Shown here: one piece after another, positions 1 to 64,000 of the stretch
Position numbering within the stretch: position 1 is the stretch's first letter
Layout of the letters: the number at the start of each line of letters is the position of its first letter
DNA from: Longimicrobium sp.
Lineage (GTDB): Bacteria; Gemmatimonadota; Gemmatimonadetes; Longimicrobiales; Longimicrobiaceae
Length of the DNA: 64,000 bases
Assembly: GCA_036389795.1 (NCBI GenBank)
Contig: DASVWD010000140.1
Span: 1-64,000, forward strand
Direction: 5' to 3'
Translations under genes and position numbers: made by a program
The notes under the pieces: model-generated
The model's database searches: none
Told to the model about the DNA's origin: nothing
The model's input: the letters and a program-made list of their open reading frames with translations, nothing else

Positions 1-149
1 GCGGGCGCGCCGCCGCGCACGTTGGCGCCGCCCTCGGGCGAGCCGGTGTGGTCGCCGGCCCCGGCGAAGTCCGCCCCGCCGCCGAGCGACGCCTGGTCAC
101 CCCGCCCCGTGCCGGCGAGGTCGCTGGTCCGGTCCTGGTCCCGTTGCAT
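1..149 (-). CDS. Small Gly/Asp-rich hypothetical protein, partial (paralogue A)
   Basis: The 3' end is cut off by the window edge. The visible part begins MQRDQDRTSDLAGTGRGD and continues as a polar, glycine-rich sequence with no hydrophobic stretch, so it is probably disordered and cytoplasmic. The start is chosen because GGAGGGACC lies just upstream of the ATG, a very good ribosome binding site. Its N-terminus (M-Q-R/Q-D/E) resembles those of the minus-strand genes starting at 376, 685 and 2031, so I treat the four as a loose paralogous group. Function is unknown; I do not recognise a family. Confidence 0.55.
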   Translation of the reverse strand, partial: MQRDQDRTSDLAGTGRGDQASLGGGADFAGAGDHTGSPEGGANVRGGAP

Positions 150-199
150 GCTGGTCCCTCCGCTCGATGTAGGTGCCGCACACGCGATTGTTCGCAGCT

Positions 200-376
200 T
201 CAGCTCGGCCGCGCGCGCGTCTGGTCGGGCGTGACGCGGGCGACGGCGCTGTCGCGCGTGGGATCGGGCGCGCGGTCGTCCGCGTCGGGCTCGGGAGGGA
301 CGTCGCCCAGCGTGCCGCCCGCGCCGGCGCCCAGCCCGGGCCGGTCCTTGTTCTGCTCGTCAGGGTCCTGGTCCAT
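200..376 (-). CDS. Small acidic hypothetical protein, 58 aa (paralogue B)
   Basis: A 58-residue acidic protein beginning MDQDPDEQNKDRPG, glycine-rich in the middle (LGAGAGGTLGD), then Asp/Pro-rich, ending DQTRARPS. It has no membrane segment, signal peptide or cysteine. ACGAGGT upstream of the ATG can serve as a moderate ribosome binding site. It lies between two similar small minus-strand genes, 50 bases upstream of the first and 51 bases downstream of the third, and could share a transcript with them. Sequence character suggests an intrinsically disordered protein; function is unknown. Confidence 0.5.
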   Translation of the reverse strand: MDQDPDEQNKDRPGLGAGAGGTLGDVPPEPDADDRAPDPTRDSAVARVTPDQTRARPS

Positions 377-404
377 CGGCGTACCTCGTGGAAGATCGTT
401 TCCT

Positions 405-427
405 CGCCGGCCGTCGGTCGGCCGGCG
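405..427 (-). terminator. Hairpin directly after paralogue C
   Basis: CGCCGGCC, a 7-base loop, then GGCCGGCG. It begins at the base after the stop codon of the 428-685 gene when read on the minus strand. There is no T-tract, so it could be a processing or Rho-associated hairpin rather than an intrinsic terminator. Confidence 0.3.
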
Positions 428-685
428 TCAGCTTCCGCCCGCGCCGGACGGGTCGTGCGGGGGAAGGCCGGCCGCGCCGATGCCGTGTGCGGACTCACCC
501 GCCTCGCGCTCGGACGGGACGGTGTTGGGCTCGCCCATCCCCTCGGGACCACCGCCCCGCTCGGCGTCGCGGCGGGCGGCGTTGGCGATCCCCATCGAGT
601 CGTTGCCCGTGCCCGTCCCGGTGCTCTCGGCCGCGTCCAGGCCGCGCTCCGGCTCTGCCCCGCGGCGTTCAGGCTCCTGCTGCAT
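428..685 (-). CDS. Small hydrophilic hypothetical protein, 85 aa (paralogue C)
   Basis: An 85-residue protein beginning MQQEPERRGAEPERGLD, rich in Glu, Gly, Arg and Pro, with no hydrophobic segment. The start is well supported: AGGAGGAG sits 3 bases before the ATG on the minus strand. Its M-Q-Q-E opening matches the M-Q-Q-D of the glycine-repeat protein at 1657-2031 and the M-Q-R-D of the gene starting at 149. The group looks like a family of small disordered proteins that diverged by changes in low-complexity sequence. A stress or hydration role would be a guess; no function is assigned. Confidence 0.55.
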   Translation of the reverse strand: MQQEPERRGAEPERGLDAAESTGTGTGNDSMGIANAARRDAERGGGPEGMGEPNTVPSEREAGESAHGIGAAGLPPHDPSGAGGS

Positions 686-908
686 CCACTCCTCCTTCGC
701 TCACGTTCCCCCCGACCGAAGTCCGGGAGGGAGAATGCACGCCCCGCACCACGGCGGCGTCAGCAGGTGCGTCCGGGCGGTGGCGCGACGCGAGCGAAGA
801 TGTTATCCTGAAAGAAAATGGCTCATCCCTCGCGGAGCCCGTCTTCCGAAGTCCCGCTTCCGCCGACGTACCTCCCGTCTCCGCGGTCCCTTCCGAGCTG
901 TAGAATCC

Positions 909-1568
909 ATGGCCATCACGCAGTGCCGCGAGTGTGGCGGCAACGTCAGCACCGAAGCGCCCACCTGTCCGCGCTGCGGCGCTCCGTACCCGGCCGGCAG
1001 CCGCGGGACTCACCGCGCGCAGCAGGAGCGGAACGCAGGCTGTGGGCAGATGGGATGCTTCCTGCTCGTCGTCATCTTCCTCATGGCGGCGCTGTCGGGG
1101 ATGTGCGACGGCTCGGGCGGGAGCCGCACCGGCTCGTACGCGCCAGCCGGGAGCGCGTACTCGGCGAGCGGGTCCACGTCGTCGTACAACTCGTCTTCCA
1201 GCTACGCGGCGGGCGGCGCGGACACGTTCTACGTGCACGGGGCGCTCAACGTGCGGTCGGGGCCGGGGAGCGGGTACGGCGTGGTGCGCACGCTGCGGCG
1301 CGGCGAGCGCATCGTGGTGGGCCCCAGGGACGGCGATGGGTGGGCGAAGCTGGAGTCGGGCTACGGCCAGGAGTACGTGTACCGGGCGAGCGACCTGGTG
1401 CGCTCGTCGCCGCCGCGGGCGCGGACCAGCGCGCCGCGCCTGTACTCGTCGCCGGACGAGGTGAACCCGAGCGGCGCGACGGCGCGCTGCCGCGACGGCG
1501 CCCTCTCGTACAGCGCCCACCGCAGCGGGACCTGCTCACACCACGGCGGCGTGGCGGTGTGGTACTGA
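909..1568 (+). CDS. Zinc-ribbon, membrane-anchored SH3 / DUF3761 protein
   Basis: A 219-residue protein with four visible parts. An N-terminal zinc ribbon has Cys 6/9 and Cys 20/23 (CRECGG and CPRCG). One membrane segment spans about residues 44-62. A Ser/Tyr/Gly-rich linker follows, then a bacterial SH3 domain at about 108-163 (VHGALNVRSGPGSGY, the usual N-V-R-S-G-P signature). The C-terminal segment with CRDGALSYSAHRSGTCSHHG matches the DUF3761 signature. SH3 domains of this type commonly bind cell-wall peptides, so the protein probably has a cytoplasmic zinc ribbon and a periplasmic wall-sensing or binding part. The ATG at 909 directly precedes the zinc ribbon. It stands alone, convergent with the glycine-repeat gene. 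Confidence 0.8.
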   Translation: MAITQCRECGGNVSTEAPTCPRCGAPYPAGSRGTHRAQQERNAGCGQMGCFLLVVIFLMAALSGMCDGSGGSRTGSYAPAGSAYSASGSTSSYNSSSSYAAGGADTFYVHGALNVRSGPGSGYGVVRTLRRGERIVVGPRDGDGWAKLESGYGQEYVYRASDLVRSSPPRARTSAPRLYSSPDEVNPSGATARCRDGALSYSAHRSGTCSHHGGVAVWY

Positions 1569-1656
1569 GCGGCCTGGTGTGATGGCGGACCGGAACGAAG
1601 GAGAGGGGCGGCGATGGCGCCGCCCCTCTCGTATATCCGGCTGGCTGGGAAAGCGG

Positions 1657-2031
1657 TCAGTCTCCGCCGCCGCCCCCACCGCCTCCGAATCCCCCGCCAC
1701 CGCCACCACCCGTCCCGCCGCCACCGCCGGTGCCGCCACCGCTCGTGCCGCCGCCGGTCCCACCACCGCCACCGCCGGTCCCGCCACCGCCACCGCCGGT
1801 CCCGCCACCGCCCGTCCCACCGCCACCCGTTCCACCACCACCGCCCGTGCCGCCGCCGCCGGTCCCACCGCCGCCGCCGCCGGTGCCACCACCACCCGTT
1901 CCACCGCCGCCCGTGCCGCCACCACCAGTCCCGCCGCCGCCGCTTCCACCGCCGCCTCCCACACCGCCGCCGCCGCTACCCCCGCCGTACCCACCGCCGC
2001 CAGCAGCGTATTCATCCCGGTCCTGTTGCAT
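1657..2031 (-). CDS. Glycine-repeat protein (GGGGT repeats), paralogue D
   Basis: A 124-residue protein that begins MQQDRDEYAAGGGGYGGG and then consists almost wholly of glycine runs punctuated by Thr, Ser or Val (mostly G4-6 T units), ending in FGGGGGGGGD. The ATG has an excellent ribosome binding site (AGGAGGTCGTC). The opposite strand also reads through as proline-rich repeats, but it lacks a ribosome binding site, and the N-terminus here matches three neighbouring small genes. Simple repeats at DNA level make the length likely to vary between strains. A flexible or disordered structural protein is plausible; function is unknown. Confidence 0.6.
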   Translation of the reverse strand: MQQDRDEYAAGGGGYGGGSGGGGVGGGGGSGGGGTGGGGTGGGGTGGGGTGGGGGGTGGGGTGGGGGTGGGGTGGGGTGGGGGGTGGGGGGTGGGTSGGGTGGGGGTGGGGGGGFGGGGGGGGD

Positions 2032-2244
2032 GACGACCTCCTGTAGGAAGTGGCCCATGACTGGGGCGGGGTGGCGCGCGCCGTCCTGGCCGGCCACGAC
2101 GCGCGGCATGACGGCGCACGTGTCGCCGGCAGGGACCCCGGGCGGGGTTGCCCCGCCGGACGACCGCCCGCGATTGTTCCTGCAAGATCCGGCCCCGTTG
2201 CGGGCGCGCGGACGAAGGGACCGGCCCCCGGGGAAGAGGAGCGA

Positions 2245-3207
2245 GTGAAGACGACCGCGTACGTCAGCCACCCCGACTGCCCGCGCCACGACACCGGGTG
2301 GGGCCACCCCGACCACCAGGGGCGGCTGCCGGCGGTCACGCGCGCCGTGCACCGCGACATGGAGGCGCTCTGGGAGCCGCTCCTGCAGGTGGAGGCGGTG
2401 CCCGCGGCGGAGGCCGACCTGCGGCTGGTGCACACCGCCCGGCACGTGGCCGAGGTGCAGGCCACGGCCATGCTGGCCGGGGCGCAGGGGAAGGTGCTGG
2501 CGCTGGGCGGCGTCCCGGTATCGGGCGCCTCGTGGGACGCGGCGCTGGCGGCGGCGGGCGTCGGCATCACCGCGGTGGAGACGGTGCTCGCGGGCGAGGC
2601 GCGCAACGCCTTCGCGGCCGCGCGCCCGCCGGGGCGCGGCGCGCTGCCCGACGCGGCGGGCGGCTTCTCGCTCTTCAACAACGTGGCGGTCGCCGCGCGG
2701 CACCTGCGCGAGCGGCGCGGCTCCCCGCGCGTGCTGGTGGTGTCGTGGGGCTCCGAGCCCGCCGACGTAATCCGCCAGGCGCTCGGCGCCGACCCTGCCG
2801 TATCCGTCCTCTCGCTGCACGCGGCGCCAGAGGATCCCATCGCCGGATCGGCCCACGGGGACGCGGCGCTGCCGGCCGGGAGCGACGGCGGGGCGTTCGC
2901 GGCGGCGCAGCGGGAGGCGCTGGAGGCGATCCCGCCGGAGGAGTCGCCCGACTTCGTGCTGCTCTCCGCCGGCTTCGACATCCTGACGGGCGACCCGCTC
3001 GGGCGATTGGCGGTGGAGCCGGACGACGTCTACCTGCTGACGCGCGAGCTGCGCGAGTGGGCGGACGCGCGCGCGGGCGGCCGACTCGTCTCCATCCTGG
3101 AGGGCGGCTACGACGCGGCGGCGACGGCCAAAGCGGTGGTGCAGCACCTGCGGGCGCTGGCGGGGGTGGAGGCGATGCAGGTGGGCAGGTTGGGCAGGGG
3201 CGGGTGA
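2245..3207 (+). CDS. Histone deacetylase-fold protein with ablated active site
   Basis: A 320-residue protein of the histone deacetylase/acetoin-utilisation superfamily (arginase-like deacetylase fold). Recognisable blocks are GWGHPDHQGRL near the N-terminus, RPPGRGA at about 127-133, GGFSLFNNVAVAARH, LLSAGFDILTGDPLG at about 240-253 and LEGGYD near the C-terminus. In active family members the His-His pair follows RPPG and the zinc ligands lie in a D-x-D-x-H-H block. Here those positions read RG and SWGSEPAD, so both catalytic histidines and two of three zinc ligands are gone; only the GFD aspartate and the GGY tyrosine remain. The GTG start is chosen because GAGGAG precedes it. It is probably a non-enzymatic binding protein. 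Confidence 0.8.
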   Translation: MKTTAYVSHPDCPRHDTGWGHPDHQGRLPAVTRAVHRDMEALWEPLLQVEAVPAAEADLRLVHTARHVAEVQATAMLAGAQGKVLALGGVPVSGASWDAALAAAGVGITAVETVLAGEARNAFAAARPPGRGALPDAAGGFSLFNNVAVAARHLRERRGSPRVLVVSWGSEPADVIRQALGADPAVSVLSLHAAPEDPIAGSAHGDAALPAGSDGGAFAAAQREALEAIPPEESPDFVLLSAGFDILTGDPLGRLAVEPDDVYLLTRELREWADARAGGRLVSILEGGYDAAATAKAVVQHLRALAGVEAMQVGRLGRGG

Positions 3208-3333
3208 ACCCGCGGCAACAACGGCGAAAAGCCCACCTTCGTGGGCTCCTTCGGTGTGGACTCGGCGTTCGGTGTGGAGTCGCCGGCATCGCAGGGGGCA
3301 GGCTTCCCGGCGTCCGGCGTGCCTCGTGGCGGG

Positions 3334-3409
3334 GTGGGTAGATTCCTCGGTCGCCGCCGGGCTTTGGTGCGGGGGCGGGGCTGGCGCGGCGGCTCCCTCG
3401 GAATGACAT
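3334..3409. repeat. R1 element, right half only
   Basis: Carries GTAGATTCCTCGG at the inner side and CTCCCTCGGAATGACA at the outer end, the right arm of the R1 family in its GAATGACA variant. No matching left end (TGTCATTCC) is visible within 200 bases, so this is a solo arm or a decayed copy. Confidence 0.6.
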
Positions 3410-3410
3410 C

Positions 3411-3455
3411 GTTCGCACTCACGCACTCACGCACTCACGCACTTTCGCACTCCGT
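3411..3455. repeat. R3-type octanucleotide repeat (CGCACTCA/CGCACTTT)
   Basis: About five tandem units of GCACTCAC or GCACTTTC lie directly after the R1 half-element and before the methyltransferase gene. Same family as the longer tracts at 62247 and 63519. Confidence 0.65.
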
Positions 3456-3506
3456 ACCTCGCACCCGCAGTAGCGCCCCCCCAGCCCCAGGCGTATACTC
3501 AACCCC

Positions 3507-4361
3507 ATGTCCGCGCCGTTCCCCGAGCACCTCCGCCTCCCGCCCGAGCGCGAGGCCGGCCCCTCGATGCTGGACCTGGTGCGGCTCAGCAGGGAGGTGG
3601 TCTTTCCGCCGGGGGGCGAGGAGCTGTACCGCCGGATCGCCGCGCTCACGGACATGCACGAGGGGATGGAGGTGCTCGACGCGGCGTGCGGGCGCGGCGT
3701 CTCCACCCTGTTCCTGGCGAAGGGCTACGGCGTGCAGGGGACGGGGGTGGACCCCGACCCGGCGCTGGCGGCCGAGGCCGAGCGGCGCGCGCACGAGGCG
3801 GGGCTGGAGGGGCGCTTCACCTTCGAGAGCGCGCGCCTGGACGACCTGCCGTACCGCGACGGGATCTTCGACGTGGCGATCGGCGAGCTGGGCCTCGCCG
3901 CCTCGGCCGACCCGGCGCGCGCGGTGGGCGAGCTGGCGCGCGTGGTCAAGCCGTTCGGCTGCGTGGTGCTGGTGCAGCTCATCTGGACGGGGCACGTGGA
4001 CCCCGCGCGGCGCGAGATCCTGGTGCGGCACCTGGGCGCGCGCCCGCTGATCCTGGTGGAGTGGAAGCAGCTCCTGCGCGACGCGGGCCTGGTGGACCTC
4101 GTGGTGGAGGACTGGTCCGACGCCCCCTCGCCGTTCCGCCCCGCGGCGGGCGGGCCGTTCCCCGACTTCGCGGAGATCTTCACCCTGCGCGAGAAGCTCG
4201 GCATCCTGCGCCGCGCGCTGCGCCGCTGGGGGTGGCGCGGGGTGAAGGGCGCGGTGCTGCGCGAGCGCGAGATCCACCGCCTGCTCACCCGCGAGCGCGT
4301 GCTGGGCCTGTCGCTCATCAAGGGCACGCGCTGGGTGGCGGACTCGAACCCCAGTGCTTAG
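3507..4361 (+). CDS. Class I SAM-dependent methyltransferase
   Basis: A 284-residue protein with a Rossmann methyltransferase core. VLDAACGRGVSTLFLAKGY at about 56-74 is the glycine-rich SAM-binding motif I, GTGVDPDP supplies the acidic residue at the end of strand 2, and LDDLPYRDGIFDVAI is the motif II-III region. This is a Methyltransf_11-like arrangement with extra helices at the C-terminus. The substrate cannot be inferred from sequence. No second gene is obviously cotranscribed. The last codons and the stop (…NPSA) fall within the R6 inverted repeat that follows, so the C-terminus may have been remodelled by that repeat. Confidence 0.8.
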   Translation: MSAPFPEHLRLPPEREAGPSMLDLVRLSREVVFPPGGEELYRRIAALTDMHEGMEVLDAACGRGVSTLFLAKGYGVQGTGVDPDPALAAEAERRAHEAGLEGRFTFESARLDDLPYRDGIFDVAIGELGLAASADPARAVGELARVVKPFGCVVLVQLIWTGHVDPARREILVRHLGARPLILVEWKQLLRDAGLVDLVVEDWSDAPSPFRPAAGGPFPDFAEIFTLREKLGILRRALRRWGWRGVKGAVLREREIHRLLTRERVLGLSLIKGTRWVADSNPSA

Positions 4362-4475
4362 TGCTTAGTGTGTTAGTCCTTAGTGCTCAGTGGGTTAGTC
4401 CCCCCGGCGCCGAGCACTAAAACACTAAGGACTAAGCACTAAAGGACTCAGGACTTAGCACTCGCACTCAGGACT
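4352..4475. repeat. R6 inverted repeat (TTAGTGCTTAGT…)
   Basis: Arms made of CTTAGTGC-like units at 4356-4400 pair with GAGCACTAA…CACTAAGGACTAAGC at 4411-4441, followed by further ACTCAGGACTTAG units. It begins inside the end of the methyltransferase gene and could act as its terminator hairpin. A half copy lies at 56051. Confidence 0.65.
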
Positions 4476-4483
4476 GAATTTCG

Positions 4484-5707
4484 ATGGCCATCACCGAAGC
4501 CACCGTCTCCCTCGCCCCCGAGACCCTGGAGCGCGTCCGCGAGGAACTGCGCTCGCGCGGGATGGACGGGTGGCTGCTCTTCAACTTCCTGGGCTCGAAC
4601 CCCGTCGCCGGCCGCATGCTGGGGCTGCCGGCGCTCACCCGCCGCTACTTCGTCTGGCTCCCGGCCGAGGGCGCGCCGGTGGCCGTCACCCACCGCATCG
4701 AGCAGCAGCCGTGGGAGGGCTGGCTGGGCGAGAAGGTGGAGTACTCCAGCTGGCGCGAGCTGGACGAGCGGCTGCGCGAGCTGTTCCGGGGCGGCTCCAC
4801 GGCGGCCATGGAGTACGCCGAGGGCGACGCGGTGCCGTACGTGGACCGCGTCCCCGGCGGCATCGTCGAGCTGGTGCGCGGCGCCGGGGCGAAGGTGGTC
4901 TCCTCCGGCGACCTGGTGAGCGCCTTCTACTCGCGCTGGACGGCCGAGGGCGAGGCCGGCCACCGGCGCGCGGGCGCCGCGCTGCACGAGGTGGCGCACC
5001 GGGCCTTCCAGCGCATCGCCGAGCACGCCCGCGGCGGCGACCGGCTGACCGAGTGGGACCTGCGCGAGTGGATCCAGCACGAGCTCGCCGGCCGCGGCCT
5101 CGCCGTGGGCGGCGACGCCATCGTGGCGGTGAACGCCAACGCGGCCAACCCCCACTACGCGCCCGCGGCCGAGAAGCACGCCGAGATCCGCCACGGCGAC
5201 CTGGTGCTGATCGACCTGTGGGGGAAGGAAGACGAGGAGGCCGTCTACGCCGACCAGACCTGGATGGGCTACGTGGGCGAGGCGGTCCCCGAGCGGCTCG
5301 CGCAGATCTTCCTGGCCGTGGTCGACGCGCGCGACGCGGCCATCGAGTTCGCCAGGGCGCGCTTCGCGGCGGGGGAGCCGGTGCGCGGCTTCGAGGTGGA
5401 CGACGTCTCCCGCGGGGTGATCGAGGAGCGCGGCTACGGGAAGTACTTCATCCACCGCACGGGCCACTCCATCGACCGCGAGCTGCACGGCTCGGGGCCC
5501 AACATCGACAACCTGGAGACCCGCGACACGCGCACGCTGATCCCCGGCATCGGCTTCTCCATCGAACCCGGGATCTACCTGGCGGGCGACGTGGGCTTCC
5601 GCTCCGAGGTCGATGTGTTCGTGGGCGCGGGCGGGCCGGAGGTCACCACGCCCGGGCCGCAGCGCGCCCTCTACCCCCTGCTGCGCGAGGACCCCTTCGC
5701 CGGATGA
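4484..5707 (+). CDS. M24-family metallopeptidase (Xaa-Pro peptidase type)
   Basis: A 407-residue cytoplasmic pita-bread-fold peptidase. The N-terminal creatinase-like domain covers about 1-165 and the catalytic M24 domain the rest. Expected dinuclear metal ligands are visible: Asp in LIDLWGK (about 240), Asp in VYADQTWMG, His in HRTGHS (about 322), Glu in SIEPGIYL (about 358) and Glu in FRSEVDVFV. Family members remove N-terminal residues ahead of proline or cleave dipeptides. The stop codon overlaps the start of the GvpL/F-like gene (ATGA), so the two are probably translationally coupled. Confidence 0.85.
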   Translation: MAITEATVSLAPETLERVREELRSRGMDGWLLFNFLGSNPVAGRMLGLPALTRRYFVWLPAEGAPVAVTHRIEQQPWEGWLGEKVEYSSWRELDERLRELFRGGSTAAMEYAEGDAVPYVDRVPGGIVELVRGAGAKVVSSGDLVSAFYSRWTAEGEAGHRRAGAALHEVAHRAFQRIAEHARGGDRLTEWDLREWIQHELAGRGLAVGGDAIVAVNANAANPHYAPAAEKHAEIRHGDLVLIDLWGKEDEEAVYADQTWMGYVGEAVPERLAQIFLAVVDARDAAIEFARARFAAGEPVRGFEVDDVSRGVIEERGYGKYFIHRTGHSIDRELHGSGPNIDNLETRDTRTLIPGIGFSIEPGIYLAGDVGFRSEVDVFVGAGGPEVTTPGPQRALYPLLREDPFAG

Positions 5708-6369
5708 GCTCGGAAGGCGCCGCGGCCCCGCCCCGCCCCCGCGGCTCCCGCGGGCTCTCGCTGCTCGGGGTGATCCCCCTGAACGGCGAGGCGCCCGCGT
5801 GGGAGGCGGCCGACCCCGGGCTGGGGGTGCGGCTGGTGGGCTACGAGGACGTGGCGGCGCTGGTCTGCTCGGCGCCCCCCGAGGGCGCCGACCACGACCC
5901 GCTGCACGTGACGGCGCGCCACTGGGAGGTGCACCGCGCGCTGCTGAAGGGCGACGTGGTGCCGGCCCCGGCGGGGGTGGTGTTCGCGGGCGACGAGGAG
6001 GTGGCGCACTTCCTCACCGAGGCGTACGCGTCGCTCCGGGCGGCGCTGGCGCGGGTGCGGGGGCGGTGGGAGTTCCGCCTGCACGTGGACGTGGTCGACG
6101 CCGCGTTCCCGCAGGCGAAGGCGCTGGACCTGGCCACGCACATCTACGCCGAGCTGCGCCGCGCGGCGGGCGCCGCGCTCACCTTCCCGCCGCCGGGGAA
6201 GCCGCGGGTGCTCTCCGCCGCCTTCCTGGTGGAGCGCGCGGCTTCCGACACTTTCCGCGACCGGGTGGACCAGCTCTCGGCCCTGAACCCCGCGCTGGAG
6301 CTGGACCTCACCGGCCCCTGGCCCCCGTACGACTTCGTGGCGATGCAGGCGCCGGCGAAGGCGGAGTAG
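5704..6369 (+). CDS. GvpL/GvpF-family gas-vesicle-type protein
   Basis: A 221-residue protein ending in the block LTGPWPPYDFV, the diagnostic C-terminal signature of GvpL/GvpF proteins. The preceding KPRVLSAAFLVERAASDTFR also fits the family's conserved central helix. GvpF/L proteins help nucleate gas vesicles, but no gvpA or other gas-vesicle gene occurs within this window. Its start overlaps the stop of the M24 peptidase by ATGA, which suggests coupled translation and a shared job. It may be a repurposed member rather than part of a gas-vesicle cluster. Confidence 0.75.
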   Translation: MSSEGAAAPPRPRGSRGLSLLGVIPLNGEAPAWEAADPGLGVRLVGYEDVAALVCSAPPEGADHDPLHVTARHWEVHRALLKGDVVPAPAGVVFAGDEEVAHFLTEAYASLRAALARVRGRWEFRLHVDVVDAAFPQAKALDLATHIYAELRRAAGAALTFPPPGKPRVLSAAFLVERAASDTFRDRVDQLSALNPALELDLTGPWPPYDFVAMQAPAKAE

Positions 6370-6452
6370 GGGCCCTCACCCGGCGCCGCTACCGCGTCGC
6401 CACCCTCTCCCAACTTCGGGAGAGGGTACTCGACGGGATCGGCGCGGAGGCC
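6370..6452. repeat. R4 intergenic repeat, copy 1
   Basis: GGCCCTCACCCGGCG followed by the hairpin CCCTCTCCC-AACTTC-GGGAGAGGG (6403-6426) and TACTCGACGGG. A close copy lies at 52341. It starts at the base after the GvpL/F stop codon and may act as a transcript-end hairpin. Confidence 0.7.
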
Positions 6453-6596
6453 GGCTCTCGCGCGTTGTTCTCCCCCTTTCTCCCGCGCAGCGGGGGAGAG
6501 GGGGCCGGGGGGAGAGGGGGCACCCCGCGGCCGCGCGGATGCCGGTCGGAGCGGTACGATCCGGCGTGGGAGTCCGCGCAGGCGGACTTTGTGCTG

Positions 6597-6628
6597 TTGC
6601 AGCCCCCGGTTTCGACCGGGGGCTGCAA
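6597..6628. repeat. Perfect 14-bp hairpin with TTCG loop
   Basis: TTGCAGCCCCCGGT, loop TTCG, then the exact complement. It lies 39 bases before the enolase-family gene. There is no T-tract on either side; UUCG tetraloops make very stable RNA hairpins, so it could stabilise or attenuate the mRNA. Confidence 0.6.
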
Positions 6629-6666
6629 CCGGGGCGCGGGTGGACGTGAATCTCGACATTCGACGC

Positions 6667-7704
6667 ATGCATCTCGATTTCGAAGTCATCGACCTCCAGA
6701 CGAAGCACGTCTTCAAGATCGCGCGCGAGATGGCGCCGCCGCCGCGGCAGTCGGTGGTGGTGCGCGTGACGGACGACGAAGGCGTGGAGGGGTGGGGCGA
6801 GGCCCCGGCGACCCCGTATTACGGCGAGACGGCCGAGACCGTCACCGCCCTCCTCCCGCGCCTGGCCGAGGTGATGAACAGCGCCGCGCAGGGCGACCCC
6901 TGCGCGCTGGAGCGCATCGACGCGGCGCTGGTGCACGCGGTCGGGCGCAACCCGGCGGCGCGCGTGGCCATCTCGTGCGCGCTGCACGACCTGGTGGGGA
7001 AGCGGCTGGGGCTGCCCGTCTGGAAGCTGTGGGGGCTCGATCCATACGCGGCGCCGCTCTCCTCGTTCACTCTCGGCATCGACGACATCGGCGTGATGCG
7101 CGAGAAGGTGCGCGAGGCGGCCGGCTACCCGATCCTCAAGGTCAAGGTGGGCACCCCGCGCGACGAAGAGATCCTGCGCATGATCCGCGAGGAGGCGCCG
7201 GAGAAGACGATCCGCGTGGACGCCAACACCGGCTGGACGGCCAAGGAGGCGATCCGCCGCATCCCCATGCTGGAGGAGTTCGGCGTGGAGTTCGTCGAGC
7301 AGCCCCTTCCCCCGGAGGACCTCGAGGGGCTGCGCCTGGTCCGCCGCCGCTCGCGCCTGCCGATCATCGCCGATGAATCGTGCGAGACGGCCACCGACGT
7401 GGCGAAGCTGGTGGGGGTGGTCGACGGGGTGAACATCAAGCTGGCCAAGTGCGGCTCCCTGCGCGAGGCGATCCGCATCGTGCACGCCGCCCGCGCGCAC
7501 GGGATGCGGGTGATGCTCGGCTGCATGATCGAGTCGACGCTCGGCATCGCCGCCGCCATCCAGCTGGCGCCGCTGGTGGACTACGTGGACCTGGACGGCG
7601 CCGCGCTCCTCGCCTCGGATCCCTTCACCGGCCCAGGGCTGGAGGGCAACGGCCTGCTGCGCTTCAACCAGGAGCCGGGGCTGGGCGTCACGGCGCGCGG
7701 TTAG
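6667..7704 (+). CDS. Dipeptide epimerase (enolase superfamily, MLE subgroup)
   Basis: A 345-residue enzyme. The N-terminal capping domain is followed by a TIM barrel with all muconate-lactonizing-subgroup landmarks: the Lys pair in LKVKVG (about 157-161), metal-binding Asp in RVDANTGW (about 184), Glu in EQPLP (about 211), Asp in ADESC (about 235) and the second catalytic Lys in NIKLAKCG (about 257). The K-x-K plus DxN/E/D pattern and length fit L-Ala-D/L-Glu and related dipeptide epimerases, which recycle murein peptides or racemise dipeptides; exact substrate is not readable. The ATG at 6667 gives a family-typical N-terminus; a GTG at 6640 is the alternative. Confidence 0.85.
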   Translation: MHLDFEVIDLQTKHVFKIAREMAPPPRQSVVVRVTDDEGVEGWGEAPATPYYGETAETVTALLPRLAEVMNSAAQGDPCALERIDAALVHAVGRNPAARVAISCALHDLVGKRLGLPVWKLWGLDPYAAPLSSFTLGIDDIGVMREKVREAAGYPILKVKVGTPRDEEILRMIREEAPEKTIRVDANTGWTAKEAIRRIPMLEEFGVEFVEQPLPPEDLEGLRLVRRRSRLPIIADESCETATDVAKLVGVVDGVNIKLAKCGSLREAIRIVHAARAHGMRVMLGCMIESTLGIAAAIQLAPLVDYVDLDGAALLASDPFTGPGLEGNGLLRFNQEPGLGVTARG

Positions 7705-7756
7705 CGGGCCGCGCCGGGCCCTACCTGGCGGATCGCCTTGCAGCTACGTTACCCGC

Positions 7757-8074
7757 ATGGACACTGAGCCACTGAGCAAGCAGGTGATCGCCGAGCGGCT
7801 GGAGCAGGCCCGGGAGCAGATCCAGGCTCTCGGGGTGCGCCGCATCGCGCTCTTCGGCTCCTTCGCGCGAGGACAGGCCCACGCGGAGAGCGACGTCGAC
7901 CTGCTGGTCGAGTTCGATCCCGAGAAGAAGACGCTGGACAACTTCATGGCGCTCTCGTTCATGCTGGACGACCTGCTCCAGCGCCGCGCGGACGTGGTCA
8001 CCACGGAGGCGCTCAGCCCGTTCATCGGCCCCCACATCCTGCGCGAGGCGGAAGATGTCCTTCTCGCCGCTTGA
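7757..8074 (+). CDS. MNT-type minimal nucleotidyltransferase (antitoxin-like)
   Basis: A 105-residue protein with the nucleotidyltransferase signature ALFGSFARGQAHAESDVDLLVEF, split here as GSFARG followed by SDVDLLVE: the GSx10DxD pattern of minimal nucleotidyltransferases. Family members pair with HEPN RNases and inactivate them by adding AMP to a tyrosine. The downstream gene begins inside its 3' end exactly as in HEPN-MNT pairs, but only 12 HEPN-like codons survive before a repeat element. This is therefore an orphan antitoxin relic, probably still expressible. Confidence 0.85.
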   Translation: MDTEPLSKQVIAERLEQAREQIQALGVRRIALFGSFARGQAHAESDVDLLVEFDPEKKTLDNFMALSFMLDDLLQRRADVVTTEALSPFIGPHILREAEDVLLAA

Positions 8075-8108
8075 TTACCTGCGGCACATCCCCATGCTGT
8101 CATCCTGA
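8055..8108 (+). pseudogene. HEPN-domain toxin remnant, truncated by an R1 element
   Basis: An ATG overlapping the MNT gene opens a frame reading MSFSPLDYLRHI, the start expected of an MNT-associated HEPN protein (typically …DYLRHIL…). After Ile-12 the reading passes into the repeat element at 8097 and stops at TGA 8106-8108. No further HEPN sequence is found after the element, so the rest was deleted rather than merely interrupted. Confidence 0.6.
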
Positions 8109-8282
8109 GGAGCCGCCGCGCAGGACCATCGGCATGAGCGGATGCCGGGCGGCGACGAAGGATCTATAGGCGGCCCGTGAGCGAAATCCCGGCATTGTCG
8201 CGAGGCGGCCGTAGATCCTTCGGTCGCGTCCAACCATCTGCGCGGGAGCGAGTTGCGCGCGGACGCTCCCTCAGGATGACAG
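8097..8282. repeat. R1 inverted-repeat element
   Basis: 186 bases with ends CTGTCATCCTGAGG and CCTCAGGATGACAG and an inner pair GAAGGATCTATAGG / GTAGATCCTTCGG. It can fold as one long imperfect hairpin. It lies between the MNT/HEPN remnant and priA and replaces the body of the HEPN gene. Confidence 0.85.
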
Positions 8283-8312
8283 CAAGGGGCGTCCGCGACG
8301 GAGGATGATCGG

Positions 8313-8343
8313 CAGCCTGCCCGGCCATGCGCCGGGCAGGCTG
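8313..8343. terminator. 13-bp perfect hairpin upstream of priA
   Basis: CAGCCTGCCCGGC, loop CATGC, then the exact complement, followed by TCTTGCG. Terminator-like but without a proper T-tract. It separates the repeat element from priA; the stretch after it holds short CCCCTGTC repeats and no gene. Confidence 0.45.
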
Positions 8344-8406
8344 TCTTGCGCTCGCTGTTAGGTTGTCGCTGGCTGTCCCCTGTCCCCTATCCCCTGTACC
8401 CTGAAG

Positions 8407-10884
8407 TTGTACGTCGAAGTCGCGCTCCCGCTGCCGCTGCCGCGGACCTTCACCTACCGCGTCCCGCCCGGGATGGGCGCGCAGGCGAGGCCCGGCGCGC
8501 GCGTGCTGGTGCCGTTCGCCGGCCGCGAGCGCATCGGGTGGATCGACCGCGTGGCCCAGGCCGTGGAGGGCGCCGACCCGGAGAAGGTCAAGCCCGTGGT
8601 CGCCGTGCTCGACCAGCGGCCGAGCGTCACGCCGTCCATCCTCCGCCTCTGCCGCTGGATCGCCGACTACTACCTGGCGCCGCTGGGGATCGTCCTGCGC
8701 ACCGCGCTCCCCGCCGGGCTCACCGACTCGTCCACCGACTACGTGCTGCTGACCGGCGCCGCCGCCCCCGGGCGCGACCTCACCCAGCAGGAGGCGAAGC
8801 TGGTGGACTGGCTGCGGGTGAAGGAAGGGCCGCAGTCCGTCGTGCGGCTCCGCCGCGAGCTGGGCGACCGCGCCTGGTGGCCCACCATCCACCGGCTGGA
8901 GGAGCTGGGGATCGTGGCCGTGGAGACGGCGGGCCCTCGCGTCGAGGCGGCGGTGAAGAGGCACCGGGTGCTGCGCGTGCGCGAGCTGCCGAGCCTGATG
9001 CAGCGCGACGAGACCTTCGGGCGGGCGAAGCGGCAGCGCGAGGCGTTCGAGACCGTGGAGGCGATGGGCGGCCGCGCCGAGGTGGCGCACCTGGTCCAGC
9101 AGCTCGGCTTCTCGTACGCCATCGTCAACGCGCTGGTGGAGAAGGGCGTGGCCGAGATCGTGGAGGAGGAGGTCGCGCGCGACCCGTACGCGGGGGTGGA
9201 CCCGCGCGCCGCCCCCGCGCTCACCCCCACGCCCGCGCAGGCCGCCGTCATCCGCCGCCTGGTGGAGGCGACGCGGACGAAGCGGCCGGGCACCTTCCTC
9301 CTGCGCGGCGTCACCGGCTCGGGGAAGACGCTGGTCTACATCGAGCTGCTGCGCGAGGTGGTGGAGCGGCAGGGGAAGACCGCGATCGTGCTGGTCCCCG
9401 AGATCGCGCTCACGCCGCAGACGGTGGGGCGCTTCAAGGCCGTCTTCGGCGACCGCGTGGCCGTGCTGCACTCCGCGCTCTCCGACGGCGAGCGCTACGA
9501 CGAGTGGCGGTCCTTGCGCTCGGGCGAGAAGCGGATCGTGGTGGGCGCGCGCTCGGCGGTGTTCGCGCCGCTGGCGGACCTGGGCGCCATCGTGGTGGAC
9601 GAGGAGCACGAGGGCTCGTACAAGCAGGGCGAGGCGCCGCGCTACCACGCCCGCGAGGTGGCCGTGGTGCGCGCGCTGGTCGAGGGCGCCGTCTGCCTGC
9701 TCGGCTCGGCCACGCCGTCGCTGGAGAGCTGGCACAACGCGGAAACGGGGAAGTTCACGCTGCTGGAGCTTCCCGAGCGGGTGGGCGGCCAGCCGCTCCC
9801 GCCGATCCGGGTGATCGACCTGCGCGCCGAGCGCAAGCGCCAGCAGTCCACCAGCGGGCCGCTGCAGGAGCGCTCGCCGGTGATCCTCTCCGACCTGCTG
9901 GTGGACGCCGTGCGCGCGCGGATCGCCGCCCGCGAGCAGACCATCCTGCTGCTCAACCGCCGCGGCTACGCGCACTTCGTGCAGTGCCGCGAGTGCGGGC
10001 AGGTGTGGCACTGCCCCAACTGCAACGTGAGCCTCACCTTCCACCGCCGCCGCGCGCGCCTCACCTGCCACTACTGCCTGCACGAAGAGCCCGCGCCCCG
10101 CCACTGCTCGGCGTGCGGGTCCACGGACCTGTCGTTCAAGGGCGTGGGGACCGAGCAGGTGGAGCGCGCGGTGGGCGAGACCTTCCCGTCGGCCCGCATC
10201 GCGCGGATGGACGTGGACACCACCGGGGGGAAGTGGGCGCACCACGAGATCCTGGGGCGCGTGGAGCGCGGCGAGGTCGACATCCTGCTGGGGACGCAGA
10301 TGATCGCCAAGGGGCTCGACTTCCCCAACGTGACGCTGGTGGGGGTGATCAACGCCGACACCGGCATCCACCTCCCCGACTTCCGCGCCACCGAGCGCAC
10401 CTTCCAGCTGCTGACGCAGGTAGCCGGGCGCGCCGGCCGCGGGCCGAAGGGCGGCGAGGTGTTCATCCAGACGTCGCTGCCCACGCAGTACGCCGTCACC
10501 CACGCCACCGAGCACGACTACGTGGCCTTCGCCGAGCGCGAGCTGGCGGAGCGCCGCGAGCCCGCCTACCCGCCCTGGTCGCGCCTGGTGAACGTCGTGG
10601 TCAGCGGTCTGGAGGAGACGGCCACGCAGGAGGCGGCCGTCGCTGCGGCGGAGTGGGTGAAGGGGCTGCTGGAGGCGCGGCGCGTGAGCCAGGTGCAGCT
10701 GGTGGGCCCCGCCCCCGCGCCGATCGACCGCATCCGGGGGCGCTGGCGGTGGCACTTCCTGCTGCGCTCCACGAGCGCGAAGGTGCTGGGGAACGTCGCT
10801 CGCTACTTCTTCCTCAAGCACCGCGTCCCCAGCAAGGCCGACCTGCGCGTCGTCATCGACCGCGACCCGGTGCAGCTGCTGTGA
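8407..10884 (+). CDS. priA: Primosomal protein N' (replication restart helicase PriA)
   Basis: An 825-residue superfamily 2 helicase that reloads the replisome at stalled forks. The N-terminal 3'-DNA-binding domain begins YVEVALPLPLPRTFTYRVP. A winged helix follows, then the helicase core with Walker A GVTGSGKT (about 301-308), DEEH box in VVDEEHEGSYKQ (about 397-400) and the zinc-binding insert with four Cys pairs between about 526 and 570 (CRECG, CPNC, CHYC, CSAC). Motifs V and VI follow (TQMIAKGLDFPNV, QVAGRAGRG). Length is slightly above the usual 730-800. The start codon appears to be TTG, since no ATG or GTG lies ahead of the conserved N-terminus, which suggests modest translation. Confidence 0.96.
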   Translation: MYVEVALPLPLPRTFTYRVPPGMGAQARPGARVLVPFAGRERIGWIDRVAQAVEGADPEKVKPVVAVLDQRPSVTPSILRLCRWIADYYLAPLGIVLRTALPAGLTDSSTDYVLLTGAAAPGRDLTQQEAKLVDWLRVKEGPQSVVRLRRELGDRAWWPTIHRLEELGIVAVETAGPRVEAAVKRHRVLRVRELPSLMQRDETFGRAKRQREAFETVEAMGGRAEVAHLVQQLGFSYAIVNALVEKGVAEIVEEEVARDPYAGVDPRAAPALTPTPAQAAVIRRLVEATRTKRPGTFLLRGVTGSGKTLVYIELLREVVERQGKTAIVLVPEIALTPQTVGRFKAVFGDRVAVLHSALSDGERYDEWRSLRSGEKRIVVGARSAVFAPLADLGAIVVDEEHEGSYKQGEAPRYHAREVAVVRALVEGAVCLLGSATPSLESWHNAETGKFTLLELPERVGGQPLPPIRVIDLRAERKRQQSTSGPLQERSPVILSDLLVDAVRARIAAREQTILLLNRRGYAHFVQCRECGQVWHCPNCNVSLTFHRRRARLTCHYCLHEEPAPRHCSACGSTDLSFKGVGTEQVERAVGETFPSARIARMDVDTTGGKWAHHEILGRVERGEVDILLGTQMIAKGLDFPNVTLVGVINADTGIHLPDFRATERTFQLLTQVAGRAGRGPKGGEVFIQTSLPTQYAVTHATEHDYVAFAERELAERREPAYPPWSRLVNVVVSGLEETATQEAAVAAAEWVKGLLEARRVSQVQLVGPAPAPIDRIRGRWRWHFLLRSTSAKVLGNVARYFFLKHRVPSKADLRVVIDRDPVQLL

Positions 10885-10914
10885 GTCGTTCTCATCCCCC
10901 GACGACCCCAACGA

Positions 10915-11099
10915 TGTCATCCTGAGGGAGCCGCGGCGCAGAGTCACCGCCGTGCACAAAAGTCCGGCGGCGACCGAAGGATCTATGGGCTGCCTTGCCA
11001 GGGCGCAGACCCCGGTGCACGGCAGCCCATAGATCCTTCGGGAGCGTCCAAGCATCCGTCCAGACGCGGGTCACGTGCGGACGCTCCCTCTGGATGACA
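10915..11099. repeat. R1 inverted-repeat element
   Basis: 185 bases from TGTCATCCTGAGGGAGC to GCTCCCTCTGGATGACA with inner CCGAAGGATCTATGGGC and its partner CATAGATCCTTCGG. It fills the space between the convergent ends of priA and the M61 peptidase gene. Confidence 0.85.
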
Positions 11100-11114
11100 A
11101 TCGGGGGAATCGGT

Positions 11115-11151
11115 CCGTTGACTCCGTTGACTCCGTTTGACTCCGTGTGAG
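11115..11151. repeat. R2 nine-base repeat, single arm
   Basis: Three to four units of CCGTTGACT ending in CCGTGTGAGG, the right arm of the R2 hairpin family without its left arm. Confidence 0.6.
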
Positions 11152-11166
11152 GTCGTTGGTTGCTGT

Positions 11167-13014
11167 TCACCTGCCGCGGAGCCAGTCCTCGCGGACCGCC
11201 CGTTCGCGCTCGCCGGCGCCGGGGACTTCCTCGATGCGCACCACCGGCCGGTCGAAGCCGCTGACCGCCACCGCGGTGCGGAACGGCCCGCCCTCGCGCG
11301 CCACCTCGAAGCGCAGCGTGTCGCCGATCGCCGCGCGCGTCAGCGTTGCGCGGAGCTCGGGCCAGGTGCGCACCGCCGCGCCGTCGATCGACACCAGCCG
11401 GTCGCCGGTGTGCAGCCCGGCGCGGCCCCACGCGCTCGCCGGGTCGCCCACCACCAGGCTCAGCCCCTGGCCGCCGGGCAGCTCGCGGCCCCACATGCGC
11501 AGGTCCACCGCCGGCCGCCCCTCGCGGTTGAGCGCCGGCGCCCAGGCCACCCGCGTGCGCAGGCCGGCCAGGCGCAGGTACCGGTCGAAGTCGATCTCGC
11601 TCCCGCGGCGGACGTGCGCGTCGAAGAAGGGGGTCACGTCGCAGCCGCACACGTCCTCCACCGCCTGCTCGACGCCCTGCCCGTTGAAGCCGCGCTCGCC
11701 CGAGAAGCGCTCCAGCATCAGGCGCATCACGTCGTCCATCGAGCGCCGTCCGCCGGTCTCGCTGCGGATCACGAGGTCCAGCATGGCGCCGATCAGCTCG
11801 CCCTGCAGGTGCGCGCTCGCCGTGTAGTCGCCCAGCGCCCCCGGCGGCGCGTTGTAGGCCACGCGGCTCACCTGCTCGGCCGAGAAGCGCGCGTTGCCGG
11901 GGCTGGAGAGGTACCGCGCGATCAGCCCCTCCAGGTGGGCCGCGCGGGTCGAGTCGCTCACCGGCAGCCCCGCGCGGCGCAGGAGGAGGTCGGCGTAGAA
12001 AAGGGTGAGCCCCTCGCTGAACCAGAGCCCCGCCACCGGCCGCTGGGTGCGGTAGTCCACCGGGCCGTACTCCTCCGGGCGGATCCGCATCAGGTTCCAG
12101 GTGTGGATGAACTCGTGCGCCGTCTCTTCCAGCCCCGCCGCGGCGTCCCGGGCCAGCCGCGCGCTGGGGGCGCCGAGCGTCACCGAGTTCGGGTGCTCCA
12201 GCCCTCCGTAGGCGCTGTCCTGGAAGAGGAAGGCGTACTCGCGGTACGGCGCGCGGCCGAAGAGCTCCACCGCCTGGCGGACCAGCCGCTCGACCTGTCC
12301 CGCGAACGCCGCCGTGTCGAAGGGCGCGGCGCCGGGCGCGGGCCAGTAGACCACGCGGTGCGGCACGCCGTCCACGGCGAAGCCCCAGCTCCGCAGCCGC
12401 CCCGCCAGCACCGGCGACTCCACCAGCACCTCCACGCTGGGCGCGAAGAAGGTGCGCGGGTCCGACGTCGGCGCCAGGCCGGTCGCGATCTCCCAGCCTG
12501 GCGGAAGCTCCAGCCGCACGTGCGACGGGGCCAGGTTGGCCCCCAGCACGTACATGAACGAGTGCGGCCCGCCCACCAGCCCGCCCGTGGGGGAGAGGAA
12601 CGGGCGCCACGCCGCGCGCTCGCCGGGCTGGCTCTCGGGGAGCCGGATGCGGTAGCGCACCACCGCCCGGCCTCCCGGCGCCGCGATCCGCCACACCGCG
12701 CTGTCCAGCCGTGTCACGGCGGAGGGCGGGGCACCCTCGACGCGCAGCCCCTCGACGTAGCGCCAGAAGCGGTCGTCGTACTCCGGGTGCGCCGCCATGG
12801 CCAGGCGCACCGTGTCGGGGACGTTGCGCAGCCGCATCTCCACCTCGAACCCCGAGAGGTCGGCCTCGTCCACGCGCAGCACGTACGACACCACCGGCTG
12901 CGAGCGGGCGTAGCGGACCTCGATGGCGTCCACGTGGTGGCGGAGCGGGTGCTGGGCGAGCGCCGCGGCGGGCAGCGCGGCCAGGGCGAGCGCGAAGGCG
13001 AGGGGTCTCGGCAT
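11167..13014 (-). CDS. M61 family (glycyl aminopeptidase-like) peptidase with PDZ domain
   Basis: A 615-residue secreted zinc peptidase. The signal peptide is MPRPLAFALALAALPAAALA. It has an N-terminal beta domain, a catalytic domain with AHEFIHTWN at about 296-304 (HExxH plus the family's T/W-N tail) and a C-terminal PDZ domain at about 505-590 (GRAGLHTGDRLVSIDGAAV). M61 enzymes cleave N-terminal glycine or alanine and are thermolysin-like. The start is set at the Met that begins the signal peptide; upstream in-frame sequence has no coding character. It is convergent with priA across an R1 element and looks monocistronic. Confidence 0.88.
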   Translation of the reverse strand: MPRPLAFALALAALPAAALAQHPLRHHVDAIEVRYARSQPVVSYVLRVDEADLSGFEVEMRLRNVPDTVRLAMAAHPEYDDRFWRYVEGLRVEGAPPSAVTRLDSAVWRIAAPGGRAVVRYRIRLPESQPGERAAWRPFLSPTGGLVGGPHSFMYVLGANLAPSHVRLELPPGWEIATGLAPTSDPRTFFAPSVEVLVESPVLAGRLRSWGFAVDGVPHRVVYWPAPGAAPFDTAAFAGQVERLVRQAVELFGRAPYREYAFLFQDSAYGGLEHPNSVTLGAPSARLARDAAAGLEETAHEFIHTWNLMRIRPEEYGPVDYRTQRPVAGLWFSEGLTLFYADLLLRRAGLPVSDSTRAAHLEGLIARYLSSPGNARFSAEQVSRVAYNAPPGALGDYTASAHLQGELIGAMLDLVIRSETGGRRSMDDVMRLMLERFSGERGFNGQGVEQAVEDVCGCDVTPFFDAHVRRGSEIDFDRYLRLAGLRTRVAWAPALNREGRPAVDLRMWGRELPGGQGLSLVVGDPASAWGRAGLHTGDRLVSIDGAAVRTWPELRATLTRAAIGDTLRFEVAREGGPFRTAVAVSGFDRPVVRIEEVPGAGERERAVREDWLRGR

Positions 13015-13260
13015 GAACGGCTCCGGAGCGAAACGGTGGGCGGGAAGTCGGAACATGCCCTTCGAGGGGCGCCTTAGGATGGCGCCGCCGCGCGTGGGGT
13101 TGGAAACCGTGCTTTGAGGCGAGCGGGATGATGCTCGTCGGGCTTTATACAGAAGTTTTTGAGACGAGCAGGGGGGATCGTTTCGTAGATGGGAGCGCGG
13201 TGCGACAGCCTGCCGGGCGGCAAGCTGTCTCATCCGTCCGCCATGACGTGGCTCGGGCGC

Positions 13261-13500
13261 CTAACGGGAGTGCGCCGCGTCTGGTGCAGCGTGGCCGTGC
13301 GGAAAGAGCTTGCGCGCCAGCTCCTGGAGCCTGGATTCCCGCTCATCCACGGCATGCGCGGCTTCCGGCGAAGCCGGCAGGTCGGGGTCCACGGTGAAGC
13401 GCTCGGAGAGCAGCCGCTCGTATTCCTCGATGTCCTCCGGAGCCGCCTGCAGGCTCTCCTCCAGGATCCTGGCCTTGGTCTCGGGCTTCAGGGGCTCCAT
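13261..13500 (-). CDS. Small hypothetical protein, 79 aa
   Basis: A helical, charged 79-residue protein beginning MEPLKPETKARILEESL and containing DIEEYERLLSERFTVDPD. No membrane segment, signal peptide or recognisable domain. AGAGGTG lies just before the chosen ATG; a GTG two codons upstream is an alternative. Composition (Glu, Leu, Arg) and a regular hydrophobic pattern indicate a folded helical protein, perhaps a short adaptor or subunit of a larger complex. Neighbours give no clue to its role. Confidence 0.6.
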   Translation of the reverse strand: MEPLKPETKARILEESLQAAPEDIEEYERLLSERFTVDPDLPASPEAAHAVDERESRLQELARKLFPHGHAAPDAAHSR

Positions 13501-13642
13501 GTTCACCTCTTTGGCGTAGGCGCGCGGATCCAGCAGGAAACTACTGGTGATTCAGTCGAGCTGACAGCCCTCTGATAACCTCTCTACCACCAGAAGCGCT
13601 TTGCCCAAACGAGAATCTTGACACAACATCTTGTTGCAGAGC

Positions 13643-13672
13643 TTGACCGGGCACGGCAGATTTAGCTAACAT
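13643..13672 (+). promoter_or_regulatory. Possible sigma-70 promoter for the HNH gene
   Basis: TTGACC, an 18-base spacer, then TAACAT in a locally AT-richer region about 170 bases before the HNH start. A second TTGACA lies at 13618 without a matching -10 box. Confidence 0.35.
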
Positions 13673-13842
13673 TCATGCGGAAACTCAGGTTTTGCGCATA
13701 CCGCCCACTTCCGCTCTCCCGTAGCGTCCGTGTGGCAGGCCCGCCCGGTGCGAGCCGGTGCGCACGATCCTTGATCCAGCGAACCTCCAACCGGCGGCAG
13801 AGGCAGAAAGGGACCAACCCTCGTCCGAGAGGTGCATCCGTT

Positions 13843-14472
13843 ATGGGGTGTCTGGCACTCAACGCGTCTTTCGAACCGCTGACCATCCTTCCGATCGAGC
13901 GGGCCCTCCGGCTCGTGATCGACCGGAAGGCGGAGGTGCTGGAGGCCGACGACGCCCGCATCTTCCGGTCCGAGCGGGAGAAGATCGCCGCGCCGCTGGT
14001 CATCCGGCTCAAGAAGTTCATCCACGTGCCGCGGCGCTTCCGCCGGCAGGTGACCAACACCTTCCTCTTCGCGCGCGACGGGTACCGCTGCCAGTACTGC
14101 GGGCGCCACCGCAACGCGCTGCGCGGCCGCGAGTTCCTCACCCGCGACCACGTGCTGCCCATGTCGCGCGGCGGCGACAACTCGTGGGAGAACGTGGTCA
14201 CGGCCTGCTCGCCGTGCAACAACCGCAAGGCCAGCCACCTCCCCGAAGAGTGCGGGATGCACCTGGTCAAGGCCCCCCACGAGCCCAACTACGTGGAGCT
14301 GGTGTGGGCGGTGCGCCGCGTGACCGACGTGCAGGCCAAGTACATCGCCATGTTCTACGGCGAGGAGATCCTGGAGGCGCTGCGCAAGCACGCGCACGAG
14401 GGCGAGCACCGGGAGCACCACCACGACGGCCATCACCACGAAGGGGAACGCCCCCTTCACCTCGTGAGCTGA
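13843..14472 (+). CDS. HNH endonuclease family protein with His-rich tail
   Basis: A 209-residue protein. It starts MGCLALNASFEPL, the common N-terminus of the standalone HNH family. The HNH domain contains YRCQYCGRH (about 82-90), TRDHVLPMSRGG (about 99-110) and CSPCNNRKASH (about 121-131): two CxxC zinc pairs and the catalytic His in DHV. Such proteins are presumed metal-dependent nucleases, and their cellular role is unsettled. The last 30 residues are very His/Glu/Gly-rich (HHHDGHHHEGE), possibly metal-binding and not a general family feature as far as I know. It is followed by a strong terminator. Confidence 0.85.
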   Translation: MGCLALNASFEPLTILPIERALRLVIDRKAEVLEADDARIFRSEREKIAAPLVIRLKKFIHVPRRFRRQVTNTFLFARDGYRCQYCGRHRNALRGREFLTRDHVLPMSRGGDNSWENVVTACSPCNNRKASHLPEECGMHLVKAPHEPNYVELVWAVRRVTDVQAKYIAMFYGEEILEALRKHAHEGEHREHHHDGHHHEGERPLHLVS

Positions 14473-14531
14473 CCGGCGGGTCGTCCCATCCAGCGGCGGC
14501 CCGCCTTCTCGTTCCAGGCCGTCCGCGAATC

Positions 14532-14568
14532 GAAGCCCCTCGCCCGAGCCGTTCGGGCGAGGGGCTTC
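14532..14568. terminator. Strong hairpin after the HNH gene
   Basis: GAAGCCCCTCGCCCGA, loop GCCGT, exact 16-base complement ending GGGGCTTC. The stem begins 60 bases after the HNH stop codon. Flanking bases could serve either strand. Confidence 0.7.
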
Positions 14569-14809
14569 TGCGTATCGCGAGCGCTCGGCCGCGAGTGCCT
14601 GAGGACACCCGCTGGAACCACGGAAAGCCTCGCAAACCCCGCGAAGCTTCAACCGCACAACCCCATTTCGCTCCGCGCCTGGTGTCGTCGCGCGAAGCGC
14701 CGAGGTCCCTCCCCCAGGTTGTTTTGGGGGAGGGACAGGCGCCTCAGGCGCCAGGGAGAGGGCCCCGCGCCGGAGTCCGCCGAAGGGTACGAGCCTCCGC
14801 CCGTCCCCC
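14569..14809. other. Intergenic stretch with repeat fragments
   Basis: No gene seen. It contains the hairpin CCTCCCCC-AGGTTGTTTT-GGGGGAGG at 14708-14733 and the short palindrome GGCGCCTCAGGCGCC at 14739-14753, similar in style to R4. It lies between convergent genes. Confidence 0.4.
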
Positions 14810-15343
14810 TCACGTCCCCGCCGTGTTCGCGCCGCGGGCGGGGAGCGCCTTGCGCAGGTCGGCCACGTAGCCGTCGATGGTGCGGTGGTGGCCCATCACG
14901 TAGCGCGAGACGAAGCGGAAGACGGGGCTGTAGACCTCGCCGTCCTCGATGATGGTGAGTCGCGTGCCGCTCCCGGCCGGCTCCAGCACGTACGACCACG
15001 TCCCGCCGAAGTCCTCGCCCCCCGTCACCCGCGCCACCAGCCGCCGGGGCGGCGCCGACTGGATCACCGTGAACGCCATCGGCCCGAAGCTCCCCTCCTC
15101 ACGCCACCCGTTCCACGCCCCGCCGCTGCGCAGCGTGCTGGCCGCCCTCACGCCGCTGCGCCACTCGGTGAAGCGCTCGGGCGTGGCGATCAGCGCCCAC
15201 ACCGCCTCGGGCGGCGCGTCGAGCCGTACCGTGCGCTGGGCCGTGTGCTCCACCGGCAGCCGCGCGCCCTCGGCCACCACCCAGCCCGCGGCGACCGCCA
15301 GCACCACTCCCGCGACCAGGAGCCGTTTCGTCCCGATCTTCAT
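14810..15343 (-). CDS. SRPBCC (polyketide-cyclase/START-like) protein, membrane-anchored
   Basis: A 177-residue protein. Residues about 5-27 form one membrane segment (LLVAGVVLAVAAGWVVA), then an SRPBCC ligand-binding fold with the typical RTVRLDAPPEAVWALIATPE start and FTEWRSGVRAA. The last helix (TIDGYVADLRKAL) closes the cavity. Such domains bind hydrophobic ligands; substrate unknown. GGGGAGGCGCG before the ATG is a strong ribosome binding site. It is divergent from the DinB gene. Confidence 0.8.
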   Translation of the reverse strand: MKIGTKRLLVAGVVLAVAAGWVVAEGARLPVEHTAQRTVRLDAPPEAVWALIATPERFTEWRSGVRAASTLRSGGAWNGWREEGSFGPMAFTVIQSAPPRRLVARVTGGEDFGGTWSYVLEPAGSGTRLTIIEDGEVYSPVFRFVSRYVMGHHRTIDGYVADLRKALPARGANTAGT

Positions 15344-15426
15344 CACGCGCCTCCCCGTGTGGTGGATGTGAACCCCTTCCCCCACAGCCGCCCCGCTCCC
15401 AAGAGCGACGGTAATCACGGGACGCA

Positions 15427-15458
15427 GATTGTCCAAGGAAACAATTGTAGTCCAAGGC
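15427..15458. promoter_or_regulatory. Possible operator between divergent genes
   Basis: Two direct copies of GTCCAAGG, 19 bases apart (15431 and 15450), overlap a palindrome ATTGT…ACAAT and CAATTG. This AT-richer patch in a divergent intergenic region is where a regulator could bind. No factor can be named. Confidence 0.3.
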
Positions 15459-15556
15459 GCGGCGCGGCGATTTGCATTGCGTCCGGGCCGTGCGGTACAT
15501 TCGCGCGTTCCCCCGCCGCGGCACTTCCAGAGGCAACGGCCAGTCAGGAGAGTCCC

Positions 15557-16033
15557 ATGCAGGCGGACGAGCTGGCGGAGCAGGTGGTCGACACCTGGCG
15601 CATCCACCACCGCATCAACCTCTACCTCCTGGACGCCGTCCCCGACGAGGCGCTGGGCGACGTGGCGCCGAGCAAGGGGCGCAGCGTGGGCGAGGTGTTC
15701 GCGCACGTGCACAACGTACGGCTGATGTGGCTGAAGGAGGCCGGGCCGGACCTGCTGGAGGGGCTGGAGAAGGTGGAGAAGGACGCCGCGCTCGACCGGG
15801 CGGGCCTGCGCCGGGCGCTGGAGGCGTCGGCCGGCGCCGTCGAGCGGCTGCTGGAGCGCGCGCTGGAGGCGGGGCGGGTGAAGGGGTTCAAGCCGCACCC
15901 GCTGGCCTTCCTGGGCTACCTGGTCTCCCACGAGTCGCACCACCGCGGCCAGGTCGCCGTCGCGCTCAAGGCGAACGGGCACCCGCTGGACAGGAAGACG
16001 GCGTACGGCCTCTGGGAGTGGGGCGTGCGCTGA
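15557..16033 (+). CDS. DinB-family protein
   Basis: A 158-residue four-helix-bundle protein of the DinB/YfiT superfamily. It begins MQADELAEQVVDTWRIHHR; the conserved first His lies in AHVHNVR (about 54-60) and the characteristic metal-site HESHHRGQV at about 124-132. These proteins bind a divalent metal with three His; several are thiol-dependent S-transferases and many are of unknown function. AGGAGAGTCCC precedes the ATG. It is divergently placed from the SRPBCC gene. Confidence 0.85.
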   Translation: MQADELAEQVVDTWRIHHRINLYLLDAVPDEALGDVAPSKGRSVGEVFAHVHNVRLMWLKEAGPDLLEGLEKVEKDAALDRAGLRRALEASAGAVERLLERALEAGRVKGFKPHPLAFLGYLVSHESHHRGQVAVALKANGHPLDRKTAYGLWEWGVR

Positions 16034-16035
16034 CT

Positions 16036-16079
16036 GCCAGTGCGTGAGTGCGGAAGTGCGTGAGTGCGTTGGTGACGTG
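16036..16079. repeat. R3-type repeat (AGTGCGTG)
   Basis: About five units of AGTGCGTG or AGTGCGGA directly after the DinB stop codon, reverse orientation of the GCACTTTC type. Confidence 0.6.
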
Positions 16080-16182
16080 ACTCGGATCGGTCCGTGAACG
16101 CACACCTCCGTTTGCGCCCGCCCACGCCGCCGTCGTACCTTCGCCGGGTCCTCCGTCCCCATCTCCTGAGCTCCGAGCGCCG

Positions 16183-17439
16183 ATGCCACCGATCTCCAGA
16201 CGCTCCTCCATCGCCGCGGCGTGCGCGTGCGGCCTCCTCTCCGTCGCCCCCGCCGCCGCCCAGCGCGTGGTGGTTCCGGACGACGCGCGGGTGCGGCAGG
16301 CGCTGGAGCACGTGGCGCGCACCGAGCCGCAGACCGTCGAGGAGCAGATCGCCATCTGCCAGATCGAGGCGCCGCCGTTCAAGGAGGCCCGCCGCGCCGA
16401 GGACTACCGCCGCCGCTTCGCCGCGCTGGGGCTGCAGGTGCGCATCGACTCGGTGGGGAACGTGATCGCCGAGCGCCGGGGGGAGCCGGGCGAGCCGGTG
16501 GTGGTCGTCTCCGGGCACCTGGACACCGTCTTCCCCGAGGGCACCGACGTCACCGTCCGCCGCGAGGGCACCATCCTGCGCGGCCCCGGCATCGGCGACG
16601 ACTGCCGCGGGCTGGCGGTGCTGCTCTCCGTGGCCCGCGCGCTCGACCAGGCGCAGCTGCGCACGCGCGGCACCGTGCTCTTCGTGGGCACCGTGGGCGA
16701 GGAGGGCCCGGGGAACCTGCGCGGCGTGCGCCACCTGTTCGGGCGCGAGCTGAAGGATCGCGTCGACTACTTCATCTCGGTGGACGGGACGGGGCTCACG
16801 ATGACGAAGGACGCCGTCGGGAGCCACCGCTACCGCGTCACCTACAAGGGGCCGGGCGGGCACAGCTACGGCGACTTCGGGATGCCGAACCCGATGCACG
16901 CGCTCGGCCGCGCCATCGCGAAGGTGGCCGACTTCCAGGTGCCGCGGAGCCCGCGCGTGACCTTCAGCGTGGGGCTGGTGGAGGGCGGCACCTCGGTGAA
17001 CTCCATCGCCGGCGAGGCGAGCTTCTCGGTGGACATGCGCTCGGTGGACCGCGCGCAACTCGACTCGCTGGACGCCCGGTTCCGCGCCGCGGTGCGGCAG
17101 GCGCTGGACGAGGAGAACGCGCGCTGGCAGAGCGGCGTGAAGCTCACCGTCGCCATCGACACCATCGGCATCCGCCCGGCGGGGACGCAGCCCGCGGACG
17201 CCTACATCGTGCGCGCGGCGGAGGAGGCCGGGAAGCGGCTCGGCTTCACCCCGCCCGCCACCGCCTCCAGCACCGACGCCAACATCCCCATCAACCTGGG
17301 CATCCCGGCGCTCACCATCGACGGCGGCGGGGGCGGCGGCGGGGCGCACTCGCTCGGGGAGTGGTTCGACACCAAGGACAGCCACCTGGGCACGCAGTGG
17401 GCGCTGCTGCTCGTGCTCGCCCTGGCCGGGGTGCGCTGA
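16183..17439 (+). CDS. Secreted M20-family metallopeptidase
   Basis: A 418-residue secreted exopeptidase. The signal peptide spans about 1-26 and ends …APAAAQ. The M20 catalytic domain shows VVSGHLDTVFP (first metal His and catalytic Asp, about 107-117), GDDCRG (bridging Asp, about 143) and GEEGPGN (catalytic base plus metal Glu). The dimerisation domain includes GPGGHSYG. Near the C-terminus GGGGGGAHSLGEWFD carries the last metal His. M20 enzymes act as carboxypeptidases or aminoacylases on peptides; the periplasmic location fits peptide scavenging. It appears monocistronic. Confidence 0.9.
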   Translation: MPPISRRSSIAAACACGLLSVAPAAAQRVVVPDDARVRQALEHVARTEPQTVEEQIAICQIEAPPFKEARRAEDYRRRFAALGLQVRIDSVGNVIAERRGEPGEPVVVVSGHLDTVFPEGTDVTVRREGTILRGPGIGDDCRGLAVLLSVARALDQAQLRTRGTVLFVGTVGEEGPGNLRGVRHLFGRELKDRVDYFISVDGTGLTMTKDAVGSHRYRVTYKGPGGHSYGDFGMPNPMHALGRAIAKVADFQVPRSPRVTFSVGLVEGGTSVNSIAGEASFSVDMRSVDRAQLDSLDARFRAAVRQALDEENARWQSGVKLTVAIDTIGIRPAGTQPADAYIVRAAEEAGKRLGFTPPATASSTDANIPINLGIPALTIDGGGGGGGAHSLGEWFDTKDSHLGTQWALLLVLALAGVR

Positions 17440-17550
17440 CGGGGAGCCCCCTCCCCGGCCTCGGCCGCTGCGCGGTGGAAGGGAGAGCTACGACGCCGCC
17501 CTCTTGCCGACTCCTCCCCGTCTAAACCCGGATTCGGAAGAACTGCAGGC

Positions 17551-17606
17551 CTCACGCAGAGTCAGCAGAGAAAACCCCTCCGCTGACTCTGCTGCCTCTG
17601 CGTGAG
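17551..17606. repeat. R2 hairpin
   Basis: CTCACGCAGAGTCAGCAGAG pairs with CTGACTCTGCTGCCTCTGCGTGAG-type sequence after a short loop. Arms are 9-base tandem units. Confidence 0.8.
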
Positions 17607-17950
17607 AAATCTCTTTTGTCGTATTGGCATCTTTTCTAGCTCTCGCACTTTCGTCTGCGCGCGCGCCGGCGAGCGCGGCCGGGAGCGGGAGGATGCGCGA
17701 GAGCGGGGGACGCATGGACCGTTCGGGGCGGGGAATGGCGGATCGGCGTGCATCGCGAAGTTTGGCCTCGGCCGCCGCACCCGCAAGAGAAACCATCGAC
17801 TGCCGCCCGTCGGCTCCGTCCGATCCCACTCCGCGTGGGATGCGACACCGTTGAGCGGAGCCCGCCGCCGCGGTTACATTGAACGGCGTGCCCGGAGCGC
17901 CGCGCGTCTCCCCTGCTCCGGTTCGTGGTCCCCTCCTCCCGCTCCTCCCG
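17607..17950. other. Leader region before the KAP NTPase gene
   Basis: No gene recognised. There are possible TTG/GTG starts in frame with the KAP gene at 17879 and 17888, but no ribosome binding site. I see no clear promoter. Confidence 0.4.
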
Positions 17951-20900
17951 ATGGACAATCCCGATTCCGTCCTCCTGAGCCGCATCACCGGCCTGCTGTA
18001 CCCCCCGGGCTCGACCGCTCCGCTCGATGCCATGGCGTGCCTGGTGCACCCGCTCGTGGCGGTGGTGCCGCGCGTCGCGATGAATGAGAAGGGGCCGCCA
18101 GGCACCGACTTCCTGTTCCACTTCGTCGCCGCGGAGTCGGACTGGCACGTCCCTGCCACGTATGTTGCCTCGGACGCGTGGCTCGCCGCGTTTCTGCTCG
18201 CGACTGCGTCTCCCGAGCCACTCGCCATCCTCCTCGACCTGCTGTCTCAGCGTCCACCCCCGCCGGGGTCGACCATCAATCTGCTGGCGCGCGACGACTC
18301 GGCGGCGGGGCTGGTGCCGCTCTCCGCGCGGTATGACGGAGTCACGGCTCACGGATTGGAAGGATTGGACGGACGGTTGAGGTTGACGATCCAGGAGCCG
18401 TCCTCGAACGCGTATCTGCTCGGCGCGCCTCTCGTCTACGGCGGAAAACTGATCGGCATCGCCGATACGCTCGCGCAGTCTTCGGGATCGAAGGGGGAGC
18501 TGCTGTACGCCCTCCCGGCCGAGCTGATCCGGAAGAGCCACGCCGTGGCGGAAGCGGTCAGCCGGGTGGAGAGAACCCCGGTCGCGGGCTCGTCCGGAGG
18601 CTCGTACGAGGCGCCCGGCCGAGTGGAGGGTTCCGCGGTCCAGGGCGAGATGGAGACCGCGAACGTGGGCGAGGCGCCGGAAACCATCGCCGTCCGGCGC
18701 AAGGCGCCCGCAGCGGCGAAGAAGGCGCCGAAGAAGAAGCCCACCGCACGCTCTCGCGCCCGCGGCGAGGCCGCCACTCCGCGGATCGACCAGGCCGCGT
18801 TCCTCCGCCGGCTCTCGCAGGGCGCGCGGCACGTGCTGTCGCACGCGGACGGGATGCGCCAGGCGCAGGGGCTCGACGCGCTGCACGTGGAGCACCTGGT
18901 CGGGGGAATCGCCTCGATGGACGGGGGTGTCGCGCAGCGCATGCTGGGCGCGCTCGAGCTGAACCGCGACGGCCTGCGGGAGCTGCTGGGGAAGGCCGCG
19001 CGGCACGAGCAGCCTTTCCCCGCGCCCGGCGGCTACGCGCCCTCCGTCCTGTCGGACCTTCCACCGTCCTCGGCGCACGCGGGGTATGCGTTCGCGTCGG
19101 CGGTGGCGGCGGCCGACGCGGAGAAGTCGGAGCGGATCGACGTGCGGCACCTGCTGGCGGGCGCGCTCGGCGTGGAGATGTGCGGCGTCGTCGATGCGCT
19201 GCGCGAGCGCGGGCTCACGCCCGAGCACGTGGGCGCGCGCGTCCCCGCGCTGCGGCTCTTCCGCGAGCCCGTGGGCGGCACCCGCTACCACGCCGACGAC
19301 CCCGAGGGCGAGGACGCGCTGGGGATCGAGCGCGAGGTGAAGGCCCTGGCCGCGGTGCTGGCCCGCAAGGACACGCCGCTCCCCCTGTCGCTGGGGCTGT
19401 TCGGCGACTGGGGGAGCGGCAAGAGCTTCTTCATGCACGCGCTGGAGGACGAGATCGCCGCGCTGGCGGACGAGGCGCGCGGCGACCCCGCCAGCCCCCA
19501 CCACTCGGGCATCGTCCAGCTCTGGTTCAACGCCTGGCACTACATCGACACCAACCTGTGGGCCAGCCTGGCCGCGGCCATCTTCCAGGGACTGGCCGCC
19601 GAGCTGGACCGGGGCGAGGGCGACCGGCGGAAGCGCGAGGAGCTGAAGGGCCGCATCCTGGCGCAGACCACGCACCTGGAGCAGGTGCGCGCCGACGCGC
19701 AGGAGCGGCGGCGCCGCCTGGACCGCGACCTCCGCGACGAGCAGGCCCGGCTGGAGCGGCTGGAGGCCGAGGAGCGCACCGTCCAGCGCAGCCTCACGGC
19801 CGGCGAGCTGCTGCGGGCCTCCTGGCGCGCCGTGGCCACCCACCCCACGGTGGAGAGCGCCGTCAAGGAGGCCAGCGAGAAGCTCGGCATCCCCCAGGCG
19901 AAGCTGGCCGTGGCCGACGCGCGGGCGCAGGTGCTGGAGTGGGGGCGCGTCCGCCGGTCGGCGTGGGGGCTCGGTCAGGCGCTCGCCGAGCGGAGCCGCG
20001 GCCGCCGCGCTGCGATTCTGGCGGGCCTGGTGCTGGGGCTCGCCGGCCTGTTCCTGATCTTCGACCTGGAAGTGGTTCCGGAGGTCGGAAACTGGCTGGA
20101 CCGCCTGCCCGGGATCGGCTCGCTGGCGGCGGGGATCGCCGCGCTGGCCGCGGGGCTTGCGACCGGGACGGCGGCGCTGGCGCCGGTGCTGAAGGCGGTG
20201 CGGCAGGCGGTCGGGGTGCTGGAGAAGGCGAAGGAGGAGAACCGGGCGCGGGTGGCGGCCGAGCGCGAGGAGCGGAAGAAGGCGCTGCTGGAGCACCAGG
20301 AGCGCATCAACCACGACAAGGCCGAGGCCGAGCAGCAGATCGACGCCGCCACGCGCGAGCTGCGGGAGCTGGAGCGGCAGCTGGCCGCGCTGCACCCCGA
20401 GCGCCGCATGCAGGACTTCGTCTCGGAGCGCCACGCCAGCACCGACTACACGCAGCACCTGGGCGTGATCGCCCGCGCCCGGCGCGACTTCGAGATGCTC
20501 ACCGAGCGGCTGGACGAGGTGCTGGAGGAGGAGCGGAAGGCGGCGGAGGAAGCCGGGGAGCCGGCCGGGGCGCGCCGGGCCGCCATCAGCCGCATCGTGC
20601 TGTACATCGACGACCTGGACCGCTGCCCCGAAGACAAGGTGGTGGACGTGCTCCAGGCCGTGCACCTGCTGCTGGCCTTCAAGCTGTTCGTGGTGGTGGT
20701 GGGCGTGGACTCGCGCTGGCTGCTGCACTCGCTCAAGCAGCACTCGGCGGTGTTCCGCGGCCGCCGCGCCGGGGCGGACGGCGAGGAGGGCGACGAGCTC
20801 AGCGTGGACGAGCGGGTGCACTGGCAGTCCACCCCGCTCAACTACCTGGAGAAGATCTTCCAGGTCCCCTTCACCCTGCGCCCGATGGCCGAGACCGGCT

Positions 20901-21868
20901 TCCACGAGCTGATCGAGAGCCTGGCGAACCCGGAGCAGGTAGACGGCGACCGGCACAAGCGTGAGCTACGGGAGCGCCTCCGGGCGGCGTCCGCGGAGCT
21001 CCGGCGGGCAAGGGCCGACCCGCAGGCGGCCGCGGCCGCGCAGGCCCGCGAGCAGGCGACCCAACAGGCCGTCGAACGGGGCCTTGGGAAAATCGCTGTT
21101 CCCGGCGAGGCTCAGGAGCAGCAATCGGAGAACCTGTTAGACCGGCTGGACCGCATCCTACTGCAGGTGGAAGCCGAGCAACCGGCCGCCGCTACGCGCG
21201 AACCGGAGCGACAGCAGCGCGCAACCGAAGCGGCGCGGCTGGAGATCGGCGCGGCGGAGCGCGAGTTCATGAAGCGGACGTACCGGCTGATCCCCACGCC
21301 GCGGGCGGCCAAGCGCTTCCTGAACGTCTACCGCCTGGTGCGCGGGGGGCTCGACGCGGACCAGCTCGAGGCGCTCGTCGGCAGTCCCGAGGCGGGCGAG
21401 TACCGGGCCGTGCTGCTGCTCCTGGCCATGCTCACCGGCTACCCGGCCGAGGCCACGGTGGTGCTGCGCGACCTGGTGGAGACCGAGCCCGACGACACCT
21501 GGTGGCACTACCTGGAGCGGCTGGAGCAGCGCCGCCGCGAGGCCGCGGAGGCGAACGACGACGCGGCGGACCCGTTCGCGGGGCTGGAGGGCGTCGAGGA
21601 GAGTCGCTGGGCCGACATGCTGCGGAAGCTGGAGGCCGTGCGCCCGTACCTCCCCGCCGGCCAGTCGTGCGAAGACTTCGTGAAGTGGGCGCCGGAGATC
21701 GCGCGCTACTCCTTCTACTCGGGCCGCGTGCTCTTCGGCCGCGAGCCGGGCGACGCGTCTTCCCGCCCCTCCCGGCCGTCCGCGCCGCCCGGCTCCGCTC
21801 CCCCCGCCGAAGCCGCGGAGGCAGTGCAGGTAGCCGTGGGGCCGCCGCCCGCCGCCTCACCCGCGTGA
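17951..21868 (+). CDS. KAP-family P-loop NTPase with ClpN-like and putative pseudo-trypsin N-terminal regions
   Basis: A 1305-residue protein from the ATG at 17951 (start uncertain). Residues about 1-200 resemble a trypsin-like beta fold: LLGAPLVYGGKLIGIAD is where active proteases have GNSGGP, but the nucleophile is missing. A Lys/Ala linker (AAKKAPKKKPTA) follows. Two related helical repeats at about 279-343 and 372-421 (LDALHVEHLVGGI, ERIDVRHLLAGAL) resemble the Clp N-domain. The KAP NTPase has Walker A GDWGSGKS (about 484), FNAWHY, two membrane segments (about 690-710 and 723-746), coiled coils and Walker B IVLYIDDLDRC (about 882). KAP ATPases are membrane-associated and frequent in conflict systems. 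A terminator follows, so it acts alone here. Confidence 0.82.
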   Translation: MDNPDSVLLSRITGLLYPPGSTAPLDAMACLVHPLVAVVPRVAMNEKGPPGTDFLFHFVAAESDWHVPATYVASDAWLAAFLLATASPEPLAILLDLLSQRPPPPGSTINLLARDDSAAGLVPLSARYDGVTAHGLEGLDGRLRLTIQEPSSNAYLLGAPLVYGGKLIGIADTLAQSSGSKGELLYALPAELIRKSHAVAEAVSRVERTPVAGSSGGSYEAPGRVEGSAVQGEMETANVGEAPETIAVRRKAPAAAKKAPKKKPTARSRARGEAATPRIDQAAFLRRLSQGARHVLSHADGMRQAQGLDALHVEHLVGGIASMDGGVAQRMLGALELNRDGLRELLGKAARHEQPFPAPGGYAPSVLSDLPPSSAHAGYAFASAVAAADAEKSERIDVRHLLAGALGVEMCGVVDALRERGLTPEHVGARVPALRLFREPVGGTRYHADDPEGEDALGIEREVKALAAVLARKDTPLPLSLGLFGDWGSGKSFFMHALEDEIAALADEARGDPASPHHSGIVQLWFNAWHYIDTNLWASLAAAIFQGLAAELDRGEGDRRKREELKGRILAQTTHLEQVRADAQERRRRLDRDLRDEQARLERLEAEERTVQRSLTAGELLRASWRAVATHPTVESAVKEASEKLGIPQAKLAVADARAQVLEWGRVRRSAWGLGQALAERSRGRRAAILAGLVLGLAGLFLIFDLEVVPEVGNWLDRLPGIGSLAAGIAALAAGLATGTAALAPVLKAVRQAVGVLEKAKEENRARVAAEREERKKALLEHQERINHDKAEAEQQIDAATRELRELERQLAALHPERRMQDFVSERHASTDYTQHLGVIARARRDFEMLTERLDEVLEEERKAAEEAGEPAGARRAAISRIVLYIDDLDRCPEDKVVDVLQAVHLLLAFKLFVVVVGVDSRWLLHSLKQHSAVFRGRRAGADGEEGDELSVDERVHWQSTPLNYLEKIFQVPFTLRPMAETGFHELIESLANPEQVDGDRHKRELRERLRAASAELRRARADPQAAAAAQAREQATQQAVERGLGKIAVPGEAQEQQSENLLDRLDRILLQVEAEQPAAATREPERQQRATEAARLEIGAAEREFMKRTYRLIPTPRAAKRFLNVYRLVRGGLDADQLEALVGSPEAGEYRAVLLLLAMLTGYPAEATVVLRDLVETEPDDTWWHYLERLEQRRREAAEANDDAADPFAGLEGVEESRWADMLRKLEAVRPYLPAGQSCEDFVKWAPEIARYSFYSGRVLFGREPGDASSRPSRPSAPPGSAPPAEAAEAVQVAVGPPPAASPA

Positions 21869-21878
21869 CGAGCCAGCC

Positions 21879-21910
21879 AGGCCCGCTCCCGCCACGTACG
21901 GAGCGGGCCT
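21879..21910 (+). terminator. Hairpin after the KAP gene
   Basis: AGGCCCGCTCC, 10-base loop, GGAGCGGGCCT. It lies 10 bases after the stop codon. No T-tract, but an 11-bp perfect stem. Confidence 0.6.
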
Positions 21911-21983
21911 CGCCGTCGTACGGGGCTTTGCGCGCGCCGCCGGTGCCGCCTTGCGCCGCCGCGGACCGCCTCCGAACTTCCCC

Positions 21984-22013
21984 CGCACTTTCGCACTTCG
22001 CACTTTCGCACTT
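21984..22013. repeat. R3-type repeat (GCACTTTC)
   Basis: Three to four units of GCACTTTC / GCACTTC immediately before the Rieske gene; it overlaps where its ribosome binding site would be expected. Confidence 0.6.
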
Positions 22014-22021
22014 GCGGTCAT

Positions 22022-22333
22022 ATGCCCGAACACGAAGTCACGCGCGTCACCGCCGTCCCCGAGGGGGAGGCGCGGGGGTTCACGGTGGGCGGGGAGGAGA
22101 TCGTCCTCTGCAACGTGGAAGGCGAGATCTACGCGCTGCACGGGATCTGCACGCACGAGGAGCTGCCGCTGGACGGCGGCGAGGTGGAGGACGGCGTGCT
22201 CACCTGCGAGTGGCACGGCGCCCAGTACGACGTCCGCACCGGCGAGGTCTGCGCCCTACCCGCCACACGCCCGATCAAGACCTTCGAGACGCGCGTCGAC
22301 GACGAGGGCCGCGTCTTCGTTACGATCGGCTGA
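22022..22333 (+). CDS. Rieske [2Fe-2S] ferredoxin
   Basis: A 103-residue soluble Rieske protein of the type that feeds electrons to non-haem iron dioxygenases. Cluster ligands are plain: CTHEELPL gives Cys-x-His at about 41-43, and CEWHGAQYD gives Cys-x-x-His at about 61-64. Length is typical of stand-alone ferredoxin components. No dioxygenase or reductase gene lies beside it; the thioredoxin-reductase-like gene 4 kb downstream is on the other strand. A weak start context (repeat DNA upstream, CATATG at the start) suggests it may be poorly translated or leaderless. Confidence 0.92.
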   Translation: MPEHEVTRVTAVPEGEARGFTVGGEEIVLCNVEGEIYALHGICTHEELPLDGGEVEDGVLTCEWHGAQYDVRTGEVCALPATRPIKTFETRVDDEGRVFVTIG

Positions 22334-22347
22334 GATCGGAAAAACGG

Positions 22348-22377
22348 TCTCACGCAGAGACGCGGAGGCGCAGAGGC
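22348..22377. repeat. R2 single arm
   Basis: TCTCACGCAGAGACGCGGAG and following GCGCAGAGGCG: left-arm R2 units directly after the Rieske gene, with no right arm. Confidence 0.6.
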
Positions 22378-22407
22378 GAACTGTGAGGGCACCTCGGTAG
22401 ATCTGGA

Positions 22408-22477
22408 TCACACGGAGTCAACGGAGTCAACAGAGAACGGCAAGAGGTTCTCCGTTAACTCCGTTGACTCCGTGTGA
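22408..22477. repeat. R2 hairpin (CACGGAGTCAACGGAG type)
   Basis: TCACACGGAGTCAACGGAGT… and its complement ACTCCGTTGACTCCGTGTGA around a GCAAGAG loop: a 30-bp stem with 9-base periodic arms. Confidence 0.8.
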
Positions 22478-22489
22478 GGCATCATCAGA

Positions 22490-22714
22490 TCACTCGCGCA
22501 GCACCCGGTGGACGAAGGCGACGGCGATGGAGCCCTCGCCGACCGCCGAGGCCACGCGCTTGATGTTGCCTCCCCGCACGTCGCCGACCGCGAACACGCC
22601 GGGGAGGCTCGTCTCCAGGAGGTACGGAGCCCGGGCGAGCGGCCACTCCGCCTCGGCCAGGTCGTCGGGCGTCAGGTCGGGCCCGTCTTGATGAAGCCAC
22701 TGGCGTCGAGCGCC
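22490..22714 (-). pseudogene. Duplicated 3' end of the thioredoxin-reductase-like gene
   Basis: About 225 bases nearly identical to 26199-26424, the last 75 codons and stop of the reductase gene. Differences are a few substitutions and one lost C (GGGCCCG versus GGGCCCCG near 22680) that shifts the frame. It has no start and cannot make a protein alone. It is a direct repeat of the true 3' end and bounds, with it, the low-GC lipase/RCC1 gene. Confidence 0.9.
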
Positions 22715-22761
22715 TGCTCGGTAGCTTCGTACTGCTCAGATGTCGATTCTACGCCCAAGAC

Positions 22762-22790
22762 TTGACTTGAACTGTAAGTAAGACTACCCT
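22762..22790 (+). promoter_or_regulatory. Possible promoter of the lipase/RCC1 gene
   Basis: TTGACT, 17-base spacer, TACCCT, in AT-richer DNA belonging to the inserted segment, about 60 bases before the likely ATG. Confidence 0.4.
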
Positions 22791-22853
22791 GCGCAATCTG
22801 TGCGAACTCTCCTTCCTCTTCATTTTTCCCCTTCTCACGCTGGAGCCCGCCTG

Positions 22854-25800
22854 ATGCGCCGATATGGCCTGGTCGCGACATTCCTTCTCACCTCATTTCT
22901 CCTCTCCTGTCGCGACAACCAGCTCCTGCACCCAAACGCGATTTCCACATCGATCTCAATCCAACCTGATAGTGTCATCGTGGTCCGAGGTGCCGACGTG
23001 CAGTTGCAGGTCACCCTGACCGACCGTCAGGGTCGTGCAATGCCCAACGCCGCCATCAACTGGCGCTCGGCCGACACCACTGTCGCGACGGTCAGCCCTC
23101 TGGGGGTCCTGCGCGGGGTAGCGTTTGGTAGAACCCGCGTCACCGCATCTGTAGGTACGCTACGGACGGAAATTCCTGTAATCGTCCTCTATCCGGCTCG
23201 AGACTCGGCTCTCGTGACCGCGACCGATTCTGCATCGGTCGCGGTAGGGAACGGCACCATCGTAACCGTAGCAGCCGGGGCGTTCCCGACCGGTACCCTG
23301 CTGACACTCGAGCAGGAGGCCACCGCTCCCGATACATCTGACGGTCCGCCGCTCGGGCCGACGTTCCGTCTTCGCGTCTCGATCCCGTCAACCGCGTCGG
23401 CCTCGCTCCGCGCCGAGAGGCGTCCGAACCTGTCCACGATCGCTAACGCATTCCAGATTTCTACCATCCTGAATACCACGGCCAAGCTTTCTACGGACGT
23501 GGTGTCGCTTGTCATTCGTCCAGCGGCGGACGTCACGACGAAGACCATACTCAATGCCGTGGACGTGGCTGAGAAAACGGGAGAGTTTGTGAATGCTCGG
23601 TTTGCAGTACCATTTTCGAGCATCATCGAAGGTGCGACAGGAGTCGTTTACGATCTCGAGTTTTCCCCTGTTCATGCGACCGCGAATTGTGACTCCCAGC
23701 CATCAACCTGGGCATTTTACAATGTGCTGGGTTCGAGCACAGTTCCTAATACCGATAAGATCCCGCTTGTGCTTATCCACGGATTCCAAGTGGACAAACG
23801 CTCGTGCCAGGCCGTTCAGAACTTTCACCCCGAGGAGGATACCTGGGCGCCGTTCATCCAGGCGTTCAAAACGAGCGACCTTGCGAATCGGTACGAACTC
23901 TGGGTGTATCGGTATCCGACCTTTTACTCGATCGAGAACTCGGCCGCGAGATTATCGACATTCATCAACAGCAAGTTACCCAACCGGGAGACTGTGCTCA
24001 TTGGACATAGTATGGGCGGACTGGTTGGCGCCTATTACGTCGGCGTGACGCAGAGTAATCGCGTCCATCAATTGATTACGCTGGCAACACCGTTCCGTGG
24101 AAGTCCGGCGGCAGTACGGAACTTGACGAGTTTTCCATCGTTTGATGCTATGCAAGAATGCATGGGCACTCAGTACCTGCTCGGAGCAATTAGTGCATTT
24201 GATATAGTCGCGGGAAATTTCTTCATTGGCACAGAAGGCGGTCGTGAATTGAATCCGAACTCAGCCTTCTACACGGAGCAACTGGACCGTGTGAGTGCGC
24301 GATTTACACCGAAGCTCTGGTCGCTTCACGGAACCACCTCTTGGAGCAATGTATTGAGTGGATCTGGCGATGCACTCCTTATGTTTTTCGGATGCTACAT
24401 TCTTGAAAAAACCGGTGAGGAGAACGATGGCCTGGTCACGATCAGCAGCGCTGAGCACTACGGACCGGCCGCCCTCCCGAACTGGGAGAGACACGACCAC
24501 TACCAGATGGCCGGCGCAAGCGATGTAATCGACAGCGTGCTCCGGCATCTCTCGCTTCTCTCCAGGGAAGTTCCAGCAAAGCCGAAGAGTCTTTCGGTTG
24601 CCGCCGGCGACAACCAGATTGCCCGCCCCGGCCAGCAGCTTCCCATCCCAATCGCCGTGCAGGTCTCGGATGTTGCGGGGGTGCCTGTTCCGGGGGTCAC
24701 GGTACAGTTCCAGGTGACTTCGGGTGGCGGCTCGCTCGCGGCGAGTGCCGCTGGGGTGACCGATACATCCGGCATCGCCTGGGCCACGTGGACGCTGGGC
24801 CTAACTCCGGGGCCACAGACTGCAACGGCATCTGTGGCCGGCCTTCTCGGCTCCCCCGTGACGTTCAATGCGACGGCCAGCGAGGTCGTCACGCCCACCA
24901 TTCGTGCCCAGGTAAGCGCCGGGAATGACCATGCCTGTGCGATTACCAGCGCGGGACAGGCATACTGCTGGGGTAGCAACGTGATCGGCAGCCTCGGCAA
25001 TGACAACGCAACGGATGGCTCGACGCCGAGCAGGGTTTCGGGCAATTATACCTTCGCGTCGATTTCTGCCGGCGGGGATGGCGCCGGCTCGGGGCAGTAC
25101 GAACATTCGTGTGGAGTGACGACCGGCGGTACCGGACTGTGCTGGGGCAGTTCCACCTGGGGCGAGCTTGGCACCACGGTCTCCACCTGCGGATTCCAGA
25201 AGCAAGGTGCCTGCGTTCCCGTTCCCGTGGAAGGGAATCTCGAATTCAGCGCGATCGCCGCCGGGAACCTGCACACCTGCGGCTTAACTCGTGATGGTGC
25301 GGCGTACTGCTGGGGCTACGGCGGATTCGGTGCGCTGGGCACGGGGAGCACGGTTTTCACTGCGTTCACTCCACAGGCAGTCGTCGGGGGACTCACGTTC
25401 AAGTCGATCGATGCAGCCCGACACTGGACGTGTGCCCTGACACCTGCCGGTGCGGCCTACTGCTGGGGTGGCACGGGTGGGGGGCTGGGGAGCCTGACCC
25501 CGGGACAGGGTTGCAACGGTACCTGCGTTCCTCAGCCAACGCTGGTCGCGGGCGGACACACGTTCAAGGCAATCACCGTCGGCGGAAGCTTCTCCTGCGG
25601 AGTCACTACGGATGGAGACGCTTACTGCTGGGGAGGAAATACCTGGGGTCAGCTCGGTGACGGAACCACGACCGATTCCCCGCTCCCCGTCCGGGTGACC
25701 GGCGGACTGAAGTTCACCGCGATCGACGCCGGGGCCGAGCACGTCTGCGCAATCACTGCCGCGGGCGCTGCTTACTGCTGGGGCGCGGGACTCGCCGGCA

Positions 25801-26054
25801 ACCTGGGCAATGGCGGTATGGTGGAGAGCCACGTTCCGGTTCCGGTCAGTGGTGGTTTCAGGTTCGTCCAGATCAGCGCGGGGACGGGTTTCACGTGCGG
25901 CACAACCACGGACGCCAAGATCTACTGTTGGGGGTGGGACAGTTCCGGCAAGCTCGGCAATGGAAGCGCGGGTTCCAGCACGATCCCCGTATTCGTCCTG
26001 GATGGGAGTGTCGGCGCTAACGCTCGAGCATCGAGGCGAGCGACCGGACGCTAA
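22854..26054 (+). CDS. Lipoprotein with Ig-like domains, alpha/beta-hydrolase (lipase) and RCC1 repeats
   Basis: A 1066-residue lipoprotein. The lipobox signal peptide is MRRYGLVATFLLTSFLLSC. A BIG2-type Ig domain spans about 30-115. The lipase-like alpha/beta hydrolase at about 300-560 has IPLVLIHGF (oxyanion strand), nucleophile Ser in IGHSMGGLVG (about 382), probable Asp in ENDGLV and His in RHDHYQM. A second Ig-like domain (about 580-680) is followed by seven RCC1-type beta-propeller repeats, each ending in YCWG. It probably sits on the outer membrane or cell surface. G+C is much lower than its neighbours (28 of 60 bases at 24121-24180 by hand count), and it lies between two copies of the reductase 3' end, so it was probably acquired. 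Confidence 0.88.
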   Translation: MRRYGLVATFLLTSFLLSCRDNQLLHPNAISTSISIQPDSVIVVRGADVQLQVTLTDRQGRAMPNAAINWRSADTTVATVSPLGVLRGVAFGRTRVTASVGTLRTEIPVIVLYPARDSALVTATDSASVAVGNGTIVTVAAGAFPTGTLLTLEQEATAPDTSDGPPLGPTFRLRVSIPSTASASLRAERRPNLSTIANAFQISTILNTTAKLSTDVVSLVIRPAADVTTKTILNAVDVAEKTGEFVNARFAVPFSSIIEGATGVVYDLEFSPVHATANCDSQPSTWAFYNVLGSSTVPNTDKIPLVLIHGFQVDKRSCQAVQNFHPEEDTWAPFIQAFKTSDLANRYELWVYRYPTFYSIENSAARLSTFINSKLPNRETVLIGHSMGGLVGAYYVGVTQSNRVHQLITLATPFRGSPAAVRNLTSFPSFDAMQECMGTQYLLGAISAFDIVAGNFFIGTEGGRELNPNSAFYTEQLDRVSARFTPKLWSLHGTTSWSNVLSGSGDALLMFFGCYILEKTGEENDGLVTISSAEHYGPAALPNWERHDHYQMAGASDVIDSVLRHLSLLSREVPAKPKSLSVAAGDNQIARPGQQLPIPIAVQVSDVAGVPVPGVTVQFQVTSGGGSLAASAAGVTDTSGIAWATWTLGLTPGPQTATASVAGLLGSPVTFNATASEVVTPTIRAQVSAGNDHACAITSAGQAYCWGSNVIGSLGNDNATDGSTPSRVSGNYTFASISAGGDGAGSGQYEHSCGVTTGGTGLCWGSSTWGELGTTVSTCGFQKQGACVPVPVEGNLEFSAIAAGNLHTCGLTRDGAAYCWGYGGFGALGTGSTVFTAFTPQAVVGGLTFKSIDAARHWTCALTPAGAAYCWGGTGGGLGSLTPGQGCNGTCVPQPTLVAGGHTFKAITVGGSFSCGVTTDGDAYCWGGNTWGQLGDGTTTDSPLPVRVTGGLKFTAIDAGAEHVCAITAAGAAYCWGAGLAGNLGNGGMVESHVPVPVSGGFRFVQISAGTGFTCGTTTDAKIYCWGWDSSGKLGNGSAGSSTIPVFVLDGSVGANARASRRATGR

Positions 26055-26198
26055 GGCTCCACCGAGCTGCGACCGGGAGTATCCACGTAGTGTGGACGCC
26101 CCCGGTTGCCGTTGATAGATCGGTGCGCGATAAGGCCGACTTTCCGAGATTGGCACGCAAGTCATTTCGGGGGAGCGCCGTCCTCATTCCTCTTCCGG

Positions 26199-26424
26199 TC
26201 ACTCGCGCAGCACCCGGTGGACGAAGGCGACGGCGATGGAGCCCTCGCCGACCGCCGAGGCCACGCGCTTGATGTTGCCTCCCCGCACGTCGCCGACCGC
26301 GAAGACGCCGGGGAGGCTCGTCTCCAGGAGGTACGGGGCCCGGGCGAGCGGCCACTCCGCCTCGGCCAGGTCGTCGGGCGTCAGGTCGGGCCCCGTCTTG
26401 ATGAACCCGTTCGCGTCGAGCGCC
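26199..26424 (-). repeat. Direct repeat copy 2 (native 3' end of the reductase gene)
   Basis: The intact partner of 22490-22714. It includes the stop codon and last 75 codons of the reductase gene. The two copies share orientation and bracket 3.5 kb of foreign-looking DNA. Confidence 0.9.
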
Positions 26425-27866
26425 AGGCAGCCGTCCAGCCACTGCGTGCCGGGGACGGCGCCGGTCATCACGAACACGTGCCGGATGTCGCGCGTCTCGA
26501 CGCTGCCGCTCCGCCCGTCGCGCCAGCGGACGCGCTCCAGCTGGTCGCCGCCCTCCAGCGCCTCGATCTCCGACCGCGTCCGCAGCTCGATGACGGGGCT
26601 CTGCTCGATGCGGCGGATCAGGTAGCGCGACATGCTCTCCGCCAGGCCGCCCGAGCGGACCAGCATGTGCACGCGCCGGGCGGTCTGCGCCAGGAAGACG
26701 GCGGCCTGGCCGGCCGAGTTGCCGCCGCCCACCACCACCACCTCCTCGCCCCGGCAGAGCTGCGCCTCGATGAAGGTGGCGCCGTAGTACACCCCCGCGC
26801 CCTCGAAGCGCGCCAGGTTCTCGATCTCCGGCCGGCGGTACTCCGCGCCCGTGGCGATGATCACCGTGCGCGCCGGCACCCGCCCGCCGTCGTCGGTCAC
26901 GATGGCGTACGGCATCCGCTCGCACGAGAGCTGGCGGGCGGTATTGGCGATCGCCACGCGCGCCCCGAACTTCTCCGCCTGCGCGTACGCGCGGCCCGCC
27001 AGCTCCTGCCCCGAGATCCCCGTGGGGAAGCCCAGGTAGTTCTCGATCCGGGAGCTGGAGCCCGCCTGCCCGCCCGGCGAGCTGGACTCCAGCACCAGCA
27101 CGTCGAGGCCCTCCGACGCGCCGTACACCGCCGCCGCCAGCCCCGCCGGCCCCGCGCCCACGATCACCAGGTCGCGCACCTGCGTGGGGTCGATGGCGTC
27201 GTTGAAGCCCAGGCAGTCGGCGATCTCGCGGTTGCTGGGGTTGCGCAGCACCACCTGGCCGCGGCAGATCAGCACCGGCACGTCCGCCACGCTGACGCCG
27301 AAGCGGTCCAGCAGCTCCTGCACGTCGGCGTCGCGCTCCAGGTCGATGTACGTGTGCGGGTGGCCGTTGCGCGTGAGGAACTCCTTCACCCGCAGCGTGC
27401 CCCGCGAATGGCTCGACCCCACCAGCACCACGTCGCCGAAGCCGTGCGCGAACAGCTCCACCCGGCGCAGGATGAAGGCGCGCATCAGGATCTCGCCCAG
27501 CTCGCCGTCGGTCTGCACCAGCGCCAGCAGGCAGTCGTGGTCCAGCTCCACCACCTCGCCCGGCTCGCTCACCCGCGCCCGGGCCAGCGCGCGGCGCCCC
27601 GAGAGCATGTTGGCCTCGCCGGTGAAGCTCCCCGGCCCGTGGGTGACGATGAGCTCCCCCGAAGGCCGCAGGATCTCCACCCGGCCGGCCGTCACCACGA
27701 ACAGCGGGATCGCCGGGTCCCCCACGTCGAAGAGGACGTCTCCAGGCTCGACCGCCCGCACCCGCCCGTGCGCCGCGATGCGCGCGATCTGCTCGGGCGT
27801 GAGCGTGGGGAACATGCGCTCCATCTGCACCCCGGGCGTCACGACGGACAGGGACGTTTCGACCAT
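26199..27866 (-). CDS. cNMP-binding / thioredoxin-reductase-like FAD oxidoreductase
   Basis: A 555-residue fusion. A cyclic-nucleotide-binding domain spans about 15-130 (GDVLFDVGDPAIPLFVV, GSFTGEANML). A glutaredoxin-like domain at about 143-215 (VVLVGSSHSRGTL) lacks its CxxC. The NAD(P)H/FAD reductase has FAD motif IVGAGPAGLAAAVYGAS (about 232) and NADP motif VVVVGGGNSAGQAA (about 378). The redox CxxC of true thioredoxin reductases (CATC) is replaced by GATF (about 360), so it cannot reduce thioredoxin by the usual disulfide relay. This domain order recurs as a known family of unclear substrate. The start Met precedes ETSLSVVTPGV. Confidence 0.9.
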   Translation of the reverse strand: MVETSLSVVTPGVQMERMFPTLTPEQIARIAAHGRVRAVEPGDVLFDVGDPAIPLFVVTAGRVEILRPSGELIVTHGPGSFTGEANMLSGRRALARARVSEPGEVVELDHDCLLALVQTDGELGEILMRAFILRRVELFAHGFGDVVLVGSSHSRGTLRVKEFLTRNGHPHTYIDLERDADVQELLDRFGVSVADVPVLICRGQVVLRNPSNREIADCLGFNDAIDPTQVRDLVIVGAGPAGLAAAVYGASEGLDVLVLESSSPGGQAGSSSRIENYLGFPTGISGQELAGRAYAQAEKFGARVAIANTARQLSCERMPYAIVTDDGGRVPARTVIIATGAEYRRPEIENLARFEGAGVYYGATFIEAQLCRGEEVVVVGGGNSAGQAAVFLAQTARRVHMLVRSGGLAESMSRYLIRRIEQSPVIELRTRSEIEALEGGDQLERVRWRDGRSGSVETRDIRHVFVMTGAVPGTQWLDGCLALDANGFIKTGPDLTPDDLAEAEWPLARAPYLLETSLPGVFAVGDVRGGNIKRVASAVGEGSIAVAFVHRVLRE

Positions 27867-28338
27867 GGCGATCCTCGCTCGGAAGGCGTCCGGGAGCGCG
27901 CGTCGGGCGGCCGCGCTCCACCTCGGCCGTAGCTTAGGCGCCTCGCCGGCTCGCGGGAAGCCCGTCGTGCGGCCCCACGCCGGCAGACGCCGCCGCGGAT
28001 CCGGACGATCGGTGGGTGTGCGCCGTCGTGCCGAGCCTGAGGCCCGGGGCATACGGAACCGGCCTCCGCACGAACGGCGGCAGGGCTGGAGGATCTTCTC
28101 GCCTCGCCGGGCGCGGCGGCGTCGTGGAGCCGTCCACGCCCGTCCCTGGACATTGCGTCGACTGAAGAAGATGCTTGTGCGGGCGGGAGCCTGCGCTCAT
28201 GTATTGCCTGTCCGCGCAGGTCCGTCCTGGGCGGACGAAGGTGGAGCTCGCCGAACGGGCGCCGCGCCGATCCGGTCGAATTCAGCGGCCGCTTCGACTG
28301 CGGCCGATTCTCATCTCCTCCACGGGAGGGCCCTCCCC
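27867..28338. other. Divergent intergenic region
   Basis: No gene, hairpin family or repeat recognised in 470 bases between the divergent reductase and LysM genes. It presumably holds both promoters, but I see no convincing -35/-10 pair. Confidence 0.4.
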
Positions 28339-29121
28339 ATGACCCACACCGTCAAATCGGGCGAGACCCTGTCGAAGATCGCCAGGGCCCACGGGATCAC
28401 CCTGAAGCAGCTGCTCGAGGCCAACCCCCAGTTCAAGGAGGATCCCGACATCGTGCATCCGGGCGACGTCCTGATCATCCCCGGCGGGGAGCCCGAAGGA
28501 GAGCCGGCGTCGCCCGGCCAGCCGGCGCCGGCATCCTCGGTCCCCTCGGCGTTCGCGGCGAAGCTGGCCACGATCGCGCAGGGGCTGCACGACAGGTTCC
28601 ACGAGATGAACGAGGCCGACCCGGCGCTCTGCTCGCAGATCAAGAAGTGGACGGTGGACATCGGCGGCGCGTTCGTGAGCTGCACCCACAAGGACCACCC
28701 GTGGTCCGCCGTCTTCGTCTCGTGGTGCGTCATGTCGGCTGGGGCGACGTCGTCCGAGTTCAGGTTCTCGAAGCGGCACTCGGTCTTCGTGAACAAGGCG
28801 ATCCGCGACGCCGACAACGGGAGGGGGCTCTTCCACGGCCTGGAGATCACCGCCCACGCCCCCAGGGTGGGAGACATCATCCAGAGCAACCGTCAGAACA
28901 ACACGTTCAGCTTCGACCACGCGAGGAAGAACTCGCAATACAACTCGCATTCGGCCATCGTCGTCGAGACCGGGCAGGACGAGCTGGGCCGTTTCGCGCG
29001 CGTGATCGGCGGCAACGAGAGCGACTCGGTCCGCAGCACGAAGGTGCGCCTGACTCCCCAGGGCTTCATCAAGCAGCGCGGCAGGAATCCCTTCATCTGC
29101 GTGATCAAGACCCTGAAGTAG
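28339..29121 (+). CDS. LysM domain protein with DUF2272-like catalytic region
   Basis: A 260-residue protein. An N-terminal LysM domain spans residues 2-46 (THTVKSGETLSKIARAHG … VHPGDVLIIPG) and binds peptidoglycan or chitin glycans. A Pro/Ala/Ser linker follows, then a domain at about 110-255 with DHPWSAVFVSWCVMSAG and HSAIVVE, matching the DUF2272 pattern of a Cys…His NlpC/CHAP-like fold. The putative nucleophile is Cys in SWCV and the His lies in NSHSAIV. No signal peptide is visible, so it may be exported by another route such as a secretion system or phage-tail-like particle. GGGAGGGCC precedes the ATG. Confidence 0.82.
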   Translation: MTHTVKSGETLSKIARAHGITLKQLLEANPQFKEDPDIVHPGDVLIIPGGEPEGEPASPGQPAPASSVPSAFAAKLATIAQGLHDRFHEMNEADPALCSQIKKWTVDIGGAFVSCTHKDHPWSAVFVSWCVMSAGATSSEFRFSKRHSVFVNKAIRDADNGRGLFHGLEITAHAPRVGDIIQSNRQNNTFSFDHARKNSQYNSHSAIVVETGQDELGRFARVIGGNESDSVRSTKVRLTPQGFIKQRGRNPFICVIKTLK

Positions 29122-29148
29122 GACGAGGAACCTGGGATTGTGAAACGC

Positions 29149-29331
29149 TGTCATCCTGAGGGCGCACACGCCGAGGCCGTGTCTACACGAGAGCCTGTGC
29201 GCCCGAAGGATCTGCGGGCGGGGACTCGCGCGTCAGCCGTTCGAACGCTCGGACCCGACCCGCAGATCCTTCGTCGCCGCCAGGCATCCAACCATTCCGA
29301 CGGCTCCGCGTGGCGGCTCCTCAGGATGACA
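29149..29331. repeat. R1 inverted-repeat element
   Basis: 183 bases, TGTCATCCTGAGGGCG at the left and CTCCTCAGGATGACA at the right, inner GAAGGATCTGCGGG / CCCGCAGATCCTTCG. It lies 27 bases after the LysM gene. Confidence 0.85.
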
Positions 29332-29455
29332 ACCTGGGGGATTCGCCACCGGCTGCCGATCCCGCGGCAGCTATTCAACAGTTTCCCCCACGGCGAAGTC
29401 GGGCAGGTCCGGACACCGCCCCCACGCCCCGCGCCGCTACCGATGAACTGCTGGG

Positions 29456-29536
29456 CTCACACAGAGGACACAGAGGTCACGGAGGAACGGCAGAAATGCC
29501 CGAAGCTCTCCGTGTCCTCTGTGTCCTCTGTGTGAG
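29456..29536. repeat. R2 hairpin (ACACAGAGG type)
   Basis: Three 9-base units CTCACACAGAGGACACAGAG… pair with CTCTGTGTCCTCTGTGTGAG across a 20-base loop. Confidence 0.8.
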
Positions 29537-29582
29537 ATCCTGGCGGAACTCGCAGGTCCCGCGCAGGAAGCCGGGCGCAAGG

Positions 29583-29617
29583 AGCCGGGCCCTCGCCGGG
29601 CCCGGCTTCTCCTTTTT
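29583..29617 (+). terminator. Rho-independent terminator
   Basis: AGCCGGGCCC, loop TCGCC, GGGCCCGGCT then TCTCCTTTTT. The best intrinsic terminator in the window; it isolates the starch locus from upstream transcription. Confidence 0.8.
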
Positions 29618-29661
29618 CAACGGCCCCGTGACAGAGGAGCCGCGGCGGAAGAAAAACGTTG

Positions 29662-29690
29662 TTGACACGGACAGTTCCGCAGATTACGAT
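29662..29690 (+). promoter_or_regulatory. Sigma-70-type promoter of the starch-utilisation locus
   Basis: TTGACA, exactly 17 bases, TACGAT, just downstream of the terminator. The -35 is consensus and the -10 is 4 of 6. The transcript would have a leader of about 300 bases containing the two palindromic sites before susC. Confidence 0.65.
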
Positions 29691-29762
29691 ACGCTCCGTT
29701 CCAGCCGGATAGACCCCCGACCCCTGTACTCCCCGTCCGCACTTCGAGATCGGCCTACCCCC

Positions 29763-29801
29763 GTCTGCGTCGCGCGGAATTTGTCGGATCTATTAACAAA
29801 T
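29763..29801. promoter_or_regulatory. Palindromic site 1 upstream of susC
   Basis: GTCTGCGTCGCGCGGAATTT then ATTTGT…ACAAAT spaced by 11 bases (29779-29801). Nearly the same sequence recurs at 29854. Likely operator for a sugar-responsive regulator; resemblance to the TTTGTT/AACAAA half-sites of ROK-type sugar repressors is only suggestive. Confidence 0.5.
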
Positions 29802-29853
29802 AGGCTCGCGCCTCCCTGAAAGCCCGCCCCTCCGGGGAGCGGGACGACCGGGA

Positions 29854-29890
29854 GTCTGTCGCGCAGAATTTGTTGGAAGTCTTGACAAAC
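29854..29890. promoter_or_regulatory. Palindromic site 2 upstream of susC
   Basis: GTCTGTCGCGCAGAATTTGT with right half TTGACAAAC; matches site 1 at most positions and has the same half-site spacing. Sites are 91 bases apart, close to whole helical turns, which would suit cooperative binding. Confidence 0.5.
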
Positions 29891-30002
29891 CGGAGGGCGG
29901 GGCGTCCGCGACCTCCCTCCGGCTCCGGCGCACCGGCCGGCCGCACGCTGTTTCCGCAGCCTCACGGGGGCTGCCCGATCCACCTTCCTTCGGAGGGCGA
30001 AC

Positions 30003-33002
30003 ATGAGGAGGACAGTCGTCATGAGCCTGGCGGCCGCGCTGATCGCGGCCGGTCCGCTCCACGCGCAGACGGGGCAGGTCAGCGGCACCGTCACCTCGGC
30101 GGAAGGGGCGCGCCCCCTCTCCGGGGCCACGGTGAGCGTGGTGGGGACCGCGCTGCGCACCGTCACGGGGCCCGACGGCCGCTACACCCTCTCCGGGGTG
30201 CGCGCCGGGCAGCAGCGGGTGAGCGCCGCCCTGATCGGCCACGCGCCCGCCACGCTCGCCGTCACCGTGGCGGCGGGGCAGACGGCCACGCTGGACTTCA
30301 CGCTCTCCACGGCCGCCGTGGCGCTGGAGGGCGTGGTGGCGATCGGCTACGGCGAGCGGCGGGTGAGGGACGTCACCGGCGCCGTGCAGGCCGTGGGCGA
30401 GGAGGAGTTCAACACCGGCCGGGTGGTCTCCCCCGAGCAGCTCATCCAGGGGAAGGTGGCCGGCGTGCAGGTGGTGGACGACGCCGCCCCGGGCGGCGGG
30501 GTGAACATCCGCATCCGCGGCGGCACCTCGGTGAACGCCAGCAACGAGCCGCTCTTCGTGGTCGACGGCGTGCCGCTGCAGCCGGGCGGAGGGCTCTCCG
30601 CGGGGCGCAACCCGCTCAACTTCATCAACCCCGAAGACATCGCGCGGATGACCGTGCTGAAGGACGCCTCGTCCACGGCCATCTACGGCTCGCGCGGCGC
30701 CAACGGGGTGATCATCATCGAGACCAAGACGGGCTCCTCGCGGGGGCCGCGCTTCGAGTACGGCAGCTCGGTCTCCACCTCCACGGCCACCCGGGGACCC
30801 GACATGCTGAGCGCGGCGGAGTTCCGCGCCGCCGTGGCCGAGCACGCGTCCTCGCGGGTGCAGTTCCTGGGGAGCGCCAGCACCGACTGGCGCGACGCGA
30901 TCGAGCAGGACGCCACGGGCCAGGAGCACTCCCTCGCCGTCTCCGGAGCGGGGGAGGACCTGAACTACCGCCTGTCGCTGAACTACCTGGACCAGAGCGG
31001 CGTGGTGCGGGGCTCCGCCACCGAGCGCATCTCGGCGGCGCTCAGCTACAACCAGCGGCTCTTCGACGACCGGCTGAGCATCCGGGCGTCCCTGCGCGGC
31101 GCCCGCACCGACGACGTGTTCACGCCCGTGGCGGTGCTGGGCAGCGCCACCATCTTCGACCCCACGCAGCCGATCCGCACCGAGGGCGGCGCCTTCTTCG
31201 AGAACACCCAGTTCCGCCTGGGCCCCAACAACCCGCTGGCCGAGCTGGCCTTCGCGGTGGACGAGGGGCGCACCTACCGCAGCGTGGGGAGCCTGGAGGG
31301 GCGCTACCGGATGCCGTTCCTGGAGGCGCTGTCCACCACCGTGCGGCTCGGCTACGACGTGGCCGAGAGCGAGCGGCGGGGCTTCCAGCCCAGCACCCTG
31401 CAGGCGCAGGTGGAGAGCGACCACCCCGGCTTCATGAGCCGCTCCACCCCGTCGGACGTGAGCGGGCTGATCGACGCCTTCGCGAACTACGCCTCGCGGC
31501 TGGACGCGCTGAACGGCGACATCGACGCCACGGCCGGCTACTCGTACCAGTCCACCCGCCGCGACCGCCCCTACTTCGAGGCGAGCGGGCTGCAGTCCGA
31601 CCTGCTGGGCCCCAACGGGCTCCCCCGGGCCGACGAGGTGAGGCCCACCCTCACCGCGAGCGAGTCGAAGCTGGCCTCGTTCTTCGGGCGCGTGAACTAC
31701 ACGCTGGCCGACCGCTACCTGCTCACGGTCTCCGTGCGCCGCGACGGCTCGTCGCGCTTCGCGCCGGGCCGGCAGTGGGGCACCTTCCCGGCGGTGGCGC
31801 TGGGGTGGCGCGTGAACGAGGAGCCCTGGTTCGAGAACCTCGGCTGGCTCTCGGAGCTCAAGCTCCGGGCGTCGTGGGGCGTCAACGGCAACCAGGAGAT
31901 CGGCGACTACCTCTGGATCTCGTCGTACGAGTTCGGCGACGAGCGCGCGCAGGTGCAGTTCGGCAACCAGTTCGTCCCCACCATCCGGCCCACGGCCGTG
32001 GACCCCGAGATCCGGTGGGAGGAGACCACCTCGTACAACCTGGGCTTCGACTACGGCCTCTTCGACAACCGGGTCACCGGGAGCGTGGAGTACTACTTCA
32101 AGGACACCGACGACCTGCTCTTCCGCATCCCGGTGGCGGCCGGCACCAACGTGCGCAACTTCGTCACCACCAACGTGGGCGAGGTGCACAACCGCGGGCT
32201 GGAGCTCTCCGTGAACGCGCGGGTGCTGGAAGACGCGTTCGGGGGCCTCAGCTGGGACGCCAGCCTGAACGCCTCCACCAACCGCAACCGGCTGGTCGAG
32301 GTCAACCGCGAGGCGACCGGCGGCAGCGAGCGCGTCCTGGTGGGCGGCATCTCGGGCGGCGTGGGGAGCACCATCCAGGTGCTGGAGCCCGGCAGCCCGG
32401 TGAACGCGTTCTTCGTCTTCGAGCACCGCCGCGACGGCAGCGGCCGGCCGGTGTACGCCGACACCGACGGCGACGGCGACATCGACAACCAGGACCTGTA
32501 CGTCGACCAGAACGGCGACGGCCGCATCACCGAGGAGGACCGCCGCGCGTTCCACAGCCCGCAGGCCCAGTGGATCCTGGGGCACACCTCGCAGTTCCGC
32601 TACGGCAACTTCGACCTGGGGATGACGCTGCGCGCGTACCTGGGCAACTACGTGTACAACAACACGGCTTCCGCCCAGGGCTTCTACAACAACCTGAACG
32701 CCGCCGGCGGGCTGATGAACCTGCACCGCTCGGTGCTGGAGACCGGGTTCGTCACCGAGCAGTACTTCTCGGACGTGTACGTGGAAGACGCGTCGTTCCT
32801 GCGCATGGACAACCTGACGCTGGGCTACACCCTCCCCAACTTCCGCGGGGTCCGGCAGCTCAGGCTCTTCGGGACCGTCCAGAACGTGTTCACCCTGACC
32901 GGCTACAGCGGCGTCGACCCGACGTCGGGGCTGAACGGGATCGACAACAACCTGTACCCCCGCTCCCGCACCTTCACCGCGGGCGTGAACGTCGGATTCT
33001 GA
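30003..33002 (+). CDS. SusC/RagA-family TonB-linked outer membrane transporter
   Basis: A 999-residue outer-membrane protein that imports glycans with its SusD partner. The signal peptide is about 1-21. A carboxypeptidase-regulatory-like beta sandwich at about 25-105 (VSGTVTSAEGARPLSGATV) precedes the plug domain at about 115-230 with the SusC signature IRGGTSVNASNEPLFVVDG. It reads STAIYGSRGANGVIIIETK before the barrel and ends in the aromatic-terminated strand …GVNVGF. A TonB box lies near VVAIGYG. GGAGGGCGAAC precedes the ATG. It is the first gene of the starch locus and is 80 bases ahead of susD. Confidence 0.95.
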   Translation: MRRTVVMSLAAALIAAGPLHAQTGQVSGTVTSAEGARPLSGATVSVVGTALRTVTGPDGRYTLSGVRAGQQRVSAALIGHAPATLAVTVAAGQTATLDFTLSTAAVALEGVVAIGYGERRVRDVTGAVQAVGEEEFNTGRVVSPEQLIQGKVAGVQVVDDAAPGGGVNIRIRGGTSVNASNEPLFVVDGVPLQPGGGLSAGRNPLNFINPEDIARMTVLKDASSTAIYGSRGANGVIIIETKTGSSRGPRFEYGSSVSTSTATRGPDMLSAAEFRAAVAEHASSRVQFLGSASTDWRDAIEQDATGQEHSLAVSGAGEDLNYRLSLNYLDQSGVVRGSATERISAALSYNQRLFDDRLSIRASLRGARTDDVFTPVAVLGSATIFDPTQPIRTEGGAFFENTQFRLGPNNPLAELAFAVDEGRTYRSVGSLEGRYRMPFLEALSTTVRLGYDVAESERRGFQPSTLQAQVESDHPGFMSRSTPSDVSGLIDAFANYASRLDALNGDIDATAGYSYQSTRRDRPYFEASGLQSDLLGPNGLPRADEVRPTLTASESKLASFFGRVNYTLADRYLLTVSVRRDGSSRFAPGRQWGTFPAVALGWRVNEEPWFENLGWLSELKLRASWGVNGNQEIGDYLWISSYEFGDERAQVQFGNQFVPTIRPTAVDPEIRWEETTSYNLGFDYGLFDNRVTGSVEYYFKDTDDLLFRIPVAAGTNVRNFVTTNVGEVHNRGLELSVNARVLEDAFGGLSWDASLNASTNRNRLVEVNREATGGSERVLVGGISGGVGSTIQVLEPGSPVNAFFVFEHRRDGSGRPVYADTDGDGDIDNQDLYVDQNGDGRITEEDRRAFHSPQAQWILGHTSQFRYGNFDLGMTLRAYLGNYVYNNTASAQGFYNNLNAAGGLMNLHRSVLETGFVTEQYFSDVYVEDASFLRMDNLTLGYTLPNFRGVRQLRLFGTVQNVFTLTGYSGVDPTSGLNGIDNNLYPRSRTFTAGVNVGF

Positions 33003-33082
33003 GGCGCGAGGGCGAAGGCGCCGCCGCGAGCCCGCGGCGCTCCCTGGCGTTCCTTGCCGAAAACCGAGAGGACGAACGAGCG

Positions 33083-34652
33083 ATGAATACGACGACGCGC
33101 CGGATGCTGCTCCTGGCCACGCTCCTGGCGGGCGGGGCGGCGTGCACCGACATCACCACCGTGCCGATCAGCACGGTGCCGGGGACGGAAGTCTTCAACG
33201 ACCCGAGCGCCGCCCGCTCCTTCCTGGCGAAGCTCTACGGCGGGCTGGCGCTCACCGGCCAGCAGGGGCCGGCGGGCAACCCCGACATCGAGGGGATCGA
33301 CGAGGGGTTCAGCAACTACCTCCGCCAGTACTGGCAGCTCGAGGAGCTCCCCACCGACGAGGCGATCATCGCCTGGGGCGACCCGACCCTGCCGGAGCTG
33401 AACACGCAGCAGTGGGGGCCGGCCAACCTGTTCGTGCAGGCCATGTACTACCGCGTGTTCTACCAGGTGGTGCTGGCCAACGAGTTCCTGCGCGAGACCA
33501 CCGACGAGAAGCTGGCCGCGCGCAACACGAGCGCCTCCCTGCGCACCGAGATCCAGCGCTACCGCGCCGAAGCGCGCTTCCTGCGCGCGCTCTCCTACTG
33601 GCACGGCATCGACCTGTTCGGCAACATCCCGCTGGTGACCGAGGCGAACCCCGTCAACTCGCCGCCCCCCGAGCAGGCCACCCGGTCGCAGATCTTCGAC
33701 TTCGTGGTGGCCGAGCTGAACGCCGCCCTGCCGCAGCTCGCCGCGCCCAGGGCGGGCGAGTACGGCCGGGCGGACCAGGGCGCCGCGCGGATGCTGCTGG
33801 CCAAGCTGTACCTGAACTCGGCGGTGTACACCGGCACCGCCCGCTACGCCGAGGCGCGCGCCCAGGCGGAGGCGGTCATCAACTCGGGCGCGTACCAGCT
33901 CGACAACCGGTACCAGGAGCTCTTCCTGGCGGACAACCACACCTCGCCGGAGATCATCTTCGCGGTCCCCTTCGACGGGGAGCGCACGCGCACCTTCGGC
34001 GGGATCACCTACCTGGCCCACGCGGCCGTGGGCGGCAGCATGGACGCCGCGCAGCACGGGCTGAACGGGGGGTGGTGGGGGCTCAGGATCCGGCCCGAAC
34101 TGTACAACCTGTACGGCTCCGGCGACACGCGGGGCGGGATCTTCTACACCAGCGGCCAGACGGTCAACATCACCAGCGTCGGCAACTTCAACGAGGGGGT
34201 GCTGGCGCCCAAGTACCGCAACGTGACCTCGACGGGGCAGCCGGGCTCGAACACGGAGTTCCCGGACACCGACTTCCCCATGTTCCGCCTGGCGGACGCC
34301 TACCTGATGTACGCCGAGGCGGTGCTGCGCGGCGGCGGCGGGACGCGGGCGCTGGCGCTGGAGTACGTGAACCGCGTGCGCGCGCGCCTACGGCAACACG
34401 AGCGGCAACATCACCGACGCCCAGCTCACGCTGGACTTCATCCTGGCCGAGCGCGCGCGCGAGCTGTTCTGGGAGGCGCACCGCCGCACCGACCTGGTGC
34501 GCTACGGGCGCTTCACCGGGGGCTCGTACATCTGGACGTTCAAGGGCGGGGTGCCGGCCGGCCGGGCGACGCCCGCGCACCTGGACCTGTACCCGATCCC
34601 GGCGTCGGAGCTCTCGGCCAACCCGAACCTGGACCAGAACCCGGGCTACTGA
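33083..34652 (+). pseudogene. SusD/RagB-family glycan-binding lipoprotein, frameshifted near the C-terminus
   Basis: Surface lipoprotein partner of SusC. The signal peptide ends in AACTDI (lipobox Cys about 21). TPR-like helices and starch-site region include TEIQRYRAEARFLRALSYW and YLNSAVYTGTARYAEA. The reading frame is clean to Arg in YVNRVRAR at about 34387, where a (GC)5 run at 34378-34387 shifts it; one base later the next frame gives AYGNTSGNITDAQL, then ARELFWEAHRRTDLVRYG and the typical ending LYPIPASELSANPNL…NPGY with TGA at 34650. Without the shift the protein would read on for some 100 foreign residues. It could be a sequencing error, a real mutation or a slippage-controlled gene. 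Confidence 0.85.
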
Positions 34653-34680
34653 GGCTTGGCTCCGACAGGAGGAGTTCACC

Positions 34681-34718
34681 GTGTGCAGCTCCGCCGCCGC
34701 TGCGGCGGGGCTGCACAC
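34681..34718 (+). terminator. Hairpin after susD
   Basis: GTGTGCAGC-T-CCGCCGC, loop CGCT, GCGGCGG-G-GCTGCACAC: 16 pairs with one mismatch, 28 bases after the susD stop. May separate susCD from the enzyme genes or stabilise the susCD message. Confidence 0.5.
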
Positions 34719-34827
34719 CGTTCTGGAGACGTTGGACCAAGGCCATGCTCCGTCGAGCCTCCCGCCATCGCCTTCTCGCGGAGTGGCCGGGGCTTCGTCG
34801 GATCAGCGTGCGACCGGTCCCGAAAGA

Positions 34828-35085
34828 TGTCATTCCGAGCGGCGCCGCATCGCCGAAGCCGCTGCCGCACCGAAGCCGGGCGGCGCCCGAGGAATCTACT
34901 CACCCCGCCGGGTGGCTGGTTCTCCGCACGGGCCCTGCCTCGAACAGCCTGGCTATCGAGGGATGAAGCGAGCCGGCATCCGTGTCGCTGCCGCGCCCGA
35001 CCCACGTGGCAAGGTGGGTAGATCCTTCGGCCCTGCCGTCACTCGGGCGGATGCTGGTTCCGTGTGGCCGGGCCTCAGGATGACA
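34828..35085. repeat. R1 element, long form
   Basis: Left end TGTCATTCCGAGCGGCG (the ATTCC variant) with GAGGAATCTACTC inside; right end GGGTAGATCCTTCGG … CCTCAGGATGACA (the ATCC variant). Mixed arms and extra length suggest two elements fused or recombined. Confidence 0.75.
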
Positions 35086-35141
35086 GCAAAGACCAACCGA
35101 TCTTCGCGAACACCAACCGATTCGGTATGAGGCTGATCGAC

Positions 35142-37190
35142 ATGTATGGAAGGCCGCGGGGGCTGGCTCGCTTCCTGGCGATCGGAGCGGCGCTGGCCTC
35201 CTTCGCCGCCCCCGCGGCCGCGCAGGACACGGTGCGCGTGGCCTCGCCCGACGGGCGCAACGTGGTGGTGGTGGGCACGCACGAGGGCGGGCTGTACTAC
35301 GCCGTGCGCCGCGACGGGCGGGAGGTGCTCCTGCCGTCGCGGCTCGGCTTCGCGTTCCGCGCCGACTCGCTCTACGGGGGCTTGCGCATCACGGGGACGG
35401 CGCGCCGCTCGGCCGACGAGACGTGGACTCAAGCCTGGGGCGAGCAGGCGCGCGTGCGCGACCACCACAACGAGCTGCGCGTGCAGGTGGCGGAAGGGCG
35501 GGCGCCCGGCCGCCGCTTCGCCGTGGTGTTCCGCGCCTTCGACGACGGCGTGGGCTTCCGCTACGAGCTCTCCGACAGCGCGGGCTTCGGCGACTTCGAG
35601 ATGATGGAGGAGCTCACCGAGTTCGCCTTCGCCGACAACCCCCGCGCCTGGTGGATCCCCTCGAACCGGCCCGAGCCCGACCGGCAGGAGATCCTCTACT
35701 CGTCGGGACCGCTCTCCCGGCTGGACTCCGTGCACACGCCGCTCACCCTGCAGACCAGCGGCGGGCTCCAGGTGGTGATCCACGAGGCCGACCTGGTGGA
35801 CTACGCGGGGATGTACCTGGCGCGCACCGGCAACCGCACGCTGCGCTCGACGCTGGCGCGCTGGGCCGACGGGGTGGCGGTGCGCGGCCGCGCGCCGTTC
35901 GTGACGCCGTGGCGCACGGTCCAGCTGGCCGATCGCCCGGAAGACCTGGCGCCCTCGCTACTCACCCTCAAGCTCAACCCGCCCAGCCGCATCGCCGACA
36001 CCCGCTGGATCCGGCCGATGAAGTACAACGGCATCTGGTGGAGCATGCACATCAACCTGGAGACGTGGGGCTCGGGGCCGAAGCACGGGGCCACCACGGC
36101 CAACACGAAGCGCTACCTGGACTTCGCGGCGGCCAACGGGCTGGGCGGCACGCTGGTGGAGGGGTGGAACAAGGGGTGGGAGGTCGACTGGTTCAACACC
36201 GGGAAGGCCAGCTTCTCCTTCACCGAGGCCTACCCCGACTTCGACCTCGCCGAAGTGGCAGCCTACGCGCGGCAGAAGGGGCTCACGCTGATCGGCCACC
36301 ACGAGACGGCCACGGTGATCGGCAACTACGAGCGCCAGCTGGACTCGGCGATGGCGCTCTACCAGCGCGTGGGCGTGCGCGCGGTGAAGACCGGGTACGT
36401 GGGCGACAGGACCGAGCACGGCCACGCGCACCAGTCGCAGTTCATGGTGCGCCACCACCGCCGGGTGATCGAGACGGCGGCGCGGTACGGGATCATGGTG
36501 AACGTGCACGAGCCGATCAAGGACACCGGCGAGCGGCGCACCTGGCCCAACATCCTCTCGCGCGAGGGGTCGCGCGGGCAGGAGTACAACGCGTGGGGAG
36601 GCGACGGCGGCAACCCGCCCGAGCACGAGACGATCCTCTTCTTCACCCGCATGCTGGCGGGGCCGATGGACTTCACGCCGGGGATCTTCGACCTGCTGAT
36701 CCGGCGGCCCACCGGCACGCCGCGCCGGCCCGAGGAGGCTCGCCCGCGCACCACGCTCGCCAAGCAGCTGGCGCTCTACGTGGTCCTCTACTCGCCTTTG
36801 CAGATGGCGGCGGACCTGCCGGAGAACTACGAGGGGCAGCCCGCCTTCCAGTTCATCCGCGACGTGGCGGTGGACTGGGACACCACCATCGTGCTGGACG
36901 GGAGGATCGGCGACCACGTGGTCGTCGCGCGCAAGCAGCGCGGGGCGGACCAGTGGTTCGTGGGCGCCATCACCGACGAGGAGGCGCGCACCTTCGAGGT
37001 GCCGCTCTCGTTCCTGCCGTCGGGGCGTCGGTACGTGGCCGAGGTCTACGCCGACGGCCCCGGCGCGCACTGGCGCGACAACCCGCTCCCCGTCGCCATC
37101 TCGCGGCGGGACGTGGACGCGAGCACCCGGCTGCGCATCGAGATGGCCCCCGGCGGCGGCCAGGCGATCCGCATCCGCCCGGCGCAGTAA
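35142..37190 (+). CDS. Glycoside hydrolase family 97 (alpha-glucosidase type)
   Basis: A 682-residue secreted enzyme, signal peptide to about residue 29 (…AAPAAAQ). An N-terminal beta-sandwich spans about 30-270, then a TIM barrel with WIRPMKYNGIWWSMH, GTLVEGWNKGWE, GLTLIGHHETA and VNVHEPIKDTGERRTWPN, and a C-terminal beta domain. The HEP…TG…R-T-x-PN block is the family's calcium/catalytic signature seen in SusB-type alpha-glucosidases. It would trim maltooligosaccharides to glucose in the periplasm. The ATG at 35142 is preferred because GAGG lies 9 bases upstream; an ATG at 35127 is in frame. Confidence 0.92.
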   Translation: MYGRPRGLARFLAIGAALASFAAPAAAQDTVRVASPDGRNVVVVGTHEGGLYYAVRRDGREVLLPSRLGFAFRADSLYGGLRITGTARRSADETWTQAWGEQARVRDHHNELRVQVAEGRAPGRRFAVVFRAFDDGVGFRYELSDSAGFGDFEMMEELTEFAFADNPRAWWIPSNRPEPDRQEILYSSGPLSRLDSVHTPLTLQTSGGLQVVIHEADLVDYAGMYLARTGNRTLRSTLARWADGVAVRGRAPFVTPWRTVQLADRPEDLAPSLLTLKLNPPSRIADTRWIRPMKYNGIWWSMHINLETWGSGPKHGATTANTKRYLDFAAANGLGGTLVEGWNKGWEVDWFNTGKASFSFTEAYPDFDLAEVAAYARQKGLTLIGHHETATVIGNYERQLDSAMALYQRVGVRAVKTGYVGDRTEHGHAHQSQFMVRHHRRVIETAARYGIMVNVHEPIKDTGERRTWPNILSREGSRGQEYNAWGGDGGNPPEHETILFFTRMLAGPMDFTPGIFDLLIRRPTGTPRRPEEARPRTTLAKQLALYVVLYSPLQMAADLPENYEGQPAFQFIRDVAVDWDTTIVLDGRIGDHVVVARKQRGADQWFVGAITDEEARTFEVPLSFLPSGRRYVAEVYADGPGAHWRDNPLPVAISRRDVDASTRLRIEMAPGGGQAIRIRPAQ

Positions 37191-37206
37191 GGATTGAACT
37201 GCCGGC

Positions 37207-37288
37207 CTCACACAGAGGACACAGAGGGCACAGAGGAACGGCGAAACACGATCGAAGTTCTCTGTGTCCTCCGTGTCCTCTGTGTGAG
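37207..37288. repeat. R2 hairpin (ACACAGAGG type)
   Basis: CTCACACAGAGGACACAGAG… pairs with CTCTGTGTCCTCCGTGTCCT… across a loop at about 37243-37258. It sits between the GH97 and GH13 genes inside the operon. Confidence 0.8.
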
Positions 37289-37342
37289 ACCCCTCAAAGC
37301 TTGCACATGCGCAGGAAGTTGAATCGGAAAGGGTGTGATCTG

Positions 37343-38782
37343 ATGTCCATCGGCAGGAAAACGGCTCTACGTCTCGCGGCGGCGTCCATAGCCCTCACCG
37401 CCTGTCGGGCCGCTCCAAGGTCCGAGCTGGCGAGCACGGGCGTGGCGGCGGCCCCCTCGACGGCGGCCGCGGGTGCGCTGCCGAGCGCGGACACCTCGTT
37501 CTACCCGGCGTGGTCGCGCAGCGCGGCGATCTACGAGGTGAACGTGCGGCAGTACACGCCCGAGGGCACGTTCGCGGCGCTGGAGCGGCACCTGCCGCGG
37601 CTCGACAGCCTGGGCGTGGACATCCTCTGGCTGATGCCCGTGCAGCCGATCGGGGTGAAGAACCGCAAGGGGAGCCTGGGCAGCTACTACTCGATCCGCG
37701 ACTACACGGCCGTCAACCCCGAATTCGGCATCGAGGCCGACTTCAGGCGCTTCGTCGACGCGGCGCACCGGCAGGGGATGCGGGTGATCCTGGACTGGGT
37801 GGCCAACCACACCGCGCACGACCACCCCTGGATCGCCGAGCACGCCGACTGGCACGACCGCGCCCCCGACGGCCGCGTGCTGAACGCGCGCGACAACGAG
37901 GGGCGCGAGACCGACTGGACCGACGTCGCCGAGCTCAACTACGGGAGCGCCGGCATGCGCCGGGCGATGATCGGCGAGATGCGCTGGTGGGTGGACTCGA
38001 TGGGGATCGACGGCTTCCGCGCCGACGTGGCCGGCGGGGTGCCGATGGACTTCTGGATGGAGGCGCACCGCGCGCTCACCGCCGTCCGCCCCGACCTCTT
38101 CCTGCTGGCCGAGGCCGAGGACCCGCGCATGCACGCCGCCTTCCACGCCACTTACGGGTGGGAGCTGCACCACCTGCTGAACGAGATCGCGCAGGGGAAG
38201 AAGGCGACCGCCGAGCTGGACCGCTACTTCGCGGAGCAGGACCGCCGCTACGGCCGCGGCGCCTACCGCATGTACTTCACCAGCAACCACGACGAGAACA
38301 GCTGGCAGGGCACCGAGTTCGAGCGCATGGGCGCCAACCACGCCGCCGCGTTCGTGCTGAGCGCCACCGCCCGGAGCTCGTTCCCGCTCCTCTACACCGG
38401 CCAGGAAGTGAGCCTGAGCAAGCGGCTGCGCTTCTTCGAGAAGGACACGGTGGACTGGAGCGGCCCCTCGCTCGCCGGCTTCTACCGCGCCATGTTCGAG
38501 CTCAAGGAGCGCAGCCCGGCCCTGTGGAACGGCCCCTGGGGCGGTGAGCAGACGGCGCTGCGCACCGACGGCGGCGACCGCGTCTACGCCTTCACCCGCA
38601 CGAAGGGGGCGAACACCGTGCTGGTGGCCGTCAACTTCGGCGACGCCCCGGCCCGCGTCTCGTACCAGGGGCTCGGGCAGCCGGGGACGTACACCGACTG
38701 GTTCGCGAAGAGGCCGGCGGCCCTCGCGGCGGCGGGGAGGCTGGAGATCCCCGCGCACGGCTGGCGCGTGCTGGTGCGGTGA
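37343..38782 (+). CDS. GH13 alpha-amylase-family lipoprotein
   Basis: A 479-residue lipoprotein glycosidase (lipobox LTAC at about residue 21). The (beta/alpha)8 barrel shows GH13 conserved regions: region I VILDWVANHT, region II GFRADVAGG with nucleophile Asp (about 225), region III LLAEAED with acid/base Glu (about 257) and region IV SNHDENSW with Asp (about 316). It lacks a CBM and has a short C-terminal beta domain (VNFGDAPARVSYQG). It probably produces small maltooligosaccharides in the periplasm. Its stop overlaps the GTG of the next gene, indicating one operon. Confidence 0.93.
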   Translation: MSIGRKTALRLAAASIALTACRAAPRSELASTGVAAAPSTAAAGALPSADTSFYPAWSRSAAIYEVNVRQYTPEGTFAALERHLPRLDSLGVDILWLMPVQPIGVKNRKGSLGSYYSIRDYTAVNPEFGIEADFRRFVDAAHRQGMRVILDWVANHTAHDHPWIAEHADWHDRAPDGRVLNARDNEGRETDWTDVAELNYGSAGMRRAMIGEMRWWVDSMGIDGFRADVAGGVPMDFWMEAHRALTAVRPDLFLLAEAEDPRMHAAFHATYGWELHHLLNEIAQGKKATAELDRYFAEQDRRYGRGAYRMYFTSNHDENSWQGTEFERMGANHAAAFVLSATARSSFPLLYTGQEVSLSKRLRFFEKDTVDWSGPSLAGFYRAMFELKERSPALWNGPWGGEQTALRTDGGDRVYAFTRTKGANTVLVAVNFGDAPARVSYQGLGQPGTYTDWFAKRPAALAAAGRLEIPAHGWRVLVR

Positions 38783-41628
38783 GTCGGCCCGGGATGCGCC
38801 GCGCGCTGCTCGCCGGGGCGGGAGCGCTGTCGCTCGCCGCGGGCACATCGCTCGACGCGGGCGCGCAGCTCACCGTCCGCCTGAGCGCGCCGAGCACGCC
38901 GGCGGGTGCCACCGTCTACATCGCCGGCACGTTCAACCGCTGGAACCCGGCCGATGCCGCCTACCGCCTCACGCGGCAGGGGCCGGGGCGGTACACCATC
39001 GTCCTCCCCGGGTCGGTCCGCGGGCCGGTCGAGTTCAAGTTCACCCTGGGCTCGTGGGACACGGTCGAGGTGGACTCCGCCGGCGCCGACGTCCCCAACC
39101 GGGGCTTCACCGTCCCCGCGACGGGGGCCGCCACCTACACCGGCACCGTGGCGCGCTGGCGGGACGGGAGCCCGCGGCCGCGGCCGGCGTCGACCCGCGG
39201 GCCGGGCGTGTCGGTGCTGGACACGGCGTTCGCGATGCCGCAGCTGGGGCGCACGCGCCGGGTGTGGATCTACCTCCCGCCCGACTACGCCGCGTCGGAC
39301 CGGACCTACCCCGTGCTCTACATGCACGACGGGCAGAACGTGTTCGACGCCGCCACCAGCTTCGCGGGCGAGTGGGGGGTGGACGAAACGCTCGACAGCC
39401 TGCACGCGCTGGGCGACCCGGGCGCCATCGTCGTCGCCGTCGACAACGGGGAGCAGCGCCGGCTGGACGAGTACTCGCCGTGGACCAACCCGCGCCACGG
39501 CGGCGGCGAGGGCGACGAGTACGTCGACTTCCTGGCGAAGACGCTCAAGCCGTACGTCGACCGGCGCTTCCGCACCCGCCCGGACCGGCTGAGCACGGGC
39601 GTCGCCGGCTCCAGCATGGGCGGGCTGATCTCGCTCTACGCCGCGCTCAAGTACCCGGAGGTGTTCGGCCGCGCGGGCGTCTTCTCCCCGGCGCTCTGGT
39701 TCGCGGCCGACTCCGTCTTCGCCTTCGCCCGCCGCGCCCGGCCGCGGCTGCCCGGCCAGCGCTTCTACTTCGTCACCGGCGCGCGCGAGGGGGAGACCCC
39801 GGAGGTGTACGTGCGCGACCAGCGCCGGATGATCGAGACCCTCGTGGCGGCGGGCTTCGCCGCCGGCGCCGAGGTCAGCTCCGTCGTCCGCGCCGACGGG
39901 ACGCACTCCGAGTGGTTCTGGCGGCGGGAGTTCCCGGCCGCCTACCAGTGGCTGTTCGCCGGCACCGATTCCAGCGAAAGGACGTCCATGCGCCGCACCG
40001 CCCTCGCCACGGCCTGCACCGCGCTCGCCGCCTGCGCCACCCCCGCCGCCGCGCAGCCGGGCGCCGCCGCGCCTCCGGAGTGGACCCGCGGCGCCACCTG
40101 CTACGAGATCTTCGTCCGCTCGTTCTACGACAGCGACGGCGACGGCGTGGGCGACCTGAACGGGCTGATCCAGAAGCTCGACTACATCAACGACGGCGAC
40201 CCGGCCACGCAGCGCGACCTGGGCGCCCGCTGCGTGTGGCTGATGCCGGTGGCCGCCTCGCCCAGCTACCACGGCTACGACGTCACCAACTACTACCGGG
40301 TGAACCCGGAGTACGGGAGCAACGACGACTTCAAGCGGCTGGTGGCCGAGGCGCACCGGCGCGGCATCCGCGTGCTGGTGGACATGGTGCTGAACCACTC
40401 CTCCAGCGAGCACCCCTTCTTCAAGCACGCGTCGATGTACCCGGGCTCGCCCTACCGCGACTGGTACCTGTGGTCGCCGCAGCACCCGGGGGTGCGGAAC
40501 CCCTGGGGAAGCGACAACTGGCACAAGTCGCCGGTGCGCGACGAGTACTACTTCGGGCTGTTCTGGAGCGGGATGCCGGACCTGAACGTCGAGAACCCCG
40601 CCGTCGTGGCCGAGATGAAGCGGGTCGCCACCTTCTGGCTGACGGAGATGGGGGTCGACGGCTTCCGGCTGGACGCCATCAAGCACCTGGTGGAGGCGGG
40701 GAGGGGCGCCCAGGTGGAGCACCAGCCCGGCACGCACGTCTTCCTGCGCGACTACGCCGCCCACGTGCGCGGCGTGAAGCCCGACGCCTACACCGTGGGC
40801 GAGGTGTGGGACAGCATCGGCGCCATCCTCCCGTACTACCCCGACCAGCTCACCTCGCACTTCATGTTCGAGCTGTCGGACGCCATCTTCACCGCCGTCA
40901 ACAACGGCTCGGCGGCCAGGCTCCTCCCCGGGTTCCTGCGGCTGCAGGACACGCTCCCCGCGTACCGCTACTCACCGTTCCTGCGCAACCACGACCAGCA
41001 GCGGACGATGACGGGGCTCGGCGGCGATCTGGGGAAGGCGAGGCTCGCGGCGACGCTCCTGCTCACCCTTCCCGGCCTGCCGTTCCTCTACTACGGCGAG
41101 GAGATCGGGATGAGCGGCGACAAGCCCGACCCGCGGCTGCGCACCCCGATGCACTGGAGCCGCGGCCCGGCGGCGGGCTTCACCCGCGGCGTGCCGTGGG
41201 AGCCGCTGCAGCCGGACTCGCTGACCGCCAACGTGGAGGCCCAGGAGGGCGACCCGGGCTCGCTGCTCAACCTGCACCGCCGCCTGGTGCACCTGCGCGC
41301 CTCCCACCCCGCGCTGGCGACCGGCCGCCTGGTGCCGCTCGCCACGGGGAACGACGCGGTGGCGGCGTACCTGCGGCGCGACGGCAGCCGCGCGGTGCTG
41401 GTGGTGGCCAACCTGGGCGCGGCGCCGGCCACGGGCGTGGCCCTTTCCTCGTCCGCCGGCGCGCTCCCCGCGGGGCGGCGCTACACGCTCGCCGACCTGC
41501 TGGGCGGCCCGGCCGTCACGCCGCTCACGGTGGGCGCCGACGGGCGGGTGCAGGGCTACGTCCCCGTGCCGACGCTCGGGCCCCGGGAGGTCCGCGTCCT
41601 GGACCTCGCCCCCGCCGCCACGCGCTGA
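38779..41628 (+). CDS. Fusion: secreted CBM48-like/esterase domain and GH13 alpha-amylase
   Basis: A 949-residue single reading frame. Its first half has a signal peptide, an early-set glycogen-binding-type Ig domain at about 30-130 (ATVYIAGTFNRWNPADAAY) and an esterase-D-type alpha/beta hydrolase at about 150-395 with GSSMGG (about 277) and His in DGTHSEW. Residue 404 begins a second complete signal peptide, MRRTALATACTALAACA…, preceded by AAAGGACGTCC. The rest is a GH13 amylase (GFRLDAIKH about 628, VGEVWD about 675, RNHDQQ about 737) with a C-terminal beta domain. It looks like two secreted enzymes joined by loss of a stop codon. GTG start overlaps the previous stop; ATG 38794 is the alternative. 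Confidence 0.88.
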   Translation: MSRPGMRRALLAGAGALSLAAGTSLDAGAQLTVRLSAPSTPAGATVYIAGTFNRWNPADAAYRLTRQGPGRYTIVLPGSVRGPVEFKFTLGSWDTVEVDSAGADVPNRGFTVPATGAATYTGTVARWRDGSPRPRPASTRGPGVSVLDTAFAMPQLGRTRRVWIYLPPDYAASDRTYPVLYMHDGQNVFDAATSFAGEWGVDETLDSLHALGDPGAIVVAVDNGEQRRLDEYSPWTNPRHGGGEGDEYVDFLAKTLKPYVDRRFRTRPDRLSTGVAGSSMGGLISLYAALKYPEVFGRAGVFSPALWFAADSVFAFARRARPRLPGQRFYFVTGAREGETPEVYVRDQRRMIETLVAAGFAAGAEVSSVVRADGTHSEWFWRREFPAAYQWLFAGTDSSERTSMRRTALATACTALAACATPAAAQPGAAAPPEWTRGATCYEIFVRSFYDSDGDGVGDLNGLIQKLDYINDGDPATQRDLGARCVWLMPVAASPSYHGYDVTNYYRVNPEYGSNDDFKRLVAEAHRRGIRVLVDMVLNHSSSEHPFFKHASMYPGSPYRDWYLWSPQHPGVRNPWGSDNWHKSPVRDEYYFGLFWSGMPDLNVENPAVVAEMKRVATFWLTEMGVDGFRLDAIKHLVEAGRGAQVEHQPGTHVFLRDYAAHVRGVKPDAYTVGEVWDSIGAILPYYPDQLTSHFMFELSDAIFTAVNNGSAARLLPGFLRLQDTLPAYRYSPFLRNHDQQRTMTGLGGDLGKARLAATLLLTLPGLPFLYYGEEIGMSGDKPDPRLRTPMHWSRGPAAGFTRGVPWEPLQPDSLTANVEAQEGDPGSLLNLHRRLVHLRASHPALATGRLVPLATGNDAVAAYLRRDGSRAVLVVANLGAAPATGVALSSSAGALPAGRRYTLADLLGGPAVTPLTVGADGRVQGYVPVPTLGPREVRVLDLAPAATR
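39977..39990 (+). promoter_or_regulatory. Internal ribosome binding site and start inside the fusion
   Basis: AAAGGA, 5 bases, ATG. Translation from here would give the 546-residue amylase with its own lipobox-type leader, so both a long and a short product are possible. Confidence 0.5.
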
Positions 41629-41678
41629 GCACGGCCGTCTCTTCGACGTTCACCCCGACCCTGGCGCCCGAGGCCCTC

Positions 41679-43112
41679 GTGACCAGAAGACCGCACCTGA
41701 ACTTCGCGCAGATGTTCAACATGAGCTTCGGCTTCCTCGGCATCCAGTTCGGCTGGGGGCTGCAGCTCGCCAACATGTCGGCCATCTACGAGCGGCTGGG
41801 CGCCAGGCCCGACGAGGTGCCGCTCCTCTGGCTGGCGGCGCCGGTGACGGGACTCCTGGTGCAGCCGATCGTGGGCGCGCTCTCCGACCGCACCTGGGGG
41901 CGGCTGGGGCGGCGCCGGCCGTACTTCCTCACCGGCGCCATCCTGGCCTCCGTGGCGCTCTTCTTCATGCCCACCTCCAGCGCGCTGTGGATGGCGGCCA
42001 GCCTGCTGTGGATCCTGGACGCCTCCATCAACATCTCCATGGAGCCGTTCCGCGCCTTCGTGGCCGACAAGCTGGACGCCAGCCAGCGCACCGCCGGGTT
42101 CGTGATGCAGTCGTTCTTCATCGGCGTGGGCGCCAGCCTGGCCAACGCGCTCCCCTTCCTGTTCCGCGCGATGGGGGTCACGGGGAACACGGCGAGCGGC
42201 ATCCCGCTGACCGTGAAGTACTCGTTCCAGGTGGGCGCGGCGGTCTTCCTCCTCTGCGTGCTGTGGACGGTGTTCACCACCACCGAGTTCCCCCCCGAGG
42301 ACCCGGCCGCCTTCGACCGGGCCCGGCGCGGGCGGAGCGGGCTCGGGGCCCTGTTCGGCGAGATCGGCTCGGCGATCCGCGACATGCCGCGGACGATGAA
42401 GCAGCTGGCGGTGGTGCAGTTCTTCACCTGGCTGGGCCTGTTCTGCATGTGGATGTTCTTCGTCCCCACGGTGGCGCGGCACGTGTTCGGCGCCACCGAC
42501 CCGGACTCGGAGCTGTACGCCCGGGGGATCGAGTGGGGCGGGCTGACCTTCGCGTTCTACTCCATCACCTGCTTCCTGGTGGCCTTCGCGCTGCCGAAGC
42601 TGGCGGCCGCCACCTCTCGCAAGACCACGCACGCCGCCGCCCTGGTCTGCGGCGCGCTGGGGCTGCTGAGCGTGTACGTGATCCACGACCGCTGGCTCCT
42701 GCTGGCGACCATGGTGGGGGTCGGGATCGCGTGGGCGTCGATCCTGTCGATGCCGTACGCCATCCTCTCCACGGCGCTGCCGCCGGAGCGGATGGGCGTC
42801 TACATGGGCGTGTTCAACTTCTTCATCGTGATCCCCGAGATCGTCGCCTCGCTCACCTTCGGCCGGCTGATCCGCCTGGCGTTCGGCGAGGACAACCCCG
42901 ACGCCTCGCTCTACATGGTGCTGCTGGGCGGCGTTTCGCTCCTGGTGGCCGCCGCCTGCGTGACGATGGTGCGGGACGTGGGGGAGAGGGACGTGCCGGA
43001 GGAGGTGGTGATCGAGGCCGACGAGCACGAGCCGTACTCGGTGCAGGGCTCCGCGCAGCCGGTCCCCAGCACCGGCCTGGTGGACGAGGGGCCGCGGGAC
43101 GGCCGGCGGTGA
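41679..43112 (+). CDS. GPH/SLC45-type sugar:cation symporter (MFS)
   Basis: A 477-residue inner-membrane transporter with about 12 membrane helices. The first loop carries [17 protein letters not shown], the family's D-R-x-G-R-R-R-P signature between helices 2 and 3. Close relatives (SLC45/maltose-type permeases) carry disaccharides with protons, which fits import of maltose released by the upstream enzymes. The GTG at 41679 is preferred: CGAGG precedes it and the residues that follow ([18 protein letters not shown]) are the usual N-terminus. It starts 51 bases after the amylase stop and closes the operon. Confidence 0.9.
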
Positions 43113-43147
43113 GCCGCGAGGGGCGGTTGCCTGATCGGCGGACTTCC

Positions 43148-43606
43148 ATGGCGTCTCTCGCCATGGATCGTCTGCCCGCGGCGCTGGCCTTCGCGGCGTG
43201 TCTCGCCGCCGGCGGGGTGTCGGCGCAGGAACGGGACACCTCGTACGTCGCCCGGATCGATCCGGCCGTCGAAGAGGTTGTCTCCGGTGGCGCCTGGAAG
43301 GCCGGCCAGGCCTCGGGCACCTACCGCCTGGTGGTGATCACGGAGGGGTGGGAAGCGATCCGCTACCGCCTCTTCCTCCAGTGGCTCGAAGTGCCGCAGG
43401 AGCCCGGGCCGATCACGATCCGGAAAACGGTGGAGCTCACGCCGCTCGCCGGCATGTTCTCCCTCACCGGGCCGGAGCTTTCGCTGCGGGGCGGCCGGTG
43501 GTACGTCACCGCATACGGCGCCGACCGGCCGCTCGCCGCCTCCTCGCGCCGCGTCAGGTTCGAGCTCGGTCCGCCGGGGACGGTGCGGCGCGTCCGGGCT
43601 CCGTGA
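43148..43606 (+). CDS. Small secreted protein of unknown function
   Basis: A 152-residue protein with a signal peptide (…ACLAAGGVSA) and a mature part rich in beta strands (YRLVVITEGWEAIRYRLFLQWL). No domain I can name, no catalytic pattern and no cysteine in the mature part. It begins 36 bases after the symporter and may be the last gene of the starch operon. An ATG at 43163 is an alternative start that shortens the leader by five residues. Confidence 0.7.
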   Translation: MASLAMDRLPAALAFAACLAAGGVSAQERDTSYVARIDPAVEEVVSGGAWKAGQASGTYRLVVITEGWEAIRYRLFLQWLEVPQEPGPITIRKTVELTPLAGMFSLTGPELSLRGGRWYVTAYGADRPLAASSRRVRFELGPPGTVRRVRAP

Positions 43607-43628
43607 AGCGTCCGGCAGACGAATTTTT

Positions 43629-43689
43629 CTCACGCAGAGTCAGCGGAGTCAGCAGAGAACCCTCCGCTGGCTCTGCTGACTCTACGTGA
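43629..43689. repeat. R2 hairpin
   Basis: CTCACGCAGAGTCAGCGGAG… with complement GGCTCTGCTGACTCTACGTGA; 9-base periodic arms, loop CCCTC. It follows the secreted-protein gene. Confidence 0.8.
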
Positions 43690-43713
43690 TGTGATGCCTG
43701 TTTCCACGGGAGA

Positions 43714-43987
43714 CGTCATCCTGAGTCTCACACCAGCCTTCGGCAGACCCTGGAAGATGAAACGGAAGGGCTGCGTAAGTGCTGGACGGAGGAAGTTTTT
43801 ATTCAGGGAGCGTCCTCGCGAGACTTTCCTCCACACCAGAGGTCGGACGCGACCGAAGGATCTACCAACCCGCACGCGTGGCCAGTTGCGCGCCACGGTC
43901 CACCAGGCAGGGCGAGTAGATTCTTCGGTCGCCGCCGACCGTCTTCGCGTTCGCGGGGTTCGGCGCGGCGGCTCCCTCAGAATGACA
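43714..43987. repeat. R1 element, long form
   Basis: Left end CGTCATCCTGAG; inner GACCGAAGGATCTACC and GAGTAGATTCTTCGGTCG; right end GGCTCCCTCAGAATGACAT. 274 bases, so it carries extra sequence between the arms. Confidence 0.7.
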
Positions 43988-44125
43988 TTCGCTTGTTCTC
44001 CCGGTTTGGCCAGAAGCGAAAGCCTTGACCGGGCGCCGTCCGGCGGCGCATCGTGAACGAAGCGGGGGAGCGTGCGGGAGGGCGCTCCCCACTTTCGTTC
44101 CTCTTCTTCATCCCTGGAGTTCCCC

Positions 44126-46069
44126 ATGGTGAAATCCCGGTCCCGCTCCGCCGCCGCCCTGCTGCCGCTGCTGGCGCTCGCCGCGGCGCTCTCGTCCGCC
44201 CCGGCGCACGCCCAGGCGAGGCCCGACCCGCGCGTGGGCCTGCGCGCGGGACTGCGCGACGCAGGCGAGGCCGCGTGGAACCTGCGCCTGCTCTCGAACA
44301 CGCCCTCGCCGGCGCCGTTCGGCGAGAACACCAACTCCGACCTGGCGTTCACCGGCAACCTGGCCATCCAGGGCAACTACGGCGGCTGGCAGATCTGGGA
44401 CATTTCCAACCCCCGCCGGCCCACCCTGGTGCGCGGGTTCGTCTGCCCGGCCTCGCAGAGCGACGTCTCGGTCTACCGCAACCTGCTCTTCGTCTCGGGC
44501 GAGGGGCTGGAGGGGCGCCTGGACTGCGGCACCCAGGGAGTGCAGGACACGGTCAGCAGGGACCGGCTGCGGGGGATCCGCATCTTCGACATCAGCGACC
44601 CGGCGAACCCCAGGAACGTCGCCAACGTGCAGACGTGCCGCGGCTCGCACACGCACACCGTGCTGGAGGACCCGGACGACCGGGCGAACGTCTACGTCTA
44701 CGTCTCCGGGTCGGCGCCCGTGCGCTCGGCGGGCGAGCTGCAGGGGTGCGTGGACGCGCCGCCCGAGCAGAACCCCGCCTCGGCGCTCTTCCGCATCGAG
44801 GTGATCAAGGTGCCGCTGGCCAACCCCGGGCAGGCGGCCATCGTCAGCTCGCCGCGCATCTTCCAGGGGCTGGCGGCGCCGCCGGAGCACGGCGAGATGC
44901 CCCAGGACATCGCCGAGGCCCGGGAGGAGGCCGCCCGCGCCCGGGCCGCGGGCGGGTACACCGTCACCATCCAGGGGATGGAGTACGTGGCGCCGGACGA
45001 GTTCGTCGCGCAGATGCTGGACCAGATCGTGAAGGCGCGCGGCGGCACCGGGGCGCCCACCGCGGCCGACAGCGCCCAGCTGCGCGGCACCATCCAGGGG
45101 ATCGTCGACCGGATGATCGGCGCCGACGAGCCGCACACCGGGCCCTCGCAGTGCCACGACATCACCGTGTACCCGGCGCTCGGCCTGGCCGGCGGCGCCT
45201 GCGGCGGCTACGGCCTGCTGCTGGACATCCGCGACCCGGCCAACCCGGTGCGCCTGGACGCGGTGGCCGACTCGAACTTCTCCTACTGGCACTCGGCCAC
45301 GTTCAACAACGACGGCACCAAGATCCTCTTCAGCGACGAGTGGGGCGGCGGCGGCGCGCCGAAGTGCCGCGCCACCGACCGGCGCGAGTGGGGGGCGGAC
45401 GCCATCTTCACGCTCCAGGACGGGAAGATGCGCTTCCAGAGCTACTACAAGCTCCCGGCGCCGCAGACCCCGCAGGAGAACTGCGTGGCCCACAACGGCT
45501 CGCTGATCCCCATCCCCGGGCGCGACGTGATGGTGCAGGCGTGGTACCAGGGCGGCATCTCGGTCTTCGACTGGACCGACGCCGCGCACCCGCGCGAGAT
45601 CGCCTTCTTCGACCGCGGCCCGGTGGACTCCACCCGGATCGGCAACGGCGGGAGCTGGTCGGCGTACTGGTACAACGGGGTGATCGTGAGCTCCGAGATC
45701 GGCCGCGGGCTCGACGTCTTCGAGCTCGCGCCCAGCGAGCACCTGTCGCAGAACGAGATCGACGCGGCGAAGTCGGTGCGCCTGGACTACCTGAACGTGC
45801 AGTCGCAGCCGAAGTTCGTCTGGCCGCCGACGTTCGCGCTGGCGCGCGCCTACGTGGACCAGCTCCAGCGCTCCAACGGCCTGGCGGCGGCGCGGATCAC
45901 GAGCGTGCGGCAGGCGCTGAGCAGTGCCGAGGGCGCCTCGGGCGCGGCGCGGCGGACCGCGCTCACGCAGCTCGCCGCGCAGGTGGAAGGCTACGCCGCC
46001 GGCTCCTCCGACGCGGCGAAGGTGCGGATGCTGGCCGGCGCCGTGCGGGACCTGGCCGGCGCGCGGTGA
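44126..46069 (+). CDS. Secreted LVIVD-repeat protein
   Basis: A 647-residue exported protein, signal peptide to about residue 30 (…SSAPAHAQA). The body is built of repeats such as GWQIWDISNPRRPTLVRGFV and GIRIFDISDPANPRNVANV, the LVIVD repeat (D-I-S-x-P-x-x-P) that forms beta-propellers. A Glu/Ala-rich helical insert spans about 250-350. Conserved HSATFNNDGTKILFSDEW and NGSLIPIPGRD lie in later blades. The C-terminal 80 residues are helical. Its role is unknown; such proteins are surface or periplasmic binding scaffolds. GGAG precedes the ATG. Confidence 0.85.
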   Translation: MVKSRSRSAAALLPLLALAAALSSAPAHAQARPDPRVGLRAGLRDAGEAAWNLRLLSNTPSPAPFGENTNSDLAFTGNLAIQGNYGGWQIWDISNPRRPTLVRGFVCPASQSDVSVYRNLLFVSGEGLEGRLDCGTQGVQDTVSRDRLRGIRIFDISDPANPRNVANVQTCRGSHTHTVLEDPDDRANVYVYVSGSAPVRSAGELQGCVDAPPEQNPASALFRIEVIKVPLANPGQAAIVSSPRIFQGLAAPPEHGEMPQDIAEAREEAARARAAGGYTVTIQGMEYVAPDEFVAQMLDQIVKARGGTGAPTAADSAQLRGTIQGIVDRMIGADEPHTGPSQCHDITVYPALGLAGGACGGYGLLLDIRDPANPVRLDAVADSNFSYWHSATFNNDGTKILFSDEWGGGGAPKCRATDRREWGADAIFTLQDGKMRFQSYYKLPAPQTPQENCVAHNGSLIPIPGRDVMVQAWYQGGISVFDWTDAAHPREIAFFDRGPVDSTRIGNGGSWSAYWYNGVIVSSEIGRGLDVFELAPSEHLSQNEIDAAKSVRLDYLNVQSQPKFVWPPTFALARAYVDQLQRSNGLAAARITSVRQALSSAEGASGAARRTALTQLAAQVEGYAAGSSDAAKVRMLAGAVRDLAGAR

Positions 46070-46109
46070 GGGCTTCCGCGCGGCGGCGGAAATCCTGAAA
46101 ACCCAAAGC

Positions 46110-46166
46110 CTCACGCAGAGTCAGCAGAGTCAGCAGAGAACCCCTCTGTTTCCTCTGCTGACTCTG
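46110..46166. repeat. R2 hairpin
   Basis: CTCACGCAGAGTCAGCAGAG twice-repeated unit pairs with CTCTGCTGACTCTG; the right arm is shortened. Confidence 0.75.
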
Positions 46167-46214
46167 TTATACCAGATCCCGAAACTGATTGTGCATTTTG
46201 CACCCAACCAGGAA

Positions 46215-46338
46215 TGTCATCCTGAAGGAGCCCCAGCGACTGAAGGATCTGCGGGTGGGTCGTGAGCGTCAGCCCGACTCACGCTCGCATTCAACCCGCA
46301 GATCCTTCGGGTCGCTTTAGGCTCCCCTCAGGATGACA
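46215..46338. repeat. R1 element, short form
   Basis: 124 bases: TGTCATCCTGAAGGAGCC, inner CTGAAGGATCTGCGGGT / ACCCGCAGATCCTTCGGG, end GGCTCCCCTCAGGATGACA. The most symmetrical copy in the window. Confidence 0.85.
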
Positions 46339-46384
46339 TTCCACGTTTCAAGTAAATGCACACTGAATCGACAGATTTGGTATG

Positions 46385-46458
46385 AGTAGATTCCTCGGGC
46401 GCCGCCCAGCGGAGGTGTGAAATTCGGATCGGTGCTGCGGCGCCGCTCGGAATGACAT
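46385..46458. repeat. R1 element, right half (GAATGACA variant)
   Basis: GAGTAGATTCCTCGGGCG … CCGCTCGGAATGACAT, the same solo arm type as at 3334. Confidence 0.6.
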
Positions 46459-46729
46459 GGTTCGCGAGAGGACCGGATTGCACACTGATTCCTGGAATCC
46501 GGTATGACGCCGTCTTCTGACCACTCGCGTCCCGCAGGTGTCCGATTCCGGGACGGGGATTCCCGGCAGCGCACATCGGCGGCAAGCTCTCCGATCTCCA
46601 TCTCGTTGAATGCCATAGACTTACGATACGACGCCGGCTGGCGTGCTACTTCCATCGTAGAGGAGCAACGGGGACGGGAGTCGCCGCCCCGCGATCCACC
46701 TACCGATCCCTACCTCTGGAGTTCTCGCA
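46459..46729. other. Intergenic stretch before the small membrane protein
   Basis: No gene or repeat recognised. It is somewhat less GC-rich and probably contains the promoter for the membrane-protein/permease genes. Confidence 0.35.
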
Positions 46730-46942
46730 ATGCTCGCCATCGCGTCGCCCTCGGACCGGCAGATCCCCGGCAGCTTCCGCCTGGGCGTGGGCCTCGTCGC
46801 CGCGTACCTGGTGCTCCTGGGCGCCGTCGGGCTGCTCTCGCTGACCCACGACCCCTCCTTCCAGGACGCCTTCGTCGGCGTGACCTGCCTCCCCGCCGGC
46901 GCGCTTCTGGTCTGGATCGCCGCTTCCTGGCTGCGGAAGTAG
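46730..46942 (+). CDS. Small two-helix membrane protein
   Basis: A 70-residue protein with hydrophobic segments at about 19-38 (LGVGLVAAYLVLLGAVGLLS) and 48-66 (VGVTCLPAGALLVWIAASW), ending in basic WLRK. No known family. TGGAG lies a suitable distance before the ATG. It begins 99 bases ahead of the first of three ADOP permeases on the same strand and could be a small accessory subunit. Confidence 0.65.
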   Translation: MLAIASPSDRQIPGSFRLGVGLVAAYLVLLGAVGLLSLTHDPSFQDAFVGVTCLPAGALLVWIAASWLRK

Positions 46943-47041
46943 CTCCCCGGCCGCCCGCCGCCCGCCCTCCGCAGGCAGGGGAGCGCGGGCGGCGCGGACT
47001 TTCCCTCCTCCCCCTTTCACCCCCTTCCGAGGCCTCCGCAG

Positions 47042-49462
47042 ATGGAGACCCTGCTCCAGGACCTGCGCTACGCCGTCCGCACGCTCTCCCGCAGCCGCGG
47101 CTTCACCGCCGCGGCCGTGGTGTGCCTGGCGCTGGGGATCGGCGTCAACACCGCCATCTTCAGCGTGGTGAACGCCATCCTCCTGCGTCCGCTCCCCTTC
47201 GAGAGGCCGGACGAGGTGGTGGCCATTCACGCCGCCAACCCCAGGCAGGCGATCGGCGAGTCCAACGTGTCGATGGCCGACCTGATGGACTGGAAGGCGC
47301 ACGCGCTCTCGCTGGCCGACGTCGCGGGCGGGTACGAGCGCTCGCTGGCCATCGCCGACGAGCGCGAGGCGGAGCTCGTGGGGGGGTACGCCGTCACCCC
47401 CAACACCTTCGGGCTGATCGGCGCGCGGCCGGTGCTGGGGCGCGGCTTCCTCCCGCAGGACGGCCGGCCGGACGCCGAGCGGGTGATCGTCCTTTCGCAC
47501 GAGCTCTGGCGGCGGCGCTACGGCGGGCTGCGCACGGTGGTGGGGAAGAAGGTGCTGGTCGACGGCGAGCCGCGCACCGTGATCGGCGTGATGCCGCCCC
47601 GCTTCCGCTTCCCCGAGCGGGCCATGGCCTGGGTGCCGATCCGCGCCGGGGGCGACGAGGCGCGCAGCGAGCGCTACGTGTGGGCGCTGGGGCGGCTCAG
47701 GCCCGGGGCCACGGCGGAGCGCGCCGCGGCCGAGGTGGCCGCCGTCTCCCGCCGGCTGGCCGAGGAGCACCCGGAGACGAACGCCGGGTGGACGGCCGTG
47801 GTGCTCCCCTACCGCAGCGACGTGGTGGACGGCACGCTGCGCACCATGCTGACGCTGATGCTGGGCGCGGTGGGCTTCGTGCTGCTGATCGCCTGCGCCA
47901 ACGTGGCCAACCTGCTGCTGGCGCGCGCCACCGTGCGCCGCCGCGAGATCGCCGTGCGCGCGGCACTGGGGGCGGGGCGCGGCCGCCTGGTGCGCCAGCT
48001 CCTCACCGAGAGCGTGCTGGTGGCGCTCCTGGGCGGCACGCTCGGCGTCCTCGTCGCGGTGTGGTGGCTGGACTGGGTGCTGTCGCGCATCCCCGAGGAG
48101 CTGCCGTACTGGATGCGCTTCGGGGTGGACGCCCGGGTGCTGGCCTACACGGCGGCGCTCTCGGTGGGGACGGGGATCGTCTTCGGCGTCTTTCCGGCGC
48201 TCCGGGCGTCGCGCACCGACCTGCAGTCGACGCTCAAGGAGGGCGGGCGCGGCCTGGCCGGGGCGGGGCACGCGCGGATGCGCAACGCGCTGGTGGCGGG
48301 CGAGATCGCCCTCTCGCTGATGCTGCTGGTGGGGGCGGCGCTCATGATCCGCTCCTTCGTGGCCGCGAGCAAAGCCGACCTGGGCTTCGAGACGGAGCGG
48401 CTCCTCACCGTGCAGGCGTTCCTCACCGGGCCGCGCTACCAGGAGCCGGCGGCGCGCGCGGCGTACTTCGCCCAGGCCGTGGAGCGCGCCGGGCGGCTCC
48501 CCGGGGTGGCCGCGGCGGCGGCGCCGGTGGCGCTCCCCTCGTCCGACGGCCTGCCGGGGACCTCCGTGGTGGCCGAGGGGCAGCCGGTGGCGCCGGGCGA
48601 GGAGCTGGTGGTGGGGTTCGGGGCCACCACCCCCGGGCTCTTCCGCGCGCTCGGCCGGCCGCTGGTGGCGGGGCGGGACTTCACGGCGCAGGAGGCGATG
48701 GACACCGCGGCGACGGCGGCCATCGTGAGCCGCGAGGTGGCCGAGCGGCTCTGGCCGGGGCAGGACCCGCTGGGGAAGCGCGTCCGGCTGGGGACCTTCG
48801 GCGGCGACGCGCCCTGGCTCACCGTGGTGGGGGTGGCGCCGTCCATCCTCTACGACGAGGTCGACAACCTGGGTCCGCAGTCGCGCCTGCAGGTGCACCT
48901 GCCGTACGCGCGGCTGCCGTGGCAGGAGATGGCGCTGCTGGTGCGCACGCACGGCGACCCGGCGGCGCTGGCGGGGCCGCTCAGGCGCGCCGTGCGCGAG
49001 CTGGACCCCACGGTGCCCGTCTACAGCCTGCGGACGATGGACGAGGTGCGGCGCTGGTCCAACTGGCCGTCGCGGCTGTGGGGCGAGTTGTTCGGCACCT
49101 TCGGCGGGGTGGCGCTCCTGCTGGCGGGCGTGGGCGTGTACGGGGTGATGGCCTACGCCGTGTCGCAGCGGGTGCACGAGATCGGCATCCGCATGGCGCT
49201 GGGCGCGCGCGCGGCCGACGTGGTGCGCATGGTGATGCGCCAGGGCGCCGTGGTGGCCGCGGCCGGCGTGGGCGCGGGGCTCCTGGGCGCGCTGGCGATC
49301 GCGCGGCTGATGTCGGGCGTGCTCTTCGGCGTGAGCGCCACGGACCTGGTGACGTTCGTCGCCATGCCGCTGGCGCTGGCCGCGGTGGCGCTCTTCGCCT
49401 GCTGGATGCCGGCGCGGCGGGCGGCGCGGGTGGACCCGATGGTGGCGCTCCGCAGCGAGTGA
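47042..49462 (+). CDS. ADOP-family ABC permease 1 (MacB/FtsX-like, duplicated)
   Basis: An 806-residue inner-membrane permease. It begins [21 protein letters not shown], the family's characteristic opening. The first helix is followed by a periplasmic MacB_PCD domain (about 45-240), an FtsX block with [15 protein letters not shown] and the cytoplasmic [25 protein letters not shown] coupling region (split here as [18 protein letters not shown]), then a second PCD (about 440-640) and FtsX block ([18 protein letters not shown]). Such 'orphan' permeases lack a linked ATPase and presumably use a general MacB-type ATPase to export substrates or act mechanically on the envelope. Confidence 0.92.
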
Positions 49463-49493
49463 ACGGGACCACGAAAGCTCGGTAAAGACTCTT

Positions 49494-49574
49494 CTCACGC
49501 AGAGGAAGCAGAGTTAGCAGAGAACACATCGCTCGCGGTGTTCCTCTCTGCTACCTCTGCTTCCTCTGCGTGAG
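49494..49574. repeat. R2 hairpin
   Basis: CTCACGCAGAGGAAGCAGAG… pairs with CTCTGCTTCCTCTGCGTGAG; 9-base units, 15-base loop. Confidence 0.8.
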
Positions 49575-49820
49575 GCTTGCTGTTTTGTGGATTCGGTACA
49601 ACGCGGGAAGCCGGAATACTCTGCCGAAACCTGCCCTGCAAGTGCGCCCGCCTGTCCGCTTCCGGGACACGGTTTCCCACGTCCGCACAGGACGAGCGGA
49701 GCGGGCTGAATCCCATCTGATTGACCGACAAGCGGTTGGAGGAATGCGGCAGGAGGCACGAGGCTTCCCTTTCCCACCTGACGTCCTGCGGTCCCGGCTT
49801 CCCCTCCACGGCGCACCTCC
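49575..49820. other. Spacer between permeases 1 and 2
   Basis: No gene recognised. A rather less GC-rich spacer; it may hold a promoter for permease 2, but no clear boxes are seen. Confidence 0.35.
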
Positions 49821-52253
49821 ATGGACACGCTGCTCCAGGACCTCCGCTACGCCGCCCGCGCGCTGGTGAAGAGCCCCGGGTTCACCCTGGCGGCCATCCT
49901 CTCGCTGGCGCTGGGCATCGGCGCCAACACGGCGATCTTCAGCGCCATCGACGCGGCGCTCCTGCGCCCCCTCCCCGTCGACGAGCCCGGCCGCCTGGCG
50001 CTCGTCACCGTGGAGCGCGGCGAGGCGGGCGTCACCCCCAACTTCAGCCACCCCCGCTTCCTGGAATTCCGCGGCGGCACGCGCGCCTTCAGCGGGATGG
50101 CGGCGTTCTCGCCCCAGCCGCTGAACCTGGCCACGGGCGGCGGCGCGGTGCGGCTGGAGGGCGAGATCGTCTCGCCCGACTACTTCCAGGTGGTGGGCGT
50201 GCGGCCCGCCCTGGGGCGCGGCTTCGTCCCCGGCGAGGGCGCGGCGACGGAGGCCGTGCTCTCGCACGAGCTGTGGACGCGGCGCTTCGGGGCGGACCCG
50301 GGCGTGGTGGGGCGCGCGGTGTCGCTCAACGGGAAGCCGTTCACCGTGGCCGGCGTGGCGCCGGAGGGGTTCCGCGGGATGGTGCGCGGGACCGCCCCGG
50401 CGCTCTGGATCCCACTGGAGGCGCAGCGCGTCCTCGCCACGGCGCCCGACCAGGTCTACCTCGACGAATCGAATATCAGCTGGCTGAACGTGGTCGGGCG
50501 GCTGGCGCCGGGCGTCACCCTGGCGCAGGCGCAGGCCGCGCTCCAGGGGGTGCAGCGCGGCATGGCCCAGCGCGACTCGGTGGTGGCGGGCTGGCGGATG
50601 CTGGTGGAGCCCGGCGCGCGCGGCTACGGCTACCTGCTGAGCGGCACGGAGAAGCCGCTGTACCTGTTGCTGGCCACGGTGGCCATCGTGCTGCTGATCG
50701 CCTGCGCCAACGTGGCGAACCTGCTGCTGGCGCGGGCGGCGGCGCGCCGCCGCGAGCTGGCGATCCGCGCCTCGCTGGGGGCGCGGCGGGGGCGCATCGT
50801 CCGCCAGCTCCTCACCGAGAGCCTGCTGCTGGCGGGGCTCGGCGGGGCGGCGGGGCTGCTGGTGGCGATCTGGACGGGGAACCTGCTGCTGCGCTTCCCG
50901 CCGCCCTCGGGGGTGCCGGTGCGGCTGGACACGGGGCCGGACGCGCGCGTGCTGGGCTTCACCCTCGCCGTCTCGCTGCTGGTGGGGCTCGTCCTGGGCC
51001 TGGTCCCGGGGCTGCGCGCCTCGCGGCCGGAGCTGGTGTCGGCGCTCAAGGCCGACGCGCGCGCGGGCGGCCCGGCCCGGCTGGGGCTGCGGGGGCTTCT
51101 GGTGGCCGGGCAGGTGGCGCTCGCCGTGGTCCTGCTGGCCGGCGCGGGGCTGCTGGTGAGAACGCTGCGCAACCTGGAGCACACCGACCTGGGCTACGGC
51201 GCGCGGAGCGTGCTGCTGGCCTCGGTGGACCTGGAGGGGACGGGGTGGGAGCCCGAGCGCGGGCGGCGGTTCTACGCGGAGCTGCTGGAGCGCGTCGGCG
51301 CGGAGCCGGGCGTGGACGCGGCCTCGCTGGCGACCACGATCACGCCCAACCCGGGCGGGAGCAACGTGAGCGGCGTCACCATCCCCGGCTACACGCCCGC
51401 GGGCGACGAGCTGGTGTCGTTCGACCTGAACGTGGTGGCGCCGGGGTACTTCGCCACGCTCGACATCCCCGTGCGCGGGCGCGACTTCACCCCCGCCGAC
51501 CGCGAGGGGGCGCCGCGCGTGGCCGTGGTCAACGAGACCATGGCGAAGCGCTACTGGCCGAACGGGAACGCCGTCGGACAGCGCATCGTGCTGGGGACGG
51601 ACTCCACGGCGCCCTCCGTCGAGGTCGTCGGCATCGCGCGCGACGGGAAGTACCGGACGCTCCGCGAGGAGCCGCGGGCGAACGCCTGGTTCAGCGTGCT
51701 GCAGAGCTGGCGGCCCACCATGACGCTGCTGGTGCGCTCGCGGCGCGACCCGGCGGAGCTGGCGGCGGCGGTGCGGCGCGAGGTGGCCGCCCTCGACCCG
51801 CGGGTGCCCGTCTTCGAGGTGCGCACGCTGAAGGAGCACATCGGGGTGGCCACGGCGCAGGAGCGGCTGGCGGCCACGCTGGTGTCGCTCTTCGGGGCGC
51901 TGGCGCTGGTGGTGGCGGCGGTGGGGATCTTCGGAGTGCTGGCGTGGCTGGTGGTGGAGCGCACGCACGAGCTGGGGGTGCGCATGGCGCTGGGCGCCAC
52001 GCGCGCCAGCGTGATCCGCCTGGTGCTGGCGCGGGGGCTGGCGCTGGCGGGGGCGGGCGCCGCGGTGGGGGTCGCGGCGGCGTTCGGGCTCACGCGGCTG
52101 GTCTCCTCGCTCCTCTACGGCGTGAGCCCGTCGGACCCGCTCGCGTTCGCGCTGGCGACGGCGCTGCTCCTGGGGACGGCCGCGCTGGCGAGCTACCTCC
52201 CCGCGGCCCGGGCGGCGCGGGTGGACCCGATGGTGGCGCTCAGGAGCGAGTGA
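49821..52253 (+). CDS. ADOP-family ABC permease 2
   Basis: An 810-residue permease opening [21 protein letters not shown]. Same two-times-repeated plan as its neighbours: first helix (LAAILSLALGIGANTAIFSA), MacB_PCD, FtsX block with [20 protein letters not shown], a second PCD with PGYTPAGDELVSFDLNVVAP, and a last FtsX block (ERTHELGVRMALGATRASV). It ends [10 protein letters not shown], the common ADOP C-terminus that is also identical in permease 1. The three tandem copies probably arose by duplication and then diverged in the periplasmic domains, the likely substrate-recognising parts. Confidence 0.92.
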   Translation: MDTLLQDLRYAARALVKSPGFTLAAILSLALGIGANTAIFSAIDAALLRPLPVDEPGRLALVTVERGEAGVTPNFSHPRFLEFRGGTRAFSGMAAFSPQPLNLATGGGAVRLEGEIVSPDYFQVVGVRPALGRGFVPGEGAATEAVLSHELWTRRFGADPGVVGRAVSLNGKPFTVAGVAPEGFRGMVRGTAPALWIPLEAQRVLATAPDQVYLDESNISWLNVVGRLAPGVTLAQAQAALQGVQRGMAQRDSVVAGWRMLVEPGARGYGYLLSGTEKPLYLLLATVAIVLLIACANVANLLLARAAARRRELAIRASLGARRGRIVRQLLTESLLLAGLGGAAGLLVAIWTGNLLLRFPPPSGVPVRLDTGPDARVLGFTLAVSLLVGLVLGLVPGLRASRPELVSALKADARAGGPARLGLRGLLVAGQVALAVVLLAGAGLLVRTLRNLEHTDLGYGARSVLLASVDLEGTGWEPERGRRFYAELLERVGAEPGVDAASLATTITPNPGGSNVSGVTIPGYTPAGDELVSFDLNVVAPGYFATLDIPVRGRDFTPADREGAPRVAVVNETMAKRYWPNGNAVGQRIVLGTDSTAPSVEVVGIARDGKYRTLREEPRANAWFSVLQSWRPTMTLLVRSRRDPAELAAAVRREVAALDPRVPVFEVRTLKEHIGVATAQERLAATLVSLFGALALVVAAVGIFGVLAWLVVERTHELGVRMALGATRASVIRLVLARGLALAGAGAAVGVAAAFGLTRLVSSLLYGVSPSDPLAFALATALLLGTAALASYLPAARAARVDPMVALRSE

Positions 52254-52257
52254 ACGG

Positions 52258-52298
52258 CAAGTGCGAGAGTGCGAAAGTGCGAGAGTGCGAGAGTGCCG
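52258..52298. repeat. R3-type repeat (AGTGCGAG)
   Basis: Five units of AGTGCGAG/AGTGCGAA start five bases after the permease 2 stop codon. Confidence 0.7.
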
Positions 52299-52340
52299 GG
52301 TTGGTCCTGACCATTGACGGAGAGATTGGCGCGGCGGTGG

Positions 52341-52431
52341 GGCCCTCACCCGGCGGCCTTAGAGCCGCCACCCTCTCCCAACTTCGGGAGAGGGTACTCG
52401 ACGGGGTTCGGCGCGTAGGAGCGGGGTTCTC
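52341..52431. repeat. R4 intergenic repeat, copy 2
   Basis: Matches 6370-6452: GGCCCTCACCCGGCGGC, hairpin CCCTCTCCC-AACTTC-GGGAGAGGG at 52371-52394, TACTCGACGGGGTTCGGCG. Confidence 0.75.
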
Positions 52432-52435
52432 GTAG

Positions 52436-52455
52436 GGTCGAGGCATGCCTCGACC
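52436..52455. repeat. Perfect 20-base palindrome
   Basis: GGTCGAGGCATGCCTCGACC. It directly follows the R4 copy. It could be a protein-binding site or hairpin; function unknown. Confidence 0.55.
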
Positions 52456-52550
52456 GGCGGATGCCAGTACATGCGCGGTAGGCGGCCTCTTGCGCCGATG
52501 CCGCCTGTGCTCGGACTCGCATGCTCGCCCCTACGACCGCAAGACGCTTC

Positions 52551-52700
52551 GCGAGACCAAACCCGCGTGAGGGATGCGCGCCCGGAGGGCCGGACACGGG
52601 CGTGCCGGGGGTTTGGCACGACCGGGGCCCGGCGCCGTTGGGCACAGTGGTATCGTGCCCTACGGCGCGCGCAGCCCGGCCCGGAGCGCAGGGGAGGGAC
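52551..52700 (+). repeat. R5 repeat, forward copy
   Basis: About 150 bases (ACCCGCGTGAGGGATGCGCG … GGCACAGTGGTATCGTGCCC … CCGGAGCGCAGGGGAGGGA) that recur inverted at 55297-55446. The pair brackets ADOP permease 3. Confidence 0.75.
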
Positions 52701-52776
52701 ACGCCCAGACCAGCAGTTGCTGTTCGCTTTTCCGCAGTTTGCAATCGATTCCTCGCAAATCACGCAGGGTGATCGC

Positions 52777-55203
52777 ATGGACACGCTGCTGCAGGACATT
52801 CGCTACGCGGCGCGGACGCTGGCGCGCTCGCCGGGGTTCACGCTGGCGGCCGTCGCCACGCTGGCGCTCGGGATCGGGGGGACCACCGCGATCTTCACGG
52901 CGGTGCGCGCGGTGCTGCTGGCGCCCCTGCCCTTCGCGCGCGCCGACGAGCTGGTGGTCTTCACCGAGGACAACCCCCGCGCCGGGCTCGAGAACGTGGA
53001 GGTGGCGCCGGGGAACTTCGCCGAGTGGAGGGCGCGCAGCCGCTCGGTGGCCGAGTGGGCGGTCTACGACTACGCCACCGCCAACCTGAGCGGCGCGGGC
53101 GACCCCGAGCGGCTGCGCGCCTTCGCGGTCTCCGCCAACCTCTTCCGGGTGCTGGGCGCCCGTGCGGCCGTGGGCCGCACCTTCGCCGCGGGCGAGGACC
53201 GGCCCGGCGGCGCGCGCGTGGTGATGCTCAGCCACGCGTTCTGGCGCGCCCGCTTCGGCGCCGACCCGCGGATCGTGGGGCGCGCCGTGCGGCTGGACGG
53301 GGAGCCGTACACGGTGGTGGGCGTGATGCCGGCGGAGTTCCGCTTCCCCCAGGCGAGCGACGTCTGGCTCCCGCTGGCGCTGGACGCGGCCGACCTGCAG
53401 GACCGCCGCGGGCACTGGGCGCGCGTGGTGGGGCGGCTCCGCCCCGGCGCCTCGCCCGGGGACGCGGCGGCCGAGCTGGGCGCCATCGCGCGGCAGCTGG
53501 CGACGGAGCACCCGGAGACCAACGCGGGGTGGACGGTGGACGTGCGCCCGGTCCGCGCGGGGCTGCTGGAGGGCTTCAACCAGATGCTGATCTCGCTGAT
53601 GGCGGCGTCGGCGTTCGTGCTGCTGATCGCCTGCGCCAACGTGGCGGGGCTGCTGCTGGCGCGCGGGGGCGCCCGGCGGCGGGAGCTGGCGGTGCGGGCG
53701 GCGCTGGGGGCCGGGCGCGGGCGGCTGGTGCGCCAGCTCCTCACCGAGAGCCTGCTGCTGGCGCTGGCCGGCGGCGGGCTGGGGGTGCTGATCGCCACCT
53801 GGGCCAGCGGCGCGCTGGAGGCCGCGCTGCCGGCGACGTACTTCGACTTCGTCCCGCAGTTCCGCGACGCGCGGGTGAACGGGGCGGTGCTGGCCTTCGC
53901 GGGCGGGGTGTCGCTCTTCACCGGCGTGCTCTTCGGGCTCCTCCCCGCGCTCTCGGCCACGGGGCGGCACCTGCAGCCGGCGCTGCGCGAGGGCGGGCCC
54001 GGGGTGGCGCGCGGGGGCGGCCGGGCGAGGACGCGCGCGGCGCTGGTGGTGGGCGAGGTGGCGCTCGCGCTGGTGCTGCTCACCGCCGCCGGGTTCAGCA
54101 TCGCCACCGGCGTGGCGCTGGCGCGGCGCAACTGGGGGTTCCAGGAGGAGCGGCTCCTCACCATGCGCGTCACCCTCCCCCAGGGCGACTATCCCACCGA
54201 CACGGCGGCGTCCCTCTTCCACGCGCGCCTGCTCGAGCGGCTGCAGGCGCTCCCCGGCGTGCGCGCGGCGGGCCTGGCCACCGGGGTGCCGATGTCGGGC
54301 GAGGGCGGGCCCGTGACGCTGGAGGTGGAGGGGCGCCCGCCGCCCCCGCCCGGGCTGGCGCCGCGCGCCGAGTACCGGGGCGTCTCGCCGGGGTACTTCG
54401 CCGCGCTGGGGGTGCCGCTGGCGGCGGGGCGCGCCTTCGGCGACCGCGACCGCATCGGCTCGCCCCCGGTGGCGGTGGTGAGCGCCGACTTCGCCCGGCG
54501 CGCCTTCCCCGGCGAGAACCCGATCGGCCGGCGGGTGCGGGTGGAGGGCGACGGCAACCCCTGGCGCGAGATCGTCGGCGTGGCGGGCGACATCTCCGAC
54601 CTGCGCACGGCCACCCAGGGCAAGGCGTACATCTACACGCCCTTCCTCCAGCTCGGCCAGCCCACCGCCTTCCTGGCGCTGCGCACCGCGGGCGACCCGG
54701 CCGAGGTGACGGCCGCCGTGCGGCGCGCGGTGGCGGCGCTGGACCCGGGGCTTCCCGTCTACGACGTGCTCACCATGCGCGAGCGGGTCGCGGAGAGCAT
54801 GTTCCCCTTCCGGGTGGTCGGCTGGCTGCTCAGCGCGCTGGGGGCGGTGGCGCTGGTGCTGGCGGCCGTGGGCGTGTACGGCGTGGTGGCGTACGGCGTG
54901 GCGCAGCGCACCCACGAGATCGGCGTGCGCATGGCGCTGGGCGCCGCGCGCGCCGACGTGCTGCGGTTGTTCGCGGGGCAGGGCCTCAGGCTGGCGCTGG
55001 CGGGGGTGGCGCTCGGCGCGGTGGGGGCGCTGGCCGTCGCCCGCGGGATGCAGCATGGCATGCTGGCGGGCGTGGACCCCTCCGCCCCGCGGGTGTTCGC
55101 GGCGGTGGCGGGGGTGCTGGCGGCGGCGGCCGTCCTGGCCAGCTACCTCCCCGCCCGCCGCGCCGCCGGCGTGGACCCGATGGTGGCGCTCCGGGCGGAG
55201 TGA
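52777..55203 (+). CDS. ADOP-family ABC permease 3
   Basis: An 808-residue permease opening MDTLLQDIRYAARTLARSPG; this ATG is preferred over in-frame codons further upstream because it matches both neighbours and AGGGTG precedes it. It shows the same PCD-FtsX-PCD-FtsX plan, with [20 protein letters not shown] and QRTHEIGVRMALGAARADVL as the two FtsX coupling blocks. The C-terminus ([10 protein letters not shown]) matches permeases 1 and 2. Unlike those, it is flanked by an inverted pair of R5 repeats. No ATPase gene is linked. Confidence 0.92.
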   Translation: MDTLLQDIRYAARTLARSPGFTLAAVATLALGIGGTTAIFTAVRAVLLAPLPFARADELVVFTEDNPRAGLENVEVAPGNFAEWRARSRSVAEWAVYDYATANLSGAGDPERLRAFAVSANLFRVLGARAAVGRTFAAGEDRPGGARVVMLSHAFWRARFGADPRIVGRAVRLDGEPYTVVGVMPAEFRFPQASDVWLPLALDAADLQDRRGHWARVVGRLRPGASPGDAAAELGAIARQLATEHPETNAGWTVDVRPVRAGLLEGFNQMLISLMAASAFVLLIACANVAGLLLARGGARRRELAVRAALGAGRGRLVRQLLTESLLLALAGGGLGVLIATWASGALEAALPATYFDFVPQFRDARVNGAVLAFAGGVSLFTGVLFGLLPALSATGRHLQPALREGGPGVARGGGRARTRAALVVGEVALALVLLTAAGFSIATGVALARRNWGFQEERLLTMRVTLPQGDYPTDTAASLFHARLLERLQALPGVRAAGLATGVPMSGEGGPVTLEVEGRPPPPPGLAPRAEYRGVSPGYFAALGVPLAAGRAFGDRDRIGSPPVAVVSADFARRAFPGENPIGRRVRVEGDGNPWREIVGVAGDISDLRTATQGKAYIYTPFLQLGQPTAFLALRTAGDPAEVTAAVRRAVAALDPGLPVYDVLTMRERVAESMFPFRVVGWLLSALGAVALVLAAVGVYGVVAYGVAQRTHEIGVRMALGAARADVLRLFAGQGLRLALAGVALGAVGALAVARGMQHGMLAGVDPSAPRVFAAVAGVLAAAAVLASYLPARRAAGVDPMVALRAE

Positions 55204-55206
55204 ACG

Positions 55207-55285
55207 GCGAGTGCTGAGTGCGAAAGTGCGAGAGTGACTGAATCGCAGTTACTTTCGCACTTCGCACTCAGCACTTTCGCACTTT
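55207..55285. repeat. R3-type inverted repeat
   Basis: AGTGCTGAGTGCGAAAGTGC… (55210-55240) pairs with GCACTTCGCACTCAGCACT (55258-55276); octanucleotide units on both arms. It may serve as terminator of permease 3. Confidence 0.65.
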
Positions 55286-55296
55286 TGGTTTGAGCG

Positions 55297-55446
55297 TCTC
55301 CCTCCGCTGCGCTCCGGGCCGGGCTGCGCGCGCCGTGGGGCACGATACGACCGTGCCCAACGGCGCCGGGCCACCGCCGCCACGATACCCCTGTGGCGGC
55401 GGCGTCCCGGCCCTCCGGGCGCGCATCCCTCACGCGGGTCTCGTCA
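55297..55446 (-). repeat. R5 repeat, inverted copy
   Basis: CTCCCTCCGCTGCGCTCCGG … GGGCACGATACGACCGTGCC … GCGCGCATCCCTCACGCGGG; the reverse complement of 52551-52700 with an internal block changed (CCGCCGCCACGATACCCCTG). Confidence 0.75.
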
Positions 55447-56050
55447 CGCACCCGATGCGAGTGCCTGGATCGCGAGCGCGTGAACACCACTCGCCGGGAC
55501 CACGGAACGCCTCCGCAACCCGCGAGGCTCCAACCGCGCAACTCCAACCGCTCCTTGTCCTTACGTTCGCCGCGCGCGGGGGTGGAAAGGCGTGCCGGCG
55601 GCTCCCCGCGGGGCTTCGCCGCCTCGCGCCGGACGAACGGCTGCCCAAGGTTTGTCCACTCGAAATCGCACGTGGGCCTTTGCTGATCGGGCTGCGTGCC
55701 CTATCATGAAGCCTCGGGTCCCCCTGGTCCGAGGATTTTTCATCCTCCCTTCCCGAGACCAACCGCCTCGCGCGCGTTCCCCCGCGGACCCGATGCACCG
55801 CCCCCGGACAGGATTCCAGGACCGCGAGCGACGACCGGCGGCCGCTGTCGGGCCGCCGGTCTCCGTTGCCGGACGTGCGGACCGTTCCCCCTCGCTGCGT
55901 TACTCCAGGCGCTTCCGGTCGTCTAAGCGCGGTGTCCGCGCGCGGCCGCCCGGCGCGCCGGGGAAATCGCGGACACGAAAAGCGGGGAAGTCCCTTCCGC
56001 GGAGACCTCCCCGATCCGGTTCTTTCGAGTCGAGCCCGAGCCGCACCCCG
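55447..56050. other. Gene-poor stretch
   Basis: No credible gene. Open frames here are Arg/Pro-rich with no ribosome binding site or conserved motif. A weak symmetric segment TCCGCGCGCGGCCGCCCGG lies near 55932. Confidence 0.45.
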
Positions 56051-56099
56051 GTACTGTACTGAGGACTGAGGCACTAAGGACTCAGCACTCAGGACTTCA
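56051..56099. repeat. R6-type repeat (ACTAAGGACTCAGCACT)
   Basis: Units of ACTGAGG, ACTAAGGACTCAG and CACTCAGGACTTCAG like those at 4352-4475, reaching the stop codon of the AraC-type gene. Confidence 0.6.
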
Positions 56100-56936
56100 G
56101 TTCAGCCACGTCTTCTCCGGCTTCCCCCGCGTCCGGGCCGCCTCGCGCAGCTCGAACAGCTCGGCGGCGAAGGCGCGGGCGGCGGTCTCGAAGGCGCCCC
56201 GGCGGCGCAGCTCCGTGGGCGGGGCGCCCATGAACTGCCGGAGCGCCGCCTTCAGGCTCACCTCGTTGGCGTAGCCGCACGCCTGCGCGATGGAGGCCAC
56301 CGTGCGGCCGGGGTCGTCCAGCAGCTCGGCCGCCATCAGCAGGCGCAGCCACGCCAGCAGCCGCCGCGGCGGGGGGAGGTCGGCGCGCTCGCACCAGCGC
56401 GGCACCGTGCGCTCGGTGACCCCCAGCGCCGCCGCCAGCTCGGGCGCCTGGCCCCCCGCGGCCACCGTCTCGGCCGCCGTCGTGAGCAGCGCGCGCGCCC
56501 GGCTGGGCACCCCGCGGGGGAGCGCGCGGCGGAGGACCCGGTGCACCGCGCGGCCCTGCACCAGGCGGATGCGCCGCTCCAGGGCCGCCGGCGTGTCCTC
56601 GCGCCCCAGCGCGATCACGTCGGCCACGCCCCAGTCCAGCAGCGTGCGCAGCTTCTCCGCGTCGGCCGCGCCCAGCGGGAGCGCCGCCAGCACCGTGGCC
56701 GAGGGGAGCTCTTCCAGCAGTTCGCGCAACTCCGCGGCCAGCTGCCCCGGCCGGGCCGGGTCGTGCGGGTCCACCACCGAGACGGCCGTGGCGGGGGAGC
56801 GGTGCAGCGCCAGGCGCAGCGCACGCCAGTCGGCCAGTCGGAAGAGCCGGAACAGCTCCCCCTCAATCCCGGCCAGCCGCTCCCGCAGCTCGTCGCTCGG
56901 GTGAAGAAGGTACAACGGCCGGACGACGATCCGCAT
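56097..56936 (-). CDS. AraC-type transcription regulator with receiver-like N-terminus
   Basis: A 279-residue protein. The C-terminal AraC double helix-turn-helix occupies about 165-250, with the second helix-turn-helix in RTVASIAQACGYANEVSLKAALRQF (core SIAQACGYANEVSLKAALRQ) and GAPPTELRRRG. Residues about 40-125 alternate beta strands and helices (TAVSVVDPHDPARPG, ATVLAALPLG, GVADVIALG) like a response-regulator receiver, but the phospho-acceptor region is unclear. It is divergent from the 54-residue peptide gene 119 bases away and probably controls it. Its stop codon lies within R6 repeat DNA. Confidence 0.8.
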   Translation of the reverse strand: MRIVVRPLYLLHPSDELRERLAGIEGELFRLFRLADWRALRLALHRSPATAVSVVDPHDPARPGQLAAELRELLEELPSATVLAALPLGAADAEKLRTLLDWGVADVIALGREDTPAALERRIRLVQGRAVHRVLRRALPRGVPSRARALLTTAAETVAAGGQAPELAAALGVTERTVPRWCERADLPPPRRLLAWLRLLMAAELLDDPGRTVASIAQACGYANEVSLKAALRQFMGAPPTELRRRGAFETAARAFAAELFELREAARTRGKPEKTWLN

Positions 56937-57055
56937 GTTAGGACGCCAAGGGGGTAGTTTTTACGACACGTCTTGACGCTGCGCACAAAAACGCGGCACC
57001 TTACCACGCCTTCCTTCCCACCCGTAACTCACGGCCACACGCCCGGAGGAGAACC

Positions 57056-57220
57056 ATGAGGGTCCGTCACGCTTTCGGCATCGCCACGCTCGCGCTCCTG
57101 CTCGCCGCCTGTTCGGAGAGCGTCACCGGCCCGTCGCTGCAGGCTTCGGACGGCGCGGCCGCCAACATCGGCTGGGGCGGCGGAGGAGGGCGCAGCGACG
57201 GGACCAGTTCGACTCCCTGA
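57056..57220 (+). CDS. Short lipoprotein-like secreted peptide (54 aa)
   Basis: A 54-residue product with a lipoprotein leader MRVRHAFGIATLALLLAAC (lipobox Cys 19) and a 36-residue mature part that contains NIGWGGGGGRSDGTSSTP at its end. CGGAGGAGAACC precedes the ATG, the best ribosome binding site in the region, which argues for real and strong translation. It lies between a divergent AraC-type regulator and a convergent TPR gene. It may be a secreted signal, an anchored surface peptide or a small accessory lipoprotein. I know no named family; peptides of this form recur beside AraC/TPR genes only as a guess. Confidence 0.65.
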   Translation: MRVRHAFGIATLALLLAACSESVTGPSLQASDGAAANIGWGGGGGRSDGTSSTP

Positions 57221-57251
57221 GCAGAGCCGGCCCCGGGGAGGCGCAAACCGG

Positions 57252-58529
57252 TCAGGCGGGGGCGAGGGTCCGCACCAGCTCGCGCGCGAGCCGGTCGGCG
57301 AAGCGGCCGCTCCCCGCGGTCTCGGGCTCGCGGACCGGCGCTTCGGCGGCGCGGCGGTCCCGTACCCGCTCGAGATGCTGCTCCGCCAGGATGCGGACGT
57401 CGGACTCGCCGCGTGCCGTGGCCAGCATCTGCGCGCGCCGGGCCAGCTCCTCGGCGCGGCCCCACTCGCGCGCTTCCGCGTCGGCCCACGACAGGATCGT
57501 GAGGACCTCGGCGGCGCGTGCGCCCGCGGCATACGTCTCGGCCATCCCGAGCGCCTGCTCGCGGGCCGCCTCGTACCTCGAGCGATCGCCGGAGCGGGCG
57601 GCGGCGTGCGCGAGGTTGGCGGTCGCCACCATGCGCGTCGGCTGGTCCAGCCGGGGCGCGACCGCCTCCAGCACCGGGACCGCGCGGTCGTGGCGGCCGA
57701 CGACCAGCCAGTAGCGTCCCAGGTCGTGGGCCAGGACGGGGAGGTTGGGGTTGTCGGCGTCGTACGCCTGCAGCGCGGCGCGGGCGTGCTCGTACGCCTC
57801 GCGCAGCCGGCTGGCGTCGACCAGCAGGTTGAAGAGGTGGTGGTGGGCGGAGGCCTGCAGCGGGCGCATCCGGCGCTTGACCGAGGTGCGCAGCGCGCGC
57901 CCGATCACCGTCTGGGCCGCCGGGTAGTTGCCGGTGCGGATGTAGAGGACGCCCAGGCCGATGAACCCCCAGGCGTAGCTCTCCCAGTCGCGGCGCCGGG
58001 CCAGCTTGATCGCCGCGCGGAACCAGGTCTCGGCCGGGGCGTGGCGCGCCAGGTCGCGGGCCAGGCGCGCCGTGTCCAGCGCCAGCTTCGGGTCGCTGGG
58101 CAGCGCCAGCGCCGCCGCCTGCGCGAAGGCCAGCCGGGTGCCGGGCGCGCCCCGGCGCTCCGCCCAGCGGGCCACGGCGCGGCACGCGTACGCCAGCCGC
58201 CCGGGGTCGGCGGCCTCGGGGGCGTCGGTCATCTGCGCCAGCGAGAGCAGCGGCCCCCACAGTTCCTGGTCGGGGGCGGCCGCGGCCACCGCCTCGCGGC
58301 GCAGGACCCCGGCGCCGTAGGCGAAGAGCCCCTTCCGCTCGCCGGCCGGGGTCTCCACCCACAGCATGAAGTCGCGCAGGGCGCCGAAGAGGAGCACGCC
58401 CGCGGGCCCGGGGACCTCGGCCATGACGTCGGCGCCCTCGGCGGCGTCGTCGGGGCGGGTGAGCGGCGGCGCGGCCACGTACGAGGGCCGCGTGCGCCGC
58501 GTGCTGCGGTGCGGCGGGAAAGCCTTCAT
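57252..58529 (-). CDS. TPR-repeat protein
   Basis: A 425-residue helical protein. From about 115 onward it consists of tetratricopeptide-like helical pairs (GFIGLGVLYIRTGNYPAAQTV, AHDLGRYWLVVGRHDRAVPV, ANLAHAAARSGDRSRYEAAR and further). The first 90 residues hold a basic Pro/Arg-rich start and a beta-rich part (VLLFGALRDFMLWVE). There is no signal peptide or helix-turn-helix. TPR arrays bind peptides or proteins, and the peptide gene ends only 31 bases from its stop. CGGAG precedes the chosen ATG; a longer in-frame start at 58652 lacks a ribosome binding site. Confidence 0.8.
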   Translation of the reverse strand: MKAFPPHRSTRRTRPSYVAAPPLTRPDDAAEGADVMAEVPGPAGVLLFGALRDFMLWVETPAGERKGLFAYGAGVLRREAVAAAAPDQELWGPLLSLAQMTDAPEAADPGRLAYACRAVARWAERRGAPGTRLAFAQAAALALPSDPKLALDTARLARDLARHAPAETWFRAAIKLARRRDWESYAWGFIGLGVLYIRTGNYPAAQTVIGRALRTSVKRRMRPLQASAHHHLFNLLVDASRLREAYEHARAALQAYDADNPNLPVLAHDLGRYWLVVGRHDRAVPVLEAVAPRLDQPTRMVATANLAHAAARSGDRSRYEAAREQALGMAETYAAGARAAEVLTILSWADAEAREWGRAEELARRAQMLATARGESDVRILAEQHLERVRDRRAAEAPVREPETAGSGRFADRLARELVRTLAPA

Positions 58530-58677
58530 TGCGCTCCGGGGGTGGGACGCGGGCAGGCACCCGCGGACATCGGGAAGGGAGACCGCGTTTCCGGCCATAA
58601 AGTACCCCCGACGGGCCCGTCTGACCAGAGTCGTGGCGCACGGATGCCGCACAGGCGCGCTCCGGCAGGGGCGGCGC

Positions 58678-61600
58678 TCACCGCTCAGCGCCCCGCGGCG
58701 TGCGCGGCGGAGCGGCCGCCCCCGCCAGCTCCACCTCGTCGGGGGTGAGCCGCCAGGCGCGCTCGACCAGCTGCCCCAGGCGCCGCTCGAGCCCGGCCGC
58801 CTTCGCGTGCACGGCGGTGAGCCGGGGGGCGTACTCGGCGTGCGCGTTGCGCAGCATCCCCACCTCGCGCGGGGTGAGCGGGTCGGCCTTCCGGGGGCGG
58901 CGCCGCTTCACCTCGTCCACGAAGTCGCCCGCCGAGAGGTCGGCGAACGCCTCCAGCCGGGCGCCGGGCTGGGCCACGCCGTACTCGGCGCGCACCCACT
59001 GCAGGAGCTCGGCGGCCAGCGTCCTGCGCTCGCCGGTGAGCTCCACCAGCCGCTCCACGGCGCCCGCGGCCTCGTCCTCCATGGCGGGCGTGGGCTCGGG
59101 GACGGGGAGCGTCTCCACCAGCGGCCCGGTCAGGCGCACCGCCTCGTCGCGCCCGTGGCCGGCGCTCCTCCACGCGTAGGTCCACAGCACGGGCGAGTTG
59201 AGCACCGCCAGCAGCCAGGGCGAATCGCCGGGGACGAAACAGAGGCCGCCCCCGGCCACGTGGGCGTGGCGGTCCAGGGCGAAGGCGGCGCACCAGGCCA
59301 CGTCGGGGTAGACCAGCCGGGGCGCCTCGAGCAGCCCGGGGGGAGGGCCTGCGCGCAGCTCCCACCAGTGCTGCCCCTGGTCCTGCCGGAGCCGCAGGCG
59401 GTCCTCGTGCGGCTTCAGGTGCGCGTACAGCGAGGGGTACGCCCCCCGGAACGCCCGCTCGGCCTCGGGGTCGGAGAGCCCCGTCCACGGCCAGCGGCGC
59501 CGCTCGCCCGACTCCAGCAGGACGATCCAGAGCCCCGCCCACCCCGGAGCCCAGCGCCCGGCCTCCTGCGCGCGCAGGTACGGCCGGAGCAGCGGCTCGG
59601 CCCCCGGGTGCTCGCGCACGAGCCGCTCGCGCGCGGCGCCGTCCACCACGTACGCCTCGTTGAGCCCCGTGCGGACGCCGGCCACCGGCGCGCTCCCGGC
59701 GAAGTCGCGCAGCGCGATGCCCCCGTCGCGGAGCTTGCGCAGCAGCGCCTCCACGGCCTGCGGCTCCAGGCTCCACGGCCCGGCCCCGAAGCGCGCCTGG
59801 GGGACGGCGTGGGCGTGCCCGGCCACCCAGGCGCCGAGCCCCGCCCCGGCGGCCTCGGGGGGGACCACGGCCACGCGGGTGTCGCGCCCCTCGCGCGCGC
59901 CGCCGTTCGCCTCGGGGCGGCCGACCACCACCACGCAGGGCGAGAACTCGCCGTCTGGCAGCACGGGGGCGTGGCCGAAGTCCACCACCGTCTCCATCCG
60001 CGCGTGCTCGGCCAGGTAGCGCCGGAGCCCCTCGCCGGCCCCCGAGCGCACCCAGCGGTTGGGGACCACGAAGGCGGTGCGCCCCCTACGGCGCAGCAGG
60101 TCGAGCGCCTGGCGGTAGAAGTAGGCGCCCGCGTCGGCCGAGCCCTCGTGCACCTCGGCGAAGGCGGCCGCCAGGTGGGGCCGGAGCGCCGCGAGCGCCT
60201 CGCCGCGCGCGGCCGGGGGGCGGCCCACCACCGCGTCGAAGCCGGCCTCGCCGCCCCCGCCGCGCGCCGGGTCGCCGAACGCCTCGGGGAGCTCCAGGTC
60301 CCAGTGGAAGAAGCGGTGCGCCCGCGCGAGCTCCGCCGCGCGCTCCAGCGCCTCGCGCTGCGCGGCGCCGAGGCGCGCCCCGCCCGCCAGCACCTCCGCC
60401 GCGTGCAGGGTGGCCACCTCCTCCGCGCGCCGGTTGCCGAAGGCGCGGCTCACCCACAGGTCCAGCAGGCGGCGGTACGGCGCCAGCGCGCGCTCGGCCT
60501 CGGCGAAGCGCGCTGCGGTGTCGGCCGCCTCGGCGAAGGTGGCGTCGTCGCGCGCGGCCAGCTCGCGCACCGCGGCGGCGGCCTCGGCCAGGCCGTCGAA
60601 GGGGCCGCCGAAGGCCAGGAACTGCCCCTGCGGGCTCTCCTCCACCGCGCGCTGCACCTCGGCCGCGCGCGCGCCCGCGAGCGGGCTGCCGGCGCGCAGG
60701 TGGTGGTCCAGGAAGGGCGGCGGCGCGCCGGGGACGAAGGAGTGCAGCCAGAGCGTGGCCTTCGCGAGGTCGACCGCCAGCGGGTCGGGGTCCACCCCGA
60801 AGAGGCAGCGGCGGACCACCATGCGCCGCAGCAGCGCCTCGTCGGTCAGCCGCGTGGGGTCGGCGCCGATCCCCTGCGCGTCCAGGTCCTCAGTGATCTC
60901 CTCGCGCAGCGCGGCCAGGCGCTCCGCGAGCGGGCCGCCGGGGAGGTCCGCGGCGGTCGCCAGCAGGCGCGCGGCGATCCAGTCGGCCGCGTGCAGGAGG
61001 AAGTGCCCACCCCCCATCGCAGGGTCGCAGACGCGCAAAGACAGGAGGTCCGTCAGCGCGCGCTCCTCCAGCCGGCCGGCCTCGCGCAGGAGCCGCGCGG
61101 CGTCGGGCCCGCCCGCCGCGGCCCGCTCGCGGCGGGCGGCGGCCTCCTGCAGGGCGTCGCGGAAGGCGGCCTCGCGCGCGGCGAGCGCCGGGCCCACGGT
61201 CTCGCCCAGGACGTAGTCGACCACCCAGGCGGGGGTGGCGTGCGTCCCCGGGTCCTTCCGCTCCCCGCGCGCGTCCACCAGGCGGGGGCGGCCGCGCTCG
61301 TCGGGCGCCAGGCGCATGCGCAGCAGCCCCTCGCAGAGCGAGGCGATCTCGTCCGCGCCGAAGGACGCGAAGTCGGCCTCCTCGCCGGCGGGGCGCGAGA
61401 GGCGGTCCAGGGCGCGCACCAGGAAGGCGTCGGAGAGCGCGTTCTCGCGGAGGAAGCGGCTGTTCTCGTCGGGGTGGAAGAGGCCGCCGCCGTAGCCGGG
61501 CACCCCCAGGGCGGGGTCGCCGTGGTCGACCAGGTCGAAGAGGTTGGCCAGGTCGTCCCACGCCTCGGTGGAGGCGTCGGAGAGCCGCTCGCCGGCGTCG

Positions 61601-61914
61601 ACGCGGGCCGCGGCCGCGCGGCGCAGGCGGGCCAGGCTGTACAGCTGGTACGCGGGCGCGGCGCCCACGGGAAGGAAGCCGCGCGCCTCGGCGTGGGCCA
61701 CGAAGAGGACGCGGTGCAGCAGCCGGAGCGTCCCCGCGAACACCTCGCGGAGCGACTCGTCGGTCTCGGGGGGGAGCCCGCGCTTGCGGCGGCCGTCCAC
61801 GAACCCGGCGGCCAGCCGCTCGAACACGTCCGCGAAGACCACGCGCCGGAGCGCGGCCTCCGGGCCCGCGGCGTGCTCGTGCGCGGGCGGCGCGGACGCA
61901 GCGGCCGGGCTCAC
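58678..61914 (-). CDS. Eco57I/type IIG-like DNA methyltransferase with degenerate NPPY motif
   Basis: About 1078 residues. An N-terminal helical region (LRLLHRVLFVAHAEARGFLP) precedes a gamma-class N6-adenine methyltransferase core: motif I CDPAMGGGHFLLHAADW, acidic LFGVDPDPLAVDLAKATLW, and at about 560 the place of the catalytic NPPY box, which reads VVGRPPAARGEA. The catalytic Asn and Tyr are therefore replaced. A target-recognition domain (FAGSAPVAGVRTGLNEAYV…) and C-terminal helices follow. The usual PD-D/ExK nuclease domain is not visible. It may be an inactive DNA-binding relic of a restriction-modification or BREX-type protein. No partner gene is nearby. GTG start is inferred; a TTG at 62028 is also in frame. 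Confidence 0.82.
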   Translation of the reverse strand: MSPAAASAPPAHEHAAGPEAALRRVVFADVFERLAAGFVDGRRKRGLPPETDESLREVFAGTLRLLHRVLFVAHAEARGFLPVGAAPAYQLYSLARLRRAAAARVDAGERLSDASTEAWDDLANLFDLVDHGDPALGVPGYGGGLFHPDENSRFLRENALSDAFLVRALDRLSRPAGEEADFASFGADEIASLCEGLLRMRLAPDERGRPRLVDARGERKDPGTHATPAWVVDYVLGETVGPALAAREAAFRDALQEAAARRERAAAGGPDAARLLREAGRLEERALTDLLSLRVCDPAMGGGHFLLHAADWIAARLLATAADLPGGPLAERLAALREEITEDLDAQGIGADPTRLTDEALLRRMVVRRCLFGVDPDPLAVDLAKATLWLHSFVPGAPPPFLDHHLRAGSPLAGARAAEVQRAVEESPQGQFLAFGGPFDGLAEAAAAVRELAARDDATFAEAADTAARFAEAERALAPYRRLLDLWVSRAFGNRRAEEVATLHAAEVLAGGARLGAAQREALERAAELARAHRFFHWDLELPEAFGDPARGGGGEAGFDAVVGRPPAARGEALAALRPHLAAAFAEVHEGSADAGAYFYRQALDLLRRRGRTAFVVPNRWVRSGAGEGLRRYLAEHARMETVVDFGHAPVLPDGEFSPCVVVVGRPEANGGAREGRDTRVAVVPPEAAGAGLGAWVAGHAHAVPQARFGAGPWSLEPQAVEALLRKLRDGGIALRDFAGSAPVAGVRTGLNEAYVVDGAARERLVREHPGAEPLLRPYLRAQEAGRWAPGWAGLWIVLLESGERRRWPWTGLSDPEAERAFRGAYPSLYAHLKPHEDRLRLRQDQGQHWWELRAGPPPGLLEAPRLVYPDVAWCAAFALDRHAHVAGGGLCFVPGDSPWLLAVLNSPVLWTYAWRSAGHGRDEAVRLTGPLVETLPVPEPTPAMEDEAAGAVERLVELTGERRTLAAELLQWVRAEYGVAQPGARLEAFADLSAGDFVDEVKRRRPRKADPLTPREVGMLRNAHAEYAPRLTAVHAKAAGLERRLGQLVERAWRLTPDEVELAGAAAPPRTPRGAER

Positions 61915-62246
61915 CGTAGCCCCGGATGGCGGGCGCGCGCGTGCGTGCGGGTGCGTGGCGGCATGCGTCGGGTGCTGCGAAACGGCGGGAGGGGTGAGTG
62001 ACCGTCCGCGGGGAATGTCAGCACGCAACCCCCGGAAGTCAACGGGCTTGCGTGCGGTGTAGCAGTTTTTCGCAAGGCGTGCCGACTGCGCAAGGAAAAA
62101 GTGCGTGAGCGCGAAAATTCGAAAGTGCGAAAAATATATTAAGGCGCATTTGCCGTTCTTCCTCTGCCGGACAACGGGAGGATCTGGGAAGAGCTGCCAG
62201 GGCTAGTGCCGGGGCGATGTGGCGGCTATGACGCAAAGGCGCGTTG
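61915..62246. other. Intergenic region upstream of the methyltransferase
   Basis: Includes unusually AT-rich DNA for this genome (GAAAAATATATTAAGG near 62126) and degenerate R3 units (GTGCGTGAGCGCGAAAATTCG). The AT-rich part may hold the methyltransferase promoter on the minus strand. Confidence 0.35.
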
Positions 62247-62320
62247 CGCACTTTCGCACTTTCGCACTTTCGCACTTTCGCACTTTCGCACTTTCGCACT
62301 TTCGCACTTTCGCACTTTCG
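62247..62320. repeat. R3 octanucleotide tandem repeat, left part
   Basis: About nine perfect units of CGCACTTT up to the insertion sequence. The array resumes at 63519, so the insertion sequence split it. Confidence 0.92.
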
Positions 62321-62410
62321 GGTGGTGTCCCTCAACAGAGTTGACACACTGGACGGAAGTGTACAGATTGGACACGCCCCCACACCAGCACTCTTACGCC
62401 GAGGTGCATC

Positions 62411-63508
62411 ATGGCAGAGAGGCTGGAACTGGTCCCGGCAGGCAGCTTCTGCTGGAACCAAAGAGTGTCCACGGTACGGGCAGACCGGTGCCGGCAACCT
62501 GCGGCGTTTCGGAAGGAGCCGCCAGGGCGTTCAGCGCTACCAGTGCAACGTGTGCAAGAAGGTGTTCTGCGCCACGCGGGGCACCCCCTTCTACCGATTG
62601 CACAACCCGGAGAGGACGCTGAAGGCGCTGGCGTCTTATTGTGAGTGGCCCAGCCTGCGCGGGGTGCATCGGGTGGAAGGGGTGAAGCCGGACACCCTGG
62701 GGGAGTGGCTGGAGAAGGCTGCGGGGCACGTGGAACCGATCGAACGGTTGCTGCAAGAACGCCATCAGGTTACCCGGGCGCAGTTGGATGGGCTCTGGAC
62801 CTTCGTGGGCCACAAGGGTGAAAAGGGGGCTACGCGGAAGAGGAAGGGCGCGGCACCTTCTGGTGCACACGGGTGATCGACATGGACACGCGCCTGCGGC
62901 TCGGGTGTGTGGTCACGAAGACGGAGAGCGAAGGGGCGCTCCTGCTCATGCAACGGCTAAAGAAAGCGCACCCCGAGGCTCCGCCCGCGCTGGCGACGGA
63001 CGCGAGGGGCGGCTACGAGGATGCCATGATTGAGACCTGGGGAAAGGTGCCGGCCTATCAAGGCTACGGCCGACCACCGACGCGCAAGCAGGCTGGGGCC
63101 GACTGGCAGTACCTCCAGGTGAAGAAGATTCGCTCCGGCAATCAGATCGTCGAGGTGAAGACGAAGGTTGTCTTCGGCGATCCGCAGCAGGTGGTGCAGA
63201 GGCTGGGCGAACACACTGCCTACATCGAGCGCTCGCAATTGACGTCGAGGCAGATGAACGGGCGGCTGGTGCGCAAGACGCTCTCCTTCTCGAAGGAGGT
63301 GCGCCGCCTGCGGGCCGCCTGCGCATGGGAGGACGCGGTGTACAACTGGGCCCGGCGGCACCTGAGTCTTCGTGTGGAGAGCAGCACGCCGGGCCGCCGG
63401 TGGGATCAGCGCTCGCCCGCGATGGCGGCCGGACTGACTGACCACATCTGGAGCGTACGCGAGCTGCTCACCACCCTGGTGGTTCCCAAGGCCATCAACT
63501 CCGTTTAG
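62411..63508 (+). pseudogene. IS1-type DDE transposase, read through two frame changes
   Basis: The N-terminus MAERLELVPAGSFCWN has GAGGTG upstream. The homologous reading then moves by one base near 62459-62462 (ECPRYGQTGAGNLRRFG … RYQCNVCKKVF, a zinc-ribbon/HTH region) and back again at 62822-62828. The catalytic part reads LDGLWTFVGHK (first Asp), ATDARGGY (second Asp) and YIERSQLTSRQMNGRLVRKT with the Glu, then LSFSKEV: a complete IS1 DDE triad. The first shift splits the Cys pair of the zinc ribbon and looks like an insertion; the second is at a good -1 slippery sequence. It is uncertain whether the gene is active. Confidence 0.75.
62822..62828 (+). other. Candidate -1 ribosomal frameshift site (A-AAG-GGG)
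   Basis: Heptamer of the X-XXY-YYZ form, in register with the upstream transposase frame. A -1 slip here joins …FVGHKGEKG to GYAEEEGRGTFWCTR and on to the DDE half. IS1 makes its transposase by -1 frameshifting, so the position is meaningful. Without a slip the upstream frame ends at 62876. Confidence 0.55.
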
Positions 63509-63518
63509 GGACACCACC

Positions 63519-63604
63519 CACTTTCGCACTTTCGCACTTTCGCACTTTCGCACTTTCGCACTTTCGCACTTTCGCACTTTCGCACTTTCGCACTTTCGCA
63601 CTTT
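63519..63604. repeat. R3 octanucleotide tandem repeat, right part
   Basis: Between ten and eleven units of CACTTTCG; it ends one base before the stop codon of the ABC ATPase gene. With the left part the uninterrupted array would be about 150 bases. Confidence 0.92.
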
Positions 63605-64000
63605 TCAGCGATACCCCGCCGCCTGCAGGCTGAACAGCTCCGCGTACCTCCCGCCGAGCGCCACCAGCTCCGCGTGGGTCCCCTCCTCCACCACGCGCCC
63701 GTTCTCCAGCACCAGGATGCGGTCCGCCATGCGCACGGTGGAGAAGCGGTGCGAGATCAGGATCGCCATCTTCGCCTCGGTGAGCTCGGCGAAGCGCTGG
63801 AAGACGGTGTACTCGGCGCGGGCGTCGAGCGCGGCGGTGGGCTCGTCCAGGATCAGCAGCTGCGCGTCTCGCATGTACGCGCGAGCGAGCGCCACCTTCT
63901 GCCACTGCCCGCCGGAGAGGTCCACCCCGCCCTCGAAGCGGCGGCCGAGCATCGTCCGGTAGCGCTGCGGCAGCGTCTCGATCACCTCCGCCGCCAGCGA
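63605..64000 (-). CDS. ABC transporter ATP-binding subunit or half-transporter, 3' part
   Basis: The C-terminal 131 residues of an ABC ATPase; the 5' part is outside the window. Visible are the signature motif DLSGGQWQKVALARAYM, Walker B LLILDEPTAALD, the D-loop and the switch His in ILISHRFSTVRMADRI. The spacing and the wording RFSTVRMADRILVLENGRVVEEGTH are typical of exporter half-transporters (MsbA/MDR type), so a membrane domain probably lies upstream. The stop codon abuts the R3 array. Confidence 0.9.
   Translation of the reverse strand, partial: SLAAEVIETLPQRYRTMLGRRFEGGVDLSGGQWQKVALARAYMRDAQLLILDEPTAALDARAEYTVFQRFAELTEAKMAILISHRFSTVRMADRILVLENGRVVEEGTHAELVALGGRYAELFSLQAAGYR

Follow-up and report, generated by a model that had tools for sequence, protein, structure and literature searches.

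A KAP NTPase of Longimicrobium sp. with a pseudo-trypsin-like and ClpN front end, a candidate one-gene immune receptor

Background

Phage defence repeatedly makes use of KAP NTPases, among them Tmn, QatA and PifA, yet to our knowledge their mechanism of sensing and killing has not been established. In a 64,000-nucleotide stretch of a Longimicrobium sp. contig (the window; DASVWD010000140.1, assembly GCA_036389795.1) one gene encodes a KAP NTPase that is preceded by more than 400 residues of other domains. What are these domains, and what might a protein built in this way do?

Several KAP proteins and related architectures have been described. Tmn and QatA are KAP components of anti-phage systems (PMC11846954 and PMC13279940, respectively). 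QatA binds DNA, affects the phage range and appears to be heptameric or octameric; because part of the Qat defence survives its deletion, the effector is not necessarily the KAP protein (PMC13279940). KAP can substitute for STAND in EAD conflict systems (PMC8195603; Kaur et al. 2021), and conflict systems also contain catalytically dead trypsin domains as well as ClpN repeats carried by vWA proteins (PMC7159879; Kaur et al. 2020).

Results

Gene and insertion site

The reading frame predicted in the earlier note proved to be a real gene, being open throughout and showing coding-type composition (GC3 0.93); an in-frame TTG lies upstream of it, at 17879. The gene is present in a single copy in its own genome, and the features discussed below are listed in Table 1. 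GC3 is 0.85 in codons 1-240 vs 0.95 in the remainder of the gene (P 5e-7), as expected for a swapped module, and in keeping with a front end that was acquired on its own.

Table 1. Coordinates of the KAP gene, its parts and its insertion site (window positions)
Feature	Position	Strand	Residues	Basis or remark
Inserted DNA, M20 to Rieske, missing at the sister genome's empty site	17446..22021	.		Comparison with sister genome
Palindromic intergenic repeat, near-perfect, 20-nt arms, 95% complementary	17551..17606	.		Just upstream of the gene, within the insert
Whole gene: pseudo-trypsin / linker / ClpN / KAP NTPase with inserted membrane segments	17951..21868	+	1305 aa	
Pseudo-trypsin-like domain; His57->Tyr, Asp102->Asn, Ser195->Leu157	18005..18550	+	about 19-200	Alignment to HtrA
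Linker, low-complexity, Ala/Lys/Pro/Glu-rich	18551..18781	+	201-277	Sequence
ClpN domain, two repeats	18782..19255	+	278-435	Profile, hhalign, Pfam
Walker A, GDWGSGKS	19403..19426	+	485-492	Sequence comparison
Hydrophobic membrane segment 1, within the NTPase domain	20012..20068	+	688-706	Hydropathy
Hydrophobic membrane segment 2	20135..20191	+	729-747	Hydropathy
Walker B, VLYIDDLDRC	20597..20626	+	883-892	Sequence comparison
Conserved C-terminal KAP motif, PTPRAAKRFLNVYRLVR	21296..21346	+	about 1116-1132	Comparison with relatives

The neighbours of the gene are ordinary (M20 peptidase, DinB-family, HNH and Rieske genes among them), and the ten ORFs scanned around it include no defence gene. 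An M61 peptidase is also found among the housekeeping neighbours. Two sister genomes have the M20 and Rieske genes side by side, separated by only 0.4-0.7 kb of unrelated sequence, which identifies the KAP gene as a solitary accessory insertion into an otherwise stable part of the chromosome. Specifically, homology with the sister genomes ends at 17445 (6 bases past the M20 stop) and restarts at 22022, the Rieske start; the gene is a lone insertion that is recent or easily lost. The palindrome within the insert is a member of a small intergenic repeat family. The earlier suggestion of a single gene closed by its own terminator stands in its first part, given the lone insertion, and is not supported in its second: a GC hairpin follows the stop codon but has no T-run, a terminator scan 3' of the gene was negative, and the sequence past the stop folds no better than its shuffles.

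The KAP NTPase and the ClpN domain

The Pfam KAP_NTPase family (PF07693) matches with 81.1 bits (cut-off 20; E 1.1e-22), and both Walker motifs are intact and kept in all seven proteins compared. KAP proteins carry membrane segments inserted in the NTPase domain; here two hydropathy peaks sit between Walker A and Walker B, and comparable peaks are seen in the KAP relatives examined. The KAP NTPase with two membrane segments inside the domain, as first read from the sequence, is thus borne out. No recognisable catalytic effector domain was found with Pfam in the 1305 residues.

Residues 276-440 match a ClpC/ClpB N-domain profile generated from related genomes (31.7 bits, E 3.7e-8), a score reached by none of 408 scored shuffles, and hhalign gave a full-length match over 130 columns (P 3e-8). 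With Pfam the fragment is borderline for Clp_N (PF02861; 20.8 bits, cut-off 20.7), and a homologue from a Thermoanaerobaculia genome (see below) scores 40.8 bits with the same Pfam family and 42.3 bits with the ClpC/ClpB profile. Profile statistics make both the ClpN and the KAP assignments secure. The two helical ClpN-like repeats noticed earlier are indeed related to ClpN, but since the match covers the full length they together form one complete ClpN domain.

With respect to the two phospho-arginine pocket glutamates of ClpC (E32 and E106), the repeat-1 residue alone is retained, as Glu314 (a pArg2-type Glu), and the repeat-2 residue is replaced by Arg399; arginine is likewise found in relatives P0002, P0006 and P0007. 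Possession of both glutamates marks ClpC-type function and not the ClpN fold. In ClpC the N-domain is a brake on its own ATPase, and a ligand at the pockets frees the resting state (PMC12583610), which makes a similar role as a brake plausible, by analogy, for ClpN in the KAP protein.

The pseudo-trypsin-like front end

A profile of the N-terminus, built from two sequences (the KAP protein and its Thermoanaerobaculia homologue), was run on 395 genomes in six frames as an unbiased test. It gave two non-self matches (E 8e-4 each), both HtrA/Do serine proteases and both aligned at the GNSGGPLV ... FAIP region; as a threshold of E 0.001 per genome predicts approximately 0.4 chance matches over 395 genomes, the strength of this result lies in both being HtrA. 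When the same profile was run on 2400 ORFs, the top 20 non-self matches all came from loci with HtrA-type proteases (one of the 20, from locus L039, had no motif tag and had been fetched as Trypsin_2). The 27 tagged proteases ranked above the other ORFs with a Mann-Whitney P of 5e-19 in this set, which is enriched for HtrA because protease loci, including the two matches from the 395 genomes, had been fetched beforehand; such enrichment is insufficient alone to rank proteases first. The reverse search with an HtrA profile was marginal for the N-terminus (6.6 bits) and fell short of significance in the homologue.

By alignment, His57, Asp102 and Ser195 correspond to Tyr, Asn and Leu in the KAP protein and to Gly, Asn and Gly (or Lys) in the homologue, where the register at Ser195 is uncertain; Asn at the Asp102 position is common to both copies. 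Because all three catalytic positions are replaced, the front end is by sequence a pseudo-protease related to the trypsin/HtrA fold. The earlier description of a beta-rich, serine-protease-like region without its nucleophile agrees at this level with the top-ranked HtrA proteins and the fully replaced triad. Pfam gave no match to the N-terminus, and a PDB sequence search with it returned chance matches only. AlphaFold models, computed from two-sequence alignments for residues 1-440 and for the first 172 residues of the homologue, had low confidence (pLDDT 37.7 and 35.9) because relatives are too few, and gave no Foldseek match.

Relatives and exchange of the front end

One genome-wide scan identified one homologue with the same layout, in the Thermoanaerobaculia MAG JADGNZ010000020.1 (L003:9500-12766; E 6e-135 over residues 277-1261, 35% identity). 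It has a degenerate trypsin-like domain, ClpN, KAP with membrane segments and the C-terminal motif in the same order; it differs in overall sequence (35-39% identity), in its shorter N-terminus and linker and in its neighbours, and identity between the two N-termini is low. The full layout was not found in any of the remaining 394 genomes sampled from the phylum. Close KAP relatives were present in only two other genomes of the 395, one from the same genus and one from the same family, in which approximately 290 front residues unmatched by any library precede a degenerate ClpN half (hhalign P 6e-5) and the KAP domain. The distribution is very patchy.

Other relatives are plasmid-encoded and differ from the Longimicrobium protein both in their fronts and in their defence and toxin-antitoxin surroundings. 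The front is TIR in Sinorhizobium sp. RAC02, 11 WD40 repeats in Pseudonocardia sp. DSM 110487, and uncharacterised in Agrobacterium sp. T29 and Rhizobium sp. CC1099. Across the NTPase, the seven proteins compared are 28-41% identical to each other, apart from one pair at 59%. Exchange of the front end on a constant NTPase is an immune-receptor pattern; front-end swapping is also known in non-immune signalling ATPases. By eye, ClpN was suspected in the Agrobacterium and Rhizobium proteins (P0004, P0005) and an McrB-like N-terminus in P0006 and P0007; the former was not significant and the latter found no support in Pfam, PADLOC or PDB.

The neighbours of the plasmid relatives comprise, at one locus, DUF4062-SIR2, DarT/macro and SIR2; at another, VapBC, an integrase and DUF2971; at another, SIR2 and nucleoside deoxyribosyltransferase in overlapping reading frames; and at further loci Fic/antitoxin, and RelE together with a restriction subunit. 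Two rhizobial relatives overlap their downstream gene, which is DUF2971 in one case and SIR2-type, followed by nucleoside deoxyribosyltransferase, in the other, and this DUF2971 or SIR2-type gene could be the real effector. ORF reading revealed no defence neighbours at the Thermoanaerobaculia locus or at the two sister loci (L028, L029).

Comparison with described systems

The KAP protein has no close match among PADLOC and NCBIfam defence families and no match in phage records. It shares with QatA, PifA and Tmn a KAP NTPase core tied to anti-phage defence, and it matches the profiles of QatA and PifA weakly; in contrast, the literature searched reports no pseudo-trypsin or ClpN front for these three. 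The QatA equivalog (NF041923) was rejected at 66.8 bits (cut-off 600), the gene having no qatBCD and unrelated neighbours, and PifA membership was rejected on score. The MoxR-vWA and STAND/EAD systems resemble it in having inactive trypsin domains, ClpN repeats and sometimes KAP NTPases, and differ in being multi-gene, with vWA, MoxR, VMAP and EAD unrecognised at the KAP locus; the accessible parts of their descriptions do not contain the order pseudo-trypsin, ClpN, KAP (PMC7159879, PMC8195603). Membership of the MoxR-vWA ternary system was likewise rejected, as the ten ORFs scanned round the gene include no vWA, MoxR or VMAP/iSTAND. No text that places pseudo-trypsin, ClpN and KAP on a single chain was found in the literature searched, chiefly open-access papers, and within it the domain order is, as initially supposed, undescribed.

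Discussion

The protein is most likely an immune receptor, self-contained or of a switch type, in which the front end senses and the membrane KAP NTPase is the output. The observations on which this reading is built are the domains themselves, the intact Walker motifs, the lost triad, the swapping of fronts on one KAP chassis and the lone insertion. As relatives swap the front end for known sensors, the protein probably acts as a one-gene immune receptor with a new layout, and the fuller claim, a single-gene, self-contained accessory receptor of KAP type, is one to which we give about even credence. The conflict reading is strengthened by the front-end swapping and by the defence genes that surround some relatives on plasmids. 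The earlier idea of a sensor-effector in a conflict system thus gains from the lone insertion, the swapped fronts and the plasmid neighbourhoods; that it is self-contained is less well supported, given that no defence genes lie nearby and that the gene overlaps the next one downstream in two rhizobial relatives.

For the receptor we infer a ligand, ClpN autoinhibition, oligomerisation, a membrane output and a phage target. The variable front end (dead protease fold and ClpN) would be the sensing and autoinhibitory part, and it probably binds a phage protein, a peptide or an inhibitor that usually meets a host protease or Clp unfoldase. Bound ligand would free the resting state held by ClpN, upon which the KAP domain may assemble at the inner membrane, driven by NTP, and the membrane hairpins or the KAP assembly itself might halt growth or abort infection. 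A more specific version, which we put forward tentatively, is a family of membrane-anchored, one-gene KAP receptors with NLR-like sensor exchange, represented here by a protease mimic and a charge-reversed ClpN brake. The mimic would then be a decoy for phage protease inhibitors or substrates, coupled via the ClpN brake, in which the second ligand pocket is charge-reversed.

Three other explanations have to be weighed against these. Within a conflict system, the protein may act as an NTPase switch that senses, assembles and recruits in trans a killing enzyme encoded elsewhere; the rhizobial overlaps with DUF2971 or with SIR2 and then nucleoside deoxyribosyltransferase, the lack of a recognisable catalytic effector domain and the partial dispensability of QatA in Qat defence (PMC13279940) all point this way. 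We consider it rather unlikely, since neither the window nor the Thermoanaerobaculia and sister loci (L003, L028, L029) hold a partner gene, the KAP gene standing alone in them, and the empty site of the sister genome shows that it arrived without partners. We also judge it unlikely that the protein is a non-immune membrane ATPase of proteostasis or envelope stress, with ClpN and the dead protease gathering damaged proteins or adaptors that KAP organises at the membrane. ClpN and HtrA-type domains are proteostasis modules, and the housekeeping neighbours in the window (M61 and M20 peptidases included) would fit; against this stand the very patchy distribution, the lone accessory insertion, the replacement of the front by TIR or WD40 in relatives and the defence-rich plasmid neighbourhoods.

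That the first 200 residues are a functionless relic of a decaying or chance fusion before a working ClpN-KAP protein would explain the lower GC3 and weak conservation of codons 1-240, as well as the low N-terminal identity to the homologue. This is very improbable, however, because another phylum preserves the same order with a trypsin-like domain that has diverged independently, no stop interrupts the frame, and Asn occupies the Asp102 position in both copies.

If the receptor reading is true, the pseudo-protease form would be a bacterial decoy receptor. Moreover, a clade that keeps the NTPase while exchanging dead protease, ClpN, TIR and WD40 suggests which part senses, the TIR forms should give a readable output (NAD loss), and the changed ClpN pocket offers a specific point for mutation.

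Additional features of the window and of the compared loci

On the Rhizobium plasmid (L006), the gene for the KAP relative and its two neighbours look like a three-gene defence operon, possibly an undescribed one. The front module of the related KAP proteins from the phylum sample (L028 and L029) carries the motif HLxxPDxxEPIAxxxHKRxI, which recalls McrB-type N-termini only by eye. In the second repeat of the small ClpN protein (L008) Glu-His is replaced by Arg-His; the KAP protein of the window, too, has Arg for this Glu.

A palindromic intergenic repeat with the core CTCTGCGTGAG is present in three partial copies in the window (0.13 expected), one of them within the stretch missing from sister genomes. 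Immediately 3' of the MNT-type gene, the downstream sequence holds no reading frame for a HEPN partner. The Ig-like/hydrolase/RCC1 protein has the appearance of a secreted protein.

Features in the window and in the compared loci
Feature	Location	Strand	Evidence or remark
KAP protein gene overlapping SIR2-type gene, then nucleoside deoxyribosyltransferase	L006:4717-10465		Rhizobium plasmid operon
Unrecognised module, ~290 residues	L028:6366-7300; L029:7749-8600		N-terminal to related KAP proteins
Nucleotidyltransferase-domain protein, MNT antitoxin type	window 7757-8071	+	domain match 6.8e-15
Small ClpN-containing protein	L008 (G002:C26:3659-4060)		open frame 318 aa
Short tandem repeats, NVARELG units	L003:8363-9187		immediately upstream of Thermoanaerobaculia homologue
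Palindromic intergenic repeat copies	window 17551-17606; 43628-43645; 49493-49510		
Bacterial Ig-like domains, alpha/beta hydrolase and RCC1 propeller in one protein	window 22800-26051	+	domain matches
Thioredoxin-reductase-like oxidoreductase fused to cyclic-nucleotide-binding domain	window 26199-28052	-	domain matches
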